From: Streptomyces sp. ALI-76-A
GTDB lineage: Bacteria > Actinomycetota > Actinomycetes > Streptomycetales > Streptomycetaceae
NCBI RefSeq assembly: GCF_030287445.1
Contig: NZ_JASVWB010000002.1
Coordinates: 434,001-498,000, forward strand
DNA: 64,000 bases
Reading direction: 5' to 3'
This document shows, one piece after another, positions 1 through 64,000 of the stretch (positions within the stretch are counted from its first letter, which is position 1; the number at the start of each line of letters is the position of its first letter). The notes below the pieces were generated by a model. The model had not been told where the DNA came from and made no database searches. It saw nothing but the letters and a program-made list of their open reading frames with translations. Position numbers and translations under genes: made by a program.

Positions 1-413
1 CCTGTCAACCACGGCCTCGATGAGGTACTTCTCGTCAACGACCGACGCGTCTCACGCGTAGGGGTCGTCAGCGGCGTGGAGTGCATGCCACGGGGGGAAT
101 CACCACGTCGTCGACCTCGAAGGCGCCCACCCGCAGCTCGTTCATTCCTGGCCGGCGTCTGGTCGGTGCGCCGTTCCGTCCGGCGTGTCGGACCTGCACA
201 TCGCCCCGACAGCGGCCGTCCCGCCCGAGCCGCCGACTGATGTAATGGTCGAAGTGCCTTACACAGTGCCGCCATGTCGGTGGCGCGACTCGCGCACCCG
301 TGGTCACGCCGTCGGACGACCGCTGTCCCGCGGCCACGAGCCGACTCCGGCGGAAACGCAGTGAACGCTAAGATCCGCCCAGCTGGGGCCGGCAGGGAAA
401 GCGAGGGGCGGTC
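1..413. other. Left edge without a confident gene
   Basis: I see no supportable complete gene here. A plus-strand frame runs from base 1 to about 239 without a stop. Its first 25 codons (beginning PVNHGLDEVLLVNDR) look protein-like, so the tail of a gene from outside the window is possible. The rest is arginine-rich, as expected of a chance GC-rich frame. The stretch just before 414 should contain the promoter of the helicase gene. Confidence 0.3.
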
Positions 414-2795
414 GTGAAACTGCGGGATCACCAGGTCGAGGCCGTCGACGCCATCGTGCGAGGCCTGGACGTGCCTTCGGGCGGTATCCCCGCACAAGGT
501 CTGCGCGGACAGGTCCATGCGGCGTGCGGGACGGGGAAGACCCTCATGGCCGCGGCCGCGGCGCGGCGGATGGTCCCCCGTGGGCGGGTGCTGGTCCTGG
601 TGCCGACGCTGGATCTGCTGGCGCAGACGGTGAAGGCCTGGCACGACGCCGGGCACACGGGGCCGGCCGTTGCCGTGTGCTCGCTCCAGGACGACCCGGC
701 GCTGTGGTCGTTGAAGGTGCGCTCCACGACGAACCCGATCCAGCTGGCGCTGTGGCACGGTTCCGGGCCGGTGACCATCTACGCCACGTACGCGTCGCTG
801 GGTGTGCTGGCGGAGGCGTTCGAGGGCGCCTACGGGCAGCAGTTGGCCCCGGTGGACCTCGCGGTGGTCGACGAGGCGCACCGGACCTCGGGGTCGATGG
901 GCAAGGCGTGGGCGGGCATCCATGACCAGCGAGTGATTCCGGCGTACCGGCGGCTGTACCTGACGGCGACACCGCGGATCTGGGAGGAGCGGCTCAACCG
1001 GGAGGTTGCCGAGGGAGCGCGTGATCCGCTGCCGCGGGAGATGGCGGCTTCCATGGACGACGAGAAGGTCTTCGGGCCTGTCCTGTACAAGCTGTCGCTC
1101 GCGTCCGCTGTCTCACGCGGGCTGCTCGCGCGGTACCAGATCATCGTCCTCGAACTCCAGGACCCCCTCGTCACCCCAGAACGGCTGATGGGCGAGGACC
1201 GGCGCAGTGAGGAAGTACGGGGGCAGCGGCTCGGGGCGTTGCAGGCCGCGCTCCTGCACACCATGGCGCGACACGGGCTTCAGACGTGCATCACCTTCCA
1301 CCACCGGACGATCGAGGCGCAGGCGTACGCGGAGGGCCTGGAGCGGGTGGCGGCGAAGCTGCACGCGGATCAGCCGGAGACGTACCCGGAGCGGATCTGG
1401 GCGGACTGGCTGTGTGGTGAGCACACCCCCGAACGCCGACGGGAGGTTCTGGGTTCGTTCGGGTCCACGGCACGGCGGGCCGTGCTCTCGAACTGTCGTG
1501 TTCTGGGCGAGGGTGTTGATATTCGAAGCGTTGATTCGGTTGCCCTGTTGGATCCCAAGGGGGCGCCGCACGACATCGTCCAGGCCGTCGGACGGGCGCT
1601 GCGGCAGAAACCTGGGCAGGGCAAGCTCGCTTCTCTGATCGTGCCGGTGTTCCTCCAGCCGGGAGAAGAGCCGGAAGACATGTTCACCTCAGGCTCATAC
1701 CGGCCTCTGGTGAAGGTCTTGGAAGGTCTCCGGGCCCACGACGAAGAGGCGATCGAATTGCTCGCGATTCCGCAGGAGCCGCAGAAGGACGTGGCGCAGC
1801 CGTCCGTGCGCATCGGTGTCGCGCCGGAAGAGGGCGAGGACGAGTCACGGTTGCTGCTTCGTTTCGCCGCTCCCAGGGATCCTGTGATGGTCGCGGACTG
1901 GGTGTCCTTCAATGTGATCGACACGGAGAAACAGGACTGGGCGCGCGGCTGGGCGGCGCTGAAGAAGTTCACTGAGCGTGAGCTTCACGCCCGCGTTCCC
2001 TATGGGCACAAAGAGGGCGCGACACCGCTCGGGCAGTGGGTCGCGGAACAACGACGGGCCTACGGAGCCGGACAGTTGACCGGCCGGCGCGCCCGTCGGC
2101 TGGAACAGCTCGGCATGGTGTGGTCGGTGGCGGACGAGCGGTTCCAGGAGAACCTGGAGGCCGCGAAGGCGTACTACGACCAGCACTGGACGCTGTGTGC
2201 GCCCCGGTCCGCGACCATGCTGGACAAGCCGGTCGGGCAGTGGCTGTCCAACCTTCGGCGCCCCGGCGCGCTGGTGGGACACCCGGAGTGGGAGACGGCG
2301 CTGCGCGAGGTGGACGAGCACTGGAATCCTGAGTGGCCGGTGGAATGGCAGCGGCATTTCGCAGCTGTGCGTGAGCTGCTGCGCGAGGAAGCCGGCCTGA
2401 CCGAGCTCCAGCCGGGCGTCACGTGCCACGGCATGGATGTCGGACGATGGCTCCGGAGGCAGCGTCGGCCCTCCGGGTGGCAGGGGCTGATGGACGGGCA
2501 GCGAGAGCTGCTGGAGGCGATCGGCGTGACGCCCCTTCCCCCGGAGCGGGAGACACCCACCAAGGTTCCCAGGGCAGCCTCTGGAGCCTTCGAGCGGGGC
2601 GTCGCGGCCTTGGCCCAGTACAAGGCCCGCACCGGCTCAGTGACCGTCCCCCGAGCTCACGTGGAGCGACTGGACGACGGCACCGAGGTCAGGCTGGGAG
2701 TGTGGATCATGAATCAGAAAAGCCGTCGCGCCAAGCTCACCACCGCCAAACTCGCCGCGCTCGCCGACCTGGAGCTGGAGTGGGCGGTTGTGTAG
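414..2795 (+). CDS. DEAD/DEAH-box helicase with C-terminal helicase-associated repeats
   Basis: This 793-residue protein is a predicted superfamily 2 nucleic-acid-dependent ATPase. The N-terminal helicase core has Walker A CGTGKT at residues 38-43, the DEAH box near 153-156, a LTATPR motif near 183, and a C-terminal RecA-like half with a VGRALRQ motif near residue 393. From about residue 500 to the end there are roughly four copies of a W-rich helicase-associated module of about 65 residues, with recurring 'LGxWxxxQR' patterns. The start is GTG at 414 after GAGGGGCGGTC. Such helicases are common in actinomycete accessory DNA, and some are linked to defence islands or plasmids, but the substrate is unknown. 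The gene stands alone and is convergent with the oxidase gene downstream. Confidence 0.88.
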   Translation: MKLRDHQVEAVDAIVRGLDVPSGGIPAQGLRGQVHAACGTGKTLMAAAAARRMVPRGRVLVLVPTLDLLAQTVKAWHDAGHTGPAVAVCSLQDDPALWSLKVRSTTNPIQLALWHGSGPVTIYATYASLGVLAEAFEGAYGQQLAPVDLAVVDEAHRTSGSMGKAWAGIHDQRVIPAYRRLYLTATPRIWEERLNREVAEGARDPLPREMAASMDDEKVFGPVLYKLSLASAVSRGLLARYQIIVLELQDPLVTPERLMGEDRRSEEVRGQRLGALQAALLHTMARHGLQTCITFHHRTIEAQAYAEGLERVAAKLHADQPETYPERIWADWLCGEHTPERRREVLGSFGSTARRAVLSNCRVLGEGVDIRSVDSVALLDPKGAPHDIVQAVGRALRQKPGQGKLASLIVPVFLQPGEEPEDMFTSGSYRPLVKVLEGLRAHDEEAIELLAIPQEPQKDVAQPSVRIGVAPEEGEDESRLLLRFAAPRDPVMVADWVSFNVIDTEKQDWARGWAALKKFTERELHARVPYGHKEGATPLGQWVAEQRRAYGAGQLTGRRARRLEQLGMVWSVADERFQENLEAAKAYYDQHWTLCAPRSATMLDKPVGQWLSNLRRPGALVGHPEWETALREVDEHWNPEWPVEWQRHFAAVRELLREEAGLTELQPGVTCHGMDVGRWLRRQRRPSGWQGLMDGQRELLEAIGVTPLPPERETPTKVPRAASGAFERGVAALAQYKARTGSVTVPRAHVERLDDGTEVRLGVWIMNQKSRRAKLTTAKLAALADLELEWAVV

Positions 2796-3028
2796 CCGCG
2801 CAGGCGTCGCTACGAGGACCCGTGCCGGAGCGGTCGGCGCGGGCCCTGCGCCACCTGCCCCGGTCGACAGTGAGAAGACGATCACTCCGCGAACCTGGGC
2901 ATCGGTACCGCTGAGGCGGAGTGGTCCTGGGTCCGCAAGTCGGCCGGTGTCCAGGCGTCACTTCGGAAGAGGCCGCTGAGATCACGGGGCTCGGGTCTCC
3001 GTGGCAGGCGGCGCGCTCAAGGCGTCAG

Positions 3029-4195
3029 CTACTGGTCACCCAGGCTGATGGCGTGTTGATCCACCTCGATCTCCCTGCGCTGTGCGCCGGTGAATCGTGT
3101 GGGCCGGAAGGCCCGGAGGAGGTCTTGTTCCTGGTCGGTCGTGATCTCGGTCGCGACCAGCCGTCCCAGAATCGGTGCCAAGGTCATCCCGCTGTGCGAG
3201 ACGAGGCAGTAGACGCGGGAGTGCGCGGAGGCATAGCCGGCGATGGTGTGGCCGTCTGCGGGCAGTGATCGGAGGCCGACGCGCAGGTCGATCCTCGGTG
3301 CCCGGAGCCGATCGGTCAGCAGTGCGGAGAACCGCCGGGCGAGGGTGCTCGCCAGGTTGCCGTCCATGGACGGGGGATTCGCCGGATCGACGTCACGGTT
3401 CAGATCGAGAGCCTGTAGGACGGTACGCCCGCCGGCCGCGGGACGGAGGTTGAGGCCGGGGGTGTGGATCACGCAGCGCAGGTCGAGTTCCGGAAAGCCG
3501 GCGTAGCCGAGCAGACCGACGGTCTGCGCTCCACGACCGGCATCCGTCACCATGGGAATCCGGATACCGGCTCCTGCGGCCAGTCGTTCTGTCCAGCGGC
3601 CTGCCGCCAGGACAACTCGATCTCCCGTACACACCCGGCCGCCGGCCAGAGTGACGGCCACTCCCTCAGGCCTGTCATCGATGGCCACCACCTCGCCGAT
3701 CGTGCACTTGGCTCCGTGCCGCTCGGCATCCGCCAGCAAGGCGCCCACGAAGAGATCCGGCAGAACATATCCCTCGCTGGGGAAGTGTGCGATGGACGTG
3801 ATGGTTCCCGGGATGCGGAGGTCCCCTGCGATCTGAGTCGCTTCGTCACGCGTGATCCAGTGTGCGGGGTACCCCAGGGACTTCAGTCGTTCCACGTTGG
3901 CGGCGAGCCGCTGCTCGCTTGCGGCGTCCGCCCACTGCAGTGCCCCGCTGGGGAAGTAGGACGGCGCGCCGCGTAGTTGCTCGGCGAGCCTGGCGTGCTC
4001 CTCCATCCCCGCCAGGTTCAGCCGGTGGTAGTCCGGGTCGGGCTTCCGGCTGGAGTTGGTCCAGCCGAAGGTGGTCGCGGTCGTGCCCATGCCGACGCCC
4101 CGCTGATCGAGCAGGAGGACGTCCTCGCCGGCGACGGCGAGATGCCTCGCGACGCTCACGCCCAGCACGCCGGCACCGATGATGATGGCCTTCAT
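3029..4195 (-). CDS. FAD-dependent oxidoreductase, glycine/D-amino-acid oxidase (DAO) family
   Basis: This 388-residue cytosolic enzyme belongs to the DadA/GlyOX-like DAO fold. It starts with a classic dinucleotide-binding stretch, IIIGAGVLG at residues 4-12, followed by an acidic beta-2 end (LLLDQ). Near the C-terminus SHSGMTLAPILGRLVA is the second FAD-contact motif of the family. It probably oxidises an amine or amino acid to an imine with production of H2O2, but the substrate cannot be read from sequence. The start ATG at 4195 follows AAAGGAAG. It lies 36 bp downstream of the GntR gene on the same strand, so the two are likely co-transcribed and the regulator probably senses the oxidase substrate or a related metabolite. 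Confidence 0.85.
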   Translation of the reverse strand: MKAIIIGAGVLGVSVARHLAVAGEDVLLLDQRGVGMGTTATTFGWTNSSRKPDPDYHRLNLAGMEEHARLAEQLRGAPSYFPSGALQWADAASEQRLAANVERLKSLGYPAHWITRDEATQIAGDLRIPGTITSIAHFPSEGYVLPDLFVGALLADAERHGAKCTIGEVVAIDDRPEGVAVTLAGGRVCTGDRVVLAAGRWTERLAAGAGIRIPMVTDAGRGAQTVGLLGYAGFPELDLRCVIHTPGLNLRPAAGGRTVLQALDLNRDVDPANPPSMDGNLASTLARRFSALLTDRLRAPRIDLRVGLRSLPADGHTIAGYASAHSRVYCLVSHSGMTLAPILGRLVATEITTDQEQDLLRAFRPTRFTGAQRREIEVDQHAISLGDQ

Positions 4196-4231
4196 TGTCC
4201 ACGCACTTCCTTTCTGGCAGCGACAAGCTGC

Positions 4232-4945
4232 TCAGGGGGCAGGGACGGGCAGCTCCAGGAAGAACTCGGCCGTTCCCGGACGGACGACGGTCGTGACCAC
4301 CTCGACGGTGCTTCCGTCATCGGCACGCAACTCCCTGCGCCTCATCAGCGCGGGCGTTCCGGTCTCGCTGTGCAGCAAGGCGGCGTCGTTCTGGTCGAGG
4401 ACCACCGGCTCCAGGTAGAGCCGGATCGCGTCTACCGGTACTCCCCTGCGCTGGAGATACGGCAGGGTGACGAGGTCTTCCAGGTTCTCGTTGAGCAGGC
4501 CGGGCGCCACCGCGAAGAGAACGACGTGCCGTTCGACCGACTGCGGCTCCTCGCGTACGTCGAGCTTGCGGCGGACCAGTTCCACCACGGCCGTGTCGGC
4601 GAGGGCGCCGGGAAGGGCCAGTACGGCGTCTGCGGCCCTGACGATCCGCGCGGACACCACTTCGTGTCTGCCCGGCGCACCCTTTGCGGCTACCGCGGGG
4701 GTGACGAAGTTGAGCAGATTGATCTGCCGCCTCACATCCGCGACGAACGTTCCATGACGCCGCCGACGGATCGCCAGTCCTGCCTCGGCCAGGTCGTTGA
4801 GCACCCGTTGGGCCGTGGCACGACTGACGCCGTATGCGGCGGAGATGTCCATCTCGCTCGGCAGACGCGAGCCGGGCGGCAGGGATCCGGACCTGATCCT
4901 CGCTTCGAACTCTCGCCTGATCTGGACGTAGAGCGGCACGGACAT
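4232..4945 (-). CDS. GntR-family regulator, HutC/UTRA subfamily
   Basis: This 237-residue regulator has an N-terminal winged helix (PLYVQIRREFEARIRSG at residues 4-20, LPSEMDIS and VSRATAQRVL further on) and a C-terminal UTRA ligand-binding domain from about residue 90. A TTG codon 15 bases upstream at 4960 also opens the frame. I prefer ATG at 4945 because the conserved fold starts immediately after it, and because the TTG lies inside the palindromic operator at 4949-4980. The gene heads a two-gene unit with the FAD oxidase. The operator placement implies autoregulation of the pair. No good Shine-Dalgarno precedes the ATG, so translation may be leaderless (inference). Confidence 0.85.
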   Translation of the reverse strand: MSVPLYVQIRREFEARIRSGSLPPGSRLPSEMDISAAYGVSRATAQRVLNDLAEAGLAIRRRRHGTFVADVRRQINLLNFVTPAVAAKGAPGRHEVVSARIVRAADAVLALPGALADTAVVELVRRKLDVREEPQSVERHVVLFAVAPGLLNENLEDLVTLPYLQRRGVPVDAIRLYLEPVVLDQNDAALLHSETGTPALMRRRELRADDGSTVEVVTTVVRPGTAEFFLELPVPAP

Positions 4946-4948
4946 AAC

Positions 4949-4980
4949 TTGACCGTACAATTGGCCAATTGACCGGTCAA
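4949..4980. promoter_or_regulatory. 32-bp palindromic operator of the GntR-oxidase unit
   Basis: The two 16-bp half sites match at 14 of 16 positions. The central core, caattggccaattg at 4958-4971, is a perfect 14-bp palindrome, and the outer ends are ttgacc and ggtcaa. The site sits 3 bp upstream of the preferred GntR start codon, so a bound dimer would block transcription initiation. Autorepression by the adjacent GntR protein is inferred. Confidence 0.75.
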
Positions 4981-5150
4981 TAGCGTGCTCGCCGGGAATC
5001 CGCTCAGCCGTCGGCGTGCAGGACTTGGGTGCCTCGTCACCCCCGTACGACGATCACCGGGCTGGACCTCACGCTCCAGCCATGGGCGGCCTGCCCGTCG
5101 CAGCGGCGTGAGAGTACTTGCTGGGAATGTCTTCGAGTCGCCCGTTGGCG

Positions 5151-5758
5151 TCAGAACTCGCGGCCGCGGTCGAACCAGGCCAGGACGTCGTGTTCGGGGA
5201 TCGGCGGGGTGGTGAGGCGGGCCAGCTGGAGTACGGCGGTGGCGGCGTCCTCACGCTCGACCGTGTAGATGCCGTCGATTTCGTTGAGCGCCCGGGTGAA
5301 CCCCTCGATGGCCTGTCGGGCGGCGGTGTGCCGGCCGTGCCGGTGCGGTCGAGGATCTTGGCGGCGGTCCGGAACGCGGTCACGGCCTGCTTGGCAGTCC
5401 TTCGGGGCCAGGTGGTGAAGGGAAGCCCGGACTCGGTCACGAACCAGGAGGGCGTGCGTAGTCGGCTGACTTGCCAGACGGACGAGGTTGTCCGTCCCCC
5501 GTGGGCCGTTGTCTCCCACTGAGTGACAAGGCCACGCTTCTTGAGGTCTGTTCGCAGGCGCTTGCCGACGGTGGCGTCGATGTTCCAGCCGAGGAACGAG
5601 GCCAGTTCGGGCCAGACCGTCAAGGGCGGTAGCCCGGTCAGGTCCGGGACCATCCGCAGCTCCAGGGTGCGCAGTGGCGGGGCCGCGAGCGTCTCCGGAT
5701 GCGGATCCGTCTGTCGCCTTTTACGGGCACCGCTCCCCTCCCCCTGACGCGCCGGCAT
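5151..5758 (-). pseudogene. Frameshifted gene of unknown function (plasmid/mobile-element-like)
   Basis: The first part is read in one minus frame (VWPELASFLGWNIDATVGKR, then a section ending AAKILDRTGTAG near 5330). The natural continuation is in another frame (RQAIEGFTRALNEIDGIY to a tail ending DVLAWFDRGREF and TGA at 5151). The two parts together would give a protein of roughly 170-200 residues. A single-base loss between about 5315 and 5330 explains the break. The likely start is ATG at 5653 (MVPDLTGLPPLTVWP), although the frame is open to 5758. The final motif resembles small proteins from actinomycete integrative elements, from memory only. I cannot assign a function. Confidence 0.55.
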
Positions 5759-6105
5759 GCCCCTGGCCCCTGCTCGGCGCCACGGTCACGTCCCTCGCCG
5801 CGGATACGACCTGGCCCGCCGCCATGTCCCCGGCCGCCAGGCGGTGTTCGCGGACGTCGTCGGTTTCGTGCCCTTCGGCCGCCCCTTCGACCGCATGCTC
5901 GGCGTCGTGCAGTGCGGTGAACCGAGGCCGGGCTCACGCTTGGTGCAGTCGGCGGTCCCGTCCAGAAGTAGGCACCGGGTGCGCTGCATGATGGGCCGTC
6001 GCGTGGTGGTCTGATCGTCCGCTCCGAGCGGGTCGGTGACACGGCCCTCCCCGGGACGCCGTAGCGTCCTGAGTGAGCCCCGGATGCGTGATGGATGGGC
6101 CAGGG
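5759..6105. other. Gap with no confident gene
   Basis: A minus-strand frame between about 5786 and 6001 (starting MQRTRCLLLDGTADCTKREP) has a plausible composition and two cysteines, but it runs into low-complexity arginine-rich sequence. I do not recognise it. Nothing else is supported. Confidence 0.25.
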
Positions 6106-6500
6106 CTACTGGTCGCGGGTGCGAGGGCCGTTGTACTGCTCGTCGGTGACCGGCTCGGACCAGACGGTCTCGGGGGTGCCGTCGCCGGTGCCCTCCCACA
6201 GCGCGATGTGCTCCATGAACCGGTCGGGGGCGGCGCCGTGCCAGTGTTCCTCGTCCGGCGGGCAGGCCACGGTCTCGCCGGGGTGGGCCTCGAAGACGGT
6301 GCCGTCCCGGGTGCCGATCAGAGCGATCCCGGAAACGACTGCAGGGTCTGGCCGAGGGCGTGGGAGTGCCAGTCGGTGCGGGCGTCCGGGGAGAAGCGCA
6401 CCACGTTGGCGCGCATCCTCGACGGCTCCTGTCCGGCCTCGCTGCCAGTGGAGCCCGCGCACGAGCCCCGCAGGGCCGTGTCGGGTTCGACAGGGATCTC
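6106..6500 (-). pseudogene. Frameshifted cupin-domain protein
   Basis: The conserved small cupin is visible in two frames. The N-terminal half contains the first metal-binding motif, VVRFSPDARTDWHSHALGQT (two histidines in HSH). The C-terminal half contains PPDEEHWHGAAPDRFMEHIA and LWEGTGDG and ends at TAG 6106. The halves join if one base is restored near 6339 (CTGCA before GTCGTT). Proteins of this type are about 125-140 residues long and resemble manganese cupins such as mandelonitrile-lyase-like or carboxymuconolactone-associated cupins. AAGGAG lies near 6497, but no ordinary start codon follows it, so the 5' end may also be damaged. Confidence 0.7.
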
Positions 6501-6850
6501 CTTTCGGGTTGTGGTGTACCGATTGCTCGGCTGAAGCCGCCGCGGCGGGCAGCGGAGGGCGCGGCCACGTCGTGCCCGGTTCCATGTACCGCACCAGCCG
6601 AACAGGGGGAATCCCCTCCCCTTCTCTCGCGGTAGCGCGCCGCGGAGACAGCGACCGCGGCGGGAAGGACGGAGATGAGTAGACGATCGCTCAACGGGCC
6701 GCCTGTATCGTGGTGTTGCATGCGCCCGCCCAGCTGACAACGCCCCTGTGGGCTGCGCCTCCGCCCCTCGCAGGCGGTCGTCGCCACCACCCGCCGCTGC
6801 CGGGCGCCAGGATGAACTGCTCTGCCGCATCCCGACTGGAGGTCACCTCA

Positions 6851-7375
6851 GTGTTCCCCGTACGGGCACTTGTCGGTGCCCTGTTGGCTCTGGTGATTCT
6901 CACCCTGTCAGGCTGCGGCCTGGGCTGCACCGACACGACGGCGGAGCGCGGTGAGGCCGGTGTCAGGGTGAAGGTCGAGGACACGTCCGGGCGGCCTTCC
7001 GGTGTCACCGTCGAGGTCGTCGACTGGCGCCTTGAGCCCCACCCGCAGGTGCCCTCCGAAGGTGACCAGGTCCACTTCCACTACCGCTTCGACGGCGCCG
7101 ACGAATATTCCGGCCGTGCGGTGGACGCCTGCGCGGTCGACAAGAAGCGCGTGGCGTTGGGGTGTCAGACGATCTATTCGTCCGAAGCGTGGCGCCAGCC
7201 GGACGATGCCCTCACGGGCGACAGCTGGCTTGCTGTCGAGCGACCTGAGCAGGTTGCCGGAGTGCTGTTGATCCCCAATGACCAGTCCTATGACCGACGT
7301 ACCTGCGATCAGGACGTCAAGGACGGTGGCGGGATGCATCCTCCGGAACCAGCCGGAGTGGGGGACCAGTTGTAA
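6851..7375 (+). CDS. Small secreted lipoprotein of unknown function
   Basis: The 174-residue product starts at GTG 6851, preceded by GGAGG at 6838-6842 with 8-bp spacing. It has a lipoprotein signal peptide: a short basic end, a hydrophobic core LVGALLALVILTL, and a lipobox LSGC at about residues 20-23. It should be exported and lipid-anchored on the outer face of the membrane. The mature part is hydrophilic, with DWRLEPHPQVPSEGDQVHFHYRF in its middle and several cysteines that could form disulfides. I recognise no family. It stands alone among decayed genes and is followed by a strong hairpin at 7499-7552. Confidence 0.7.
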   Translation: MFPVRALVGALLALVILTLSGCGLGCTDTTAERGEAGVRVKVEDTSGRPSGVTVEVVDWRLEPHPQVPSEGDQVHFHYRFDGADEYSGRAVDACAVDKKRVALGCQTIYSSEAWRQPDDALTGDSWLAVERPEQVAGVLLIPNDQSYDRRTCDQDVKDGGGMHPPEPAGVGDQL

Positions 7376-7498
7376 GGACGACCCAGCCAGCTCAAGAGCG
7401 CCCGCGTCGGCCCGCGCCGACCGGCCCGAGCGCCCTGGACAGGTCGCAGCGGTCGTCGAGACACCCGTGAGGTACCGAGCACCCCCGAAACGGGGTCA

Positions 7499-7552
7499 CA
7501 GGGCCTCCGGGCGCTCGGTTCGTCTCGCGCTCCGAACCAGCCGGAGGCCCTG
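7499..7552 (+). terminator. Hairpin downstream of the lipoprotein gene
   Basis: The perfect 12-bp arms cagggcctccgg (7499-7510) and ccggaggccctg (7541-7552) enclose a 30-nt loop. There is no T tract, which is common in Streptomyces. It lies 124 bp past the lipoprotein stop codon and may terminate its transcript. Confidence 0.45.
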
Positions 7553-7624
7553 CCTTCACGCCCGCCCCTCACGCTTGGGTGCCCGTGTGGGACGCGGGTT
7601 CACCGGAACCATGAGGGACTGCAC

Positions 7625-7738
7625 ATGTTGCGTGTCATCTGTCTCCAGCACTACGGACTCCAGGTGCCGTCACTGGATACGGGGGCGGGCTTCTACAGCG
7701 CGTTCGGCCTGGACGCTCACGTCCCTGATCGGTCCCGG
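7625..7738 (+). pseudogene. Remnant of a VOC (glyoxalase/dioxygenase) protein
   Basis: An ATG at 7625 begins a convincing vicinal-oxygen-chelate N-terminus, with the metal ligand histidine in LQHYGLQVPSLDTGAGFY and the following AFGLDAHV. After about 35 residues the similarity stops and the frame becomes arginine-rich. The sequence to about 7990 contains another frame (VPAVDLYSGAGFDDGPGEV) that also looks like former coding DNA but which I cannot name. This is read as a truncated, decayed gene. Confidence 0.55.
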
Positions 7739-8165
7739 CCAGGAAAGCTGACGAAGGGAAGCGGGCGCGGGAGGTCCGGGTGCCCGCCGTCGACCTGTAC
7801 TCCGGCGCCGGCTTCGACGATGGCCCGGGCGAGGTGTGCGCGAGGCTCGTCGACGACGTGTCCGCCGTCTTCCGGGCTCCCGCGGACGTCTCTCCTGTCG
7901 GGCTACGGGCCGACGGCGGCGGCCGAACCAGCGTCCCTGGGCATACCCGGCGGCGCGGACCCGGCCATGGTGACCGGTGACTCCGAGCCTCGCCGCCTAC
8001 GCGACCGGACACCCCGTACCCGGACCGTGCGTCTCACCGACGGCGGGCCGGCACCCAGTCTGCCCGCGCGGCTCTGAGCACCCACATGAGCGTGGAGTCC
8101 CGTAGACGCTGTGATCGGCGGCCACCGACACAACGGACCCTGCTGCCGCTGCGCCGACCGCCCCG

Positions 8166-8372
8166 CTACATGTTGATCATGTGGCCGGCGAGGCCGTGGA
8201 CGGCCTCCTTGACCGCCTCGCCCAGGGTGGGGTGGGCGCGCACGTTGCGTGCGACCTCGTGGACCGTGAGGTCCCACTGCTGGGCCAAGGTCAGTTCGGG
8301 GAGCAGCTCGGTGACGTCGGGGCCGATGAGATGGGCTCCGAGGAGCTCGCCGTACCTGGCGTCGCTGATCCC
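8166..8372 (-). pseudogene. C-terminal scar of dihydrolipoamide dehydrogenase
   Basis: About 67 residues match the end of the dimerisation domain of lipoamide dehydrogenases. [15 protein letters not shown] is followed by the segment carrying the catalytic His-Pro dyad and Glu ([16 protein letters not shown]) and then the usual C-terminal tail GLAGHMINM with TAG at 8166. Everything upstream (FAD and NAD domains) is missing, so the piece cannot be functional. It lies just downstream of the pca genes, as E3 genes of acyl-CoA/ketoacid clusters sometimes do. Confidence 0.75.
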
Positions 8373-8589
8373 GCCGCCACGGCCGGGGAACGGCCGCGCC
8401 CGCAGCACGCGGCCCGCCTACGCCCAGGGTGCGCGCCACCCCGCCGGCACCCCGCTCGACTCCCACCGCGCGTACACGGGGCCGCCGTGCTCGCCTCGCC
8501 CGGAGTCGCAGCTCGGGTGTGGAGAGACACGAGCTCTCCCCACCCGAGCCGGTGACCGTGGCCGGGCTGGACGCGCCAGGTGACACGGA

Positions 8590-9294
8590 TCAAGCCAGCG
8601 TGATGCCGAGTCTCTCCGCGAGTTCGTGGGCGCTGACGCCGTACGTCTCCCGGATCCGTACCCCGTCGGGGCCGACGTCGAAGACGCCGCAGTCGGTGTA
8701 GACACGGCTGACGCAGCCGACGCCGGTGAGCGGGTAGGTGCACTGCGGCACGAGCTTCGGCTCACCGGAGCGGGTGAAGAGCGTCATCATCACGTAGACG
8801 TCCTTGGCGCCGATGGCGAGGTCCATGGCGCCGCCGACGGCGGGGATGTCGTCGGGCTTGCCGGTGGTCCAGTTGGCGAGATCTCCGTCGAAGGCGACCT
8901 GGTAAGCCCCGAGGACGCAGACATCGAGGTGACCGCCGCGCATCATGGCGAAGGAGTCGGCGTGGTGGAAGTACGCCGCCCCCGGCAGCTCGGTCACCGG
9001 GACCTTGCCCGCGTTGGTCAGGTCGGGGTCGACCGCGTCGCCCTCGGCCTTCGGGCCCATGTTGAGCATGCCGTTCTCGGTGTGCAGTACGACCCCGGAG
9101 TCGGCCGGCAGGTGGTCGGCGATCTTGGTGGGCTGCCCGATTCCGAGGTTGACGAAGGCGCCGGCCGGAATGTCGCGTGCGATGACGGCGGCCAGTTCGT
9201 CCATCGAGAGCCGGTGTTCGGCACTTCTCGGTGGCCCGGCACACGTCTGGCCGCTCGACGTGGTGGCTGATGTGGTGGCTGGCGTGGTGGTCAT
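8590..9294 (-). CDS. pcaJ: 3-oxoadipate CoA-transferase, beta subunit
   Basis: This 234-residue product is the B subunit of a family I CoA transferase. With PcaI it moves CoA from succinyl-CoA to 3-oxoadipate in aromatic degradation. VNLGIGQPTKIADHL and the active-site glutamate motif TENGMLNMGP are visible, as is the GGAMDLAIGAKDVYVMM segment typical of this subunit. Its ATG at 9294 overlaps the pcaI stop by ATGA, so the two are translationally coupled. There is an N-terminal Thr/Ser-rich extension of about 30 residues before the conserved MDELAAVIARDIPAGAF, so ATG 9204 is an alternative start. Confidence 0.9.
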   Translation of the reverse strand: MTTTPATTSATTSSGQTCAGPPRSAEHRLSMDELAAVIARDIPAGAFVNLGIGQPTKIADHLPADSGVVLHTENGMLNMGPKAEGDAVDPDLTNAGKVPVTELPGAAYFHHADSFAMMRGGHLDVCVLGAYQVAFDGDLANWTTGKPDDIPAVGGAMDLAIGAKDVYVMMTLFTRSGEPKLVPQCTYPLTGVGCVSRVYTDCGVFDVGPDGVRIRETYGVSAHELAERLGITLA

Positions 9295-9986
9295 CGGGCC
9301 CCCTGCACGGTGTAACGGCGGGCCTCAACCTGGACGACCCGGTCGACATAGATGGACGGGGTGACGACGGCCTCGGCGTCGAGCGTTCCGGGCTCGACGA
9401 CCTCGCCGACCTGGACGATGGTCGTGGTCGCGGCCGTGGCCATGACCGGTCCGAAGTTGCGGGCCGTCTTCCGGTACACGAGGTTGCCCATCCTGTCCGC
9501 GACGTGCGCGCCGATCAGCGCGTAGTCGCCCTTGATGGGGTATTCCAGCAGGTACTTCCGACCGTCGATCTCCCGCTCCTCCTTTCCCTCGGCCAGCGGC
9601 GTGCCGACCGCGGTCGGGCAGTAGAACGCACCGATGCCGGCACCGGCCGCGCGCATCCGCTCGGCGAGGTTGCCCTGCGGCACCACCTCGAGCTCGATCT
9701 TCCCCTCGCGGTAGAGGCCGTCGAAGACCCAGGAGTCGGACTGGCGCGGAAAGGAGCAGAGCACCTTGCGCACCCGGCCCGCGGCCAGCAGCGCGGCCAG
9801 CCCGACCTCACCGTTGCCGGCGTTGTTGGACACGATCGTGAGGTCCTTCGCGCCCTGCCGGATGAGCGCGTCGATCAGATCGAAGGGCATCCCGGCCAGG
9901 CCGAAGCCGCCGACGAGGATCGTGGACCCGTCCTCGATGCCGGCGACCGCGGCATCGGCGTTCTCGACGATCTCCGCCCGGCTCAC
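9291..9986 (-). CDS. pcaI: 3-oxoadipate CoA-transferase, alpha subunit
   Basis: This 231-residue A subunit of the family I CoA transferase has the glycine-rich oxyanion/CoA loop GGFGLAGMPFDLIDAL near residues 22-37 and the downstream GAFYCPTAVGTPLAEGKE. It works as a heteromer with PcaJ to form 3-oxoadipyl-CoA. The chosen start is GTG 9986, which gives a GTGA overlap with the stop of the upstream thiolase gene and starts directly at the family N-terminus (SRAEIVENADAAVAGI). The order F-I-J with overlapping codons indicates one operon. Confidence 0.92.
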   Translation of the reverse strand: MSRAEIVENADAAVAGIEDGSTILVGGFGLAGMPFDLIDALIRQGAKDLTIVSNNAGNGEVGLAALLAAGRVRKVLCSFPRQSDSWVFDGLYREGKIELEVVPQGNLAERMRAAGAGIGAFYCPTAVGTPLAEGKEEREIDGRKYLLEYPIKGDYALIGAHVADRMGNLVYRKTARNFGPVMATAATTTIVQVGEVVEPGTLDAEAVVTPSIYVDRVVQVEARRYTVQGAR

Positions 9987-11188
9987 TGGGCCGTCTCCGT
10001 GACGCCGCAGTTCTCGAGTACGACGGCCAGTCCCTGACCGACCCCGATGCAGATCGCGGCGACGCCGTAGCGCTGCTTCGTCTCGCGCAGCACCTTGGCC
10101 AAGGTGGCAAGGACGCGACCGCCCGAGGCGCCCAGCGGGTGCCCGATCGCGATGGCGCCGCCCTTCTGGTTGACGATGGCGGGATCGACCTTCCACGCGT
10201 CGAGGCAGGCCAGCGACTGCACGGCGAAGGCCTCGTTGAGCTCGACCGCGCCCACCTGGTCCCAGCCGATCCCGGCCCGGGCCAGCGCCCGGTTCGCGGC
10301 CTCGACCGGGGCGTAGCCGAAGGCCTGCGGCTCAAGCGCCATCACACCGCGGCCGGCGATACGGGCGATCGGGTCGGTCCCGATCCTGGCCGCGGCCTTC
10401 TCGCTGCCCAACAGCACCGCGGAGGCACCGTCGTTGAGGGGGCTGGCGTTGCCCGCGGTGATGGTGCCGCCCTGCTCCGGTGTACGGAAGACCGGTTTGA
10501 GCCCGGCCAGCGCCTCCGGTGTGGATCCGGCCCGGATGCCCTCGTCACGGGTCAGGTCGACGCCTTCGACCGGCACCACCAGGTCGTCGTAGAAGCCCGA
10601 CTCCCACGCCGCGTGGGCGAGTTGGTGGGAGCGGGCGGCGAACTCGTCCTGCCGCTCCCGAGAGATGTCGAAGCGCTCCTGGAGCTGCTCGTTGGCCTCG
10701 CCGAGGCTGACCGTCCACTCCTTGGGCATCCGTGGGTTGACCAGCCGCCACCCGAGCGTGGTCGAGACCGCGGTGACATCGCCGACCGGGAACGGCTTCG
10801 CCGACTTGGGCAGCACCCATGGCGCGCGCGTCATCGACTCCACACCGCCGGTCAACACCACCTCGGCGTCAGCGGACTCGATCGCCCGGCTGGCCATCAT
10901 CGCCGCATCGAGGCTCGAACCGCACAGCCGGTTGACCGTGGTGCCGGGCACGCTCACCGGAAGCCCGGCGAGCAGCGCCGCCATGCGGCCGACGTTGCGG
11001 TTCTCCTCGCCGGCGCCGTTGGCGTTGCCCCACACCACATCGTCGATCCCGACGGGGTCGAGACCTGGCACCCTGGCGAGCGTGGAGGTGATCGCGGCGG
11101 CGGCGAGGTCGTCGGGGCGGACTCCGGCCAGCGCGCCGTTGAAGCGGCCGAACGGCGTCCGCGTCGCGGCATAGATGAAAGCACTCAT
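9983..11188 (-). CDS. pcaF: Acetyl-CoA acyltransferase, beta-ketoadipyl-CoA thiolase
   Basis: This 401-residue thiolase is the last step of the beta-ketoadipate pathway, splitting 3-oxoadipyl-CoA with CoA into succinyl-CoA and acetyl-CoA. The nucleophilic cysteine is C89 in NRLCGSSLDAAM. The C-terminal motifs NEAFA, the GHPLGASGGR histidine loop and the second catalytic cysteine in AAICIGVGQG are all present. ATG 11188 starts the usual SAFIYAATRTPFGRF. Length and linkage to pcaIJ favour the 3-oxoadipyl-CoA enzyme over a biosynthetic acetoacetyl-CoA thiolase. It is first in the operon and divergent from a LysR gene with only 71 bp between the start codons. Confidence 0.9.
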   Translation of the reverse strand: MSAFIYAATRTPFGRFNGALAGVRPDDLAAAAITSTLARVPGLDPVGIDDVVWGNANGAGEENRNVGRMAALLAGLPVSVPGTTVNRLCGSSLDAAMMASRAIESADAEVVLTGGVESMTRAPWVLPKSAKPFPVGDVTAVSTTLGWRLVNPRMPKEWTVSLGEANEQLQERFDISRERQDEFAARSHQLAHAAWESGFYDDLVVPVEGVDLTRDEGIRAGSTPEALAGLKPVFRTPEQGGTITAGNASPLNDGASAVLLGSEKAAARIGTDPIARIAGRGVMALEPQAFGYAPVEAANRALARAGIGWDQVGAVELNEAFAVQSLACLDAWKVDPAIVNQKGGAIAIGHPLGASGGRVLATLAKVLRETKQRYGVAAICIGVGQGLAVVLENCGVTETAQ

Positions 11189-11229
11189 GGCAGCGACGCT
11201 AATCGCGAGCCACGATATTCTGAAGTACG

Positions 11230-11251
11230 CGTATCCCAGCCGATTGATACG
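11230..11251. promoter_or_regulatory. Inverted repeat in the pcaF/lysR divergent promoter
   Basis: The perfect arms cgtatc and gatacg are separated by 10 bp, ending 8 bp before the LysR start codon. A second short palindrome, tacgcgta, overlaps its left edge at 11226-11233. The spacing and position between divergent genes fit a LysR recognition site that controls both the pca operon and the regulator itself (inference). Confidence 0.5.
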
Positions 11252-11259
11252 GACAGCAT

Positions 11260-12141
11260 ATGGATCTGCGCCACCTGCGGTACTTCGTGGCGGTGGCCGA
11301 GGAGCGCCACTTCGGTCGCGCCGCCGAGCGGCTCCACATGGCCCAGCCGCCGCTGTCCACGCAGATCCGCCAGCTCGAAGCAGAGCTCGGCGTCGAGCTG
11401 CTCCGCCGCACCACACGCCGCGTCGACCTCACCGAGGCCGGCCGGGCCTACCTGGAGCGGGCGCGCGCGATCCTCGCCGATGTCGACGAGGCCGCCCACC
11501 ACGCACGGCTCGTCGCCGCCGGCGCGGTGGGCCACCTCGCGATCGGATGCGTGGGCTCGGCGACGTACAGCCTCCTGCCCGCGCTCTCGCGGCGGCTCAC
11601 GGAGGAGCTTCCCGGCGTCGACTTCTCCTTCCGCGGCGAGATGCTCGCGCCCGACCAGGTCGAGGCGCTGCGCTCCGGCGCGATCGACGTCGCACTGCTG
11701 CGCCCGGTGGCGGCCGACCCCTCCCTCACCGTGCACACGCTGCGCCGGGACCGGCTCGTCGTCGCCGTACCGGTCGACCACCCCCTCGCCCGCCGGAAAC
11801 GGTTGCGGGCGGCGGACCTGGCAGGTGCCGACCTGATCGTGCACTCCGCCGACCGCCGGTCGGTGATGTACGACGTCGTCCTGGGCCTCCTGCGCGACGC
11901 GGGCGTCGAGCCGCACATCCGTCACGAGGTCGGCGAGACCTCGACCCTGGTCACGCTCGTGGCCGGCGGCCTCGGCGTCGCGGTCGTGCCCGAGCCCGTG
12001 ACCGCGCTCACGCTCGACGGCGTCGCCTACCTGCCGCTGGCCGGGCCCGACGCACGTGTGGAGCTGGCCGTCGCCCACCGCACGGACCGCGCCGAGCCGC
12101 ACCTGACGCGCACCGTGGGAATCATCCAGGCGATGTTCTGA
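11260..12141 (+). CDS. LysR-family regulator of the pca operon
   Basis: This 293-residue protein has an N-terminal winged helix (residues 1-60; MDLRHLRYFVAVAEERHFGR and QPPLSTQIRQLEAELG) and a two-lobed periplasmic-binding-like effector domain from about residue 90. The pattern AAERLHMAQPPLS resembles the CatR/BenM/PcaQ group of aromatic-catabolism activators. It is divergent from pcaFIJ, so it probably activates that operon in response to a pathway intermediate. The exact inducer is not deducible. ATG at 11260 starts the fold directly, and no Shine-Dalgarno is obvious. Confidence 0.85.
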   Translation: MDLRHLRYFVAVAEERHFGRAAERLHMAQPPLSTQIRQLEAELGVELLRRTTRRVDLTEAGRAYLERARAILADVDEAAHHARLVAAGAVGHLAIGCVGSATYSLLPALSRRLTEELPGVDFSFRGEMLAPDQVEALRSGAIDVALLRPVAADPSLTVHTLRRDRLVVAVPVDHPLARRKRLRAADLAGADLIVHSADRRSVMYDVVLGLLRDAGVEPHIRHEVGETSTLVTLVAGGLGVAVVPEPVTALTLDGVAYLPLAGPDARVELAVAHRTDRAEPHLTRTVGIIQAMF

Positions 12142-12163
12142 GACATCCACCGACGCCGGACAA

Positions 12164-12272
12164 GGGCCCGCTCGGCGGGGCAACCCGCCCGGCGGCGTCG
12201 GGGGCGCGGTGGTCGCCGTGGACGCCATGGACGCAATGGGCGCAATGGGCGCAATGGGCGCCGAGCGGGCCC
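12164..12272. repeat. Long inverted repeat enclosing a 9-bp tandem repeat
   Basis: The exact 14-bp arms gggcccgctcggcg (12164-12177) and cgccgagcgggccc (12259-12272) enclose 81 bp. Inside are four tandem 9-bp units, atggacgca, atgggcgca, atgggcgca and atgggcgcc, at 12227-12262. The structure begins 22 bp after the LysR stop codon and may act as its terminator. The tandem units give a spurious repetitive reading frame that I do not accept as coding. Confidence 0.65.
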
Positions 12273-12506
12273 GATTCCACGGCATGGGGCCCGTTCGCTC
12301 GTCGGAACGCCGGCGCACCGCAGCCCGCCGGCCCCGATCGACGGCTGACTCCCTGAGGTGGCGAGGCGGATTCTGCCGCCGTCGGTGCGATCAGGTCCGC
12401 GGCAGGGCCTGCAAGGTGGCCGGCCCAAGGACCACGAGAGGGGGCCCCGACCATCGCGGGCGAGGTGGCCTAGCCGCGGAGCAGGTTCGCTGTCACGATC
12501 GATACC

Positions 12507-13319
12507 ATGGCTCAACTCACTGTGGCGGGCGTGGCGTTGGCGGCCACCTTCGTCGTGTACGGCCTGCTCGGCATCGCCTGGTGGTCGCGCGGCCGGGCCG
12601 ACCGCAAGGCTGCGGCGCGGCTCGGCTCGCTGGAGATCGACCCGTACCACGCCATCGCCACGGCGGGGTGGCCGGAGGACGCCGACCGGGCCGCGGCGGC
12701 CGAGCTGATCCGGGGCGGCATGGTGGAGGTCGACGCCGAGGGTTTCCTCACCACGGGGCGGCGCGTCCGTCCGGCGGAGCCGCCGGCGTACAGACCGGAA
12801 CACCCGGTACCGAACGCGCTGCTGGACGCCCTGACACGGCACGGCGGCAGGTCGACCCTGCGCGGACTCGTCGACGACCCGCCGCTCAGAGCGGCCCGGG
12901 AAGTCTTCCTGCGTACCGAGGACGCCAAGGTGCCACGCTGGTCCGACCGCCGCGAGGACGGCCTCCACTCCGCCGCCACCCTGACCGCGCTGCCGCTGGC
13001 CCTCTTCTACGCTGTCCAGATCGTCTTTCTGCGGAAGGAGTCCGCGCCGCACGGAATCGTGGACACCCTGCTCGCACTCCTCCTCGTCGTGATCCTCTGG
13101 CTGATGATCGCGGTCCCCGTCGGCTGGTTCGTGCTGAGGTTCTGGCCGGGCCGCCGCGACCCCTTCCGCGAGCACTGCGCCCGACTGCCACGGCATCCGG
13201 CCCTGGCGGCCCTCGCTGAGCACCAGAACGCGGCGTTGGCCAGGAGTGCCTCCTACCGGGAGCCGTGGGAAGTGGAGAGGGACCGCTGGGTCGACGTGGA
13301 CGCGCCCGGCGCCTTCTAG
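12507..13319 (+). CDS. Membrane protein of the TIGR04222 type
   Basis: This 270-residue integral membrane protein has a predicted N-terminal segment at residues 5-26 (GVALAATFVVYGLLGIAWW). A cytoplasmic stretch starting LEIDPYHAIATAGWPEDAD has the alternating helix/wing pattern seen in TIGR04222 proteins. Two further membrane helices lie near 153-174 and 188-210. The C-terminal 60 residues are charged and probably cytoplasmic. The function of this actinobacterial family is not known. ATG 12507 is the only sensible start. The gene lies alone between repeats and a 385-bp gap. Confidence 0.75.
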   Translation: MAQLTVAGVALAATFVVYGLLGIAWWSRGRADRKAAARLGSLEIDPYHAIATAGWPEDADRAAAAELIRGGMVEVDAEGFLTTGRRVRPAEPPAYRPEHPVPNALLDALTRHGGRSTLRGLVDDPPLRAAREVFLRTEDAKVPRWSDRREDGLHSAATLTALPLALFYAVQIVFLRKESAPHGIVDTLLALLLVVILWLMIAVPVGWFVLRFWPGRRDPFREHCARLPRHPALAALAEHQNAALARSASYREPWEVERDRWVDVDAPGAF

Positions 13320-13704
13320 GCTGCGTGCCGGCGGAAGGAACAGGGGCGCACCGGGCTGCGCCAGAAGCAGCGGGCCCGATCCAACAGCCGGTCTGGACCG
13401 ATGAGGTCCCCTTGCGCGAGGGCCGGACCGATGGCCCGTGCCCCCGTCGACGCCGAGTCTTCCCGCCAGGGCGGCCTTGCCCGGACGGACACGCCTCGAC
13501 TGGACCGAGTCACACGCACTGGGGTCCGAAGGGCCCGAGCGTGACCGAAGTCGGTGAACATGCGGCGGCAGGCCTCCCGTCCGGCGTCCGTGCTCCGCAC
13601 AACGAGACGCTGGACGCGGCGTGAACACACCCTTGCCGCCCTCACCCGCACCTTGCACCCTGTGACACGGGGAGTCGCGGTCCGTGACGGGGAGGGGTCG
13701 TTCG
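13320..13704. other. Gap with no recognisable gene
   Basis: All frames here are short or arginine/proline-rich, and none has a credible start with a ribosome site. It should hold the promoter of the downstream gene. I see no repeat or strong hairpin. Confidence 0.4.
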
Positions 13705-14826
13705 ATGGAGCAGGGCGGGGATTTATCCGAGCGGGACCAGCCAGCCGTCGCAGCGATCAGGGGACGGATACTCCTGCACACCCGCACGGTGGAGGCTGCC
13801 GCTCTCGCCACCCACATCTGTGACGGCACGGTTCTCTGCGGGGCCGGGGCGTTGGGCGATGTCAAGGACGCCTTGCGGCAAGTGGGAACCGTGCCGGTGC
13901 TTGCCGACCCAGCACACTATGAGAACCACTTCGCCACTGCTTCGGAGAGTTTTTACGTCAGGCCCCGACCCGACACGGCAGGACTTCTCGCCCTGCCGCA
14001 CGACATCGACCGTCCCGGGCGGGACCAGCTGGCCGCCGGTGCTGCCGCGGCCCTCACCCCGACCCGCTATTTCGCCGCCGACGATGACGTGGCCGTCAGC
14101 GCAGCGACCCGCCGCCTGAAGCGGCTCGACGATTCGCAGGTCATCTTCACGGTTCCGCTCGCCGCCGGATGGCTACGGTCCGACAAGAGCGTCCGGTTCC
14201 TGATCGACGCACTGAACAGGGTCCCGCATGTGAAGGCGCTGGCCTTCGGCTCTGCCGGCAACCCGCTCTCCGACCGGTCCTCAGCGCGGCGCCTGCGCGG
14301 TCTGATCGACAACATCAACCATGTGGCGCTCATCCGCACCGGACTCGCCGGCCTCGACGCCTACACGCGCGGCGCCGCGTTCGTGTCGATCGGCGTGCAG
14401 AACTCCTGCCGCGCCTTCCGGCCGCCCGACGCAGTCGGCAGGCCGGACGCCAACCGCAGCGGCAGGCCCAAGTCGTACGTTCTGCATCCTGACCTCATGC
14501 AGTACTACCGCCCGGACAAACTCGCTCATCTCTACGGCTTCACCACTCCCCCGGCGTGCGACTGCACCGTCTGCGACGGACAGTCGCTCACCCGGTTCAG
14601 CGACGATCGCGACGATGTCCGGGCAGCCGAGCAGCACAACCTGGCCGTCTGGCTGCCGTGGGCCGAAGAACTCCGAGCAGCGTCGCCCCGCGAGCGCCGC
14701 CACCTGTGGAGCGCACGCTGCTACGCGGCGATCGAAGCGCACGAACGCGCCAGTCTTCTGTGGCGCAGCCGACGCGACCCGGGACCGCCCGCCGACCTCA
14801 GCCTGTGGGCAACCGGAGCGGATTGA
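13705..14826 (+). CDS. tRNA-guanine-transglycosylase-like protein
   Basis: I read this as a distant relative of the TGT/queuine transglycosylase fold, on the basis of its C-terminal metal site. CDCTVC is followed 20 residues later by HN (EQHNLAVWL), which mimics the CxCxxC...HN zinc site of TGT enzymes. The middle part alternates predicted strands and helices as in a TIM barrel (QVIFTVPLAAGWL, HVKALAFGSAGNPLSD, HVALIRTG, AAFVSIGV). The start at ATG 13705 follows GGGGAGGGG; a GTG 21 bp earlier is also in frame. The product has 373 residues. TGT paralogues modify tRNA, or DNA in the Dpd systems. No preQ0 genes are nearby, so the target is open. It ends inside an oppositely oriented gene (29-bp overlap). 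Confidence 0.55.
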   Translation: MEQGGDLSERDQPAVAAIRGRILLHTRTVEAAALATHICDGTVLCGAGALGDVKDALRQVGTVPVLADPAHYENHFATASESFYVRPRPDTAGLLALPHDIDRPGRDQLAAGAAAALTPTRYFAADDDVAVSAATRRLKRLDDSQVIFTVPLAAGWLRSDKSVRFLIDALNRVPHVKALAFGSAGNPLSDRSSARRLRGLIDNINHVALIRTGLAGLDAYTRGAAFVSIGVQNSCRAFRPPDAVGRPDANRSGRPKSYVLHPDLMQYYRPDKLAHLYGFTTPPACDCTVCDGQSLTRFSDDRDDVRAAEQHNLAVWLPWAEELRAASPRERRHLWSARCYAAIEAHERASLLWRSRRDPGPPADLSLWATGAD

Positions 14827-15472
14827 CCAGTCCCAGCCCGTCGGAAGCACCGAGCAGCCGCGCATAGGCGTGCTCGGCGAACTGCCAGCCGGCCGCCGTC
14901 TCGTGCACGTCAGCCAGCGGCTGCACCGGCACCAGCACGCGCGGTTCGTCCACGCCCTGCCAGTGCACCACCCCGGTGCTGAACCGGGCCGCCTCCGCCT
15001 GGAGTCGCGCGGAGTCGTCCACCGGACCGTCCAGCCAGACGGCCTGTGGGGCGTACGCGCCGAACGGCATCACGTCCAGCGCTTCGAGGCCGGCGTGCGC
15101 GCTGCGCACCACCGCCAGGTCCACCGACAGCGGCGGCACCGCCCACCGCACCACCGCCCCCGCGCGCCGCTCGCACGCGTGGACGGGCTCTCCCCGCTCA
15201 AGGAGACGACGGTCCCGGCCCGCGAGCGACGTCAGCGGGACCGCCCGTCCCACAGGCAGCTTCAACAGCGCGTCCAGCAGCCACAGGTCGTCCAGCGGCC
15301 CGACGGACGCGGCCTGCCGACGGGCGTGCTCATCGTGGTCCCAGCGGTACGCCAGCACCACCCGCACGTCCCACAGCGTCACCTCGGTCACCTTGGCGTC
15401 CGGGTCCAGTTTCCCGCCCGAAGCCGCCTCACACAGGCGGGCGGCATCGGCTTCGGTGAACTTGGAAGTCAT
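14798..15472 (-). CDS. Unknown protein convergent with the TGT-like gene
   Basis: The 224-residue soluble product has good coding character (FTEADAARLCEAASGGKL at its start, then DVRVVLAYRWDHDEHARR). I do not recognise the family. ATG 15472 is preferred over the ATG 9 bp upstream, since GAGGG then sits at normal spacing. The protein is rich in tryptophan, aspartate and hydrophobic beta-like segments and has no signal peptide or membrane helix. Its last 29 bp overlap the 3' end of the TGT-like gene, so the two transcripts are antisense at their ends. A functional link is possible but unproven. Confidence 0.6.
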   Translation of the reverse strand: MTSKFTEADAARLCEAASGGKLDPDAKVTEVTLWDVRVVLAYRWDHDEHARRQAASVGPLDDLWLLDALLKLPVGRAVPLTSLAGRDRRLLERGEPVHACERRAGAVVRWAVPPLSVDLAVVRSAHAGLEALDVMPFGAYAPQAVWLDGPVDDSARLQAEAARFSTGVVHWQGVDEPRVLVPVQPLADVHETAAGWQFAEHAYARLLGASDGLGLVNPLRLPTG

Positions 15473-15748
15473 CAGATTCATCCCTCGCAACGACAGCGCG
15501 AACACACAACCACAGCCGCGACCGGACACCGGACCGGAACAGGTGAACGCGCAGAACGCGAGACCGAATCGGGGCAGGATGGGAGTCCCGCTCCGTGCCC
15601 CGGCCCACCGCTGGTTCGTGTCACCCAGGAGAACAGCCGACCCGGCCGGCTCGCCGGCGTTTCTCCTGGTCGGCAGCGCGTGGCGTCGTTCGCGGATGCC
15701 GGCCGGCCATGGTGGCGGGCCGGCGCCGTGGCGGGGCAGCCGCGGTGG

Positions 15749-16534
15749 TCAGCGCACCGGGAAGCCGAAGGAGTATCCCTGCTGCTTCAGCCACGGCAGG
15801 ATCTCGCGCAGGGCGGCGACGGTCTGGGAGCGCTCTCCGCCGGCGTCGTGGAAGAGAAGGGTCGGCCCGTTGGATATCTCGTTCTTGACGGTGGCGACGA
15901 TGGCGTCGGTGCCGGGGAGCTCGAAGTCCTTGGAGTCGACGTTCCAGCCCAGCGGGCGCATGCCCCGGGAGGCGGCGAGGTGCCGGCTGTAGGGGGTGAA
16001 GGCGCCGCCGGGCGCCCGGTAGTACAGCGGCCGGACGCCCCCGGAGGCCTTTGTGATCATGCGTTCGGAGTCCAGGATCTGCTGTGACTGGTAGGCGTCG
16101 GACTTGGTGTCCATGGTGGTGTCGTGCGACACCGTGTGGTCACACAGCCGGTGCCCGGCCGCCACCACAGCCTTGACCAGGTCCGGATGGGCCTGCGCCT
16201 GCGTGCCCACCATGCAGAACGTCGCCTTCACACCGTTCTCCCGCAGCACCCGCAACACCTGCGGTGTCCAGACCGGGTCCGGCCCGTCGTCGATGGTGAT
16301 GTTGACGCCCTGGGCGCCGCGGTCCGAGGCATGGACAATACCCACCGCCACCGGTGCCCCGTCGGTGCCGGAAGCCGGTGTGGACGGGCGCGTGGAGACG
16401 CCCGCTCCTGCCGGCCGCTCCTCGACGGGCCCGGCCTGCGCGGTCCACACCGAGGCGGCGGCAGCCACCGCCGTCACCCCGAGCGCCGCCGCCAGTACCC
16501 GGCCGTGCCATCCCCGTCCGCCATGCCGCGCCAT
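15749..16534 (-). CDS. Secreted polysaccharide deacetylase (NodB homology domain)
   Basis: This 261-residue carbohydrate esterase family 4 protein starts at ATG 16534 with an export signal (basic MARHGGRGWHGR, then a hydrophobic stretch to about residue 33). A linker rich in Pro/Thr/Ser follows. The catalytic motifs are NITIDDGPDP (metal-binding and base aspartates), CDHTVSHDT (HxxxH metal ligands), YRAPGG, GWNVDSKDF and TLLFHDAGG. It should remove acetyl groups from peptidoglycan, chitin or xylan outside the cell. All catalytic motifs are intact. It is monocistronic, with 276 bp between it and the unknown gene downstream. Confidence 0.9.
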   Translation of the reverse strand: MARHGGRGWHGRVLAAALGVTAVAAAASVWTAQAGPVEERPAGAGVSTRPSTPASGTDGAPVAVGIVHASDRGAQGVNITIDDGPDPVWTPQVLRVLRENGVKATFCMVGTQAQAHPDLVKAVVAAGHRLCDHTVSHDTTMDTKSDAYQSQQILDSERMITKASGGVRPLYYRAPGGAFTPYSRHLAASRGMRPLGWNVDSKDFELPGTDAIVATVKNEISNGPTLLFHDAGGERSQTVAALREILPWLKQQGYSFGFPVR

Positions 16535-16984
16535 GTCCGCCCTGTTCTGTGTCGTCCTGGTGGAGCCCGTGCACTCCGTCAGGACGGAGAAAGAACACCG
16601 CGGGATCCCCCTGTTACCGATCGAGGACAATTCCGCGGGGGTTCCGGGACGCGTGCGTATCCGCCCGCGCAGCGGAAGAGCGTGATCCACCGGCGCCTCG
16701 GCGCCCGGCGCTCTGCGACGTGATGGGGTTTCTGGCGCCGCCCGGCGACGGCGACTTGGCCTTCAGGTCGGCCTGACCGCCAGAAAACCGTCAAGTGCTA
16801 CAAAGGTGTTCCCTCAATTCCCGTGACCCCGCTCCGTCGTACCGCTCACGAGCGCTGTGACGTGGGGCCGGCAAGGCGCGGGCGGGGCGCGCCGTACGGA
16901 CAGTCCCGCTGTGCGGCGCATCGTCGCCCACCGCCCGACGGGGCGTCCCGCTGCTCCAGCGCGGGCAGGGCGCCTCCGTCAGGG
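16535..16984. other. Gap with no recognisable gene
   Basis: I see no supportable reading frame or structured element here. The part next to 16534 should contain the deacetylase promoter. Confidence 0.35.
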
Positions 16985-17110
16985 TCAGCCGAGGGCGCTC
17001 AGCCGTGCGGCCTCGTCGTCCGTCAGCCAGATGGTCGCTGCGGAGACGTTGTCCTCCAGGTGGGAGACCTTCGAGGTGGCGGGGATCGGCAGGATCACCG
17101 GGACCGGTCC
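16985..17110 (-). pseudogene. C-terminal scar of an aldo/keto reductase
   Basis: About 40 codons ending at TGA 16985 match the aldo/keto reductase C-terminus: ILPIPATSKVSHLEDNVSAA followed by IWLTDDEAARLSALG, where the cofactor-phosphate-contacting IPATSK loop is normally found. The rest of the barrel is absent. Only a deletion remnant remains. Confidence 0.7.
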
Positions 17111-17278
17111 CGTGCGGGTTGACGTGGTCGGACAGCGAGGCCGGATCGCGCTCGGTGTGCTGTGACGGACGGTCAAGGTCCAGTGGCCCCGGACAGCCCT
17201 GCCCGGCACCGACGCCCCAGTTGTGGGGCGGGAGGCTGCCGACGGCTTGGACCGGCCCCGCGGGCACCGGGGCTGTCG

Positions 17279-17658
17279 CTACGCGGCACCGGCCGCTGTC
17301 AGGACCGCGACCGGCAGGAGAAGAATCCACTGTGGCAGCCGGAGCAGTGGCCTCGGCCAGCCGACCGACAGCGTGACGACCAGGAAAGCGACCGCGTACG
17401 CGCCGAAGTGCGCAGCCACGAACCACGCCATCAGAGCGGTCGCTGACGTATCGTCCGCCAGCGCGAGGTGGACCAAGGCGGCCGCGGAGAGCACCAGGTC
17501 GACGCTCACCATGTGCCACACGGCATGAGAACCCTTCTGGGTTCGTCTGCGAGTCCGCAGGACAGCAGCGGACGCACCACATCCCGGTGCCCGCCGGCGA
17601 TGTGCGCCGCGGCCACACCGGACGCGGTGATGCCCGCTGCGAGGAGCCAGCCGTTCAT
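17279..17658 (-). pseudogene. Frameshifted small integral membrane protein
   Basis: ATG 17658 overlaps the TetR stop codon (ATGA), so the gene was translationally coupled to the regulator. The N-terminal 45 residues (MNGWLLAAGITASGVAAAHI and onward) are in one frame. The rest (AVWHMVSVDLVLSAAALVHL and two more hydrophobic segments to the stop at 17279) is in another. Restoring one base near 17528 (CTC before ATGCCG) rejoins them into about 125 residues with three or four membrane helices. Proteins of this kind are of unknown function and are often next to TetR genes. The rest of the reading frame is pristine, so the break is recent or a sequencing error. Confidence 0.7.
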
Positions 17659-18242
17659 CGGTTCTCGATTCCCTTGGCGATGACGTCAGCCAGCCGGCCG
17701 GCCAGCTGACGGTCTGGATGTTCCCCGACCAGGCCGACGTGGAAGAGCACGGCTCCGGCCAGCGTGTCCAGGACCAGATCCACGGGTGTGTCGCCCGCGA
17801 TCTCCCCGCGCTCCACGGCACGCTCGAAGACGATCAGCAGCCGCTCCTTCGAGGGGGCCAGGAAGTCGCTGCGGATGCGCGCCTTCAGCACCGGGTCGGC
17901 GGCGAAGTCAGCGAGCAGCCCCGGGAGCGCCGCTGCGGCGGCAGGCGCGTGGAACTCGTCGACCAGGCCCTGCACCAGTGCGGTCAGGTCCCCGGCCAGC
18001 GTTCCCGTGTCCGGGGTCGGAGCATGGTCGGTGGTCGTGAACACGGCCTCGAAAACCAGGTCCGGCTTGCCCCGCCACCGCCGGTAGACCGTGTCCTTGC
18101 CGACACCGGCACGGGCAGCCACCGCCCCGATCGATGTTGCGGCGTAGCCGACCTCGATCACCAGCTCTGTGGCCGCGCTGACGATCGCCTCGTGCGAGCG
18201 GGGATCCCTGGGACGTCCCCTGGAGGACGGAAAGGAGCTCAT
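17655..18242 (-). CDS. TetR-family regulator
   Basis: This 195-residue repressor has the helix-turn-helix at residues 15-60 (AIVSAATELVIEVGYAATSI, AARAGVGKDTVYRRW) and a C-terminal TetR_C-like ligand domain. It is upstream of and coupled to the membrane protein at 17279-17658. A 28-bp imperfect palindrome lies 7 bp upstream of its start codon, so it very likely controls itself and its partner. No drug exporter is next to it. The ligand is unknown. Confidence 0.88.
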   Translation of the reverse strand: MSSFPSSRGRPRDPRSHEAIVSAATELVIEVGYAATSIGAVAARAGVGKDTVYRRWRGKPDLVFEAVFTTTDHAPTPDTGTLAGDLTALVQGLVDEFHAPAAAAALPGLLADFAADPVLKARIRSDFLAPSKERLLIVFERAVERGEIAGDTPVDLVLDTLAGAVLFHVGLVGEHPDRQLAGRLADVIAKGIENR

Positions 18243-18248
18243 ACCGAC

Positions 18249-18276
18249 TTACCTTACAGGTCGACCCGTTTGGTAA
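18249..18276. promoter_or_regulatory. Probable TetR operator
   Basis: This is a palindrome of two 14-bp half sites that pair at 11 of 14 positions. It is centred on ggtcgacc with outer ends ttacc and ggtaa. It lies just upstream of the TetR start codon and is the size usual for TetR operators. Binding is inferred from position. Confidence 0.65.
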
Positions 18277-18731
18277 TCGAGCCGGTCGGCCCTGGTCGGC
18301 ATCGGAGCCTTCGCGGATCGTTGTCCTCGTCCTTCAAAGAGCTGTTCCGGCAGTCGCCTTCCGGCCGGACGAGCAGCCGGCCCGGACGGGGCGTTTCACA
18401 GGGTCGTGTCACAGACGCGGGGGGCGGGTGGCTGCGAACGGCGGGTGCTACTGCCCGGCGGCGAGCCGACCGGGGCCGAGCGGGAGAACACGGATGTCCC
18501 CTCCGAATCACCGAAGGAGCGGGATACGACGAGCGCGAGGAAGTGGGACGGATGGCCGGGGTGCGGACCGCAGCGTGGCCACGGACTCCTGTCGCTGCGG
18601 CTCACGTGCGCCGGGGGACAACAGCCGTGCGGGAGCCGGGCCCGCCGAGTGGCGGAGCGAGCGCCGGAACGGTCGCCGCGTCCCTGAGAGTCGTACGGGA
18701 CCGCGCTGATCTCCCAGGGACGAGCGGTACG
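18277..18731. other. Gap with no recognisable gene
   Basis: No frame here has convincing protein character on either strand. The region separates the TetR promoter from the 3' end of the hypothetical gene at 18732-19088. Confidence 0.35.
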
Positions 18732-19088
18732 TCACCCGACGGGTTCGATACTCAGTACGGCAGCGGCGTCGAGGAGCTCGACGACCTTCAGGCTCATCGC
18801 GCCGTTGATGGTCGCGGCCGGTCCCTCGCCGCAGCTGAGCCCGACGCCGCCACTGCCCTCCGAGGACACACCGCCGCCACCGGAACAGCCCGAAACGCTG
18901 GATCCCGACCCCGTCAGTGGCGCGGCCGTCTCGACCGCGTCGCCGGTGATCGCCCTCACCTTGATCGGCCCGAGACCGTACGCCTCCGGCACGGTCACGA
19001 CATCTCCGTGTTCGAGGGAACCGGCGCGCCCGGCGGACCCGGATCGGGCGTACACCCAGTCACGTGAGCGGGCAAAGGCCCATTTCAC
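18732..19088 (-). CDS. Hypothetical protein, glycine-rich
   Basis: This 118-residue frame has codon usage like real Streptomyces genes, with strong third-position GC on the minus strand, and an AGGGG six bases before ATG 19088. The N-terminal half looks like a folded domain (HGDVVTVPEAYGLGPIKVRA). The second half has a Ser/Gly-rich stretch with two cysteines (VSGCSGGGG and GLSCGEG) and then a helical end. I do not recognise it. It is divergent from the cobalt importer, with the cobalamin riboswitch between them. A link to cobalt is speculative. Confidence 0.45.
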   Translation of the reverse strand: MKWAFARSRDWVYARSGSAGRAGSLEHGDVVTVPEAYGLGPIKVRAITGDAVETAAPLTGSGSSVSGCSGGGGVSSEGSGGVGLSCGEGPAATINGAMSLKVVELLDAAAVLSIEPVG

Positions 19089-19135
19089 GCCCCTGAGGCG
19101 CGCTTGTCATCGGCCCTGGGCGGGCACTATTGTCA

Positions 19136-19300
19136 CCACGCCTTGGTGAACGGGAAATCCGGTGTGATGCCGGTGCGGCCCTCGCCACTGTGATCGGGAA
19201 GTCCGGCTCCAGCCCTCAACGGGCAGCCACTGGGTCCTTGTGACCCGGGAAGGCGGAGCACGGGCGGTGGTACCCGTCAGCCAGGAGACCGGCCAAGGCG
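19136..19300 (+). ncRNA. Cobalamin riboswitch
   Basis: The leader of the cobalt importer has the features of an AdoCbl riboswitch. It has an upstream GGTGAACGGGAAATCCGG-type element near 19145-19162, GTGATGCCGGTGCGGCCCTC and GCCACTGTGATCGGGAAGTC next, and a second GCCACTGGGTCC segment near 19226. The conserved B12 box, cagccaggagacc, is at 19278-19290. It ends about 40 bp before the cbiM start, placing it to repress translation or transcription of cbiMNQO when adenosylcobalamin is abundant. Family and action are established knowledge; folding here was judged by eye. Confidence 0.92.
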
Positions 19301-19341
19301 CGTCAACCATCCACGAGGTGCTGGAAAGGGTCTGTCAAGCC

Positions 19342-20049
19342 ATGCACATAGCCGAGGGCTTCCTGCCCCCCGCGCACGCCGTCGCCTGGGGCGTCGCGGC
19401 CGCGCCGTTCGTCGTCCACGGAGTCCGCTCCCTCACCCGTGAAGTCAGAGAACATCCCGAGAGCACCCTGCTGCTGGGCGCCTCCGGGGCCTTCACGTTC
19501 GTCCTGTCCGCCCTGAAGCTGCCCTCCGTGACCGGGAGTTGCTCACACCCCACCGGCACCGGACTGGGCGCCATCCTCTTCCGGCCACCGATCATGGCCG
19601 TGCTGGGCACCATCACCCTGCTCTTCCAGGCGCTGCTGCTCGCCCACGGCGGCCTGACCACACTGGGCGCCAACGTCTTCTCGATGGCGATCGTCGGTCC
19701 CTGGGCCGGATACGCGATCTACGGACTGCTGCGGCGGTGTGCGGCGCCGCTGATGGTGGCCGTCTTCTTCGGGGCGTTCGTCGCCGACCTGTCGACGTAC
19801 TGCGTGACCAGTGTGCAGCTGGCGCTCGCCTTTCCCGACCCCAGCAGCGGATTCGTGGGCGCGCTGGGCAAGTTCGGCTCCATCTTCGCCGTCACCCAGA
19901 TCCCGCTCGCGGTGAGCGAGGGCCTGCTCACGGTGCTCGTGATGCGGCTGCTGGTGCAGTCCAGCAAGGGCGAGCTGACCCGGCTGGGTGTCCTGGTGGC
20001 CGGCAAGCGTGCCAGGACCACGACGACCGAGACCGAGGCGGTGGCCTGA
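19342..20049 (+). CDS. cbiM: Cobalt ECF transporter, substrate-binding membrane subunit CbiM
   Basis: This 235-residue S-component of the group I ECF cobalt importer begins with the invariant [10 protein letters not shown], whose N-terminal Met-His-Ile/Met supplies the Co(II) site after start-codon processing. About six membrane helices follow, with the conserved [15 protein letters not shown] loop and the [14 protein letters not shown] segment. ATG 19342 is required by that motif, although an in-frame extension reaches back into the riboswitch. It is the first gene of a four-gene operon controlled by the cobalamin riboswitch, so it imports Co2+ for B12 synthesis. Confidence 0.97.
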
Positions 20050-20420
20050 TGAGCAGGAACGCGAAGATCAACGCCCTGCTGCTGTTCGTCGTGGCCGCGC
20101 TCGCCGTGCTGCCGCTCGTCCTCGGCCTCGGCGACCACAAGGAAGAGCCGTTCGCCGGCGCCGACGCCGAGGCGGAGACCGCGATCACCGAGATCGACCC
20201 GGACTACGAGCCCTGGTTCTCCCCCCTGTACGAGCCGCCGTCCGGTGAGATCGAGTCGGCCCTGTTCGCCCTCCAGGCCGCCCTGGGCGCCGGCGTCCTC
20301 GCCTACTACTTCGGTGTGCGCCGGGGGCGGCGCCAGGGCGAACTGCGGGCACGGGAACAGGGCGCCGCCGCCGGCGCGCCCGGTGATGCCGCCGGAGAGC
20401 CCGCCCTCGACGGGTCCTGA
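20049..20420 (+). CDS. cbiN: Cobalt ECF transporter small subunit CbiN
   Basis: This 123-residue protein has two membrane helices (LLLFVVAALAVLPLVLGL near residues 10-27 and ALFALQAALGAGVLAYYFG near 70-88) joined by the acidic extracytoplasmic loop EIDPDYEPWFSPLYEPPSGE, the CbiN hallmark. It helps CbiM load cobalt. Its start overlaps the cbiM stop by one base (TGATG). The C-terminal charged tail is a little longer than usual. Confidence 0.95.
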   Translation: MSRNAKINALLLFVVAALAVLPLVLGLGDHKEEPFAGADAEAETAITEIDPDYEPWFSPLYEPPSGEIESALFALQAALGAGVLAYYFGVRRGRRQGELRAREQGAAAGAPGDAAGEPALDGS

Positions 20421-20426
20421 TCACTC

Positions 20427-21176
20427 GTGCTGCCGATCGACGCGGCGGCGCACAGCAGTCGCTGGCGCCGCCGCCATCCCGTGGACAAGGCCGTGCTCGG
20501 ACTCGGGCTCACCGTGCTCGCGATCTCGCTGCCGCCCTGGCCCGGCGCCGCACTCGTCCTCCTCGTCGCCCTCGCCGTACTGCTGGGCCCGGCGGGCGTG
20601 CCCGGCCGCAGACTGTGGCGTGCCTACCGGGTACCGCTGGGCTTCTGCGTGACCGGCGCGGCACCCCTGCTCGTCCAGGTCGGCGGGCCGCAGGGTTTCG
20701 TGTCCCTGGCCGGCGACGGTCCGCTGCGGGCCGGGGAGCTGCTGCTGCGCACCTCGGCCGCCTCCCTGGGCGTGCTGCTGTTCGCCTTCACCACGCCGAT
20801 GTCCGACCTGCTGCCGCGCCTGGTGCGGGCCGGGGTGCCCGCACCGGTCGTGGACGTGGCCCTGGTGACGTACCGCATGAGCTTCCTGCTCCTGGACTCC
20901 GTGCGGCGCATCCGGGACGCCCAGGCCGCCCGGCTCGGGCAGACCACCCGGGCCGCCACCTGGCGCTCCCTGGCCGGGCTCGGGGCCACCGCCTTCGTCC
21001 GCGCCTTCGACCACGCCACGCGACTCCAGGCCGGGCTCGCGGGGCGCGGCTACGACGGCACGCTGCGCGTCCTCGTGCCCGAGGCCCGCGTCTCCGTCCG
21101 CTTCACGGCCGCGAGCTGCGCGCTCCTCGCAGCGGTGGCCGCCCTCACCCTCGTACTGGAAAGGGCGTTGCCATGA
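20427..21176 (+). CDS. cbiQ: Cobalt ECF transporter transmembrane subunit CbiQ
   Basis: This 249-residue T-component links the ATPase to CbiMN. It starts at GTG 20427, six bases after cbiN. It has hydrophobic segments throughout and the two cytoplasmic coupling helices of the family (DSVRRIRDAQAARLG near 155 and ATRLQAGLAGRGYDG near 200, with the conserved Ala-Arg-Gly style motifs). The N-terminal DAAAHSSRWRRRHPVDKAVL is the usual CbiQ opening. Confidence 0.94.
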   Translation: MLPIDAAAHSSRWRRRHPVDKAVLGLGLTVLAISLPPWPGAALVLLVALAVLLGPAGVPGRRLWRAYRVPLGFCVTGAAPLLVQVGGPQGFVSLAGDGPLRAGELLLRTSAASLGVLLFAFTTPMSDLLPRLVRAGVPAPVVDVALVTYRMSFLLLDSVRRIRDAQAARLGQTTRAATWRSLAGLGATAFVRAFDHATRLQAGLAGRGYDGTLRVLVPEARVSVRFTAASCALLAAVAALTLVLERALP

Positions 21177-22039
21177 GCGAGCCCACCGCCCTGGTCGCCC
21201 TGCGGGGCGCGTCCTACGCCTACGAGGACGGCCCCGCCGTGCTCAGCGGCCTCGACTTCGACGTGTGCGAGGGGCGCGCGCTCGCGTTGCTGGGCCGCAA
21301 CGGCAGCGGAAAGACCACGCTGATGCGGCTGCTCAGCGGCGGACTCCGGCCCGGTGGCGGCCGGTTGACCGTCGAGGGGAAGGCGGTGACGTACGACCGC
21401 AAGGGGCTGACCCGGCTTCGGACAACCGTCCAGCTGGTCGTCCAGGACCCCGACGACCAGCTCTTCGCCGCGTCCGTCTCCCAGGACGTCTCCTTCGGGC
21501 CGCTGAACCTCGGCCTGCCCGACACCGAGGTACGGGCGCGGGTCGACGAAGCGCTCGCCGCCCTGGACATCACCGCACTGGCCGACCGGCCCACGCACCT
21601 GCTGTCGTACGGGCAGCGCAAGCGGACCGCGATCGCGGGGGCGGTCGCGATGCGACCTCGCGTGCTGATCCTCGACGAGCCGACCGCGGGACTCGACCCG
21701 GACGGCCAAGAGCGGCTGCTCGCCACCCTCGACGGGCTCCGCGCGCGCGGCACCACCGTGGTCATGGCCACCCACGACGTCGATCTCGCCCTGCGCTGGG
21801 CCGACGACGCCGCGCTCCTCACCCCTTCCGGAGTACGCACAGGACCCGCGCCCGCGATGCTGGCCCGCACCGATCTCCTCCACCAGGCGGGGCTGCGGCT
21901 GCCGTGGGGCGTCGCGGTGGCCCGACTGCTGCGCGCGCAGGGCCTGTTGGCCGACACCGCCGACGGCCCGCGCACCCCTGGGGAGATGGCGTCCTTCGCT
22001 TCGCCGCAGCCCACCGACCCGCGACCCGCCGATGGCTGA
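21173..22039 (+). CDS. cbiO: Cobalt ECF transporter ATPase CbiO
   Basis: This 288-residue ABC ATPase powers the importer. Walker A is GRNGSGKTT (about residues 39-47), the Q-loop region is VVQDPDDQLFAASV, the signature is LLSYGQRKRTAIAGAV, Walker B is VLILDEPTAGLDPDG and the switch histidine is in MATHDVDLAL. ATG 21173 overlaps the cbiQ stop (ATGA). The C-terminal 60 residues beyond the ATPase core are poorly conserved. With CbiM, CbiN and CbiQ this is a complete ECF cobalt system. Confidence 0.96.
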   Translation: MSEPTALVALRGASYAYEDGPAVLSGLDFDVCEGRALALLGRNGSGKTTLMRLLSGGLRPGGGRLTVEGKAVTYDRKGLTRLRTTVQLVVQDPDDQLFAASVSQDVSFGPLNLGLPDTEVRARVDEALAALDITALADRPTHLLSYGQRKRTAIAGAVAMRPRVLILDEPTAGLDPDGQERLLATLDGLRARGTTVVMATHDVDLALRWADDAALLTPSGVRTGPAPAMLARTDLLHQAGLRLPWGVAVARLLRAQGLLADTADGPRTPGEMASFASPQPTDPRPADG

Positions 22040-22414
22040 CGCACCCGGGCCGGCCCGTCCGACGTCCGACGGACAGAAGCCGGCCGCCAGCGAGGACCTC
22101 GCCCGGCTCCGGGTGTGCGGTGCAGGCCGGTGCGGGCCGGCGGGCATCGGCTCCGGATCCGGGTCCTGACGGCCACGTTCACCGTCTGCTGCGGACACCG
22201 GACGGCGTCGACGCGGCACTCAGCGGGATGGACGCGTCCACGACCGCGCGGGCGATGGCCGTCCGGTGTGCGCGGCGTCCGACGGCTGGTGGAGCAGGGC
22301 GGGCGGCCCGGGGGCCCACGGCGGCCGGGCGCGGACGGCACACGGTGAGACCCGGCCCGGCTCCTCCCCGAACGGTCTTCACCCGCCGTCACGGCATCGT
22401 CCGGAGCGCCCGTG
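22040..22414. other. Gap with no recognisable gene
   Basis: Only arginine/proline-rich chance frames are present. Because it is bounded on the right by gene scars, it may be degraded DNA. Confidence 0.35.
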
Positions 22415-22711
22415 TCACACGCCGGGCGCGGCCGCCTCGACCGCTCGCCGGGTGTCCTCGGTGATGAGATCCAGGTTGAGGGCGGCTGCCGCCCTGAGCC
22501 CGGCGGCGGCCGAGCCGATGACGGTCTCCGTGAGGCTCGTCACGTTGCCCGCCGCGTACACACCCGCCGTACTCGTCGCTCCCTGCGCGGTCGTCACCAC
22601 GTGACGGCCCGCGACCTGACCGAGGAGCCGCAGTTCCGCGGTCTCGATGTCCAGGCCGGCCAGCCCCTCCAGCCGGGCGGTGAAGAGCGGGGCGACCACC
22701 AGGTTGCTCAC
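22415..22711 (-). pseudogene. C-terminal scar of a thioredoxin-reductase-like FAD/NAD(P) oxidoreductase
   Basis: About 95 codons match the end of small two-dinucleotide-domain oxidoreductases. The second FAD motif GVYAAGNVTSLTETVIGSAA is followed by a C-terminal helix (GLRAAAALNLDLITEDTRRA) and TGA at 22415. The N-terminal FAD domain, NADPH domain and CxxC region are missing. To the right it joins a remnant of an unrelated esterase on the other strand. Confidence 0.75.
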
Positions 22712-22719
22712 CTGCGGCC

Positions 22720-22859
22720 GCCGACCACTGCGGGCGGCCGTCGTGTCGGTCGAGTACCGCCTGGCCCCGGAACACCCCTACCCCGCGGCGCTCGACGCCG
22801 ACTACCTCGACCGTCTTGCCGCGCTCACCCGGCGGCTGATCGACGACGTGACCGTCTGA
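22720..22859 (+). pseudogene. Internally deleted remnant of an HSL-family esterase
   Basis: The frame contains VVSVEYRLAPEHPYPAALDA, diagnostic of the hormone-sensitive-lipase group of alpha/beta hydrolases. It is followed almost directly by a C-terminal-like helix (LAALTRRLIDDVTV) and a stop. The region that should lie between them, with the GDSAGG nucleophile and the Asp and His of the triad, is gone, as is the start. It is not functional. Confidence 0.7.
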
Positions 22860-22928
22860 CACACGGTACGAGCCCTCTCCCCCTGCCCACCTCCTGACGA
22901 ACCGTCATCGCACACCAGGAGCACCTTC

Positions 22929-23384
22929 ATGGCACACACCTTCACCAGCGCCGTCGTCCCCGCCGGCGCGGACGCCGTCTGGCGGGCCGTCCGTCCCTTC
23001 GACGCCGTGGACGCCTGGCACCCGGCCATCGAGTCCAGCGTCCTCAAGGAGGGCGGACCGGCCACGGTCGGCTCCCTGCGACAGCTGCGGTTCGCGGACG
23101 GCATCACCGTGGTGACCGAGCGTCTGACCGCTCTGGACGACACCGCCCGCACCTTCACCTACGAACTCGTCGAGCACCCCTTCCCGGTGCGCCGCAGCGT
23201 CTCGACCCTGCGCGTGACTCCCGTCACCGACACCGGCGAGGAGTTCGTCGAGTGGTGGGCCGACTCCGTGGAGGACTCGGTGGACTCCGCCGGCGCCCAG
23301 GCTCTGGTCCGGGAGCTGTACGGCAGCGGTCTGTCCGCCCTCCAGCAGCGGTTCGCCTCGGTACGGGACACCGTCGTCGACTGA
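22929..23384 (+). CDS. SRPBCC-fold (START-like) protein
   Basis: This 151-residue protein has the polyketide-cyclase/MxaD-like SRPBCC pattern: an N-terminal strand SAVVPAGADAVWRAVRPFDA with the helix that follows, a central run of strands, and the C-terminal long helix (AGAQALVRELYGSGLSALQQ). This fold binds hydrophobic ligands in a deep cavity. The W-H-P-x-I-E-S segment near residue 37 is typical of the MxaD subgroup. Start ATG 22929 follows CAGGAGCACCTTC. Function and ligand are unknown. It is alone between scars and the ABC exporter. Confidence 0.8.
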   Translation: MAHTFTSAVVPAGADAVWRAVRPFDAVDAWHPAIESSVLKEGGPATVGSLRQLRFADGITVVTERLTALDDTARTFTYELVEHPFPVRRSVSTLRVTPVTDTGEEFVEWWADSVEDSVDSAGAQALVRELYGSGLSALQQRFASVRDTVVD

Positions 23385-23549
23385 CCCGGTCCGCGCGCGC
23401 ACCCCTCCGCTGGCGGGACGCGCGTCGCCCGCGTGCGCTGCCCGGCCCGCCGGTGAGCGCGTCCGCGAGCTCTCTCCGGGGCGCCCCTCATCGCTCCCCC
23501 GTCCCTTCACCCTCCTCGTCCCTCCTCCGTCCTCGTCGTTCCCTCGTCG

Positions 23550-26114
23550 TCATTCCTTCGTCCCGATGGCGTCCACCGGACGCCCCCGGAGCATCAGCCG
23601 GGTGGGCAGCATCGCCCCGGCCACCGCCAGCAACGCCGTCGATCCGACGATCGTGAGCCAGCCCAGGACCGGCACCGTCGGTATCACCTCACCGGTCAGT
23701 GCCAGGGCGACCAGTGCCAAGGGCGGCACCGACAGCAGCGTTCCGAGGACTCCTCCGACGGCCGCCACGGTGAAGCTCTCCCACCGCACCATCCCCAGCA
23801 CCTGCGACCGGCTGCTGCCGGTCAGTCTCAGCAGCGCGAACTCCCGGCGGCGGGTGGCGGTGTTCATCGCCTGCGTGTTGACGACGGTGAGAGCGGTGTA
23901 GGCGATGACGACGCCGACCACCACGTAGTTCACCCACGCGGTCGCCCGCTGTTCCGCCACCTGGGCGTCGACCGCCACGGCTCCGCTCAGGGCGGTGCCC
24001 GGGTAGTCGCGTGCCAGGGCGGAAAGCCCGGGTGCGGTGCCGGCCGCCGAGCGGATCAGCACCGACTGGTCGACACCGGCGGTGGTGTGGGACAGGAGCA
24101 GGTCGTGGTCGAAGGTGAGGTCGGCGAAGCCGAGCCCCCGGCCGTACACGGCGATCACCTCGCCGGTGAAGGGCACGCCGTCCCCGAAGTACAGACGCGC
24201 CCGGTCTCCGACGCCGAGCCCCAGCCACGAGGCCGCCGTCGTGCTGAGGGCGACGGTGTCCGGAGCCAGGGCGGACAGGTCCCCCTCGCCGGCGTCCAGG
24301 TCGACGGTGGCGGACAGGGCGGACGGTTCCAGGCCCTGCGCGGTCAGGGAGACGGCCTCCTCCGTGCCGAGCAGCGAGCCCACGCCGACCGCCTTGGAGC
24401 GGACCACACCGGTGGCAGCCCTCACCCCGGGCAGTTCGGCGGCCCGCTCAGCGAGGTCCGGGGACACACCGGCGGGGGCGGTCAACACCTGGTCGGCCAC
24501 CGTGCCGGAACGGATCTCGTCGGCGGCCTGGCTCAGCTGGGTCGTCTGGGTGAAGACGACCGTCGCGGCGAAGGACACCGCCAGAAGGAGCGGGGTGACG
24601 GCGGCCGCGGTCCGGGCGGCACGGGCGTGGGAATGGGCCGCCGCGAGCCAGCCGGTGACGCCGGTCCGGACGAGCAGCGGAGCCAGCAGGGCCGTGGCGG
24701 CGCGGGTGATCAGCGGGCCGAGGACCGCGGCGGCGATGACGAGCAGCAGGACGAGCGAGTTCGCCAGTCCGACCAGGGTCATGAAGTCGGTGCGGTAACC
24801 GAACCCCAGGCCCAGCACGGACACGGCCAGGGCGAGCAGGAGACCGCCGGTCACCAGACGCCCTCGGCCGAGGCGCGCGGGCTCGGCCGACGCCTCGCGC
24901 AGCGCCTCCGTGGGACGGACGCGGGCCGCCGCCCGGGCCGCGACGAAGGCCGCGGTCACCGCGGTCAGGACGGTGGCGCCCACGGCGGCGAGGAACGGGA
25001 GCGGGCCGATGACCGGCCAAAAGTCCGGCGGCACCAGGCCGCGTCCGGCGAACTGCCCGCTCAGCCAGTACACGACACCGACACCGAGGGGACAGCCGAG
25101 CACTCCGGCCACCAGGCCGGCCGTCGCGGACTCCGCCGTGATCATCCGGCGCAGCTGCCCCGGAGTGGCGCCGACAGCGCGCAGCAGGGCCATCTCGCGG
25201 CGACGGTGGCGGACGGCGAGGGACGTGGTGGCGCACAGCACGAACACGGCCACGAGCAGGACGTTGCCGCCGACCGCGGTGACGAGTTCCACCAGGTTGG
25301 CCGCGCCGACCGCGATGTCGGTGAACTCCGCCTCGCCACGTCCGTCGCCCGTGTACACGGCCGCGTGATGCCCGGCCAGCACCCGTTCGACACCGGCCGT
25401 CACCTCTGCGGAGGGGACACCGGGCGCGGTGAACACGCCGAAGGCGTCGACGGACGCATCGAACCGGGGAACCAGCCGCTTCATCGCGGCCGCGGAGGCG
25501 AACAGCACCGACTGCCGGGGAGTGCGACCGTCGTCGAGGGACACCAGCCCGGCCACCTCGAAGGTGAGCGGGGTGGACGCTGCCATGAGCCGTACGTCGT
25601 CACCGGTGCGGAGCCCGGCCCGGGCCGCGAGATCGGTGTCCAGGACGACCTGGCGGGAGCCCTGGGGGCCGTGTCCCTCGGCGAGGCGGAAGCCGCCCAG
25701 GACGCGGCTCCTCCAGGTGTGTGCCTGCGGTACGGCTCCGTTGGCGCCGGTCACGACCCGGTCCCCGTCCAGCAGACGGACGGTGGCGCCGCGGTCGGGC
25801 ACCACGGAGGCGACACCGTCCACCGCGGCGAGGTCCAGGGCCAGGGAGGCGTCGAGCCGCGGTCGTTCCGGCAGCGGCCGGGAGCTGCGGTAGGCGGTTC
25901 CGTCCGCGGATCTCACGTCGAGGTCGACGGACTGCCGGCCGGCGACGACAACCGGCGCCTTCTCGTACCGCTCGGGCGGCAGGGCCGAACGCAGCCCGGA
26001 TTCCAGGAGTACGCCGCAGGCGCTGATCACCGCCGCGCCCAGCAGGAGGGCGACGAACGTCGCGGCGAAGGCTCCGCTGCGGACGCGTAGCGTGGCGAGG
26101 GCGATGCGCAGCAT
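23550..26114 (-). CDS. FtsX-type ABC transporter permease (MacB/LolE-like)
   Basis: This 854-residue permease starts at ATG 26114, overlapping the ATPase stop (TGATG). It has an N-terminal membrane segment (ATFVALLLGAAVISACGVLL), a large extracytoplasmic MacB-like domain, then an FtsX domain with helices around residues 250-400. This arrangement is repeated in the second half, with the last FtsX domain ending near 840. The motif RRREMALLRAVGATPGQLRR, and its second copy RRREFALLRLTGSSRSQV, are the coupling helices to the ATPase. It lies in an operon with the ATPase and is divergent from a histidine kinase, a common layout for exporters of antimicrobial peptides or lipids. Confidence 0.92.
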   Translation of the reverse strand: MLRIALATLRVRSGAFAATFVALLLGAAVISACGVLLESGLRSALPPERYEKAPVVVAGRQSVDLDVRSADGTAYRSSRPLPERPRLDASLALDLAAVDGVASVVPDRGATVRLLDGDRVVTGANGAVPQAHTWRSRVLGGFRLAEGHGPQGSRQVVLDTDLAARAGLRTGDDVRLMAASTPLTFEVAGLVSLDDGRTPRQSVLFASAAAMKRLVPRFDASVDAFGVFTAPGVPSAEVTAGVERVLAGHHAAVYTGDGRGEAEFTDIAVGAANLVELVTAVGGNVLLVAVFVLCATTSLAVRHRRREMALLRAVGATPGQLRRMITAESATAGLVAGVLGCPLGVGVVYWLSGQFAGRGLVPPDFWPVIGPLPFLAAVGATVLTAVTAAFVAARAAARVRPTEALREASAEPARLGRGRLVTGGLLLALAVSVLGLGFGYRTDFMTLVGLANSLVLLLVIAAAVLGPLITRAATALLAPLLVRTGVTGWLAAAHSHARAARTAAAVTPLLLAVSFAATVVFTQTTQLSQAADEIRSGTVADQVLTAPAGVSPDLAERAAELPGVRAATGVVRSKAVGVGSLLGTEEAVSLTAQGLEPSALSATVDLDAGEGDLSALAPDTVALSTTAASWLGLGVGDRARLYFGDGVPFTGEVIAVYGRGLGFADLTFDHDLLLSHTTAGVDQSVLIRSAAGTAPGLSALARDYPGTALSGAVAVDAQVAEQRATAWVNYVVVGVVIAYTALTVVNTQAMNTATRRREFALLRLTGSSRSQVLGMVRWESFTVAAVGGVLGTLLSVPPLALVALALTGEVIPTVPVLGWLTIVGSTALLAVAGAMLPTRLMLRGRPVDAIGTKE

Positions 26115-26902
26115 CAGCTGCTCCTCCGCAGCTCGGTCATGACGCTCTTGACCCGCGCGGCGGAGGGCGCCTCCAAGCGGCGCGCCACGCGTCCCGCGGC
26201 CAGGAAGACGACCAGGTCCGTACGTTGAGCGGCGGCCGGGTCGTGCGTGACCATCACCACGGTCTGGTGCAGGTCGGTCACCGCCTGCCGGAGCAGGGCG
26301 AGGACGTCCTCGGCCGTGTCCGGGTCGAGAGCGCCGGTCGGCTCGTCCGCGAAGATCACTTCGGGGCGAGTGATGAGGGCGCGCGCGATGGCGACACGCT
26401 GCTGCTGCCCACCGGAGAGTTGTGAGGGACGACGGCCGAGCAGCCCGGTGAGACCCACCGCGGCCGTGACGCTGCGGACCGAGTCGTGGTCCGCTCCCGC
26501 TCCTGCCAGCCGCAGCGGCAGGGTGATGTTCTGCTCCACGGTGAGCGAAGGCAGCAGGTTGAACGCCTGGAAGACGAACCCGATCCGGGTCCGGCGGAAC
26601 CGGGTGAGCTGCGTCTCGCTCAGCTCGCCGAGGTCCTGTCCGCCCAGCTGGACGGTTCCGCAGGACGGCCGGTCGAGCCCGGCGGCACAGTGCAGGAAGG
26701 TGCTCTTCCCCGAGCCGGAGGGGCCCATGACGGCGGTGAAGCTGCCGGCGGCGACTTCGGTGCTGACATCGTCGAGTGCGAGGACCGCGGAAGGACCGCG
26801 ACCGTACTCCTTGGTGACCTGGGTCAGCCGTACGGCGCTCCGCGACGGATCGATGCCGATGGGGTCGCCGGGGAACGGTTTGCGGCTGCGTGCTCCGAGC
26901 AT
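26114..26902 (-). CDS. ABC transporter ATPase of the MacB/LolD type
   Basis: This 262-residue ATPase has Walker [24 protein letters not shown] (Q-loop, typical of LolD/MacB), signature [15 protein letters not shown], Walker [13 protein letters not shown] and switch histidine VTHD. The reading frame continues upstream to 27121, but ATG 26902, with GAGG seven bases before it, starts about 30 residues before the conserved [10 protein letters not shown]. The gene is coupled to the FtsX permease. Its promoter faces that of the two-component genes, which suggests the TCS controls this exporter. Confidence 0.93.
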
Positions 26903-27150
26903 GGTCGGACCTCGAGATTCGGTGGCCGGTGGTGGGTTCTTCCAGTCCACCGGCCTCCACCGCCCGGAACCTCCGTCGGCACGTCGAATCGCGCGCTCCG
27001 CCCGGCGGGTGAGAACCAAGCCGGCTTCCCCCGTCCGGACGAGGGCGGGCGGCGTCCTCGGACGCCGTGGACGGTGCCTCTCCTCCTCAAGGAGGGGGCC
27101 GGGAGGAGGAAGAACGGCCACCTGGTTCAGACCTGGGAGGGGCGGGGGAC

Positions 27151-28482
27151 GTGAGCGGCGCCTCTACCGTTGTCCCCATGAGAGAGTCGGGGCCCTTCGC
27201 GGGCCACCAGGTGCCGGCCGTGGTGACGGACGTGACGCTGGCCGTCCTGACGGCGGCGGCGTGCCTGGCACTGCCGGAGGCGATCCCGCCCGGTGCTCAC
27301 ACCCTGCGGCCGCCGGATCAGTGGTGGCTCGTCCTGGTGCTGCTGTCGACTCTTCCGCTCGCTCTGCACCGCAGGGTGCCCCTGACGAGCCTGCTGGTGA
27401 TCGCGGCCGCGGCCGGGACGCTGCAGCACCTCTCCTACATCCCGCAGCTCGCCGGACCGGACGGCACGTCGATCGGCCCCACTTACCTGGCCGTGGCGGC
27501 TGCCGTGTTCCTCACGGCCGCACGCCGGGCGGCTCGGGCGACGACCTTCGTGGCCGCCGTGTTCATCCCCTTGAGCGCGTCGGTGGAGGCGTTCCTCGCG
27601 CCGGCGGGACACCGGCTCGCCGCACTGCTGACCGATGCCGTGCTCCTGTTGGCGGCGTGGGCCCTGGGCCGGCTGTCCCGGGCGCGGACGGTCGTGCGGG
27701 ACGAGGCCATGCAGCGCGCTGCCGCCCTGGAACGCGAACAGGTCGCCAACGCGCGGGCCGCGGTGATGGAGGAGCGGGCGCGGATCGCCCGTGAGCTGCA
27801 CGACATCGTGGCGCACAACGTGAGCCTCATGGTCGTGCAGACCATCGCGGCCGACCGCGTCCAGGACCGGTCTCCCGACAAGGCGCACGAGCTGCACGCC
27901 ACCGTCGAACAGACGGGCCGGGACACCGTCGACGAGCTGCGCCGGCTGCTGGACGTGCTGCGCACCGACGAGAACGCGGAGGGGACGCCGTCGAAGGAAC
28001 CTCCCCAGCCGACCATCGACGCGCTGCCCGCACTGGTCGACGCCGTACGCGCCACCGGGCTGGACGTCGACTACCAGGTGTCGGGCACGCCGGGTCCGCT
28101 GCCCGCGGGTTACCACCTGACGGTGTACCGCGTCGTGCAGGAGGCGCTGACCAACACGGTCAAGCACGCGGGCTCGCCCCGCACCCGGGTCAGCCTGCTG
28201 TGGGGGGAAGAACCGGAACGGCTGCACATCCGCGTCTGTGACGACGGGCCGGGTGACGCCGGTGGGGCCACGGCACGCCCCCCGGTTCCCGCCGGCACCT
28301 CCGGTCATGGTCTGCTGGGGATGCGAGAGCGGGTCGCCGCGACAGGCGGCACTCTGCACACCGGCCCACGGCCCGGCGGCGGATACTGCGTCCACGCCGT
28401 GCTTCAGCTGCCCGACCACGGCGGCATCGCGAGCAACGGAGGAACTGCGCACCATGCGGCCCATCAGCGTCCTGCTGGCTGA
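27151..28482 (+). CDS. Sensor histidine kinase, HisKA_3 family
   Basis: This is a membrane kinase of about 443 residues with four or five N-terminal hydrophobic segments (residues about 20-180) and no large sensor domain. The dimerisation/phosphoacceptor helix [20 protein letters not shown] has the phospho-histidine in ELHD. The HATPase region has [16 protein letters not shown] (N box), DDGPGD (G1) and [16 protein letters not shown] (G2). GTG 27151 has a strong GGGAGGGG site; ATG 27178 ([12 protein letters not shown]) is an alternative without one. It overlaps the response regulator gene by 29 bp and is divergent from the ABC exporter. Small kinases of this kind often sense membrane stress or the exporter itself. 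Confidence 0.9.
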
Positions 28483-29140
28483 CGACCAGCCGATGATCCG
28501 GACCGGCTTCCGGTTCATCCTGGAGGCGGAGCCGGACATCGAGGTCGTGGGTGAGGCCGCCGACGGCCAGGAAGCCGTCGAGGAGACCCGTCGGCTGGCA
28601 CCGGACGTCGTGCTCATGGACATCCGCATGCCGCGGATGGACGGAGTCGAGGCGACCCGTCTGATCGCCGAAGGCGGGCTTCGCAGCCGGGTCATCATCC
28701 TGACCACGTTCGACCTCGACCAGCACGTGGTCGACGCCCTGCGGGCAGGCGCGAGCAGTTTCCTCGTCAAGGACGGCCCGGCCGACTCCCTGGTGGCGGC
28801 CATCCGTACGGTGGCCGCCGGCGAGGCCGTGCTCGCACCCCGCGTCACCCGGCGCCTGCTTGAGCGTTTCGCCGGCATGCCCTTGGAGGCCGCTCCCCCC
28901 GTTCCGCCGCGCCTGGACGCTCTGACCGCGCGCGAAGTGGAGGTGCTGGGGATCCTGGCCCGCGGTCTGTCCAACGCGGAGATCGCCGCCGAGCTGGGGA
29001 TCGGCGAGACGACGGTGAAGACGCACGTCGCTCACATCCTCGACAAGTTCCGGCTGCGCGACCGGGTGCAGGCGGTGATCCTCGCCTACGACTCGGGACT
29101 GGTGACCCCTCGCACGGGCCACCGGCCCGGGCCGGTGTGA
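28454..29140 (+). CDS. NarL/LuxR-family response regulator
   Basis: The 228-residue regulator has a receiver domain at residues 1-120 ([15 protein letters not shown] with the acidic pocket, phospho-acceptor D in VVLMDIRMP, conserved T in ILTTFDLD and K in FLVKDG). Its LuxR helix-turn-helix lies near 155-215 (LTAREVEVLGILARGLSNAE, GETTVKTHVAHIL). ATG 28454 is preceded by GGAGG at 28438-28442 and lies inside the end of the kinase gene, so the two are coupled. It is the likely regulator of the divergent FtsX-type exporter. Confidence 0.94.
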   Translation: MRPISVLLADDQPMIRTGFRFILEAEPDIEVVGEAADGQEAVEETRRLAPDVVLMDIRMPRMDGVEATRLIAEGGLRSRVIILTTFDLDQHVVDALRAGASSFLVKDGPADSLVAAIRTVAAGEAVLAPRVTRRLLERFAGMPLEAAPPVPPRLDALTAREVEVLGILARGLSNAEIAAELGIGETTVKTHVAHILDKFRLRDRVQAVILAYDSGLVTPRTGHRPGPV

Positions 29141-29146
29141 CCCGCG

Positions 29147-29177
29147 GTGGCCGGCCGTGGGGTGTCCGGCCGGCCAC
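29147..29177. terminator. Bidirectional hairpin between convergent genes
   Basis: The 10-bp perfect arms gtggccggcc and ggccggccac have an 11-nt loop. The hairpin lies 7 bp after the response regulator stop and 61 bp before the stop of the convergent lipoprotein gene. It has no T tract. Confidence 0.65.
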
Positions 29178-29237
29178 TTCGACCGTCGTGCGCTCCTCGA
29201 TCTCGTCGCTGCCGCTCATCCCGTCGGCCCCGACCGC

Positions 29238-29804
29238 TCAAGGTCGCTTCTCGACGTCCTCCACCGACGTCGGCCCCAACTGCTTGGCGCTGGCGTACTC
29301 CGGCATCGTCATCGGCTTGTCGAACAGGAAGAACGACTGGTTCGTGCCCACCGTGAACTCCATGTACGCGCCCGTCGTGGCGTCGAAGCCGTAGTAGGCG
29401 TTGCAGGTGGAACCCGACGTGTACGTACCGTCCATGCCGGGCTGCGCGAGGACCGCGATGCCGTTGGAAGAGGACTCCACCCTCTCCGTCGGAGTGAGCA
29501 TCTTGCAGCGCGGCACCGGCAGGCCCTTCATGACGAAGTACCCGTACTCGCCGTTGGCGTTCTGGATGTAGACGTACGAGAGTTTGCCCCGCTTACCCCA
29601 GGTCTTGATCCACTGGTTGATCGCTTCGCGGGTCGGCGAGTACTCCATGCGGCCCGCCGGCTGCTGGGCCACGAGGTGGTCGTAGTTGTCCTGCTTGGCC
29701 TTGTTCTCCTTGTCCTGGCTGGAGTCGTCCGTGCAGGAGGTCAGGGCAAGGCCCAGAACAAGCGCGATGACGGTGGCCAGGGCCATGCGTGCGAACTGTT
29801 TCAT
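29238..29804 (-). CDS. Secreted lipoprotein of unknown function
   Basis: The 188-residue product starts at ATG 29804 after AGAGGG. It has a lipoprotein signal with core MALATVIALVLGLAL and lipobox LTSC. The mature part begins with a charged coiled segment (DDSSQDKENKAKQDNYDH) and is followed by a folded domain with IKTWGKRGKLSYVYIQNANG. The last domain (GSTCNAYYGFDATTGAYMEF) has a second cysteine. It is the second gene of a two-gene unit, 36 bp after a membrane protein gene. The pattern is known from Streptomyces genomes without an assigned role. Confidence 0.7.
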   Translation of the reverse strand: MKQFARMALATVIALVLGLALTSCTDDSSQDKENKAKQDNYDHLVAQQPAGRMEYSPTREAINQWIKTWGKRGKLSYVYIQNANGEYGYFVMKGLPVPRCKMLTPTERVESSSNGIAVLAQPGMDGTYTSGSTCNAYYGFDATTGAYMEFTVGTNQSFFLFDKPMTMPEYASAKQLGPTSVEDVEKRP

Positions 29805-29839
29805 GTGGTGCCGCCCTCTTCCCGGGATGCGATGGGGGA

Positions 29840-30286
29840 TCAGTCGGTGCACGTCGTGCGCTCGGCCGTGACCTCCAGCCGGTACGGCAGCTTCTTGTCG
29901 TGGAAGGGCGCGCGGTGCTCCTGGGCGGCCTTCGAGTTGTAGGCGTTGACCGACTCGATCCGTGTGGCCTTCAGCGCGGTGATCGACTGGTCGATCTGCG
30001 TCGTGCGAGTCGGCGAGGCGGCCTTCCGCTCCTCCTGGAGCACTTGGATCGTCCCTTCGGCGTTCTGCACGGCCTCGCACAGATCGAAGAACTCCTCGTA
30101 CGTGGTCCGACGGAACTCGCCCGAGCCGACGGTGTTCTCGCGCTGGTCCGCCTCACCGCGGAACGGGGCGGTGATCCACCCCGCGCCGCCGAAGGCGAAC
30201 ACCCCGATCACGTACAGCACCGCCAGGCCGATGACCCCGCCGACGGCCCAGGCCCCTAGCCGTGCGCCCTCGCGTACCTGCCCCAT
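29840..30286 (-). CDS. Single-pass membrane protein, unknown function
   Basis: This protein of about 148 residues has one membrane helix near residues 12-32 (AWAVGGVIGLAVLYVIGVFA). A mostly alpha-helical, charged extracytoplasmic or cytoplasmic domain follows (YEEFFDLCEAVQNAEGTIQV, then EERKAASPTRTTQIDQSITA), which may form a coiled coil. GAAGGGGG precedes two nearby starts, ATG 30292 and ATG 30286; the second has better spacing. It is followed after 36 bp by the lipoprotein gene, so both products probably act together at the cell surface. No family is recognised. Confidence 0.65.
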   Translation of the reverse strand: MGQVREGARLGAWAVGGVIGLAVLYVIGVFAFGGAGWITAPFRGEADQRENTVGSGEFRRTTYEEFFDLCEAVQNAEGTIQVLQEERKAASPTRTTQIDQSITALKATRIESVNAYNSKAAQEHRAPFHDKKLPYRLEVTAERTTCTD

Positions 30287-30292
30287 GACCAT

Positions 30293-30625
30293 CCCCCTTC
30301 ACAGGCGTTCCGCGGCAGGAAACCACTCTCCGCGAAGGAGGACACAGCGCCCCGGCGAAACGGTTCCGCTCGTACGAGCGTCAGGACATGCCGACGCGGC
30401 TCGCCGTCGCGGGCGTACGTCCAGTGGATGCGCACACCGTCCGGACGAGCGGTGGGTGGCTGACGTCACCCATGGACGTCGTCCGCGTTGACCACGCACC
30501 ACCAGCCCCGACCGGCGGCTGGAGCCATCGCGCGCAGTGGCATGCCGTGGTTCTGCGGAAGTGGGGTCGCTGGACAGTCGACCATCCAGCGACCTTCGGA
30601 GGCGGTGATGCCCCGCAGCAGGATG
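30293..30625. other. Gap with no confident gene
   Basis: A plus-strand frame at 30388-30636 has moderate coding character (TGGWSHRAQWHAVVLRKW) but lacks a ribosome site and overlaps the end of the neighbouring regulator gene. I do not call it. The right part holds the 3' flank of the XRE gene. Confidence 0.3.
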
Positions 30626-31465
30626 TCAGGGGGTGAGCTGTTGGTGTCCGATGACGGAGAGCAGATCGAGCTTGCTGTGGCTCTCCGTGCCGGGGCGAGT
30701 GGTCAGCACCACCAGGGTCTGGGCGCGGTTCTCGGTGAACAGGAGCTGGGCGTCGACGTCGATGCGGCCGAGCTCGGGATGGAGGATGGTCTTGCAGTCG
30801 TCGTAGCGTCGGGCGACCTCCTGAAGTTCCCACATGCGGACGAACTCAGGGCTGTGCTTCTGGAGTTCGGCGAGGATGCGGGCGGCTCGGCGGGTGTCGC
30901 TGCCGGCTGTCAGTGCGGCCCGCAGGCGTGCTGCCTGGGCGCGGCCGTGGCGTTCGCGACTCTCCTCGGGAACCATCAGACGTTCGGCCGGGTCCATGAA
31001 CCAGCGGTAGTAGCCGCTACTGGCCAGACCGGTGTGGCGGGTCTGGTCACCGAGCAGCGCGACGGCCAACGGGTTCATCGCGAGGGTCTCGACCAGGTCG
31101 GTCTGCACCAGGGCCGGGGAGTCGTCCAGACGGTCCAGGACCCGCAGCAGCGTCGGGCTGACATGTTCGCAGCGGTGGAAGCGGGCCGGGGCGTTGTGGC
31201 CGATGAGGACGAAGAGATGGTCGCGTTCGTCCAGGGTCAGCCGCAGCGCCCGGGCGAGCGCGGTGGTGATCTGTACGGAGGGTTGCGGAGCACGCTGCTG
31301 CTCCAGCCGGGCGTAGTAGTCGGTGGACATGCCGGCGAGCTGCGCGACCTCCTCACGGCGCAGCCCCTGCGTACGCCTGCGCGGCCCCTCGACCAGCCCG
31401 ACGTCGCGGGGCCGCAACATCTCCCGGCGGTGGCGCAGGAATTCCGCCAGTTCCCTCTTGTCCAT
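30626..31465 (-). CDS. XRE-family regulator with MmyB-like ligand domain
   Basis: This 279-residue regulator has an N-terminal helix-turn-helix (RELAEFLRHRREMLRPRDVG and LRREEVAQLAGMSTDYYARL), followed by the MmyB-like ligand-binding domain. That domain carries the typical WFMDPAERLMVPEESRERHG and a C-terminal DAQLLFTENRAQTLVVLTTR. Members often sit beside and control a short-chain dehydrogenase, as here. ATG 31465 begins the conserved MDKRELAEFL, and in-frame upstream sequence is not conserved-looking. Fatty acids are proposed ligands for the domain (established for related structures). Confidence 0.88.
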   Translation of the reverse strand: MDKRELAEFLRHRREMLRPRDVGLVEGPRRRTQGLRREEVAQLAGMSTDYYARLEQQRAPQPSVQITTALARALRLTLDERDHLFVLIGHNAPARFHRCEHVSPTLLRVLDRLDDSPALVQTDLVETLAMNPLAVALLGDQTRHTGLASSGYYRWFMDPAERLMVPEESRERHGRAQAARLRAALTAGSDTRRAARILAELQKHSPEFVRMWELQEVARRYDDCKTILHPELGRIDVDAQLLFTENRAQTLVVLTTRPGTESHSKLDLLSVIGHQQLTP

Positions 31466-31951
31466 GGCCCCATCCTCACCGCAACCCGCCCGCCTATCCA
31501 GAGACAGCCGATCCATGGATGAGCGTCCCCTCCCGCCCGCGCGAAGCCGCTCACACGGCCGCCGTCGAGAACCTCGCAGCGATACGGCCCGATGACCGCT
31601 TGACCTGCACGAACCTCGGGAAACGCGCCGACTGTCGGCGGTGCGCCGCAGGCCGTCGGCAGGGAGGGCGGCCTGAGGCGACGCTCCCCGATCGACGGCC
31701 CGCGGCAACGCTCGCCGATCGATGACGCCCGGCGCTCCGGCCCGGCCCCGGGGCCCGCCTGGTCGCTCGGCCCGTCCCACACGACGGTCTTCGTCGTGCG
31801 ACGGGCGCCCTCGGGCCGGTCGGCACTGCGGACGGCGCCGGTCGCCACCAGTCCGACGACCGGCCGGGAAGGTCCCCCCGGCGCGGGGCGATGCCGCAGG
31901 CGCTTCCTTGCCGTACGACGTGATCGGTGAGGAATCCCGCAGGCCGGTGGG
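31466..31951. other. Gap with no recognisable gene
   Basis: No frame is credible on either strand. It separates the XRE gene from the short-chain dehydrogenase gene on the same strand and should contain the XRE promoter. A near-palindromic pair of gatcgatg-like words near 31690 and 31718 is too weak to call. Confidence 0.35.
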
Positions 31952-32701
31952 TCAGAGGCCGCTGAGCATGGCGAGGACGTCGTCGTAGGAGCCGTTGGCC
32001 ACCGCGTCGCGGAGGAACCTGGCGCGCTCCACGACGAGCTCCTTCGCGTCGGGCTTCTCGCGCAGCAGGTCGAGGGTCTCGGTGAGGAAGTCGTCCAACG
32101 GCATGGACTGCTCGTCGTCCTGCTGGTCCAGCAGTGTCGTGCGCACGCCCGGCGGGATCACCTCGATCACCTGGACGCCGGCGTCCGCACCGGCGAGCTG
32201 GACGCGCAGGCTCTCGGAGAAGGAGTGCAGCGCGGCTTTGGTCGCGTTGTAGGTTGGGGTGATCGGGAACGGTACGAACGCCAACGACGAGGTGACGTTC
32301 ATGACGGCCGCGTCGTCCTTGCCCACCAGCAGCGGCAGGACGGCGTACGTCATCCGGATCGTGCCGAGCAGATTGATCATGATCTGATCCTCGGCGACCT
32401 GGAGTCCGGACGGGTCGAGGAGGTTCTCGCGCAGCATGATGCCGGCGTTGTTGACCAGGACGTTCAGATCCGGGTGGCTCGCCGCCACGGTCTCGCGGGC
32501 CCGGGCGATCGAGTCGGGGTCCGCGACGTCGAGGACGAGCGCGTCGATGCCCGGGTGCTCGGCCGTGATCTCGTCGAGGAGTTCCTTGCGCCGGCCGGCG
32601 ACGATCACCTTGTTGCCGGCCTCGTGCAGGCGCAGGGCCAGACCGAGGCCGATGCCCGAGGTACCGCCGGTGATCAGAATGGTATTGCCGGTCATCTTCA
32701 T
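31952..32701 (-). CDS. Short-chain dehydrogenase/reductase, DltE-like
   Basis: This 249-residue SDR has the cofactor motif TGGTSGIGLG near residues 10-19, NNAG near 88-91, catalytic Ser in NVTSSLAF and the YNATK Tyr-Lys pair near residue 150. The alkyl C-terminal segment IPPGVRTTLLDQQDDEQSMP matches the DltE/YdfG-like subgroup. The reaction is NAD(P)-dependent oxidation or reduction of an unknown alcohol or ketone in the cytosol. ATG 32701 follows AAGGAG by 12 bp; a second ATG is two codons further on. It is upstream of an XRE/MmyB regulator that probably controls it. Confidence 0.9.
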   Translation of the reverse strand: MKMTGNTILITGGTSGIGLGLALRLHEAGNKVIVAGRRKELLDEITAEHPGIDALVLDVADPDSIARARETVAASHPDLNVLVNNAGIMLRENLLDPSGLQVAEDQIMINLLGTIRMTYAVLPLLVGKDDAAVMNVTSSLAFVPFPITPTYNATKAALHSFSESLRVQLAGADAGVQVIEVIPPGVRTTLLDQQDDEQSMPLDDFLTETLDLLREKPDAKELVVERARFLRDAVANGSYDDVLAMLSGL

Positions 32702-32896
32702 GGGGGGACTCGCTCCTTGGTTGCGGCGGGCTGGTGAGCACCCGCGGACTCGACCGTAGGGGCGCCCGCGCAGAGGCGGGAGAGGACGGTTCATCCATGA
32801 ATCGGCGGTCTGTGCCTGGGACGACCCTTCTGATGGAGTGGTCCCAACCGGCGGCTCCGGTGGCGCTTCGGCGTCGCGCACCCGAAAGGGGAGGCG

Positions 32897-33240
32897 CTAC
32901 TCCTTCGGGCCGGAGGTTGCCGTGTGCAGACGGCCGCGGATGGCCTGTGCGGCCTCAAGTGCCGCAGTCCGGAAGCGGGTTGCGAGAGCGAAGAAGCTGA
33001 GACAGCCGTGGACGAGGTCGGCTTCGCGGCGCAGGACCACCTCCGCGCCCGCCTGCCGTAGTTTTTCCGCGTAGCGCTCACCCTCGTCGCGGAGCGGGTT
33101 GAATCCGCCGGTCGCGTGTAGGCAGGCTCGATCGACGCGTCCACCTCACCCAGAAGGGGGGAAAGACGCGGATCGGATCGGTCGGCTGCCTGGGCGTACT
33201 GGTCCTCGAACCAGTCGATTTGCCGGTCGGTGAGCAGGAA
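32897..33240 (-). pseudogene. C-terminal remnant of an alpha/beta hydrolase, also frameshifted
   Basis: The right part (FLLTDRQIDWFEDQYAQAAD and DPRLSPLLGEVD) and the left part (ATGGFNPLRDEG, the catalytic-His region VHGCLSFFALATRF, stop TAG at 32897) are the lid and the C-terminal third of an esterase of the hydrolase-3 family. They are in different frames, joined if one base is restored near 33110. The whole N-terminal half with the nucleophile is missing, replaced at about 33240 by a MarR fragment on the opposite strand. Confidence 0.75.
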
Positions 33241-33539
33241 TCCCTCCGGGAATCTCCTACAGCGAACTCGCCCGCCGAGCCGAAGTGACGGCCCAGAGCG
33301 CACAGGCCACCGTCCGCCAGCTCGAGGAGCGCGGAGCCGTCGAACGCAGAAGCTTCCCCGGCCGCGGCCACACCGCGGAACTCCACATCACCGACAAGGG
33401 GGACGACCTGCTCGAGGCCGGCAAACGCGCCTGTGCGTCAGCGGACAGAGACCTGAGCCTCACCCTCGGCAGCGAGCAACTCACCGTGCTGACCCGCTTC
33501 TTGCTGACCGCACTCTCATCGCGCCGGCCAGGTCCATAG
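33240..33539 (+). pseudogene. C-terminal remnant of a MarR-family regulator
   Basis: The frame enters at the recognition helix of a MarR winged helix (SYSELARRAEVTAQSAQATV), continues through the wing (LEERGAVERRSFPGRGHTAE) and finishes with the C-terminal dimer helix to TAG at 33537. The first 50 or so residues of a normal MarR protein are absent, because the sequence abuts an esterase scar. A GTG at 33285 is in frame but would give a non-functional 84-residue fragment. Confidence 0.75.
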
Positions 33540-34031
33540 CCCGCACGCTCGCTGGGGAACGGAGTCAGCGCCCGCAACGTATGCGAGGCCGGGTGAGCAG
33601 ACCTGGCGGCCGATGGACGAGATCGGGGCGGCAGTCGGGACGGCGGGGCACGCTGTTCGTTCCGGTTCTTCAGCGCCTGCCCGCCGGCGTGCAGTTGTCG
33701 ACCTCCAACACCAACACCGGCGGACCGCCTACCCAGCGTGCAGGACCACATCCGTCTGAACGACGGAACGGCTCCGGCCCCCGGCCTCCGGTCGGCAGAT
33801 GATGCGTCGCCTTCCACGTGGAGGGGCTGGGACGCGGCGCCTGTTCGCTGAATCTCCGCCAGCTTGAGGTGGCCCGGCCGGCGAGGTGGTGTGACCTGGT
33901 TTCGGGGGTGCTGGTGTCGGTCGTGGGCGGCAGGCTGGGTTGTGGATCGTCCGGCAAGGTGGTTCTGCCGATGAGTTCAGCGTCCTTGCACGGTCTACCC
34001 AGCGATACGACCGTTCGCGTCAGGAGTGCCC
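33540..34031. other. Gap with no recognisable gene
   Basis: No credible frame, RNA or strong hairpin was found. The final 100 bp should contain the promoter of the VOC gene. Confidence 0.35.
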
Positions 34032-34400
34032 ATGTCCACCATCCAGCCAGTGATCGTGACTGCCGACCAGGACGTTCTGCTCGGCTTCTACACGACCTTG
34101 TTCGGCGCTGAGGAGATCTTCCGGATACCGGCGCAAGGTCCGGCCTTCTACCTCGGCTTGCGCATCGGCGACACCGACCTCGGACTGGTCGCCAAGGCGA
34201 ACCCGGGGACCGGGGCGGCGTCGCGGATCCTGCTCAGCATCGGAGTCGACGACATCGACGAGACGCTCGGCCGCGTGGAGGCGCTGGGCGGCTCGGTCAG
34301 CGGCGGCCCCAACGACATGCCGTGGGGACAGCGCGTCGCCCACATCCAGGACCCGGACGGCAACCCGGTGAACCTCACGCAGCCGATCCCGGTCCGGTGA
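34032..34400 (+). CDS. VOC-family (glyoxalase/bleomycin-resistance-like) protein
   Basis: This 122-residue single-module VOC protein has the beta-alpha-beta-beta-beta repeats, with VTADQDVLLGFYTTLFGAEE in the first repeat and the C-terminal VAHIQDPDGNPVNLTQ with the usual DPDGN turn. Start ATG 34032 has AGGAG five bases before it. Some members bind antibiotics or lactoylglutathione. Here the usual first metal-ligand histidine is not evident, so a catalytic role is doubtful. It is convergent with the symporter gene through a strong shared terminator. Confidence 0.82.
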   Translation: MSTIQPVIVTADQDVLLGFYTTLFGAEEIFRIPAQGPAFYLGLRIGDTDLGLVAKANPGTGAASRILLSIGVDDIDETLGRVEALGGSVSGGPNDMPWGQRVAHIQDPDGNPVNLTQPIPVR

Positions 34401-34526
34401 CGCTGCCCCAGGGGCATGGCTGACCGTGGGCCACCTGCGGTGGAGATGACCGCACTGGAGGAACAGCGCCGACACCACGGCCCGCACGATCACCTCATGC
34501 TGTCCGTACTCGGGCCGGCCGAGTGC

Positions 34527-34570
34527 CACACTCGTCCGCCGCTGACCACGGTCATCGGCGGACGAGTGTG
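34527..34570. terminator. Strong bidirectional terminator hairpin
   Basis: The 15-bp perfect arms cacactcgtccgccg (34527-34541) and cggcggacgagtgtg (34556-34570) have a 14-nt loop. It lies between the convergent VOC and symporter genes and needs no T tract. Confidence 0.8.
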
Positions 34571-34608
34571 CGCTGGGATCGGCGGCTCGGCTGGAAGCGT
34601 CGAGTCCC

Positions 34609-35496
34609 TCAACCGATCGGTTGATCCAGAGTCCTCTCGGCGTCCGAGTGCCGCCGGGTTATCACGTAGCCGAAGACGGTCGCGAGGACGTACATGAGGA
34701 CCGAGTAGACGGCGCTGGGGATCGCGACCTCGGTGCTGTCCAGAACGCTGAGGGCGATGGTGAGTGCCACGGTCGTGTTGTGGATCCCTACCTCCATGGA
34801 GCTCGCTATCGCCTGGCGCTTGTCAAGACGGAGCAGCCGGGCACCGCCGTAGCCGAGGGTGAGGCTCGCGAGGCAGAAGATGCCGGCCACCAGTCCGACC
34901 TGCTGCGTGTAGTCGGCCAGATTTTCCCGCTCACCCAGCAGGGCACCGACCGAGACGATGACCAGCACGGCGATGGAGAAGATCCGAACCGGGCGGTCGG
35001 CGCGTGCGGCGAAGTCGGCGGAGCGCCGACGGACCGCCATGCCGATTCCGACCGGGATGAGCACGATCGCGATCACCTGCACCACCTTGCCGAGTTGCAG
35101 GCCGAGGTCGCCCTGGGCGTCGAAATGGTCGATGGCGAGGTTGGTGACGATCGGGATGGTGATGGCGGCGAGCACCGAGTTGATCGCGGTCAGCGTGATG
35201 TTGAGGGCCACGTCTCCGCGGAAGAGGTGGCTGAACAGGTTGGCCGTGGTCCCGCCGGGGGAAGCGGCCAACAGCATCACGCCGACGGCGAGCAAGGGGT
35301 CGAGGTCGAACAGTTTCACCAGTCCGAAGGCCACGAGTGGGAGTACCAGCACCTGAAGCACCAGCGCGACGACCACCGCCTTCGGTGTCCGGGTGACCCT
35401 CCTGAAGTCATCGGTGGTCAGGGACAGTCCGAGGCCGAACATGATGACCGCCAGGGCGATCGGCAGGCCGGTGGTGATGAGTGCTGAGTCGTTCAT
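34609..35496 (-). CDS. Bile acid:sodium symporter (BASS) family transporter
   Basis: This 295-residue membrane protein has about nine to ten helices. The signature of the family is clear: LLAASPGGTTANLFSHLFRG near residues 75-95, with the unwound crossing motif, and the C-terminal half crossing helix EVGIHNTTVALTIALSVL. It should be a sodium-coupled importer of an organic anion, and the BASS family also includes pantoate and keto acid transporters. ATG 35496 follows GAAGGAC. No adjacent enzyme suggests the substrate. Confidence 0.9.
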   Translation of the reverse strand: MNDSALITTGLPIALAVIMFGLGLSLTTDDFRRVTRTPKAVVVALVLQVLVLPLVAFGLVKLFDLDPLLAVGVMLLAASPGGTTANLFSHLFRGDVALNITLTAINSVLAAITIPIVTNLAIDHFDAQGDLGLQLGKVVQVIAIVLIPVGIGMAVRRRSADFAARADRPVRIFSIAVLVIVSVGALLGERENLADYTQQVGLVAGIFCLASLTLGYGGARLLRLDKRQAIASSMEVGIHNTTVALTIALSVLDSTEVAIPSAVYSVLMYVLATVFGYVITRRHSDAERTLDQPIG

Positions 35497-35963
35497 CGGT
35501 GTCCTTCAGGTCGGGAAGGGGTGAGGACGGCGAGTGCGGTCCGGCTCACGTGATGGGCGCGCGGGTGGCGGGAGTCGCGGCCCGCACGGAGAAGCGTGGA
35601 GTACCTGTCATCGTGGGGATGCCGGGCGCGTGGAGACTGCACGCTCGTGGACCTCGCCGGCCGCTTCGACACGTCGCTCCCGTCCAACGCCGACATGTGT
35701 CACGGCGTCACACACCTCCCCACCCGGGTGACCTGGCTCGGCCATCGGACCGCACCGAACCGCTGGCCACCACCCTCCAGCCGTGAGTCTGACCCACGGC
35801 TGAGCTGATGGGGAGGGGGGGGACCGACAGCGCCTCCCCTCCCCATCAGCCGTCGCAGGACGGAGCGCCCTCGCGGCGATGCTCCTGGCGCGAGACGCCG
35901 TTGTCAGTGCCTCGCCCTAAAGTGAAGACGTCACTCGGGGAGCGTCGGAGGGGGAGCAGAAGC
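35497..35963. other. Leader region between the symporter and vWA genes
   Basis: No convincing gene. A plus frame at 35596-35808 is open, but its composition is poor. The stretch holds two adjacent hairpins (listed separately) and must contain promoters for the divergent symporter and vWA genes. Confidence 0.4.
35778..35850 (+). promoter_or_regulatory. Paired hairpins in the leader of the vWA gene
   Basis: The first hairpin has 8-bp arms cagccgtg (35778-35785) and cacggctg (35795-35802). The second begins two bases later with gctgatggggaggg (35804-35817) pairing with ccctccccatcagc (35837-35850), extendable to about 18 bp. No gene upstream on this strand needs a terminator, so they may form an attenuator or 5' stability element of the vWA transcript, whose start codon is 114 bp away. 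This is inference from structure alone. Confidence 0.5.
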
Positions 35964-37022
35964 GTGTCCGCAAACAGGATCCAGCACAAGGTGAATCACG
36001 TCGCGCTGGTAGTGGACTGTTCGGGTTCGATGCGTCCGCACCAGAGTCAACTCATCCGAGTTGTCGACGAGTTCGTGGCGGGGTTGAAGGCAGAGTCGGA
36101 CAGTCTCGGCCACGAGACCCGGATCAGCCTCTATTCCTTCGACCACAAGGTGGAGAACCTGGTCTGGGACATGGATGTGAAGCATCTGCCGTCCATGCGG
36201 GGGCTGTACCGGGTCAACAATGGGGCTACGGCCCTCATCGAGGCTTCTCTGAAGTCCCTGGACGACCTCGGCCACATCTGGGAGGAATACGGCGAGCACA
36301 GTTTCCTCCAGATCGTCGTGACGGACGGCGAGGAGAACGCCTCCGGCGGCGACCGGCGGCACGACGGCGACATGGCCATCCTCGGCCCCTGGCTCGACAG
36401 GATCACGGCGAAGATGAGTGGGCTTCCGGGCCACTGGACCTCCGCGATCCTCGTTCCGAACTCCCTGGCCAAGCGGACCGCGCAGAACTACGGTTTCCCG
36501 GCCGGGAACATCGCCATCTGGGACGCGGATTCCCAGAAGGGCGTCGAGGAGGCGATCGGCACCGTGCGTGCTGCCGCCACCAGCTTCCTCCGTGGGCGAG
36601 AGCAGGGAGTGCGCGGCACGAAGAACCTGTTCGCCGTCGGTCAGGACATATCGGTTGACGAGGTGCGGGCGAACCTCGAACCGATTCCGGCCGACAGGTA
36701 CCGGCTCCTGAAGGTCGACAAGGAGATCGAGATTCGCCCCTTCGTCAACTCCCATCCGGGCGTGACGTACGAACGCGGTTCGTGTTACTACCAGTTGGGT
36801 GCCCGGGCCCAGGTTCAGCAGGACAAGGAAGTCATCGTGGTCGAGAAGGACACCGACCGCGCTTATACGGGCGACGCGGCGCGCAGCCTTTTGTTCGGTA
36901 CGGATGTCCGGGGAACTGTCTCCGTGAAAGCGGGGAACAACCCCAAGTTGGAGGTATACGTACAAAGCCGTTCGGTGAACAGGAAGCTCAAGCCGAATAC
37001 GCGTCTGCTCATCATGCTCTGA
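35964..37022 (+). CDS. von Willebrand factor A domain protein
   Basis: The 352-residue protein starts at GTG 35964 with GGGGGAG eight bases upstream. The vWA domain spans about residues 10-210. Its MIDAS metal site is DCSGSM (residues 18-23), with the threonine in NNGATALIEA and the aspartate in VVTDGEENASG. The C-terminal 140 residues form a beta-rich domain (DKEVIVVEKDTDRAYTGDAA, RGTVSVKAGNNPKLEVYV) that I do not recognise. No MoxR ATPase neighbours it, so the classic MoxR-vWA pair is absent. Soluble and probably cytoplasmic, it may be an adaptor in a stress or conflict pathway. Confidence 0.8.
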   Translation: MSANRIQHKVNHVALVVDCSGSMRPHQSQLIRVVDEFVAGLKAESDSLGHETRISLYSFDHKVENLVWDMDVKHLPSMRGLYRVNNGATALIEASLKSLDDLGHIWEEYGEHSFLQIVVTDGEENASGGDRRHDGDMAILGPWLDRITAKMSGLPGHWTSAILVPNSLAKRTAQNYGFPAGNIAIWDADSQKGVEEAIGTVRAAATSFLRGREQGVRGTKNLFAVGQDISVDEVRANLEPIPADRYRLLKVDKEIEIRPFVNSHPGVTYERGSCYYQLGARAQVQQDKEVIVVEKDTDRAYTGDAARSLLFGTDVRGTVSVKAGNNPKLEVYVQSRSVNRKLKPNTRLLIML

Positions 37023-37095
37023 AATTGGAGCGCGAAGAGCGGGGGTGGCTCGGGAGCGGCCTGCCTCCACTGCTCAGGGGTGCGTTGGCGTGGAT

Positions 37096-37536
37096 TCATG
37101 CGTCCATCACGTAGGACTGGTCCATCAACTCGGTCATCGCCTGCTGGAAGTCACGGCGCCGCTGCTCACTCCAACCAGCGGTCAGCTGGTCGAAGACCTG
37201 CTCCTGCCAACGGTGAGCCTGTTCCAGCAGGGATCGGCCGGCAGGGGTGAGGGACGCTTCGCGTCGTCGTCCATCAACCGGAGACGCCTCCATGACCAGA
37301 TGACCGGCCGTGGAGGCACTCTTGATCAGCCGCGAGGCTCCGCTCTGGTCGATGCCGATCTCGTGAGCGACCGCGTTCACGGTCGCCGGTACCCCACGTG
37401 CAGTCAGAGATCGGACTGCCTCGGTGACCAACACGAGCCGTCCCTGTTCAGCCGCAGCAGGATCACTCACCACGGATCGGCGCGCCCAGTGCCGGACGAA
37501 GCCGAACAAGACCTGACCCGGTCCCTGACCACTCAT
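37096..37536 (-). CDS. MarR-family regulator
   Basis: This 146-residue protein has a winged helix with ATVNAVAHEIGIDQSGASRL as recognition region and the wing MEASPVDGRRREASLTPAGR. Its start ATG overlaps the stop of the SnoaL-like gene (ATGA at 37533-37536), making it the second gene of a two-gene operon. A palindrome upstream of that operon is a likely binding site, so it probably represses its own operon. The ligand is unknown. Confidence 0.87.
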   Translation of the reverse strand: MSGQGPGQVLFGFVRHWARRSVVSDPAAAEQGRLVLVTEAVRSLTARGVPATVNAVAHEIGIDQSGASRLIKSASTAGHLVMEASPVDGRRREASLTPAGRSLLEQAHRWQEQVFDQLTAGWSEQRRRDFQQAMTELMDQSYVMDA

Positions 37537-37910
37537 TCGGACGCCGCCATCTCACGGCAGATGTAGGCCAGCTCGAGCGCCGACCTCACAGGCAACCGCA
37601 GGGCGGCAGTCACTTTGCCGGCGGTAGCGCGGAAGACGGTCGCCACGCGCGTCGGCGTGTCACTGTCAGGCCAGGTCGCGTCCTCCTCGACAACCATCAG
37701 GCGGTCACCGACCGGGTGCCACGACCGCGGGACCAGCTTGATCCCGGAGCGTTCCACCCACTCCGCGAACTGCTCAGGTGTGATCGGACCCGCACCCTTC
37801 GGGCCCAGGACGACGATCGGATCCCCGACCGCCCTCGCCGAACGCTGCGGGTCACCCTCATTCACGCTCGCGTGCCACTCGTTGATGACTGTCTCAAGAC
37901 TCGATTCCAT
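37533..37910 (-). CDS. SnoaL/NTF2-like small protein
   Basis: This 125-residue alpha+beta-barrel candidate has an N-terminal helix (SLETVINEWHASVNEGDPQR), strands, and VEEDATWPDSDTPTRVATVF in the second half, as in SnoaL-like polyketide cyclases and NTF2-like proteins of unknown role. The pocket residues cannot be assigned. It is first in the operon with the MarR regulator. The final helix (LRLPVRSALELAYICREMAA) is unusual for a plain NTF2 fold. Confidence 0.72.
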   Translation of the reverse strand: MESSLETVINEWHASVNEGDPQRSARAVGDPIVVLGPKGAGPITPEQFAEWVERSGIKLVPRSWHPVGDRLMVVEEDATWPDSDTPTRVATVFRATAGKVTAALRLPVRSALELAYICREMAASE

Positions 37911-37921
37911 AGCAGCAACTA

Positions 37922-37936
37922 TATGCGAATCGCATA
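37922..37936. promoter_or_regulatory. Palindromic operator of the SnoaL-MarR operon
   Basis: The 7-bp perfect arms tatgcga and tcgcata are separated by one base and lie 11 bp upstream of the first start codon. The size and place fit autorepression by the MarR protein encoded by the operon. It is strikingly AT-rich for the region. Confidence 0.7.
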
Positions 37937-38061
37937 CATCGTTGACGTCTCATGCCGTTCGGCACCGAGACCTTCCCGCCCCCTCGGCTGATCACCCGCG
38001 CCGCCGCGTGAAGCCTTGGGGTCCCTTTGACGTGCTCCACCCGGGTGTGCAGGCTGTCAGC

Positions 38062-38403
38062 ATGAGCCCGGACGAGAAGGCCGGTCGTCTGCTGGCGTCG
38101 ATAGCGGCAGCGGGTGACCGGACGACGGTGAAGGCGGCGGGCGAGGTGGACTTCGGCACCTCGCCACTGCTGGCCGAGGTACTGGCCGCTGCTCTCCGGA
38201 CCGGTGCCGCCCGCGTCGATGTGGAGTTCAGCCAGGTGACGTTCTGCGACTGCTCCGGGCTGAACGTACTGCTCGACGCCCACGCTCAAGCCGCGGACGC
38301 AGGCGTCGCCTTGGGCCTGAGTGGTTCCCTCGCACCGGTGGTCGACCGCGTACTGTCCTTGACGCGACTGAAGCCGGTACTGGTGACACGGTCTGCTGCC
38401 TGA
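38062..38403 (+). CDS. STAS-domain anti-sigma factor antagonist
   Basis: This 113-residue STAS protein of the SpoIIAA/RsbV/BldG type has VKAAGEVDFGTSPLLAEVLA early on, then VDVEFSQVTFCDCSGLNVLL, in which the phosphorylatable residue is Ser of DCSG. Such proteins release a SigB-type sigma factor from its anti-sigma kinase. ATG 38062 is the best start. A longer frame exists upstream but overlaps the divergent SnoaL gene. A broken anti-sigma ATPase lies next to it and a SigB-type sigma gene 2.3 kb away, so it may belong to a stress-sigma module. Confidence 0.82.
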   Translation: MSPDEKAGRLLASIAAAGDRTTVKAAGEVDFGTSPLLAEVLAAALRTGAARVDVEFSQVTFCDCSGLNVLLDAHAQAADAGVALGLSGSLAPVVDRVLSLTRLKPVLVTRSAA

Positions 38404-38479
38404 TGAGGCCGACGTCGAGCCGCAGGGCACATCCCATGCACGCGGCAGCGCGCCGAACTGTCCACCCCGGCACTCGCTC

Positions 38480-38680
38480 GGGCAGCTCAACCCCGGTGCC
38501 GCCGGGGCGGCGTCCGGTGGCGTCGCCGCCCGGGTCGTCGGACAGGGCGATGCGGACGGTGCCGCGTTCGCCGGCCGGCCCCCGCTCGGCCTCGAAGCCC
38601 TGAGCGACGGCCATGACGATGTCCAGGCCGTGCTGCCCGGCCCGACCCGCGAAGGCGGCGCGGGTTCCGTCCGCGGAGAC
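38480..38680 (-). pseudogene. Remnant of an anti-sigma-type ATP-binding protein
   Basis: The minus frame contains GQHGLDIVMAVAQGFEAERG followed by RGTVRIALSDDP, the G2-like box and C-terminal strand of RsbW-type HATPase domains. Only about 65 codons are recognisable. A TGA stands at the point where the rest of the N-terminal domain should continue, and the tail runs into unrelated sequence overlapping the STAS gene. It is a truncated piece of a serine kinase/anti-sigma factor. Confidence 0.6.
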
Positions 38681-38748
38681 CGATACCCCTCAGGTCTACG
38701 CGTCGACCGACCGGGGGCGGGCAGGACTTGCCCGGTCGCTCGACGTGA

Positions 38749-38789
38749 AGCCCCCTGCCTGCGGGCTCTGGGCCCGCAGGCAGGGGGCT
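38749..38789 (-). terminator. Very strong terminator of the FG-GAP gene
   Basis: There are 18-bp perfect arms, starting agccccctgcctgcggg on the left, with a 5-nt loop (38767-38771). It lies 51 bp after the FG-GAP gene stop codon on the minus strand. Confidence 0.85.
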
Positions 38790-38839
38790 GGTCGCGGATC
38801 GCTCCTCAGCGGTCGCCGCAGGCCCGGCGACCAGTGGGC

Positions 38840-40291
38840 TCAGCGCGCGAACGGCCCGCCCATCCGCGTGTACGACAGGTTCAGCGACGTCACGGAGTAC
38901 GACTTCGAGCCCGTCGCCGTGAGGCCCGAGCCGGAGCCCTTCAGCAGATGGACGAGGCCCCACCGGTCCTCGTAACCCAGCTGTTCGTTGGTGTCGATCA
39001 TGAGGTCGGCCCGGCCGTCGCGGGTGTAGTCGGTGAGCTTGAGGTGGGCGCCGAACTGGTCCTCGGTCTCGGCGGTGCCGGTGATGCCGGAAGTGTCCTG
39101 ACTGTAGGACTTGGCGCCGGTGCCCGACAGGCCGCCCGCGCGGCCGAGGAGGACAGTGACCATGCCGGCGTTGCGCTTGGCGCCGAGGTCCTCGCCCCGG
39201 GCACCGACGGCGAGGTCCGCGTAGCCGTCGCCATTGACGTCGCCGGCCGCGATGGCGGAGCCGAAGAAGTCCCCGTTTTCGGAGGAACCGGGCACCCCCG
39301 TGGTGTTCTGGGTGAACCTGACTGGCTTGCGAACTGTGCTGGGACCGTTCGAGCCGCCGTACTGGACGGTGACGTAACCGCGCTCGCCGTCGCCCTGCTC
39401 GTAACCGCGACCGATGGCGAGGTCGCCGTAGCCGTCCTTGTCGAAGTCGCCGACGGAGAGGATGTCGCCGCCCTGGTGGCCCCCGTCGTCGGGCACCCGC
39501 AGCTCGCCCGCGCGCTGGGTGAACGTACTGCCGCCGCGGTGGAAGAAGGCCCGCAGGTCCGCGTCGCTGGAGGCCTGGAGGTCCGAACCGAGAACGTACA
39601 GGTCCGTCGCGGCGTCGGCGGTGACCCGGCCCGCTACCAGGTTGGGCGCCCACAGGTAGCCGTAGGAGCCGCCCAGGAAGCTCCAGCCGCTCTTCCCGCC
39701 GGCGCGGGTGAAGGGGCCCTTCAACAGGACCACGCCCACCCGACTGCCGCTGGTGACGGCCAGGTCCTGGTCCCCGTCGCCGTCGAAGTCGCCGGACACC
39801 ACGTCCTCGCCGAAACGGTCACCCTGGCCCTCGTACTCCTGCGGGGCCGGCGAGTTGAAGACCGTACCCGAGCCGAGACCGTTGGCGCTGCCCCAGATGA
39901 CGGTCAGCCCGCCACGGAACTGGATGGTGCCGACGTCCTCGCCGGGCGAGGAGACGATCAGGTCGGCGTAGCCGTCGCGGTCGAGGTCGGCCGTGGTGGC
40001 GGCGGTTCCCCACCCGTCCTCCGCCTCCACCCCGCCCGGGATGCCCGCCGAGTCCTGGTGGAGGATCTGGACTCGGGTGCCGGGAGCGGACGACGTGCCG
40101 TAGACGACGGTGACCCGGCCGTCCTTACCGTGCGAGCCGCCCAGCATGACGACGTCGCGGTAACCGTCGCCGTTGAAGTCGTCGGACAGCTTGGCGGCGG
40201 CCGCCGACGCCGTGGGGGCTGTCAGAAGCGGTGTGCAGACCGCTGCCACGAGGGCTACGGCAGCGGCGAGGGCGGTACGTCTGGCGTGCAT
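38840..40291 (-). CDS. Secreted FG-GAP/VCBS repeat protein
   Basis: This 483-residue exported protein has a Sec signal peptide (basic MHARRTAL, hydrophobic AAAVALVAAVCTPLL, cleavage after about ASA at residue 31). The mature protein is an integrin-like beta-propeller with at least six calcium-binding loops: DFNGDGYRD, DLDRDGYAD, DFDGDGDQD, DFDKDGYGD, DVNGDGYAD and DYTRDGRAD, spaced about 60-70 residues apart. It should be an extracellular adhesion or scaffold protein. ATG 40291 is the only start with a signal sequence; the frame's upstream extension overlaps the sigma gene and is rejected. Confidence 0.92.
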   Translation of the reverse strand: MHARRTALAAAVALVAAVCTPLLTAPTASAAAAKLSDDFNGDGYRDVVMLGGSHGKDGRVTVVYGTSSAPGTRVQILHQDSAGIPGGVEAEDGWGTAATTADLDRDGYADLIVSSPGEDVGTIQFRGGLTVIWGSANGLGSGTVFNSPAPQEYEGQGDRFGEDVVSGDFDGDGDQDLAVTSGSRVGVVLLKGPFTRAGGKSGWSFLGGSYGYLWAPNLVAGRVTADAATDLYVLGSDLQASSDADLRAFFHRGGSTFTQRAGELRVPDDGGHQGGDILSVGDFDKDGYGDLAIGRGYEQGDGERGYVTVQYGGSNGPSTVRKPVRFTQNTTGVPGSSENGDFFGSAIAAGDVNGDGYADLAVGARGEDLGAKRNAGMVTVLLGRAGGLSGTGAKSYSQDTSGITGTAETEDQFGAHLKLTDYTRDGRADLMIDTNEQLGYEDRWGLVHLLKGSGSGLTATGSKSYSVTSLNLSYTRMGGPFAR

Positions 40292-40693
40292 GGGTCTCCG
40301 TTGTCGAGAACGTGATGTGAGCGACCTGCGATCTTGATGTGATCGACTGCGCTCTACGACGTACGCGGCGATCGAATGGTTGTACATACGCTCCAGGGCA
40401 GCTCTCGAACAGGGAGAGCCAGGGTTCGCACCGTCAGCGGCCCTCGACGGCCAAGCCGTGCGGGGCCCCCGTCGACGCGGACGACTGCTCGGCCGCGCGC
40501 GGCTGTTGCCGGCGCGGAGATACCTCTCCGCCAGGCCTTCGACCGCGATGCGCGGAGCTGCTGCTCGTCGGCGCCGCCGTCGCGGTTTCGAGTCCCGGGG
40601 CAGAAGCAGGCGTGAAGGCGTGGGGAAGGGGTAGGCGCGGCCATGGCAAGTCACGATGGGCCGGAGTCGGCATGGCCGACAGGGGAGGGACAC
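40292..40693. other. Divergent promoter region of the FG-GAP and sigma factor genes
   Basis: No gene is supported. GGGTAG at 40629-40634 with GCGT about 15 bp upstream is a weak match to the SigB-type promoter pattern, which would make the sigma gene autoregulated. This is a low-confidence reading. Confidence 0.3.
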
Positions 40694-41542
40694 ATGGTCA
40701 CGGATACGGCAGCGGCGACGGCGGGCGTGGAGTGTGGCGCACTGCCGGAGGTGGCCGACCCCTCCAAGGTCGCTCCGAAGGACGCGCGTGAGCTCACCCG
40801 CCTGTTCTTCCAGCAGCTGGACCGGCTGGAAGAGGGCACGCCGGAGTACCAGTACGCGCGCAACACGCTGATCGAGATGAACGTGTCCCTGGTCCGCTAC
40901 GCGGCCTCCCGGTTCCGCAGCCGGGACGCGGAGGAGATGGAGGACATCGTCCAGGTCGGCGTGATCGGCCTGATCAAGGCCATCGACCGGTTCGAGCTGT
41001 CCCGCGAGGTGGAGTTCACCTCCTTCTCGATCCCCTACATCACGGGCGAGATCAAGCGGTTCTTCCGTGACACCACCTGGGCCGTGCACGTTCCGCGCCG
41101 CCTTCAGGAAGCCCGCGTCCAGCTGGCGCGCGCCACCGAGGAACTGAGCAGCCGCCTGGGCCGCACCCCGACCGTGGCGGAACTGGCCCAGCTGATGAAC
41201 CTGGAGGAGAAGGAGGTCATCGAGGCGCGACTGGCCTCCAACGGCTACCGCTCCTCCTCCCTGGACGCCGCCATCGGCAGCAGCGAGGACGGCGAGACCG
41301 CACTGTCCGACTTCATCGGCAACGACGACAGCGCGCTGGAACTGGTGGAGGACTTCCACGCACTCGCCCCGATGATCGCCGACCTCGACGAGCGCTCCCG
41401 CAAGATCCTCCACTGGCGGTTCGTGGAGGAACTCACCCAGGCCCAGATCGGCGAACAGCTCGGCGTCTCCCAGATGCACGTCTCCCGACTGCTGTCCCGC
41501 ACCCTCGCGCAGCTCCGCGAGGGCATGCTCACCACCCACTGA
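40694..41542 (+). CDS. RNA polymerase sigma factor of the SigB/SigF group
   Basis: This 282-residue group 3 sigma-70 factor has region 2 from about residue 45 (YARNTLIEMNVSLVRYAASR, EDIVQVGVIGLIKAIDRFEL, SIPYITGEIKRFFRDTTWAV). Region 3 follows, and then region 4 (MIADLDERSRKILHWRFVEE with the helix-turn-helix TQAQIGEQLGVSQMHVSRLL). It resembles the Streptomyces SigB/F/G/H/I/K/L/M/N family that controls stress and development and is regulated by anti-sigma kinases and STAS antagonists. ATG 40694 has a GGGGAGGG site and is preferred to ATG 40643. Which paralogue it is cannot be settled here. Confidence 0.92.
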   Translation: MVTDTAAATAGVECGALPEVADPSKVAPKDARELTRLFFQQLDRLEEGTPEYQYARNTLIEMNVSLVRYAASRFRSRDAEEMEDIVQVGVIGLIKAIDRFELSREVEFTSFSIPYITGEIKRFFRDTTWAVHVPRRLQEARVQLARATEELSSRLGRTPTVAELAQLMNLEEKEVIEARLASNGYRSSSLDAAIGSSEDGETALSDFIGNDDSALELVEDFHALAPMIADLDERSRKILHWRFVEELTQAQIGEQLGVSQMHVSRLLSRTLAQLREGMLTTH

Positions 41543-41585
41543 CCCACTGACACCGCTGTTCCCGCCGGCCGATGCCGGCAACGGC

Positions 41586-42574
41586 TCATGATCCCGCGTT
41601 TGCCGCCTCAACCACCGCCTCTCCCGTACGGGTTCGCGCGTACAGCACCTGCCGCCCGTACCGGTGGGCACTGACGAGGCCCGCTGTGCGCAGGGCCGTG
41701 AGGTGCTGGGAGACGCCGCCGGGAGTGAGGCCGGTACGGCGGGCGAGTTCGGTGGTCGAGACGGGAGCCGTCAGCTCAGCCAGCAGCAGGGCGCGCGAGC
41801 GGCCCATCACCCCGGCGAGCGCCTCGCAGACGGGTGTCGGGCGGTTCTGCCACAGGGCGCCGACGCCCCATGGCGGGTAGCGCAGTGAAGGCTGCCACGG
41901 CTCGCCCAGTACGGAGAAGATCGCGGCCACACGAAGGCCGACGGCACCAGCCGCAGGTCTCGGCCGTCCAGCGGGCGGGGGCCTCGCACGGTGCGGTGGG
42001 ACAGGTGCGGGGTTCCGTCCGCCCAGGCGACCTGCGGGTCCAGGTCGGCGAACAGGCGCTGCGCACCGCCGTCCACCAGGCGGCCCGCGCGATAGCGGAC
42101 ATCGCTCTCCAGGAGGGTGAGAATCCTCGGCCAGTACGGGGCGAGAACCAGCTCCCAGTAGGCCTCGATCGCCTCTGCCAGGCGAGCGAGTTCCGCTGCC
42201 GGGTTCGCGCGCAGGGCCGCCATGCGCCCGGCCGGCACCGCCGACGTCGTCCTGATCAGCTCCGGCGGGGTGGCCCGCAGGGTCGCGAGTTCCATGGCGA
42301 GCGAGGGCAGCGGAGTCGTGGGCGGCGGGCAGAGGAACGACGGGACGCTGCCGGCCCACGGTGACCGGGACAGCACGGGGACCAGGTCGAACAGCACGCC
42401 GAGGTCGAGTCCGGCGGACGCGAGCCGTGGCCGGGCCTGATCCGTCCATGTACGGTGCAGGCCCTGCTCGTCGGCGCCCTTGAGCACCCGTACGCTCGCC
42501 ACCACCTCCCACAGGGGAGACAGCGCGAACCGCGTACGGGCCACGTCCTCCATGCTGAACCCGACCTCGATCAT
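41586..42574 (-). pseudogene. ArsR/DUF5937-type regulator, single frameshift
   Basis: The N-terminal domain (MIEVGFSMEDVARTRFALSP to PSAFVWP near 41935) is in one frame. The C-terminal winged helix (AIFSVLGEPWQPSLRYPPWG, VSTTELARRTGLTPGGVSQH) is in another, ending at 41586. One missing base in TGGCCGCGATC at about 41930 explains the split. The intact product would be about 330 residues: a DUF5937 sensor domain plus an ArsR-like helix-turn-helix. Everything else is well preserved, so this may be a very recent mutation or a sequencing error. It is divergent from an MFS transporter remnant, which it probably controlled. Confidence 0.75.
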
Positions 42575-42629
42575 TCAGCTGAGGCTAGATCAATAGGCGC
42601 GACCGCGGATCTCCGCGCACGGTACGCGC

Positions 42630-42778
42630 ATGCATCCCCACCCGGAGTCTCCGTGGCGCCTGCGCGGTTTCCGTGCGCTCTTCGCCGCAAGCGCGTTCAG
42701 TCATCTCGGCACCAACATCGGCTACGTGGCGATTCCGCTGCTCGCCGTCACCGTCCTGGACGCGGGGCCCGGGCATGC
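42630..42778 (+). pseudogene. N-terminal remnant of an MFS transporter
   Basis: ATG 42630 opens a typical major-facilitator N-terminus: WRLRGFRALFAASAFSHLGT followed by NIGYVAIPLLAVTVLDAGPG, the first membrane helix and loop. After about 48 codons the similarity ends in hydrophilic unrelated sequence. It is divergent from the broken ArsR-type gene, a normal regulator/exporter layout, so the whole exporter locus is dead. Confidence 0.72.
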
Positions 42779-43014
42779 CGAGGCCGACCGGCTCGGGATG
42801 GGCTGCGGTTGCCCGTCCGGGGATCGAGGGCGACACCGTCACGCTGGCGTCCACCGAGTCGGCGTTCTGATGCTTGGCACACTTTCCCCTCCAGGCCTGC
42901 TGCCCAGCGCCCCCACGCCGGCGACCCCCGCCGACACGCTCCGCGGACCGCGCCCGACGCACCGGGGCACGCGGGCGTCGAGCCGCCCCGCGCTCCGCCA
43001 GGCCTGCCCGAAGG

Positions 43015-43230
43015 TCAGAACAGCCGCCCCTGGCAGTCTTGTCGAGCCGAGCGCGGAGTGGGCCCGCCTGTCCTCGCAGCAGGAGGCGGTTCGTCACCGA
43101 ACAGCGGAGCCGTACCGCACTCGTCCAGTTCGGCCGGGATCCTTCCGTCCGTCTCCGGGCGTGGCGGCGCGTCACGGTCGAAGTCGTCCGGAGTCATGCA
43201 CACCCAGTCCCGGCCACCCTGCTCACTCAC
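43015..43230 (-). CDS. Possible small acidic protein
   Basis: GTG 43230 opens a 71-residue frame with Streptomyces-like codon usage and an acidic composition (MTPDDFDRDAPPRPETDGRI, AELDECGTAPLFGDEPP). I see no domain and no good ribosome site. It may also be a decayed 3' end. It is the only candidate between the MFS remnant and the large secreted protein. Confidence 0.25.
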   Translation of the reverse strand: MSEQGGRDWVCMTPDDFDRDAPPRPETDGRIPAELDECGTAPLFGDEPPPAARTGGPTPRSARQDCQGRLF

Positions 43231-43513
43231 TCGTCGTCACCGCCTCTCCCCCGGGCCCACTCCCGGAAGGCTTCCCGGGATCAAGTGCTGCCCACCCATG
43301 ATCAGTTCCACCATCGGGGCGTTACCGAACACCCGCGGGCCGGGCGACGGCCGTGACGGTCCGCCAGGGTGCGTGGACCGACTTTGAACACACTGATGAC
43401 AAAGTATGGACATGACAAGCAAAAGTCTCTTACCTTTGCGGCGCAACCCGCGCTCCACCCCGTGAAAGACCGGAACGATCCGGCACGGTCCGGTCCCCAG
43501 CACAGGAGGACCA

Positions 43514-46500
43514 TTGCGCCAACGACCCTTCCCCCGAGCCCGAAGACACCTCATCGCAGTGCTCACGTCCGCCGTCCTGGCAGGCGGTGTCCTCGCCGCA
43601 CCGGTGGCGGCAGCCGACCCCGCCCCGACGGCGACCGACCCCGCTGCGACCGCTGCCGCCGACATCCCGCCGCAGGAGCCCGGAGTCACGCTGCGCGTCT
43701 ACGACCTCCAGGCGCCGCTCAGCAAACTGTGCGCCCTCAAGCCGGGACAGACCCCCAACCACGACAAGCTCATGCCCACCGTCGACTGGTCCACGGCCGC
43801 CGACTTCGGCGGATTCGAGGACCGGTTCGTCTCCGAGGCGACCGGCTACCTGATCGCCCCGCGCGAGGGGTCGTACGTGTTCCGTCTCACCAGCGACGAC
43901 GGCTCCCGGCTGACGCTCGACGGCTCCACGGTGATCGACCACGACGGTCTGCACGGCGCCGAACCGAAGGACGGCACCGTCCACCTCACCGCCGGGTCCC
44001 ACCCCGTGCGCGTCGACCACTTCGAACGCGACGGCGGGCAGCAGGTTCAGCTGGCCTGGAAACCGCCGGGCGAGACCGAGTTCACCGTCGTGCCCCGCGA
44101 GGCACTGAGCACCGACGCCGGTGTGGTCCGGGTGACGGCGCCGGGACGCAAGGAGTGCGAAGCGAGCGGGGACTCCCCCGGCGACGGGCTGCCGCTCACC
44201 TCCGTACGCCCCGACCTCGACCTCACCGACCTGCGCCCCGACGGTTTCGAGCCGCAGGTCAGCGGTATGGACTGGCTGCCCGACGGGCGACTGGCCATCA
44301 GCACCTGGGGCGGCGGTGACAACGTTGCCGGTGAGGTGTATCTGCTCGGCAACGTCACCGGCCCGACCAGCCGCGACAAGGTCACCGTCACGAAGGTCGC
44401 CGAGGGGCTGCGCGAGCCCATGGGGATCAAGTACGTCGACGGTTCCCTGTACGTCTCGCAGAAGCACGAGCTGACCCGGCTGGTCGACAAGGACGGCGAC
44501 GACGTCACCGACGCGTACCGCACCGTCGCCACGTGGCCCTACGGGGGCAACTTCCACGAGTTCGCGTTCGGTCTGCTCTACCGCGACGGCTACTTCTACG
44601 TGAATCTCTCCGTCGCCATCGACCTCGGTGGCGAGACCACCACCCCGCAGCCCGCTCCCGGCCGCGGAACCACGTACAAGATCAGCAAGAGAACCGGCCG
44701 GATCAGCCCGGTCGCGGGCGGACTGCGCACACCCAACGGAATCGGGTGGGGCCCGGGCGGCGGCCTGTTCACCACCGACAACCAGGGCGGCTGGCTCCCC
44801 TCGTCGAAGCTGGTCCAGATCGAACAGGACCGCTTCTTCAACCACTACACCGAGCCCGCCGGCCCCTTCGAGTCCTCGCCCGTCACCGCACCGGTCCTCT
44901 GGCTGCCGCAGAACGAGATCGCCAACTCGCCCTCGACGCCTCTGTACTTGAGGAAAGGTCAGTTCGCGGGCCAGATGCTGATCGGCGACGTCACCTACGG
45001 CGGCCTCCAGCGCGCCTACCTGGAGAAGGTCAAGGGCCAGTACCAGGGCGCGGTCTTCCGCTACACCCAGGGCCTGGAAGCCGGCGTCAACCGCCTCACC
45101 CTCGGTCCCGACGGCGCGATCTACGCCGGCGGGCTCGGAGCCGACGGCAACTGGGGCCAGGAGGGCAAACTCCGGTTCGGGCTGCAGAAGCTGACACCCA
45201 ACGGCGGCAACACCTTCGACATCAAGACCATGCGTGCCGTCCCGGGCGGCTTCGACCTGACGTACACCCAGCCGGTCTCCGAGCAGACCGCAGCACAACT
45301 CGCCGCGCGCTACCAGGTCCAGCAGTGGCGCTACACCGCGACCACCGACTACGGCGGCCCGAAGATCGCCGAGGAGAGGCTCGCCGTGCGATCGGCGACG
45401 CTCTCCGACGACGGTCGCACCGTCCGGCTGCGGGCGGACGGACTCAAGCCCGGCCACGTGGTGCACGTGCGCTCCCCGCGCCCCTTCACCTCGGCGACCG
45501 GTGAGGCGCTGTGGAGCACCGAGGCCTGGTACACGCTCAACGCCATGCCCGGGAAGCAGCCCCCGGCCGCCACCCTGTACGAGGCGGAGGAGGCCCGGCT
45601 GACCGGCACGGCCGGGATCAACACCGACCACTCCGGCTACTCCGGCAGCGGTTTCGTCGACCGTTACGCCACCGAGGGCAAAGTCGCCACGACGTTCGAC
45701 GTCACCGTCCCGAAGAGCGGCACGTACGACGTGAACCTGCGGTACTCCAACGGCCCCGACCCGTTCGCCGGCACCAAGTCCCTGTCCGTGTACGCCAATG
45801 ACAAGAAGGTCCGGCAGACCCGGCTGCCCTCCACCGGGGACTGGGACTCCTGGTCCACTCGGACCGAACCGCTGCCCCTGCGCGCCGGCCGGAACACCCT
45901 CTCCTACCGGTTCGATCCCGGCGACACCGGTCACGTCAACCTGGACCTGATCACCGTGCATCCGCGCGCCACGGAGGTGGCGCTCTTCGACGGCACCGCC
46001 GACTCGCAGGCCCGGTGGCAGCACACGGACGGGCGGAAGGTGGCCTGGCCGTTGGCGGAGGAGAAGTCGATGGAGGTGTGCTGCGGCGACCTCCGCAGCA
46101 AGGACGCCTACCAGGACTTCGCCCTGCATGTGGAGTTCCGTGTCCCTCTGCTGCCGCCGGACGTCACCGGCCAGGACCGGGGAAACAGCGGCATCTTCCT
46201 CCAGGACCGCTACGAGCTGCAGATCCTCGACTCGTACGGTGACACCTCACTGGACACCAACGAGGCCGGGGCCATCTACCTGAAGAAGCCGCCCGACACG
46301 AACATGGCGACCAGGCCGGAGACCTGGCAGACCTACGACATCGTCTTCCGTGCGGCCCGCTTCGACGACAGCGGCGACAAGACCGCCGACGCCCGGGTGA
46401 CGGTCGTGTGGAACGGTCGGAAGGTCCACGACGACCTCGTCCTCGACGGTCCCACCGCCTCGGGCCGGTCCGAGACACCGGCGGCGGGAGCGATACGGTT

Positions 46501-46558
46501 GCAGGACCACGGCAGCAAGGTCCGCTTCCGCAACATCCAGGTACGACCGCTGCGGTGA
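43514..46558 (+). CDS. Large secreted multidomain carbohydrate-active protein (PA14, propeller, CBM, 3-ketodisaccharide-hydrolase-like)
   Basis: This 1014-residue exported protein starts at TTG 43514 with a perfect AGGAGGA site, and has a signal peptide ending near residue 34. Residues about 65-190 form a PA14 domain (TGYLIAPREGSYVFRLTSDD, VDHFERDGGQQVQLAWKPPG). Residues about 215-660 resemble a PQQ/heme glucose-dehydrogenase-like six-bladed propeller (MDWLPDGRLAISTWGGGDNV, ANSPSTPLYLRKGQFAGQML). Residues about 685-815 form a CBM6/35-like module (GYSGSGFVDRYATEGKVATT). The last 190 residues match the 3-keto-disaccharide hydrolase domain (GNSGIFLQDRYELQILDSYG). It probably acts on extracellular glycans. 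It ends in a double hairpin. Confidence 0.87.
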   Translation: MRQRPFPRARRHLIAVLTSAVLAGGVLAAPVAAADPAPTATDPAATAAADIPPQEPGVTLRVYDLQAPLSKLCALKPGQTPNHDKLMPTVDWSTAADFGGFEDRFVSEATGYLIAPREGSYVFRLTSDDGSRLTLDGSTVIDHDGLHGAEPKDGTVHLTAGSHPVRVDHFERDGGQQVQLAWKPPGETEFTVVPREALSTDAGVVRVTAPGRKECEASGDSPGDGLPLTSVRPDLDLTDLRPDGFEPQVSGMDWLPDGRLAISTWGGGDNVAGEVYLLGNVTGPTSRDKVTVTKVAEGLREPMGIKYVDGSLYVSQKHELTRLVDKDGDDVTDAYRTVATWPYGGNFHEFAFGLLYRDGYFYVNLSVAIDLGGETTTPQPAPGRGTTYKISKRTGRISPVAGGLRTPNGIGWGPGGGLFTTDNQGGWLPSSKLVQIEQDRFFNHYTEPAGPFESSPVTAPVLWLPQNEIANSPSTPLYLRKGQFAGQMLIGDVTYGGLQRAYLEKVKGQYQGAVFRYTQGLEAGVNRLTLGPDGAIYAGGLGADGNWGQEGKLRFGLQKLTPNGGNTFDIKTMRAVPGGFDLTYTQPVSEQTAAQLAARYQVQQWRYTATTDYGGPKIAEERLAVRSATLSDDGRTVRLRADGLKPGHVVHVRSPRPFTSATGEALWSTEAWYTLNAMPGKQPPAATLYEAEEARLTGTAGINTDHSGYSGSGFVDRYATEGKVATTFDVTVPKSGTYDVNLRYSNGPDPFAGTKSLSVYANDKKVRQTRLPSTGDWDSWSTRTEPLPLRAGRNTLSYRFDPGDTGHVNLDLITVHPRATEVALFDGTADSQARWQHTDGRKVAWPLAEEKSMEVCCGDLRSKDAYQDFALHVEFRVPLLPPDVTGQDRGNSGIFLQDRYELQILDSYGDTSLDTNEAGAIYLKKPPDTNMATRPETWQTYDIVFRAARFDDSGDKTADARVTVVWNGRKVHDDLVLDGPTASGRSETPAAGAIRLQDHGSKVRFRNIQVRPLR

Positions 46559-46591
46559 GCCGTCGCTGACAGGCTGCGGCCCAGGAGGCAG

Positions 46592-46647
46592 CAGGGGGCT
46601 GGCGGCAGCGACCACCAGCCCCCTGTCGGCCACCAGCCCCCTGTCGG
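46592..46647 (+). terminator. Terminator with two alternative right arms
   Basis: The left arm cagggggctgg (46592-46602) can pair with either of two identical right arms ccagccccctg (46615-46625 and 46633-46643). The right arms lie in a perfect 18-bp tandem duplication (46612-46629 and 46630-46647). It begins 34 bp after the large secreted protein gene. Confidence 0.7.
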
Positions 46648-46833
46648 CCAGCGCCGCCCTGCTGGCCGGACGCCCCGTCCGCCCGGATGTCCGCACGCTC
46701 CTCCCCAGCCCTCCCGGCCGAAGATCCGCGGGCCGGGCCGGCCCTCGGGCGCGGCACGAGGGAGGTGCGCGGACGCGGCCAGTGCCGTTCCTCGACGGGG
46801 CCTGCGGCTTCCGCACCACGTCGGTCGGCGTCT

Positions 46834-47028
46834 CTGCCGGAGAAGTACGGCACGCGGCGAGGCGTCTGCGACTGGCTGTGGATGTGGGCCTTCGACGGCA
46901 CCTGCGAGCGGGTCTTCAGTCCCACGGCCGTCCCCGGCGGATTGATCACGGAGATGCACCTCGCTGCCGAGAGCCGCCGCCGGCCTCTGGCGATCGCGGT
47001 CCCCACAGGCCATCGACGTCATGGCCCG
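46834..47028 (+). pseudogene. IS5-family transposase remnant
   Basis: One frame contains LPEKYGTRRGVCDWLWMWAF and DGTCERVF, the end of the DUF4096 N-terminal domain of IS5-like transposases. With a large internal deletion it then runs into GGLITEMHLAAESRRRPLAI, the 'GGLTTKIHLA..GRPL' segment near the DDE core. Start, most of the core and the C-terminus are missing, and no terminal inverted repeats are evident. It marks a former insertion-sequence visit. Confidence 0.65.
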
Positions 47029-47136
47029 CCTACGCGTCCGCCGCCGGCGAGGATGGCCGCGCATCTCACCGGATGCGGTACGACAGAGGCGGCTGCCCGA
47101 CCGGGCAACCGCCTCCGTTCACATCACTGGGCCCGG

Positions 47137-47340
47137 TCAGCCCCGGATGATGTTCTGGGCCTGCGGACCCTTCTGTCCCTGGCCGATGTCGAAGGTCACG
47201 TGCTCGCCCTCGGTCAGCTCGCGGTATCCGCTGCCCTGGATCTCGGAGTAGTGCGCAAAGACGTCCGGCCCTCCGCCGTCCTGCTCGATGAAGCCGAAGC
47301 CCTTTTCGGCGTTGAACCACTTCACGGTGCCGCTGGCCAT
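47137..47340 (-). CDS. Cold shock protein, CspA family
   Basis: This 67-residue single OB-fold RNA/ssDNA-binding protein has RNP1 [11 protein letters not shown] and RNP2 VFAHYSEI, with the usual [20 protein letters not shown] opening. It acts as an RNA chaperone in the cytosol. Length is normal for Streptomyces CspA/ScoF-type proteins. ATG 47340 is clear, though an in-frame extension reaches 47406. It is alone between remnants, and its promoter should lie at 47341-47420. Confidence 0.96.
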
Positions 47341-47377
47341 ACTGGTCAATCCTTCGTTCATTATCGGGAACAGCCCT

Positions 47378-47770
47378 TCAGCCGGGCATGCTCCGGCTCC
47401 CCGCAATCGCGGGAGCCAATAGCCGTTCTACCCCACAACTCGGCGTGCGCCCAGCGGGCGACACAGTCCTTCCCGCACCCGAGCGATCATGCGGCCGTCG
47501 GGCCGACGGGTTCCGACAGGACTCCTCCGTGGTGACGAAGCCGATGACCGTGCCCTCGTCACCGGCGACAGCGGCGAAATGGGTACCGTTGGCCCGCATC
47601 GCGGTGAGGGCGTCGTCGAGCGGGTGTCGATCCGCACGCGGGTGATGGGGTGCAGGGCGGTGTGGGGAAACAGCCTGTGCCGTTCGGGTACACGGACGGC
47701 GTCCTGGAAGTGCGGGTGGCCCGTGATCGTGCCGCCGTGCCACAGGATGGGCCTCCGGGAGTAGCCGGCG
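47378..47770 (-). pseudogene. Frameshifted CBS-domain transporter fragment (HlyC/CorC-like)
   Basis: The right frame (HPHFQDAVRVPERHRLFPHT, HPITRVRIDT) and the left frame (PLDDALTAMRANGTHFAAVA, EGTVIGFVTTEE) together give one CBS domain of the type in CNNM/CorC membrane proteins. Restoring one C in a CCCC run near 47625 joins them. The N-terminal transporter domain and the second CBS motif are absent, and the tail after VTTEE is unrelated. Confidence 0.6.
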
Positions 47771-47789
47771 CCTGTCGCGGTCCCTCCAG

Positions 47790-48056
47790 GTACCGACAGC
47801 GCGCGGGTCGGCCTCGCCTTCGACCGCGATCGTGTGACCATCACCGTCACCGTCACCGTCGCCGACGACGGACGGGCGGCTCGTACGGCGCCGACCGCGT
47901 CCGCGGGACCGAGTGCCTCCACGATGGCGGACCGTTCGCCCGGCTGCGGTCTGATCGGGATGCGTGAACGTGCCACCGCGGTCGGGGGGCACCTCCACGG
48001 GCAGGCACCCGGAGGGCGGCTTTCTCGTCTCCACCCAACTGCCCCTCGCACCGATC
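47790..48056 (+). pseudogene. C-terminal remnant of a sensor histidine kinase
   Basis: The end of a HisKA_3-type HATPase is visible: a TDSARVGLAFDRDRVTITV strand, the VADDG G1-like box, CGLIGMRERATAVGGHLHG (G2 and following helix) and, after a +1 frameshift near 48012, GFLVSTQLPLAP. Nothing upstream of the ATP lid remains. It abuts a CBS fragment on the other strand. Confidence 0.6.
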
Positions 48057-48355
48057 AAGGACACGACACGGAGCGAGACCGCACAGGCGCAGGCGTCTGT
48101 GGACGTGGACCCAGGCAGCGGCGGACGTGGAATGCGGAGAACCTCGCGCGCCGCCCTCCCCGCACGGGCTTGCTCGGGCCATGCTGAACACAGCGAGATC
48201 GTCTGCGAGTTGGTGGCGACCGCGACCCACCGAGGGGGCTGGTCCGTGGGGGAGACCGCAGTTCACGCGATCGCCCCAGTTGACGGGCACCCGGGGACTG
48301 CCCCATGAAATCCCGTGGAGTTCGAGTGCCGGGCGTGCCAAGCTGACTCCCTCGA

Positions 48356-48430
48356 AGGGGTGTAGCTCAGAGGCCAGAGCGCCGGTCTCCAAAACCGGAT
48401 GCCGCAGGTTCGACTCCTGCCACCCTGCCA
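48356..48430 (+). tRNA. tRNA-Trp (CCA anticodon), acceptor stem one base short
   Basis: The cloverleaf is visible. The D stem is GCTC/GAGC, the anticodon stem ccggt/accgg has loop ctCCAaa (tryptophan), the variable loop is ATGCC, and the T arm is gcagg TTCGACT cctgc. The 5' acceptor strand is aggggtg, but the 3' strand reads caccct before GCCA, one C fewer than needed for seven pairs. CCA is encoded. It is either a real but weakened or pseudo tRNA, or the sequence lost a base from a CCCC run. In Streptomyces the main tRNA-Trp is usually near secE-nusG, which is not here. Confidence 0.75.
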
Positions 48431-48525
48431 CCCCTGCCACTGGCCACCTCTCCCTGGCCGAGGTCGAGGACCGAGGATTCCGGTTCGGCCCGGCCACAAG
48501 GCCGCCGACCCTTTAGGATGCCCCA

Positions 48526-49896
48526 ATGTTCACAGGGGGATTGAGGACTTGGGCCGGGCGGCACGCCATACGGACGACTGTGGTCCTGAGCGCAGGCGTC
48601 GTGCTGGCCACGGCACTGACCGGTTGCCAGCAGGACGACCGGGTCGTCGAGAAGGTGACGAAGGCCAGGGGCGCGTACCCGGACAGGGTCGAGCGGCCCT
48701 CCCCCGGGTTCCAGGTCGCGCTGACCACGGTACCGCTCGTCGCTGACAACAGGCTTCGGGTACTCGATGCAGAGAACCGGGTGTGGGCCGAGCCGTTGGA
48801 GGCTCCGCAGAAGACGCCCGCCTACTGGTCGTACGAGCGTGACGAGACGGTGCTGACCGTGGAGTTGGCCGAACGCGCCGGGCGGGCGCCACTCGCCGTG
48901 TCCTTGTGGGCCGACGGCGGGCTGATCGCCGTGGACACGCGGACCGGCACGGTGGCGTGGCGCGCCGAGGTCGGCGGTTCCATCAGTGACCGTTGGTCGG
49001 CGTTCGACCGCTACCACTACGACCGGGGCGGCAGGTACGCGGACAGCAGGCTGCGAGTCGTCTCGGGGGACGGCCGTCCGGTGGTGCTGGTCGACGTTTC
49101 AGAGGCCGGTCTGATCGCCTTCGACGCCGCCGACGGCGACGAACTGTGGAACGGGGACTGGAAGTGCGACGAGCCCGGCGCCACGAGTACGTCCTGGGTG
49201 GCCACCCATGCCGTCGTCGTGGCGGAGGACTGCTACACGGGCGTCCGCCTTCTCGACCCGAGGACCGGCAAGCAGACCGCGGAACTGGACCCGAAGGCCC
49301 CAGCGGAATGGCCGCAGGCCGGTGAGAACGGCATCCAGGCTCCCGTCCTCAGCGAGTACGGGTGCGTCCGCGAAGTCTGCGACCTGCTGAAGTTTCAGCT
49401 GAGCGGCAGCTCGGGAGGCGTCGAACCGCTGTACTTCTGGATCGACGACAAAGGCAAGGCGGTTCCCCTCGACAAGGATGAGCCCACTCCCGACGCCGAG
49501 GGCCTGCCGCCCGAGGTGCAGACCAGCAGCGAGGGGTTCGTGCTGACCGCGACCGACGTGGCCGAACGCACGACGCGCTGGCACGTGGAGACACCGCTCA
49601 ACACGGCGGGCCTGCGCTCCTTCGGCAACGTGGTCGTCACCTCCGACGTGGTCTGGGTCGACTCGAAGAACTGGAAGGAAAAGGGACCCGCTTTGCTGGC
49701 CTACGACCTGGAGAGCGGCAAGCAGACCACCTGCCGGAAACCCCCGGGAAAGGCGATCGAAGACATGGCCGCGGCCGGTGACTACCTCGTGATGAGCGAC
49801 GTCGACATCGACTCGGAGTCCACCGCGGAGCCCACGTTCGACGTGGACGATCACCCGTTCCTCATGATGTACCCGGAGCGGAAGAGCACCTGCTGA
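48526..49896 (+). CDS. PQQ-like beta-propeller lipoprotein
   Basis: This 456-residue exported protein has a lipoprotein signal (RTTVVLSAGVVLATALTGC, cysteine at about residue 34). The mature part has repeated propeller blades with the 'LxAxDxxxGxxxW' pattern (LIAVDTRTGTVAWRAEVGG, LIAFDAADGDELWNGDWKC, LLAYDLESGKQTTC). Four cysteines (DWKCDE, EDCYTG, YGCVREVC) may be disulfide-bonded in the exterior. Family members are common in Streptomyces as surface proteins of unknown role. ATG 48526 follows AGGATGCCCCA. Confidence 0.82.
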   Translation: MFTGGLRTWAGRHAIRTTVVLSAGVVLATALTGCQQDDRVVEKVTKARGAYPDRVERPSPGFQVALTTVPLVADNRLRVLDAENRVWAEPLEAPQKTPAYWSYERDETVLTVELAERAGRAPLAVSLWADGGLIAVDTRTGTVAWRAEVGGSISDRWSAFDRYHYDRGGRYADSRLRVVSGDGRPVVLVDVSEAGLIAFDAADGDELWNGDWKCDEPGATSTSWVATHAVVVAEDCYTGVRLLDPRTGKQTAELDPKAPAEWPQAGENGIQAPVLSEYGCVREVCDLLKFQLSGSSGGVEPLYFWIDDKGKAVPLDKDEPTPDAEGLPPEVQTSSEGFVLTATDVAERTTRWHVETPLNTAGLRSFGNVVVTSDVVWVDSKNWKEKGPALLAYDLESGKQTTCRKPPGKAIEDMAAAGDYLVMSDVDIDSESTAEPTFDVDDHPFLMMYPERKSTC

Positions 49897-50133
49897 ACGG
49901 CATCGGCGAGGCATGCGAACAGTGGGGCGAAGCCGAACAGCCGCAGCGTTCCAGCCCCTTGCCGCGACCCTACGCCCGTGCGGTCGCCGCCGACCACGGC
50001 CCTCTGGCCGTGCCCGGGGCCTCGTGGCGTGGGCAGGTCAGGCTGCGGCAATGGGTATCGGAGCCCGGTCCGCGGTCAGCGGTGGACCGACCACCGACGC
50101 CCCCTTGAGGCCGTCGCCAAGGTGGGTCGTGCC

Positions 50134-50781
50134 CTATCTCCCGGCAAGGACGTAGGTGATCGCGGTGGCGACGTCCTCGGTGACATGGGTGGGTTGGTAG
50201 GACTCCTGGGCCCACCGCTGCCCGTTCGACACCCACACGCTGCGAAGCCCGAGCGCGTTGGCGCCGGCGATGTCGGCATGCGGGGAGTCACCGATGACCC
50301 ATGCGCCGGTGAGGGGCACTCCGACGGCTTCTGCGGCAGCGTGAAAGATCTCCGGTTCGGGCTTCTTGCGGCCGACTGCCTCGGAGATCACCCAGCCCTG
50401 CACGAGCTGGTCCAGACCGGTACGGCGGATCTTGGCTTCCTGTTGGACGGTGCGGCCGTTGGTGACGATCACGGAGGTCCAGCCGTCGGCCTGTGCTCTG
50501 TCCAAGGCTTCGCGTGAGGGATCGGTGAGCACGACGCGATCGGCGGCGCCATGGTCGAGCAGTGCGTGGATGGCCGTGGCCGGCACCATGTGCCGGTATC
50601 GGTCGGTCATGGCCTCGGCGACATCTTGTCGGGCGGTATAGCCGCTGGCGTCGACGGATACCACCCACGCGAGGTCGGTGTCGGGCAGGCGGTGCTCGGC
50701 GAGGAATGCGGTGACGGCGTCACGGAAGGCGGCGTCGCGGTCGACCAGAGTGTTGTCGAGGTCCAGCATCAGCAACGGCAT
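50134..50781 (-). CDS. HAD-superfamily hydrolase
   Basis: This 215-residue HAD phosphatase has motif I MLDLDNTLVD (nucleophile and acid/base aspartates), motif II VIVTNGR, motif III lysine in GRKKPEPEIF, and motif IV GDSPHADIAGA. It is a small phosphatase with a cap like phosphoglycolate phosphatase or YjjG-type nucleotidases. Start ATG 50781 directly precedes the fold. It lies 13 bp downstream of a damaged reading frame on the same strand, so it was once in an operon. Substrate unknown. Confidence 0.9.
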   Translation of the reverse strand: MPLLMLDLDNTLVDRDAAFRDAVTAFLAEHRLPDTDLAWVVSVDASGYTARQDVAEAMTDRYRHMVPATAIHALLDHGAADRVVLTDPSREALDRAQADGWTSVIVTNGRTVQQEAKIRRTGLDQLVQGWVISEAVGRKKPEPEIFHAAAEAVGVPLTGAWVIGDSPHADIAGANALGLRSVWVSNGQRWAQESYQPTHVTEDVATAITYVLAGR

Positions 50782-50794
50782 GATCGGCAGTAGA

Positions 50795-51000
50795 TCACGC
50801 CCGGTGATCTCGGAGCAGGTGGTTCCCGTCCACGGTCGCGTGGTCGGCGAGGTAGCTCAGGGTGGCCTGCGGGTCGCTCTTCCGGCCGCCGTACGGCGCG
50901 GCCGACGCCAAGGTGAAGACGGATGCGGGCCCGCGGCCACCGCACGTGGAACTCGACCGAAGCGACAGCCGCCCACCGCCGTTCGTCGATGAGGTGGTGA
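50795..51000 (-). pseudogene. Damaged reading frame upstream of the HAD gene
   Basis: Two minus frames look like parts of one protein. The first is LIDERRWAAVASVEFHVRWP near 50990-50930. The second is SVFTLASAAPYGGRKSDPQA, then TLSYLADHATVDGNHLLRDH, and ends at TGA 50795. They join if one C is removed from the GGGCCCGCA near 50928. I do not recognise the family and cannot find a start. It probably was the first gene of the HAD operon. Confidence 0.45.
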
Positions 51001-51116
51001 GGTGAACGCCGTGGAGGAACTGGTTTCAGTGCCCGCAAGATCAGTGGAGAAACCAGGGAAATCGACCGTATGTTCTTGCATTCGCCGGGCACGAGGAGCG
51101 ATGGAGGTTGATAACT

Positions 51117-51287
51117 ATGGTTCCCCTGCTTCTCGTTCTTCTGCTGGCTCTGCTTCTCTTCGGCGCGGGCTTCGCGCTCAAGGCACTGTGGTGGATCGCC
51201 GTCATCGTGCTGGTCGTCTGGCTGCTGGGCTTCGTCATGCGCTCCGCCGACACCGGCGGCCGCAAGGGCCGCTGGTATCGCTGGTAA
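51117..51287 (+). CDS. Small hydrophobic membrane protein
   Basis: This 56-residue protein has GGAGG nine bases before ATG 51117. It is two hydrophobic stretches (PLLLVLLLALLLFGAGFALK and ALWWIAVIVLVVWLLGFVMR) joined by a short turn, with a basic tail ending GRKGRWYRW. Streptomyces genomes contain several conserved proteins of this kind, often called 'hydrophobic protein' and induced by stress. A strong hairpin follows 15 bp after the stop. It is easily missed because it is short. Confidence 0.85.
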   Translation: MVPLLLVLLLALLLFGAGFALKALWWIAVIVLVVWLLGFVMRSADTGGRKGRWYRW

Positions 51288-51301
51288 CCCGCCAGACAGC
51301 G

Positions 51302-51343
51302 GCATGCCTGGGGCCCCGGACAGATCCGGGACCCCAGGCATGT
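51302..51343 (+). terminator. Terminator of the small hydrophobic protein gene
   Basis: The left arm catgcctggggccccgga (51303-51320) and right arm tccgggaccccaggcatg (51325-51342) pair at 17 of 18 positions with a 4-nt loop. Confidence 0.85.
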
Positions 51344-51649
51344 GCCGGATCAGGACATCCCTCCCGGGCCAGCGGTGTAACCACCACCTTCCCGGGACCG
51401 GGCCCCGCGGCTGGGGCCCGGTGCAGCGGTGGAACCCGCGCCTCCGAACCACCGCGCCCCAGCTGCCCGACATCCCGCACCGCGCTCGCCGGACAGCGGG
51501 TCACCAGCGAGTCGGCCGCAGCCCGCAGGACGCAGCCCGGCCTACGGCGGTCGCCCTGCACCCGGGAAGGGACTGCGCGGGAACCGGAAGGTCAGGGGCG
51601 CCCGCCTCCCAGCGCCGGCAGTCCGAGGGGGCGTGGCAACGGGTCGCGG
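51344..51649. other. Gap with no recognisable gene
   Basis: All frames are proline/arginine-rich. The stretch separates two convergent genes. I see nothing else in it. Confidence 0.4.
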
Positions 51650-52141
51650 TCAGGAGCCGACAATGCGGCGCACGTTGTCGACGGCACCGCAGCCTGCCTT
51701 CAGCTGACGCTCGCGCTCTTCCACGAACGCCTCGCCCAGTTCCTCGCGGCGCTCCATGGCCACGTTCTCGCGTGCTCCGTTGAGGATGGTGCGCTCCTCC
51801 TCGTCGGCGTGGTGGGTGACGGCCTGCACGAGTTCTTCCAGCTTCTCGTCCCATTCCTCGGAGCCGACCTCGTCGACTTCCAGGAGTTCCAGGAGTGCCT
51901 GGTTGCCCTCCTCGTGCTCCTCCTCGCCGTGTTCCACCTCTTCGTCGTCGATCTTCTTGTAGCGCTTGAGGGCGGGATAGACCTTCGCCTCTTCCGCCAG
52001 TGCGTGCGCGATCAGCAGATCGGAGAACTCGCGAAGAGCGGCAGCCCGGTCGGCTTCGACGCTGCGCATCAGACGAAAGAGATCCTCCATCTTCCGGTGG
52101 TCCTGGAGAATGAGTTCGACGACGTCTCGTGTCTGCGCCAT
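51650..52141 (-). CDS. Hemerythrin HHE-domain protein
   Basis: This 163-residue protein is a four-helix bundle with the di-iron ligands of hemerythrin-like proteins: LILQDHRKMEDLF (His15), SDLLIAHALAEEAKVYPALK (HxxxE), the EEVEHGEEEHEEG helix and VTHHADEEERTI near residue 110. It should bind O2, NO or iron, or act in stress responses. It is highly acidic and has no signal peptide. Length is normal for bacterial single-domain HHE proteins. Confidence 0.9.
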   Translation of the reverse strand: MAQTRDVVELILQDHRKMEDLFRLMRSVEADRAAALREFSDLLIAHALAEEAKVYPALKRYKKIDDEEVEHGEEEHEEGNQALLELLEVDEVGSEEWDEKLEELVQAVTHHADEEERTILNGARENVAMERREELGEAFVEERERQLKAGCGAVDNVRRIVGS

Positions 52142-52598
52142 GGGAGTGGCATCACTTTCTTGCGGGGGTACGTTGCCGGAATTCTGCTACCCCATTCTGA
52201 GGCGTTCAGCAGGACGACTCGATCGAAGGACGAGCAGAACACCGTGCGGACGCAGGGCTTCGGCGTAGTCGGCGGGCGTCCGTTTCGTGATCACTTGAGG
52301 CCGAGCAGGGCGAGCGGGCGTCCGCGTCCGGGCGTTGCGTCGGGGAGGTGCGGCGAAGAGCGTCGCTCCGCAGCCAGCCTTGTACGCCGGTTCGGGTATT
52401 TCGTGCGCATGTCCGTGCCAGCACGTCCAGCGGCGACAGGCCGACCATCTCTCCGATGCCGAGAAGCCTCAAGATCGGTGGCTCGATGCCGGATTTGCGC
52501 TGCGGTGTGCCCTGCTCGGCTCATTCCGACGCGCAGGCGGCTCGCAGGAGTGGTCGACTGGCCACACGGCGCTGTACCTCTTCGCAAGGGAGCTCAGC
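52142..52598. other. Gap with no confident gene
   Basis: A minus frame around 52380-52510 (RLLGIGEMVGLSPLDVLART) looks like old coding DNA but cannot be named and has no intact start. The left end holds the hemerythrin promoter and the right end the promoter of the ABM-like gene. Confidence 0.3.
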
Positions 52599-52895
52599 AT
52601 GGCGATCGTCGTGATTCTCGAGATGCCCGGAATGACCCAGGCGCAATACGAACAGAGCGCGGAAAGGGTGACCGGACGACCTGGCCCCGTCAAGAGCCCC
52701 GCGGACTGGCCGGTGGCAGGTCTCATCTCGCACACCGCCGCCCCCACCGACAACGGCTGGCTCGTCGTGGACGTCTGGGATTCCGAAGAGGCGTTCCAGC
52801 AGTTCGGCGAGACCATCATGCCGATCCTGCGAGAGCTCGGCTTCCCCGACGTGCGACCGCGGATGCACCAGGTGTTCAACGTGGTCACCCGCTAG
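52599..52895 (+). CDS. ABM-fold (antibiotic-biosynthesis-monooxygenase-like) small protein
   Basis: This 98-residue dimeric alpha+beta-barrel protein has MAIVVILEMPGMTQAQYEQS at the start and SHTAAPTDNGWLVVDVWDSE, AFQQFGETIMPILRELGFPD later, matching the ABM/DUF-type ferredoxin-like fold. Start ATG 52599 follows AAGGGAG. The fold alone does not specify a reaction. Its last bases, CGC TAG, lie on the CTAG that begins the foldback element at 52892, so the element inserted exactly at the end of the gene without removing its stop codon. Confidence 0.8.
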   Translation: MAIVVILEMPGMTQAQYEQSAERVTGRPGPVKSPADWPVAGLISHTAAPTDNGWLVVDVWDSEEAFQQFGETIMPILRELGFPDVRPRMHQVFNVVTR

Positions 52896-53060
52896 TGCCG
52901 CGGCAGGCAACGTTTGCCCGTCAAGGAGCGGCGTCCGGTGCGTGCTCTCGGCGTGCCGGCCGGAAGCCCTCGTACTGGATGTACTCGGGCTTTCGGCCGG
53001 TGCGGCGAGAGGGCGTGCCGGGCGTCGCGACGGGGCGAACGTTGCCTGCCACGGCACTAG
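52892..53060. mobile_element. 169-bp foldback element (MITE) with CTAG at both ends
   Basis: The left end ctagtgccgcggcaggcaac and the right end, read in reverse complement ctagtgccgtggcaggcaac, match at 26 of 28 bases over the outermost 28 bp. The interior also pairs with itself, from ctctcggcgtgccggccg at about 52938 to its near complement around 53008, so the whole element can fold into one long hairpin. Both ends carry CTAG, which fits a 4-bp target duplication of IS5-type elements or TA plus a conserved G. There is no transposase frame. It is a non-autonomous derivative. Confidence 0.85.
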
Positions 53061-53174
53061 CAAGCCGACGGCCGCCGTCGATGGCGACCGTTTCACCACC
53101 GCGTCGCAGAAAATCTGTCCGCGTTCGTCCGATCGGCGTACCGCACGCCGCAACAAGGAGACTGGAGACTGGTC

Positions 53175-53516
53175 ATGCCTGCAGGGTCGAACTCCAAGCG
53201 GGAGCGGCAGTACGAGCACATCAAGGACAGCGCCGAGGAACGCGGCATGTCCAAGGGCAGGGCCAAGGAAATGGCCGCGAGAACGGTGAACAAGCAGCGT
53301 GCCCAGTCCGGTGGAGCGCGGTCGTCCAGCAGCAGTGGCGCCACGAAGACCAAGTCACCCTCGCAGCGTGGCGGAGAGAAGTCCGGGAAGTCCCGCAGCG
53401 GGGGTTCGGGATCGGGTGCCACGCGGGAGCAGCTCTACCAGGAGGCGAGGAAGAAGGGCATCGAGGGCAGGTCCGCCATGAACAAGGACCAGCTCGCCAG
53501 GGCCCTCGGCCGCTGA
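53175..53516 (+). CDS. Basic protein with C-terminal Rho-N-like (SAP-like) motif
   Basis: This 113-residue basic protein has an N-terminal part (KRERQYEHIKDSAEERGMSK, GRAKEMAARTVNKQRAQ) that resembles the short conserved domain of plasmid-stabilisation-like proteins. A Ser/Lys/Gly-rich linker follows, and then a C-terminal Rho termination-factor N-like helix pair (ATREQLYQEARKKGIEGRSA and MNKDQLARALGR). It is likely nucleic-acid binding. ATG 53175 follows AAGGAG/GGAG repeats. Function is unknown, and similar proteins are widespread in Streptomyces. Confidence 0.8.
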   Translation: MPAGSNSKRERQYEHIKDSAEERGMSKGRAKEMAARTVNKQRAQSGGARSSSSSGATKTKSPSQRGGEKSGKSRSGGSGSGATREQLYQEARKKGIEGRSAMNKDQLARALGR

Positions 53517-53551
53517 GGCAGGCCGTAGGCCGACAGGCGCGGCCCTGCCGG

Positions 53552-53665
53552 TCATCGACCCGGCTCGCCGAGCATCATGCGCAGCATCGCCGGGACGACA
53601 CAGGCGGTGGTGATGCCCCGGTCGCGGATGAGGTCGATCGCGTCGCGGGCCGCGAAGCCGATATC
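53552..53665 (-). pseudogene. Scar of an AMP-dependent acyl-CoA synthetase
   Basis: About 37 codons (GFAARDAIDLIRDRGITTAC, VVPAMLRMML) resemble the segment before the adenylate-forming core in acyl-CoA ligases ('LIxxxxVTxxxxVPxMLxxML'), but they end at once at a TGA. No motif of the ATP site is left. Assignment is tentative. Confidence 0.4.
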
Positions 53666-53695
53666 GCCGCCGTCGCCGCCGTAGCCGCAGCGGCA

Positions 53696-54014
53696 TTGCG
53701 AGGACGGGCACGCGGGCCGTACGTACGAACTGACCGGGCCCGAGGCCGTCAGCCCGCGCCGGCAGACCGCGGCGATCTCCCGGGCGCCGGGTGAGGAAGT
53801 CCCTTTCGTGGAGCTGCCTCGCGAACAGACGCGCGCCCACATGGCGCACTTCATGCCCGAAGAGGTCATCGATGGCACCAATGGCACCCTGGACGTCCTG
53901 GGCGTCCCGCTGCCGGCCGAGCAGGCGATCAGCCCCGACGTGAAGGGCATCCTCCGCCGGCCGGCCAGGCCCTTCGACCAGTGGGTCGCGCGCCACCCGC
54001 CGGCCTTCCAGTAG
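53696..54014 (+). pseudogene. C-terminal remnant of an NmrA-like NAD(P)-binding protein
   Basis: The frame reads GRTYELTGPEAVSPRRQTAA followed by VPFVELPREQTRAHMAHFMP and DVKGILRRPARPFDQWVARH to the stop at 54012. This is the last third of atypical short-chain dehydrogenases of the NmrA/TMR group ('YxLTGPEALS...'). The N-terminal Rossmann half is missing, since the sequence abuts the acyl-CoA ligase scar on the other strand. A GTG at 53808 could make only a 68-residue fragment. Confidence 0.7.
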
Positions 54015-54483
54015 GCCCCCGCGCTCGGCACAGTCACCGATCGCACCGAATGGGGCGCGGCGCCGTGAATCCCCGCCGTCGGCGCCTTGGCCGACGCCCT
54101 CCCGCGAGGACCTCGCCGAAACGGGCTGGTGAGCACGGGCGGAAGGGTGAGCGGGAACGGCGAAGGCGCGGGGTGACCTTCGGCACATCGGAGGTCTTCC
54201 GCCGGGCCGGTGGTTTCATCCTGCACATTTCCCTCATGTTTCTCCTGGCGCACTGTTCCCGCAGGACGGGCACGTGTCACCCGATCTCTGACGCGACGTC
54301 ACATCGGCGTGCCAGCGCATGAGTAGGGCGGAACGCCTTCGTCCGAGGGAGCGGTGACGGATGCCGACAAGCACACTCATCGGCCGTCTCAGCCTCTAGT
54401 CTGCTGCCAGACCCCCACAGGGCCTTCCCCCGCGGCGGGGGCGGGACTCCCGCCCGTATCACCAAGAACAGGCGGCCGAGGGC
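54015..54483. other. Gap with no recognisable gene
   Basis: No credible frame. It lies between the NmrA scar and the kinase gene and should contain the kinase promoter. Confidence 0.4.
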
Positions 54484-56865
54484 ATGCAACCACTGCACCC
54501 AGAAGATCCCGAGCAGCTAGGGCCCTACCGTCCGGTCGCCCGTCTCGGAGCAGGCGGGATGGGTCGGGTTTTTCTGGCCACCTCGCCGGCCGGCCGCCCC
54601 GTGGCGGTCAAGGTCATCCGTCCCGAGATGGCCGAGGACCAGAACTTCCGGATCCGCTTCCGGCGTGAGGTGGCGGCCGCCGCGGCCGTCGGCGGCGTGT
54701 ACACGGCCTCCGTGGTGGACGCGGCCCCGGACGACGAGACTCCATGGCTCGCCACCGCCTACGTACCCGGCCCCACCCTGGCCGAGGCGGTCGCCGCACA
54801 CGGGCCGCTGCCGGTGGAGACGGTCCTCGCGCTGGGCGCGGGCATCGCCGAGGCGCTGATCGCGGTGCATGCCGAGGGGTTGGTGCACCGCGACCTCAAG
54901 CCGTCCAACGTGCTGCTCGCCGCGGACGGTCCGCGCGTCATCGACTTCGGCATCGTCCGGGCCCGGGACGGCTACCAGCTCACCGGCTCCGGCGGCCTGT
55001 TCGGCTCGCTCGACTACGTCTGTCCCGAACAGGCCACCGGCGATCCGGTGGGACCGGAGGGAGACGTCTTCTGTCTCGGCTCGGTGCTCGCGTTCGCGGC
55101 GTCGGGACACGCGCCGTTCAGCGGGGCCGCCGCGGCCACCCTGCTCTATCAGGTGGTCCACGGTTCGGCCGATCTGACCCTGGTGCCCGAGCCACTGGAC
55201 AAAATCATCAGCCTCTGTCACGCCAAGGACCCGGCCCTTCGTATCAGCCCCGACCGGCTCTCCGCCGCGTGCGCGCCCGGCGGTGCCGAACACGTGCTGA
55301 CGGAGGGCTGGCTGCCCGCGCGGGTGGCCGCCATGGTCGACGACCGCCAGGCGGCCGCGACGGATCTCGACCGCCTCGCGCGGACCCTGACGCCCGCACG
55401 GCCCGCGGCCGACGCAGCCGCCGGAACTCCCGCCGCGTCCTCCCGATACGGACCGGGCCGGACAGCGGTGGGGCCGTCGTCGCACGGGACCGACGGCGGG
55501 GACGGCGCCGCGGACCCGGACCGCGTCCGCCCGGCCGGGGACGCGGACGACCGCTCCACCGGTGGAAGCGGAGCCACCGGTGGAGCGCCGGCCACCGCGG
55601 AGCCGCCGGAGCGGAGACCCCCGGCGGCCGCTGCCGAACCGGCGCAGCCGGCCCAACCGGTGACGGAACGTTCCGCCGCACCCGCGCACCGCCGTGCCCC
55701 CGAACGCCCGCCTGTCGGCCGGCGCACCCTCCTTGCCGTGACCGCGGGCGCGGCCCTCGTCGGGGGCACCGCCCTCGTCGTCGGACGAAGGTCCGGCGGG
55801 CAGCGGGCGCCCCGGCCCGGCCCCGCCCCGGAACCGACCTGGGTCTACCGCGGCGGCCCGCTGCTCCAGACCCCGGCCGTCTTCAACGACGGCACGGCCC
55901 TGCTGAAGAGCCGCCCGGGCACCATGATCTGCCTCGACCTGAGGAACGGATCCCAGCCCGAATGGGTCTACCAGGGCATCAGCCTCTCCCCCAGTCCCGT
56001 CCTGCTGGCCAACGACGCCGCCGTCGCCCTCGGCACCGGTGCGACCCTCATCGGCGTCGACCTGGCCAGCGGCGCCGAGAAGTTCACCCTCAACTTCGGC
56101 CGGGACGTCCAGTTCGATCAACTCCTCGGTGGATACGACGGCCATGTCGTCTCTGTCCTCGGCGCCAGGCTGGAACGCCGGTCGGAGGAGCAGGGCGTCG
56201 CGACCTCCACCAGCGCGGTCTTCGGCGTCGACCTCAGGGCCCGCCGGGCCGTCGTCATACCGATCGACCCGCAGGACGTCGGCGTTCCCCTCAAGCCCGT
56301 CATCACGTCCAACGCCTTCGTCTACGCCGACGGGCTGCGCAATGTCACGGTCCGCAGCACCCGCGAGGGCGGTGGCCTGCGTTGGCGGTACCCGGTGGGC
56401 TACGACCTGCGGCCAGGTCTCGCGGTGCTCGGCGGAACCGTCTTCGCCATCGGCTCGGAGTTCATCGCCCTGGACCTCGCCACCGGAAAGCTCCGCTGGA
56501 AGGCGAAGGCGGAACGCGGCATGTTCGCCTCCCTCGGGACGGGCGGCAACACGGTCTACGCCACGGGCACCGATCCCTACGGCGTCCATGCCTTCGACGC
56601 GGCGACCGGCGACCGGCGCTGGTTCTGCGAGACCCCCCGCCTCAACGTCGACCACCCGATCGCGGTGGGAGCGGACGCCGTGCACGTGCCGGCCTTCGAG
56701 AACAGGAACGGCTTCTACGCGATCGACGCCGCCTCCGGCCGTCTGCTGTGGAACTTCACCGACGGCCGCGAGACCGGCGTCAACGACTGGCAGCTCTCCT
56801 GCGACGGTGCCGGACACCTCGTGGCCCAGCACTTCGACCGGGTCTACGGACTGCCCGTCACCTGA
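54484..56865 (+). CDS. Membrane Ser/Thr protein kinase with extracytoplasmic PQQ propeller
   Basis: This 793-residue Hanks-type kinase has GAGGMGRVF (P-loop, residues 22-30), catalytic lysine K43 in VAVKVI, HRDLKPSN near 136-143 and DFGIVRARDG near 155. The activation segment is TGSGGLFGSLDYVCPEQATG, with the threonine and serine available for autophosphorylation. A Pro/Ala-rich linker (about 310-410) leads to a membrane helix near 415-438. The C-terminal 330 residues form a PQQ-like beta-propeller sensor (VYQGISLSPSPVLLANDAAV, LIGVDLASGAEKFTLNFGRD). ATG 54484 fits the usual N-terminus. The propeller probably senses an external ligand. It overlaps by 8 bp the convergent Imm5-like gene. Confidence 0.92.
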   Translation: MQPLHPEDPEQLGPYRPVARLGAGGMGRVFLATSPAGRPVAVKVIRPEMAEDQNFRIRFRREVAAAAAVGGVYTASVVDAAPDDETPWLATAYVPGPTLAEAVAAHGPLPVETVLALGAGIAEALIAVHAEGLVHRDLKPSNVLLAADGPRVIDFGIVRARDGYQLTGSGGLFGSLDYVCPEQATGDPVGPEGDVFCLGSVLAFAASGHAPFSGAAAATLLYQVVHGSADLTLVPEPLDKIISLCHAKDPALRISPDRLSAACAPGGAEHVLTEGWLPARVAAMVDDRQAAATDLDRLARTLTPARPAADAAAGTPAASSRYGPGRTAVGPSSHGTDGGDGAADPDRVRPAGDADDRSTGGSGATGGAPATAEPPERRPPAAAAEPAQPAQPVTERSAAPAHRRAPERPPVGRRTLLAVTAGAALVGGTALVVGRRSGGQRAPRPGPAPEPTWVYRGGPLLQTPAVFNDGTALLKSRPGTMICLDLRNGSQPEWVYQGISLSPSPVLLANDAAVALGTGATLIGVDLASGAEKFTLNFGRDVQFDQLLGGYDGHVVSVLGARLERRSEEQGVATSTSAVFGVDLRARRAVVIPIDPQDVGVPLKPVITSNAFVYADGLRNVTVRSTREGGGLRWRYPVGYDLRPGLAVLGGTVFAIGSEFIALDLATGKLRWKAKAERGMFASLGTGGNTVYATGTDPYGVHAFDAATGDRRWFCETPRLNVDHPIAVGADAVHVPAFENRNGFYAIDAASGRLLWNFTDGRETGVNDWQLSCDGAGHLVAQHFDRVYGLPVT

Positions 56866-57403
56866 GGTCGAGTGAACGAAGGTCAGCGTCCAGCATGCGG
56901 ATCAGCTCACCGACCCGGCCCCCGCCGCTCGGCGCCGCCGGGAAGCGCTTGAGCACGTCAACGACGCCCGGCGTCGCACGATGCACCGTCTGCTCAAGGT
57001 GCCCGGCACCGACGCTCCGATCGTCGTCGGCGACGAGTTCGGCTGCTCTGGCCGCGTAGGCACCGGCTCCGAGAATGTGCTTGACCTGGGTGGCCTTGGC
57101 CAATGGATGCAGGTAGGCGGCGCCCGCGGCGGACATCGCCGCCCACGCTGCCTCGCGCGCAGCCCCGGTGTCCGCGCTCTTGGCCGCCTTGAGAGCCGCC
57201 GACGCTGTCTCGCGCAGGGACTTCCCTCGTTCGCCGCCCCGAGCGAACTCCCACGCGGCACTGACAGCGTCTCGGGGCCGCGAGTCACCCGGCTGATCGG
57301 CCTCGAATATCTTGAGCACGACCTCTGCACATGCGGCGGCGAACGCGGCGACCTCACGAAGGTCCTGCTTGCTCAGAACGATCTCGGTCACTTCTTTCGT
57401 CAT
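56858..57403 (-). CDS. Imm5-like putative immunity protein
   Basis: This 181-residue all-alpha protein has alanine-rich helices such as VLKIFEADQPGDSRPRDAVS, AAWEFARGGERGKSLRETAS and AAMSAAGAAYLHPLAKATQV. These match the 'putative immunity protein' Imm5 family found with bacterial polymorphic toxins. ATG 57403 has GGAAG eight bases before; ATG 57418 five codons upstream is also possible. No toxin gene is beside it, so it would be an orphan immunity protein. Its 3' end overlaps the convergent kinase gene by 8 bp. Confidence 0.6.
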   Translation of the reverse strand: MTKEVTEIVLSKQDLREVAAFAAACAEVVLKIFEADQPGDSRPRDAVSAAWEFARGGERGKSLRETASAALKAAKSADTGAAREAAWAAMSAAGAAYLHPLAKATQVKHILGAGAYAARAAELVADDDRSVGAGHLEQTVHRATPGVVDVLKRFPAAPSGGGRVGELIRMLDADLRSLDLR

Positions 57404-57533
57404 CGTCTCATCTTCCATGAGCGCGCTGACTCGCGTGTCGGACGTGGCCACCGCACCCCCGGAGGCTTCGGTTCATCCGGGAGTCCCGCGGTGGCCACCA
57501 GTGACGCCGAAGGGAAGCTCAGAGGCAGTCCGG

Positions 57534-57591
57534 TCGGTCACATCCCGATCGGGTTGAGGTAGTCGGTCACATCCCGATCGGGTTGAGGTAG
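57534..57591. repeat. 29-bp perfect tandem duplication at the 3' end of the DUF4232 gene
   Basis: Two identical 29-bp copies, 57534-57562 and 57563-57591, begin tcggtcacatcccgatcggg. In the gene the second copy encodes the final residues LNPIGM and the stop; the first lies just beyond the stop. It is a recent duplication with no effect on the protein. Confidence 0.9.
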
Positions 57592-58109
57592 GTGACCGGG
57601 CGGGTGGCGCCGTCCTGCTTGAGGATCTGGCCGCCGAACGGCCACTTCAGGCTGAAGGGTTGCGTCTCGTTCGGCGGGGTGACCAGGAGCTTCGCCGGGA
57701 CGAACTTCTCCTTCTTCGGCGTGGACGCGGCCACCGGGAGCAGGTTGATGCTGAAGTCGACCGTGTCCCCCGGCTCCAGGATCATCTTGACGGGCTTCTT
57801 GGAGGAACGCGCCAGCGACCAGGTGCCGTCGGTCTCCTGAGCACCGATCATGTCGACACCGGCGAAGCCGGACAGGGTGCAGGTCCGCTTGCTCTGGTTC
57901 GTGAACCAGACGAACGCCTGCGTCTGCTTCTCGGTCTGCTCCATCTCCGGCCTCGCGTCATCCCCCATGGCGAAGCCGGCCCGCAGGTCGGCGGTGTGAC
58001 AGCGGGTCGGCTCGGCCTTGGCGGAGGCGGCCGCGGCCGGCATGGCGGCAGCGGCGGTGCCGGCGACGACGACGGCCGCAAGGGCCACGGCGGTCAGCTT
58101 GCTCTTCAT
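57567..58109 (-). CDS. Secreted DUF4232-type protein
   Basis: This 180-residue exported protein has a signal peptide (MKSKLTAVALAAVVVAGTAA, cleavage near ASA at about residue 30) and a beta-sandwich typical of DUF4232: TRCHTADLRAGFAMGDDARP at the start, ALWFTNQS-like AFVWFTNQSKRTCTLSGFAG with the paired cysteine, and LVTPPNETQPFSLKWPFGGQ near the end. Streptomyces have many such surface proteins of unknown role. ATG 58109 is preceded by GAGGGGAACC. The tandem duplication at its 3' end is noted separately. Confidence 0.85.
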   Translation of the reverse strand: MKSKLTAVALAAVVVAGTAAAAMPAAAASAKAEPTRCHTADLRAGFAMGDDARPEMEQTEKQTQAFVWFTNQSKRTCTLSGFAGVDMIGAQETDGTWSLARSSKKPVKMILEPGDTVDFSINLLPVAASTPKKEKFVPAKLLVTPPNETQPFSLKWPFGGQILKQDGATRPVTYLNPIGM

Positions 58110-58433
58110 GAAGTTTCGGGTTCCCCTCGAATACGAACCGGTGCGCGAGGTCAGCGCGCGCCTACGCACCTGACAACGGGCAACGCGGGAGTACGGTTCG
58201 GTGCGCAGGAGAACCTTTTTTCCGACAGCCGGCTTCCCCGATGCGGCCGCGTACGAGAACACTCTGTGGTGCGGGCCCGGACGCGGGCTCTCAGGACGGA
58301 CGACGCTCCGAATGCCATCCGGGTGCATGGCTGCGTGTCGCCGTAGTCGGCTACCGCGCAACCCTCCGGAGCCAGGACTGCCTCTTCGCCGAGCTGGCCG
58401 CCGAATGCCGAGCCGGTGCCCATGACCGCCCCC
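58110..58433. other. Gap with no recognisable gene
   Basis: No credible frame on either strand. The left end contains the DUF4232 promoter. Confidence 0.4.
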
Positions 58434-58890
58434 TCAACGTGCCGCCGAATCCGTTTCCTCCGTGGGGAATTCCTCCACACCGATGACGCGCAGCAGTTCC
58501 AGCCGCTGACGGGTCTCGGCGTCCGCCGGGGCGAGCACCAGCAGTTGCTGGCCCTGGTCGGGAGTGACCAGGGTCTCGCAGTCCATCAGCAGGCAGCCGA
58601 CCCGCGGATGCAGCAGGGTCTTGCGGTCGGCACGCCGGACCGCCACCTCGTGCTCGGCCCAGATCCGCCGGAAGTCGGCGCTCGCGGACTGCAACCGGTC
58701 GACGAGTCCGGCGACCACGGAGTCACCGGTCCGGCGGCCGGCGGCCGCACGCAGGTCGGCCACGAGCTGGCGAGCGTGGCGTTCCTGTTCCTCGGGCGGG
58801 GTGACGGCGCGGGCCTCGGCGTCGGTGAACCAGCGATACACGGCGTAGGTGAACCAGCGATACACGGCGTAGCGGCGGTCGCCGGACCGT
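58434..58890 (-). pseudogene. C-terminal fragment of an XRE/MmyB-type regulator
   Basis: About 150 codons match the MmyB-like ligand domain: RQLVADLRAAAGRRTGDSVV, LLHPRVGCLLMDCETLVTPD and GQQLLVLAPADAETRQRLEL. The N-terminal helix-turn-helix is missing, and at the 5' side the eight residues YAVYRWFT are duplicated by a 24-bp tandem repeat. It is a broken regulator, related to the intact one at 30626-31465. Confidence 0.7.
58824..58871. repeat. 24-bp perfect tandem duplication inside the broken XRE gene
   Basis: Two copies of a 24-bp word beginning ggtgaaccagcgatacacgg at 58824-58847 and 58848-58871 duplicate codons for YAVYRWFT in frame. Confidence 0.9.
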
Positions 58891-59122
58891 GCCGCCGATG
58901 CCCGGCCATGACGGTCCGCGCGCTCGGACTGCGACGCCATGGCGGACGTCTCCAACGGACCGTTCGACGGTCGGGTCCTGGTGAGCCTGCCCTCGGGGTC
59001 GGGTCCTGGTGGACCTGCCCTCGGCGAGCGCCCTCGCGCTCCAGAGCGCTCGCCGAGGAGGTGGCCCGCCACAGCGGCCGCCTCGACGTCCAGGGCTACC
59101 ACCACCCGACGACTAATAAAAT

Positions 59123-59152
59123 TTGACTACCCTGGGACAGGGGCTGTACCGT
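59123..59152 (+). promoter_or_regulatory. Probable vegetative promoter of the VOC gene
   Basis: A -35 TTGACT (59123-59128) and a -10 TACCGT (59147-59152) with 18-bp spacing follow an unusually AT-rich stretch, gactaataaaat. The arrangement matches the HrdB-type TTGACN / TANNNT consensus. It lies about 90 bp before the VOC start codon. Confidence 0.6.
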
Positions 59153-59242
59153 CGAGCCCCGAAGCTCGGCGCCGTTCGTCGGGGCTGGTGTCCGAGAGCG
59201 CGGGGACGCCAGGACGCCCGAACGCCATGTGACGGGGGACTG

Positions 59243-60022
59243 TTGACCGAGACGACGACACGGCCGAATGAGACGGTGGTGCCGGTTCTGCCGTGTGTGG
59301 ACGTGGAGGAGACGCTGGCGTTCTACCAGGCGCTCGACTTCACGGTCACCTACAGGCAGGCACGCCCCTACCTCTATCTCGCCCTGGAGTGGAGCGGTTT
59401 CGCGGTGCACTTCCGCAAGCCGCCGAGGGGCCACGACCCGGCCGGGGAGGACGGCGGCATCTGCCTGGTCATGGTGGACGAGGTCGCCCCCTACCACGCC
59501 GACTTCACCCGGGCCATGCGTGCCGCCTACGGCAAGGTGCCGGCCAAGGGACAACCGCGCATCACACGCTTCCGTCCGGGTCAGAGGCGCTTCACTCTCG
59601 TCGACCCGTCCGGCAACTCGCTCATCTTCATCCGGCGGGACGAGCCGGCCGAACTCGAATACGGTGGGTCCCGAGAGTTGCAGGGCCTGGCCCGGGCGCT
59701 CGACAACGCCCGCGTCTTCCGTGAGTTCAAGAACGACGACCGGGCCGCCTTCCGGGCGATCTCCTCCGCGCTGCGCAGGCACGGCGACACCGCCTCGGCG
59801 CTGGACCGGGCGCTGGCCATGGCCACGCTCATCGAACTGGCCACCGCCTTGGAGGAGCCCGCCCACATCGACACTTGGGTACGCGAACTGCGACAGGTCC
59901 ACCTCACCGACGCCGAACGCGAGCGCGTGGCCGACGAGTTGCACCATGCCGAGGACCTCACGCGCTGGCTGGCCGGAAGCAATCCCGACGCGGGGACGGG
60001 GAACGACGGCTCGTCCGGGTGA
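59243..60022 (+). CDS. VOC-family protein with C-terminal helical extension
   Basis: The 259-residue protein starts at TTG 59243 behind GGGGGA. The first 130 residues are a VOC module (VVPVLPCVDVEETLAFYQAL and FRPGQRRFTLVDPSGNSLIF). The rest (ELQGLARALDNARVFREFKN, to LADELHHAEDLTRWLAG-like helices) is an alpha-helical extension, possibly TPR-like, found in some actinobacterial VOC proteins. It is not clear whether a metal is bound. It is probably transcribed from the promoter at 59123-59152. Function unknown. Confidence 0.75.
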   Translation: MTETTTRPNETVVPVLPCVDVEETLAFYQALDFTVTYRQARPYLYLALEWSGFAVHFRKPPRGHDPAGEDGGICLVMVDEVAPYHADFTRAMRAAYGKVPAKGQPRITRFRPGQRRFTLVDPSGNSLIFIRRDEPAELEYGGSRELQGLARALDNARVFREFKNDDRAAFRAISSALRRHGDTASALDRALAMATLIELATALEEPAHIDTWVRELRQVHLTDAERERVADELHHAEDLTRWLAGSNPDAGTGNDGSSG

Positions 60023-60301
60023 TCCGCCTGGCGGCCACCACCTTCGGCCGGTCGGGGCGAAGTACGGTTCGAACGTGGGTGCTTGGACAGCCAGGCGACA
60101 CGACAAGCCCTCAGGCATGAAGATGGCGATCCACAGCTCGCGTCGCAGCAGCGCAACACCTCGGCCCACTCCGGGAAGTCGCTGCTGCGAAGGCAGCCGC
60201 AGCCGTCACGCCGCCCGGCGAATTGCTGATTTCCTCATGCCCACCTGTGGCAAGCACTAGGGTGGCGCGCATCACATCGCAGTAGGTGGCGGGGGAGCTC
60301 A

Positions 60302-60679
60302 ATGCCCGAATTGCTGAGGGTACCGCTGGAAAGCGGCGGTTCCGTGCTGGTGGAGGTCGACAACGGACCACAGGCGGTGGTCAGAGTCGCCAGGCCCGGC
60401 GGGATGGTGACGGAAGCGTCCGAGACGCTGGAGCGCGGTCTGGAAAGTGTGCGCGAGGCCGCGCATGCCGTGCTCGGCAAGGTGGCCGACCTGCCGCGCC
60501 AACCGGACAAGATCACTCTGGAGCTCGGGTTGAAGCTGTCGGCGGAAGCCGGCGTCTTCCTCGCCAAGACCGCCGGCGAGGGGTCGCTCACCCTCACCCT
60601 GGAGTGGGACAAGCAGCGACCGGAATCCGTGCCGATCACTCAGGCCGTCGCCGCCCGCGATGGTGCCGTGGCGGGATAA
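60302..60679 (+). CDS. Trypsin-co-occurring domain 1 protein (CU044_2847 family)
   Basis: This 125-residue protein starts at ATG 60302 with GGGGGAG five bases before. The N-terminal half has the pattern MPELLRVPLESGGSVLVEVD, and the second half LPRQPDKITLELGLKLSAEA, GVFLAKTAGEGSLTLTLEWD, which is the trypsin-co-occurring domain 1 fold described near trypsin-STAND conflict genes. It is small, soluble and cytoplasmic. Its stop is 18 bp before the protease-STAND gene, so the two form one operon. The domain is thought to be a partner or substrate of the protease (family knowledge plus inference). Confidence 0.85.
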   Translation: MPELLRVPLESGGSVLVEVDNGPQAVVRVARPGGMVTEASETLERGLESVREAAHAVLGKVADLPRQPDKITLELGLKLSAEAGVFLAKTAGEGSLTLTLEWDKQRPESVPITQAVAARDGAVAG

Positions 60680-60697
60680 GGGGACGGGGACGCCTCG

Positions 60698-63600
60698 GTG
60701 CCCGGACCTGTGCCCAACCCCGGGATCGCCCGCCTGTGGTCGCGCGGCGCGTGGGCCGCGCCACAGGGGGCCGGCTTTCTGGCAGGGCCCCGGATCGTGC
60801 TCACCTGCGCGCACGTGGTGTCGGCCGTCACCGGAGAGCGGGAGCAGAGTCCCCTCGCTGTGGGGCTCACCGTCGAGCTGGACTTTCCGCTTGCCGGGCG
60901 GGCAGCCCGCAGACAGAGCGCGCGGCTCATCACGCACCTGCCTGTCGCGGAGGACGGCTCCGGTGACATTGCCGTCCTCGCACTCGATGAGGACCCGCCG
61001 CCCGGGGCTGAGCCTGTGCGGTTGCTGGACGTCGAGACCGTGCGCGGCCACCCGTTCCGGGCGTTCGGCTTCCCGGCCGGCGACGACGAGGGCGTCTGGT
61101 CGCTCGGCACGATCGTGGACGACCGCGGCCGGGGCTGGCTGCAGTTCGAGAGCACCAGCGCCTGCGAGATCCGGCAGGGCTTCAGTGGCACGCCCCTGTG
61201 GGACGAGCACTTCATGGGCGTGGTCGGCATGGTTGTCGCCACCGACGGACGGTTCCTGCAACGAGCGGCGTACGCCATCACCGCCGGTGTTCTGTTGGAT
61301 GTCCATCCTGAACTGCGTCGACTCGCCGCGCCGCCATCGCCGTTCCGTGGACTGGAGTCGTTCCGGGAGCAGGACGCCACTCACTACTTCGGGCGAGCCG
61401 AGCAGATCAAGGCCTTGACCGAGACGGTCACCACGTCGTCGATCGTGCCGGTCATCGGGGTGTCCGGGGTGGGCAAGTCATCGCTCATCCACGCCGGCCT
61501 TGTACCCCGGCTGCGCGAGCGTGGGGACTACAGCATCGCCTCGCTGGTCCCGGAGCCGGCTCTGGGAGCGGAACTCATGCTTGCTTCCGCCCTGCTGCCC
61601 CTGCTCAACACGCCGGACGACGTGATCAAGCCGCTCGACCGACTCGAACAGGTCGAACGGCTCGCCGGACGACTGCGGGAGGGGGCGACCGCTCCGGTCG
61701 TCCGGGAGTTGCTCACCCGCTCCGGGACGGCCCAGCTCGCCCTGATCGTAGATCAGTTCGAGATGTTGTTCCGCTGCTCGCCCGACGCGGCCGATGCCTT
61801 GGTCGACCAGTTGGTGGTGATGACCGGATGGCGCACCGCGGACGGCGGACCGTTGGTGCGGCTGGTCTTCGCCCTGCGACTGGACTTCCTCAAGGCCATG
61901 CAGCGCTTCCCTGTTCTGGGGCGGGTGTGCGAGGCGGCGCCGGTCCTCGTCGACCGTCTGGCCGAAGACCAGCTCCGTGAGGTGGTGCTGTCCCCGATCG
62001 CCTCACTGCACGGGGCCGTGCGTTTCGAGGAACTGCTCGCCGAGCGGTTGCTCTCGGACGCGGGCCGCAGCCCCGGCGCGCTGCCTCTGCTCGAGTTCAC
62101 CCTCACCCTGCTGTGGGAGCAACAGCGTCAGGGTGTCCTCGGGCACGCCGCCTACGAGGAGATCGGCCGCGTCGCCGGCGCCCTCGCGTCGCATGCCGAG
62201 CGCGTCGTCAAGGAACGGCTGGGTGACGTGCGTGACGAGGTGCGGCGACTGTTCGTACAGCTTGTTCGCCCAGGGGACGGAGGTCTCGACAACCCGGTCG
62301 ACACCGGGCGCGTCGCACGCCGCACGGAGCTGCACCCCGCCTGCTGGGAGGCCGCGCAACTACTGGCCGTACAGCGGCTGGTGCACCTCGATCGCGCGTC
62401 CGACGGCGTGGAGACGGTCGCGCTCGCCCATGAAGCGCTGCTGGAGCACTGGCCTGCGCTGCGTTCCTGGGTCGACGCCGACCGCGGCTTCCGGAACTGG
62501 CAGGAACACGTGCGCGAGCGCGTCGCTCGCTGGGAGCACAGCGGCCGCGAACACGCCCTGTTGATGCGCGGTTCCGAACTCAGGCACGCGCGGGAGCACC
62601 TGCGCGGCCGGCCGGACGACATCTCCGGGAGCGAACGCGCATACCTCGGCGCGAGCCAGGAGTGGCGTCGGCGCCGGAGGTTACGCAGAGCCGTCGCCGC
62701 GGCGGCGGTCACGGCGGTGATGGCGACCCTGGCCGGCATCGGAGCGCACTCGGTACGTGGCAGTAAGGCCGCCGAACTGTCCGCCGGCCTCGTGCAGCAG
62801 GCCCGGAGCGAGGCGGACTCCCACCGGGAGAAGGCCGCGCTCCTGTCCGTCGCCGCCTGGCGCACCGCGTCCACCCAACAGGCACACGACAACCTGTTCG
62901 CCCGCTATCTGGCCGATGCCCCGTACGACGCGGTCCTGCCCGCGGGCGGGGAGGTCGCGGACACAGCGCTGGACGACTCCGGCGAGGTCGTGGCGGTACG
63001 CAACGTGGCGGGTGGGCTCACGGTGTGGCGTGTCGAGGCCGGCGGTCCCTCCCTGATCATCCGGATGGACGACGTATCGGCCGTCGCGGTCAGTCCTGAC
63101 GGCACCCGGCTGGGTGTGGGCGGCGACGGCAACCGCATCAGGATCTGGGACCTGCGCAGGAACAGAACCCTGCTCACCCTGCGAGGCGCGACGAGCACCA
63201 CCAGCACCGCTCAGGCAGTGGACGAACTGCGCTTCGACCGCACGGGACGCCGCCTGCTGACCCATCCTCCGCAGGACGACACGGCCCAGGTCTGGAACCT
63301 CGACCGACCCACCGCCGCGCCCCTCACCCTGGAACCGCTGCCCGAGGGATCACCCACCGGGTTCGTCTTCGACGCGGACGGCAGACACGTCGTGGCCTCC
63401 GACCCGGGGGCCTGGCCCCAGGGCGTCTGGGACGCGCGCTCCGGCCGCCGGATCGCCGTCCCCGGCTCGGCGGAGCCGAAGTTCGCCCCGGGCCCCCGCC
63501 CCGTGGGCACGACGTGTGCCGGCGGCACGTGGCGGCTGACCGACGTCTCCGCCGGCAGCCCCGACCCGCGTCTCTTCCAGGGCCTGCCCTGCGACACCGA

Positions 63601-64000
63601 GAACCTGACGACCGGCGAGTTGGTCGGCATCTCCGACCAGGTCGTCCTGGCACGCGACAACGCAGAGGTGACGGTGCACGACGCCGCCACCGGACAACGC
63701 CTTCTCGTCCTGGCCGAGGACGGTGCCAAGGGCAGCCGCACCCGCTACGCCCTGGCCGGCGCGAGCCGCCGCATGGCCTTCGCCCGCGGGACGGAAGTAC
63801 TGGTGACCACTCCCCCGGCGCCCGGCTCCCTCTCGACCTCCGGCATCTTCGTCACCGGCCACGACGAGGAGGCCGCGCACTTCTCCCCGTCCGGCCGCCA
63901 TCTGGTCACGGTGGGCGTCGGCGGGGCGGTCGCGGTCTGGGACCCGACGACCGGACGGCGGCGGGCTTCCGTCGGTGGCGGCGGGTACCAGAGGTCAGCG
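60698..64000 (+). CDS. Trypsin-like protease / nSTAND NTPase / WD40 protein, runs off the edge
   Basis: GTG 60698 opens a frame that is still open at the window edge (1101 codons). Residues 1-205 are a trypsin-like protease with catalytic His39 (TCAH), Asp90 (GSGDIAVL) and Ser163 (GFSGTP). Next is nSTAND1-like PFRGLESFREQDATHYFGRA, Walker A GVSGVGKSS (254-262) and Walker B LALIVDQFE near 350. Then come a helical region, a membrane-like helix near 662-685 (AVAAAAVTAVMATLAGIGAH) and WD40-like repeats from about 750 (VAVSPDGTRLGVGGDGN, IRIWDLRRNRTLLTL). The architecture is that of predicted defence or signalling STAND proteins in which ligand binding to the repeats activates the protease. Confidence 0.9.
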   Translation, partial: MPGPVPNPGIARLWSRGAWAAPQGAGFLAGPRIVLTCAHVVSAVTGEREQSPLAVGLTVELDFPLAGRAARRQSARLITHLPVAEDGSGDIAVLALDEDPPPGAEPVRLLDVETVRGHPFRAFGFPAGDDEGVWSLGTIVDDRGRGWLQFESTSACEIRQGFSGTPLWDEHFMGVVGMVVATDGRFLQRAAYAITAGVLLDVHPELRRLAAPPSPFRGLESFREQDATHYFGRAEQIKALTETVTTSSIVPVIGVSGVGKSSLIHAGLVPRLRERGDYSIASLVPEPALGAELMLASALLPLLNTPDDVIKPLDRLEQVERLAGRLREGATAPVVRELLTRSGTAQLALIVDQFEMLFRCSPDAADALVDQLVVMTGWRTADGGPLVRLVFALRLDFLKAMQRFPVLGRVCEAAPVLVDRLAEDQLREVVLSPIASLHGAVRFEELLAERLLSDAGRSPGALPLLEFTLTLLWEQQRQGVLGHAAYEEIGRVAGALASHAERVVKERLGDVRDEVRRLFVQLVRPGDGGLDNPVDTGRVARRTELHPACWEAAQLLAVQRLVHLDRASDGVETVALAHEALLEHWPALRSWVDADRGFRNWQEHVRERVARWEHSGREHALLMRGSELRHAREHLRGRPDDISGSERAYLGASQEWRRRRRLRRAVAAAAVTAVMATLAGIGAHSVRGSKAAELSAGLVQQARSEADSHREKAALLSVAAWRTASTQQAHDNLFARYLADAPYDAVLPAGGEVADTALDDSGEVVAVRNVAGGLTVWRVEAGGPSLIIRMDDVSAVAVSPDGTRLGVGGDGNRIRIWDLRRNRTLLTLRGATSTTSTAQAVDELRFDRTGRRLLTHPPQDDTAQVWNLDRPTAAPLTLEPLPEGSPTGFVFDADGRHVVASDPGAWPQGVWDARSGRRIAVPGSAEPKFAPGPRPVGTTCAGGTWRLTDVSAGSPDPRLFQGLPCDTENLTTGELVGISDQVVLARDNAEVTVHDAATGQRLLVLAEDGAKGSRTRYALAGASRRMAFARGTEVLVTTPPAPGSLSTSGIFVTGHDEEAAHFSPSGRHLVTVGVGGAVAVWDPTTGRRRASVGGGGYQRSA

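Follow-up and report, generated by a model that had tools for sequence, protein, structure and literature searches.

At the right end of the window, the 64,000-nucleotide stretch of DNA analysed here, a small Trypco1 gene stands directly before a gene for a very large protein (the giant) that joins a trypsin-like domain, an nSTAND1 NTPase, a membrane helix and WD40 repeats. The locus raises the question of whether these two genes form the whole system, as an earlier note had claimed, and, a point on which that note was silent, of which side of the membrane the repeats occupy. The observation is confirmed as real and well beyond chance but was incomplete: a lipoprotein gene overlapping the end of the giant gene in all readable loci is a third member, and the locus is a three-gene unit.

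Gene content of the locus

The features are as follows; coordinates are those of the window.

60291..60297, + strand: GGGGGAG, ribosome-binding-site-like, 5' of the Trypco1 gene (read from the sequence)
60302..60679, + strand: Trypco1 gene, ATG start, 125 aa (PF19493, E 3.5e-26)
60686..60690, + strand: GGGGA, ribosome-binding-site-like, 5' of the giant gene (read from the sequence)
60698..64000, + strand: trypsin-nSTAND1-TM-WD40 giant gene, GTG start, running to the window edge
60767..61231, + strand: Trypsin_2 peptidase domain, residues 24-178 (Pfam, E 4.9e-14)
60812-60814, 60965-60967 and 61184-61186, + strand: catalytic codons His39, Asp90 and Ser163 (alignment)
61340..62554, + strand: nSTAND1 NTPase, residues 215-619 (Pfam, E 1.7e-88)
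61475-61477 and 61751-61753, + strand: Walker A Lys260 and Walker B Asp352 (alignment)
62690..62746, + strand: putative membrane helix, residues 665-683, after an Arg-rich stretch (sequence evidence only)
62750..62914, + strand: three-helix stalk, residues 685-739 (predicted structure)
62924..63817, + strand: first WD40 propeller, about residues 743-1040 (Pfam and predicted structure)
63827..64000 and continuing beyond the window, + strand: second WD40 propeller, residues about 1044-1368 (predicted structure)
Equivalent of 64909-65457, beyond the window: LppP/LprE-type lipoprotein gene (PF14041 profile match)

The small protein described in the earlier note is a clear Trypco1 member, scoring 92.1 bits for PF19493 in a Pfam profile search (cut-off 24.6), with a further match to the CU044_2847 family, and the GTG codon of the giant gene lies 18 bp past its stop codon, as claimed. 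With no apparent signal peptide or membrane helix (best 19-residue hydropathy 0.99), the protein is predicted to be a cytosolic partner. The motifs GGGGGAG and GGGGA resemble the consensus of ribosome-binding sites.

The giant matches the trypsin-like peptidase family PF13365 with 53.7 bits (cut-off 27.6) and nSTAND1 (PF20703) with 298.3 bits (cut-off 27.1), the latter over profile positions 1-378 of 379; WD40-type Pfam matches start at about residue 752. His39, Asp90 and Ser163 are invariant in 28/28 aligned sequences, its own included, as are Lys260 and Asp352, and by this alignment the giant retains the full trypsin triad intact. The triad, Walker A and B motifs, membrane helix and WD40-like repeats named in the earlier note were all recovered by Pfam, alignment or hydropathy, and its general notion of a STAND-gated protease is supported. 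Extending the contig, as that note had suggested, gives a complete protein of 1408 aa (L002:698-4924, in the adjoining sequence of this genome) with its stop codon at the equivalent of 64924 and the lipoprotein gene directly after.

The lipoprotein matches PF14041 with 41.3 bits (cut-off 25). Its start is overlapped by the end of the giant gene by 16 or 19 nt in 9/9 readable loci, an arrangement retained at lipoprotein identities down to about 51%. A lipobox pattern is present in 18/19 lipoproteins and four mature cysteines in 19/19. Among 295 genomes of the genus, four carry the lipoprotein, and it is these four that also carry the close trypsin relatives, adjacent in each; they are a small and partly related set. 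At E 1e-10 no lipoprotein was found apart from the giant. Five further genomes of the genus contain weaker PF14041 genes without a close trypsin relative. The modelled lipoprotein shows no convincing relative among solved structures.

Trypco1 lies immediately 5' of the giant in 10/10 orthologous loci, the window's own included. The flanks differ between these loci: L051 has an EACC1-caspase conflict-type neighbour, and L044 is an interrupted copy with an insertion. For distant loci, 70 trypsin places were listed, one of them the window's own, and the next 41, the best-scoring, were taken. Three of these are the orthologues L048, L049 and L051, which were not recounted; the remaining 37 stretches contain 38 places, and one place was analysed per stretch, with short giant frames (339-895 aa) in several of them, L096, L097, L101 and L103, kept in the count. 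The Trypco1 partnership proposed in the earlier note stands for close relatives. By the refuting condition that the note itself set, a missing partner gene beside homologues, the outcome farther out is mixed, with Trypco1 within 700 bp in 21/37 distant trypsin-nSTAND1 loci and not detected in 16/37. A lipoprotein gene follows the giant in 0/37 of these stretches (34-45% identity over the best segment), the sole match being weak (E 0.006) and near the start of the giant. Trypco1 alone is widespread, with at least one copy in 80/101 genomes of the genus. A tally of neighbours (48 loci, 47 after removal of L055, which has no open frame at the match) gave Trypco1 in 30/47 and the lipoprotein in 6/47. 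Both figures are undercounts that miss some orthologues, as the downstream filter overlooked lipoprotein genes, probably where the longest frame starts far upstream, and L044 was measured from the piece after its insertion.

Probable membrane topology and predicted tandem propellers

The hydrophobic segment at residues 665-683 has a counterpart at the matching position in close relatives, where it is moderately hydrophobic (19-residue hydropathy about 1.6-2.1); in 115 relatives, the best window elsewhere N-terminal of the helix has a hydropathy of 1.52 in the median and 2.27 at most. The earlier note called a single membrane helix unusual for an Avs-like sensor, a view not supported by its presence in 115 of the best 120 of 1119 relatives, where it was sought within residues 380-1020 at a position not matched to the domains of each protein. 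The five proteins without a helix were excluded from the charge and cysteine counts. The N-terminal, NTPase side of the helix is the more positively charged in 111/115 relatives, and the number of cysteines is even after the helix in 95/115 and before it in 51/115. These are related sequences, and the signal is weaker among 33 representatives below 35% identity, where the number after the helix is even in 24 (p 0.014) and that before it in 18. Among the 28 representatives with exactly two tail cysteines, 18 have others after the helix once this pair is discounted, and the number of these others is even in only 12.

By the positive-inside rule, the N terminus of the giant is probably inside and the C terminus outside. 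Helix charge and even cysteine numbers after the helix therefore place the propellers probably outside and the protease and NTPase inside. As far as sequence can tell, the giant has the features of a single-pass membrane receptor with its N terminus inside: one helix, positive-inside charge and disulphide-type cysteines after the helix.

In the predicted structure, the C-terminal half forms two WD40 propellers in tandem after the NTPase, with matches to 3sfz and 3shf. Cys940 and Cys965 of the first propeller are invariant in 19/19 close sequences, its own included, and Cys1375 and Cys1405 lie C-terminal of the second. The lipoprotein and the C-terminal half of the giant diverge at an equal rate, and divergence is slower in Trypco1 and in the N-terminal half, a pattern that, with charge and cysteines, favours repeats on the outside. 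The split between fast and slow parts is not clean, since the stalk, assigned to the outside, equals the inside parts in conservation (0.801), and exported proteins in general also tend to change faster.

Proposed mechanism and alternative readings

The gene set, the overlap, the co-occurrence, the catalytic residues, the charge and cysteine pattern around the helix and the predicted C-terminal fold are what the analysis shows directly. The explanation that fits them best, and which we hold with slightly better than even confidence, is an outside-in receptor protease in three parts, combining tandem propellers of the Apaf-1 type with a partner lipoprotein and perhaps serving defence; in this soil bacterium the large protein would resemble a switch for cell death set across the membrane. 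The giant would be a single-pass protein with trypsin and nSTAND1 domains in the cytosol and, beyond the helix, a stalk and two disulphide-tied propellers outside. The co-translated lipoprotein, likewise outside, would work together with the propellers, either helping them to sense or restraining them, and the pair would meet a ligand, for which part of a phage, a piece of the envelope or the product of a rival are fitting candidates. Stalk and helix would relay the resulting change, assembly of the NTPase domains would follow much as in Apaf-1, and clustering would switch on the trypsin domains inside, with Trypco1 as their cytosolic substrate, inhibitor or adaptor. Orientation, disulphides, complex formation, assembly, protease activation, ligand and outcome are the parts of this scheme that we infer. 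As a dedicated external partner, the lipoprotein would offer a concrete, deletable handle on the system.

A receptor-like layout with the propeller outside would also suit a Streptomyces receptor for envelope or developmental signalling, in which the activated trypsin domain would process a regulator, such as an anti-sigma factor, with no killing; this reading is compatible with the topology preferred here and is doubtful rather than improbable. The HTH, kinase, cyclase or phosphorylase heads that nSTAND1 relatives also bear suit signalling, and a Ser/Thr kinase-TM-PQQ propeller protein nearby in the window counts for this reading too. The yeast SPS receptor for amino acids, which includes a WD40 protein and an endoprotease, would be a working analogy (PMC12958826, as excerpted). 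Patchy presence in 4/295 genomes and the differing flanks nevertheless fit a dispensable conflict gene better, and the caspase-type neighbour in L051 and the interrupted copy in L044 suit such a gene more than a core regulator.

The remaining two readings leave the lipoprotein without a function in sensing. Eukaryotic WD40 domains are mostly cytosolic, and the giant might be an Avs-like sensor whose helix only docks it on the inner face of the membrane, whose propellers stay in the cytosol and bind a phage protein and whose NTPase assembles so that the trypsin kills the cell, with the lipoprotein a bystander. The only moderate hydrophobicity of the helix in close relatives, a weak Avs1b match to the trypsin part and the same domain order in Avs1, a characterised trypsin-STAND defence protein with trypsin at the sensor N terminus (PMC12799240, in part), speak for it. 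The charge and cysteine patterns, the conserved overlap and joint occurrence of lipoprotein and giant, and the lack of an MBL nuclease among the three locus proteins and 9 scanned flanking proteins render it unlikely. The lipoprotein could also be a hitch-hiker frozen by its overlap with the end of the giant gene, Trypco1 and the giant alone being the system, as its absence after all 37 distant giants would suggest. Retention of the overlap despite lipoprotein divergence, the kept lipobox and mature cysteines and the failure to find it away from the giant at E 1e-10 in 295 genomes make this improbable.

At its boldest, the proposal is an Apaf-1-like apoptosome assembled across the bacterial membrane, in which external tandem propellers and a dedicated lipoprotein co-receptor would bring together an internal STAND NTPase that activates the fused trypsin, with Trypco1 as cytosolic target or brake. 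The layout of effector inside and propeller outside would then extend to the whole nSTAND1-TM-WD40 family. This broader proposal is tentative and falls somewhat short of an even chance; if true, the family would be a large class of bacterial receptors that has so far gone unrecognised. STAND defence proteins of bacteria are usually treated as sensors in the cytosol for invaders that have already entered. Outward-facing propellers in this family would turn an entire class of STAND proteins into cell-surface receptors with proteolysis or another enzymatic head as output.

Comparison with known systems

The locus resembles the Trypco1-trypsin conflict systems in the relevant parts of Kaur et al. 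2020 (PMC7159879), in that Trypco1 is encoded next to a trypsin-like domain and the host is a multicellular actinobacterium. The VMAP ternary systems treated there fuse trypsin to VMAP and combine it with MoxR-vWA, in contrast to the fusion to nSTAND1-TM-WD40 and the coupled lipoprotein gene found here. Of the 12 flanking genes predicted in the 21 kb around the unit, 9 were scanned and contain no MoxR, vWA or VMAP Pfam family; within this neighbourhood the locus does not fit the VMAP ternary systems. The NTPase domain of the giant belongs to nSTAND1, as in the systems with lectin-fold sensors and variable heads of PMC8195603, whose nSTAND1 descriptions, in the portions concerned, are without a membrane-spanning trypsin-nSTAND1-WD40 form plus lipoprotein.

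The earlier note's remark that the protease and the STAND protein of type I AVAST are separate genes does not hold; according to the Avs1 section of PMC12799240, trypsin is fused to the N terminus of the sensor, and the separate upstream gene encodes an MBL nuclease. The upstream gene here is Trypco1 instead of this pro-nuclease, and membrane helix and WD40 propellers replace the sensor part of Avs1. The Avs1b model (1924 positions) matches residues 23-127 of the giant only, weakly (15.3 bits) and near the N terminus of the model. With this match short of the whole protein, Trypco1 as the upstream gene and no MBL family among the locus and 9 scanned flanking proteins, the locus does not fit type I AVAST either. 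PADLOC has no family for Trypco1 or the lipoprotein; its matches to the giant are weak and confined to the trypsin domain.

Apaf-1-type AP-ATPases share the tandem WD40 propellers predicted here after the NTPase. However, the NTPase is nSTAND1 here and NB-ARC in Apaf-1 (27 families match at E up to 1, and the best 25 do not include PF00931), the protease is part of the same chain instead of being brought in through CARD, and NTPase and propellers are separated by a membrane helix. The cyanobacterial orthocaspase-TM-WD40 proteins show the same predicted separation by a membrane helix, with the protease inside and WD40 outside (PMC7475262); their protease is of the caspase type, and the account given there, as excerpted, describes neither Trypco1 nor a lipoprotein. 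With outward-facing propellers, STAND proteins of this kind would be nearer in plan to animal receptors than to Avs proteins.

Gene organization and inheritance of the cassette

The three-gene set begins in the window (G000:C2:434001-498000 of a 9.69-Mb genome in 5 contigs) and runs into the next stretch:

60302-60679, + strand: Trypco1 gene, 125 residues
GTG start at 60698, 18 bp after the Trypco1 gene, + strand: giant gene (trypsin-nSTAND1-membrane helix-WD40), 1,408 residues, completed in the next stretch
inferred start overlapping the end of the giant gene by 16 nt: lipoprotein gene, 182 residues

The third protein carries a lipoprotein-type signal and an LppP/LprE match in Pfam (PF14041, 1.7e-10). 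The trypsin domain of the giant lies above the Pfam cut-off, the nSTAND1 match covers nearly the whole profile, and all 28 aligned sequences, this one included (27 to 86% identity to it), keep the triad and Walker residues unchanged; the catalytic parts look intact from their sequence. Among the best 120 of 1,119 relatives, 19 protein clusters, again including this one, share 61 to 100% identity, compared to at most 39% for the remaining 101, which makes the orthologue group discrete. The named close relatives are all Streptomyces.

The genome_contigs search yielded nine named orthologous loci and three further, distant ones. Trypco1 lies upstream of the giant in all nine and in the locus of the window, and the lipoprotein gene lies downstream in eight. 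In the ninth, L044 from S. actuosus (L044:8001-13427), inserted DNA with a transposase/integrase gene, which we take to be IS3-like, splits the giant within its trypsin region, and the contig stops shortly afterwards; Trypco1 there is still 95% identical to the copy of the window. In the nine readable loci, own locus included, the stop of the giant and the inferred lipoprotein start overlap by 16 nt (seven loci) or 19 nt (two), six of the nine having more in-frame starts within ∼40 nt after that stop. The last codons of the giant hold a G-rich, ribosome-site-like stretch before the lipoprotein start.

Among 295 genomes of the genus, the lipoprotein occurs in 4 (E up to 1e-10) and the trypsin domain in 59 (E up to 1e-20); at 75 to 100% identity, the trypsin domain is confined to the same 4 genomes, adjacent to the lipoprotein and on the same strand. 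A PF14041 match above the cut-off is present in 9 genomes out of 291, with top scores of 34 to 44 bits in the four lipoprotein-trypsin genomes and 25 to 28 bits in the other five. Given the conservation of the locus, the overlap, and the joint occurrence in four genomes, Trypco1, the giant, and the lipoprotein are read as one inherited cassette.

The presence of Trypco1 alone is little informative because the family is common (80 of 101 genomes of the genus); the copy in the window is the only one of its genome. Among 37 more distant trypsin-nSTAND1 stretches (34 to 45% identity, best segment), Trypco1 lies within 700 bp in 21, four of these matches being weak (E of 3e-8 to 3e-4), and was not detected within that distance in 16, where the profile may miss a divergent partner. 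It is placed either upstream or downstream, so its position is not fixed, and the association is frequent, not obligatory. The giant frames of four distant loci (L096, L097, L101, and L103) span just 339 to 895 aa, representing other architectures or broken genes. The genome under study contains a second strong nSTAND1 match (L005, C2:4895598-4897016, − strand; 424.5 bits), in a protein that has a membrane helix and in which WD40-like repeats can be discerned by eye.

The flanking genes are unlike between loci, except for L045 and L050, which are close relatives, two genes common to L049 and L051 at 38 to 50% identity, and one ABC-type gene with a 30% match. A patatin-like phospholipase gene lies immediately upstream of the cassette in L045 (4315-7485) and L050 (4267-7416), the two being 85% alike (Pfam on the L045 copy). 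The upstream neighbor in the window (59271-60022, +) matched no Pfam family and shows a weak similarity to bleomycin-binding proteins, far under the cut-off (3.9e-5). Downstream, just beyond the window, the next stretch encodes a 757-residue protein with ricin-type lectin domains (L002:5607-7880, −), a gene not seen next to the named orthologous cassettes.

Orientation of the helix and the propellers

The single membrane helix, called unusual in the earlier note, turns out to be near-constant: a segment with a hydropathy of ≥1.6 within residues 380 to 1020 is present in 115 of the top 120 relatives, the giant itself counted among them. P0085 and P0091 from Kitasatospora, in which trypsin-nSTAND1 is fused to a GAF/histidine kinase part, show no helix at this threshold. 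The net charge is greater on the protease/NTPase side in 111 of the 115 (mean, +5.6 versus +0.6). The number of cysteines is even after the helix in 95 of 115 and before it in 51 (Fisher P = 2e-9), and without the 19 closest sequences in 78 of 96 compared to 44. Since the sequences are related, the count was redone on 33 representatives with <35% identity, which show the same direction with far less force (24 of 33 after the helix [P = 0.014] versus 18 of 33 before it). The last 45 residues hold two cysteines in 103 of 115, with 0.21 expected per tail. Exactly two are found in 28 of the 33 representatives; with this pair excluded, 18 of the 28 have more, an even number in only 12, so that most of the parity signal comes from the tail pair. 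Cys1375 and Cys1405 of the tail are invariant in a separate alignment of 47 sequences, and Cys940 and Cys965 form a second invariant pair in 19 of 19 members of the close group. Conserved cysteine pairs suggest export, which makes it more likely that the predicted propellers lie outside than inside.

Divergence is a second line on orientation, independent of hydropathy. Over nine loci, the N-terminal half of the giant (mean identity, 0.785) and Trypco1 (0.761) form one level and the C-terminal half (0.612) and the lipoprotein (0.619) a second. Within the 19 close sequences, the values are 0.809 for trypsin, 0.786 for nSTAND1, 0.62 for each propeller, and 0.656 for the tail; the split is not clean, because the predicted three-helix stalk following the membrane helix, placed outside, reaches 0.801 and the segment right before the helix 0.699. 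Distance correlations among the cassette parts are all high (0.74 to 0.91), as expected from joint inheritance, and single out no contacts.

A Ser/Thr kinase is encoded a few kilobases upstream (54484-56865, +; 793 aa). It has a hydrophobic stretch around residue 416 and ends in a PQQ-type propeller, possibly the same inside-enzyme, outside-propeller layout. Another PQQ-propeller protein (48526-49896, +) has the lipobox-like start LTGC and is perhaps a propeller on a lipoprotein.

Defense or signaling

Upstream of the orthologous cassette in L051 (2940-7255) lie an EACC1 gene and two genes for solute-binding proteins, one fused to a caspase and the other starting like a lipoprotein; L049 contains a pair related to these genes, with a vWA domain. 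EACC1 systems are treated as membrane-associated conflict systems in part of PMC7159879, and this neighborhood, the patchy distribution with changing flanks, and the copy broken by insertion argue for a role of the cassette in defense or another conflict, to which we assign a probability somewhat above one half, and a lower one to anti-phage action specifically. PADLOC, however, matched none of the four scanned among these proteins, the L051 neighbors included, the cassette matches no defense model apart from weak trypsin matches, and in the flanks of the cassette in the window the models match the kinase gene alone, chiefly as PD-T4-6, which is taken as general kinase similarity. Ordinary signaling would also fit the heads found among the best 120 relatives listed, which include HTH, kinase, and cyclase domains.

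Proposed mechanism and known systems

On balance, we lean slightly toward the giant as an outside-in receptor protease with outward tandem propellers and a lipoprotein partner. An external ligand would be bound by the propellers and the lipoprotein, the change would be relayed via the stalk and the helix, the NTPase would then assemble, and the trypsin domains would act on the inside. More tentatively, and with doubt prevailing, the assembly may resemble an Apaf-1-like apoptosome across the membrane, with the lipoprotein as coreceptor, a fused trypsin, and Trypco1 as target or brake, a plan that could be family-wide in nSTAND1-helix-WD40 proteins. Confidence in both readings is slightly lowered because the cysteine result leans on the tail pair and the stalk is conserved.

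Passages of PMC7159879 and PMC8195603 already describe Trypco1 and nSTAND1, respectively; neither a trypsin-nSTAND1 form with a dedicated lipoprotein nor evidence for outward propellers across nSTAND1-WD40 relatives was found in the literature searched. For cyanobacterial orthocaspases, an extracellular WD40 part on a membrane-bound protease is proposed in a portion of PMC7475262. The Apaf-1 mechanism is established in animals, according to a section of PMC7159879, and by analogy may carry over to the giant. In Avs1 and Hachiman, protease-gated effectors are established, a fused trypsin cleaving a nuclease encoded upstream (part of PMC12799240); Trypco1, likewise encoded upstream, could be the substrate of the giant or, being without a known catalytic domain, could equally serve as its inhibitor or adaptor.
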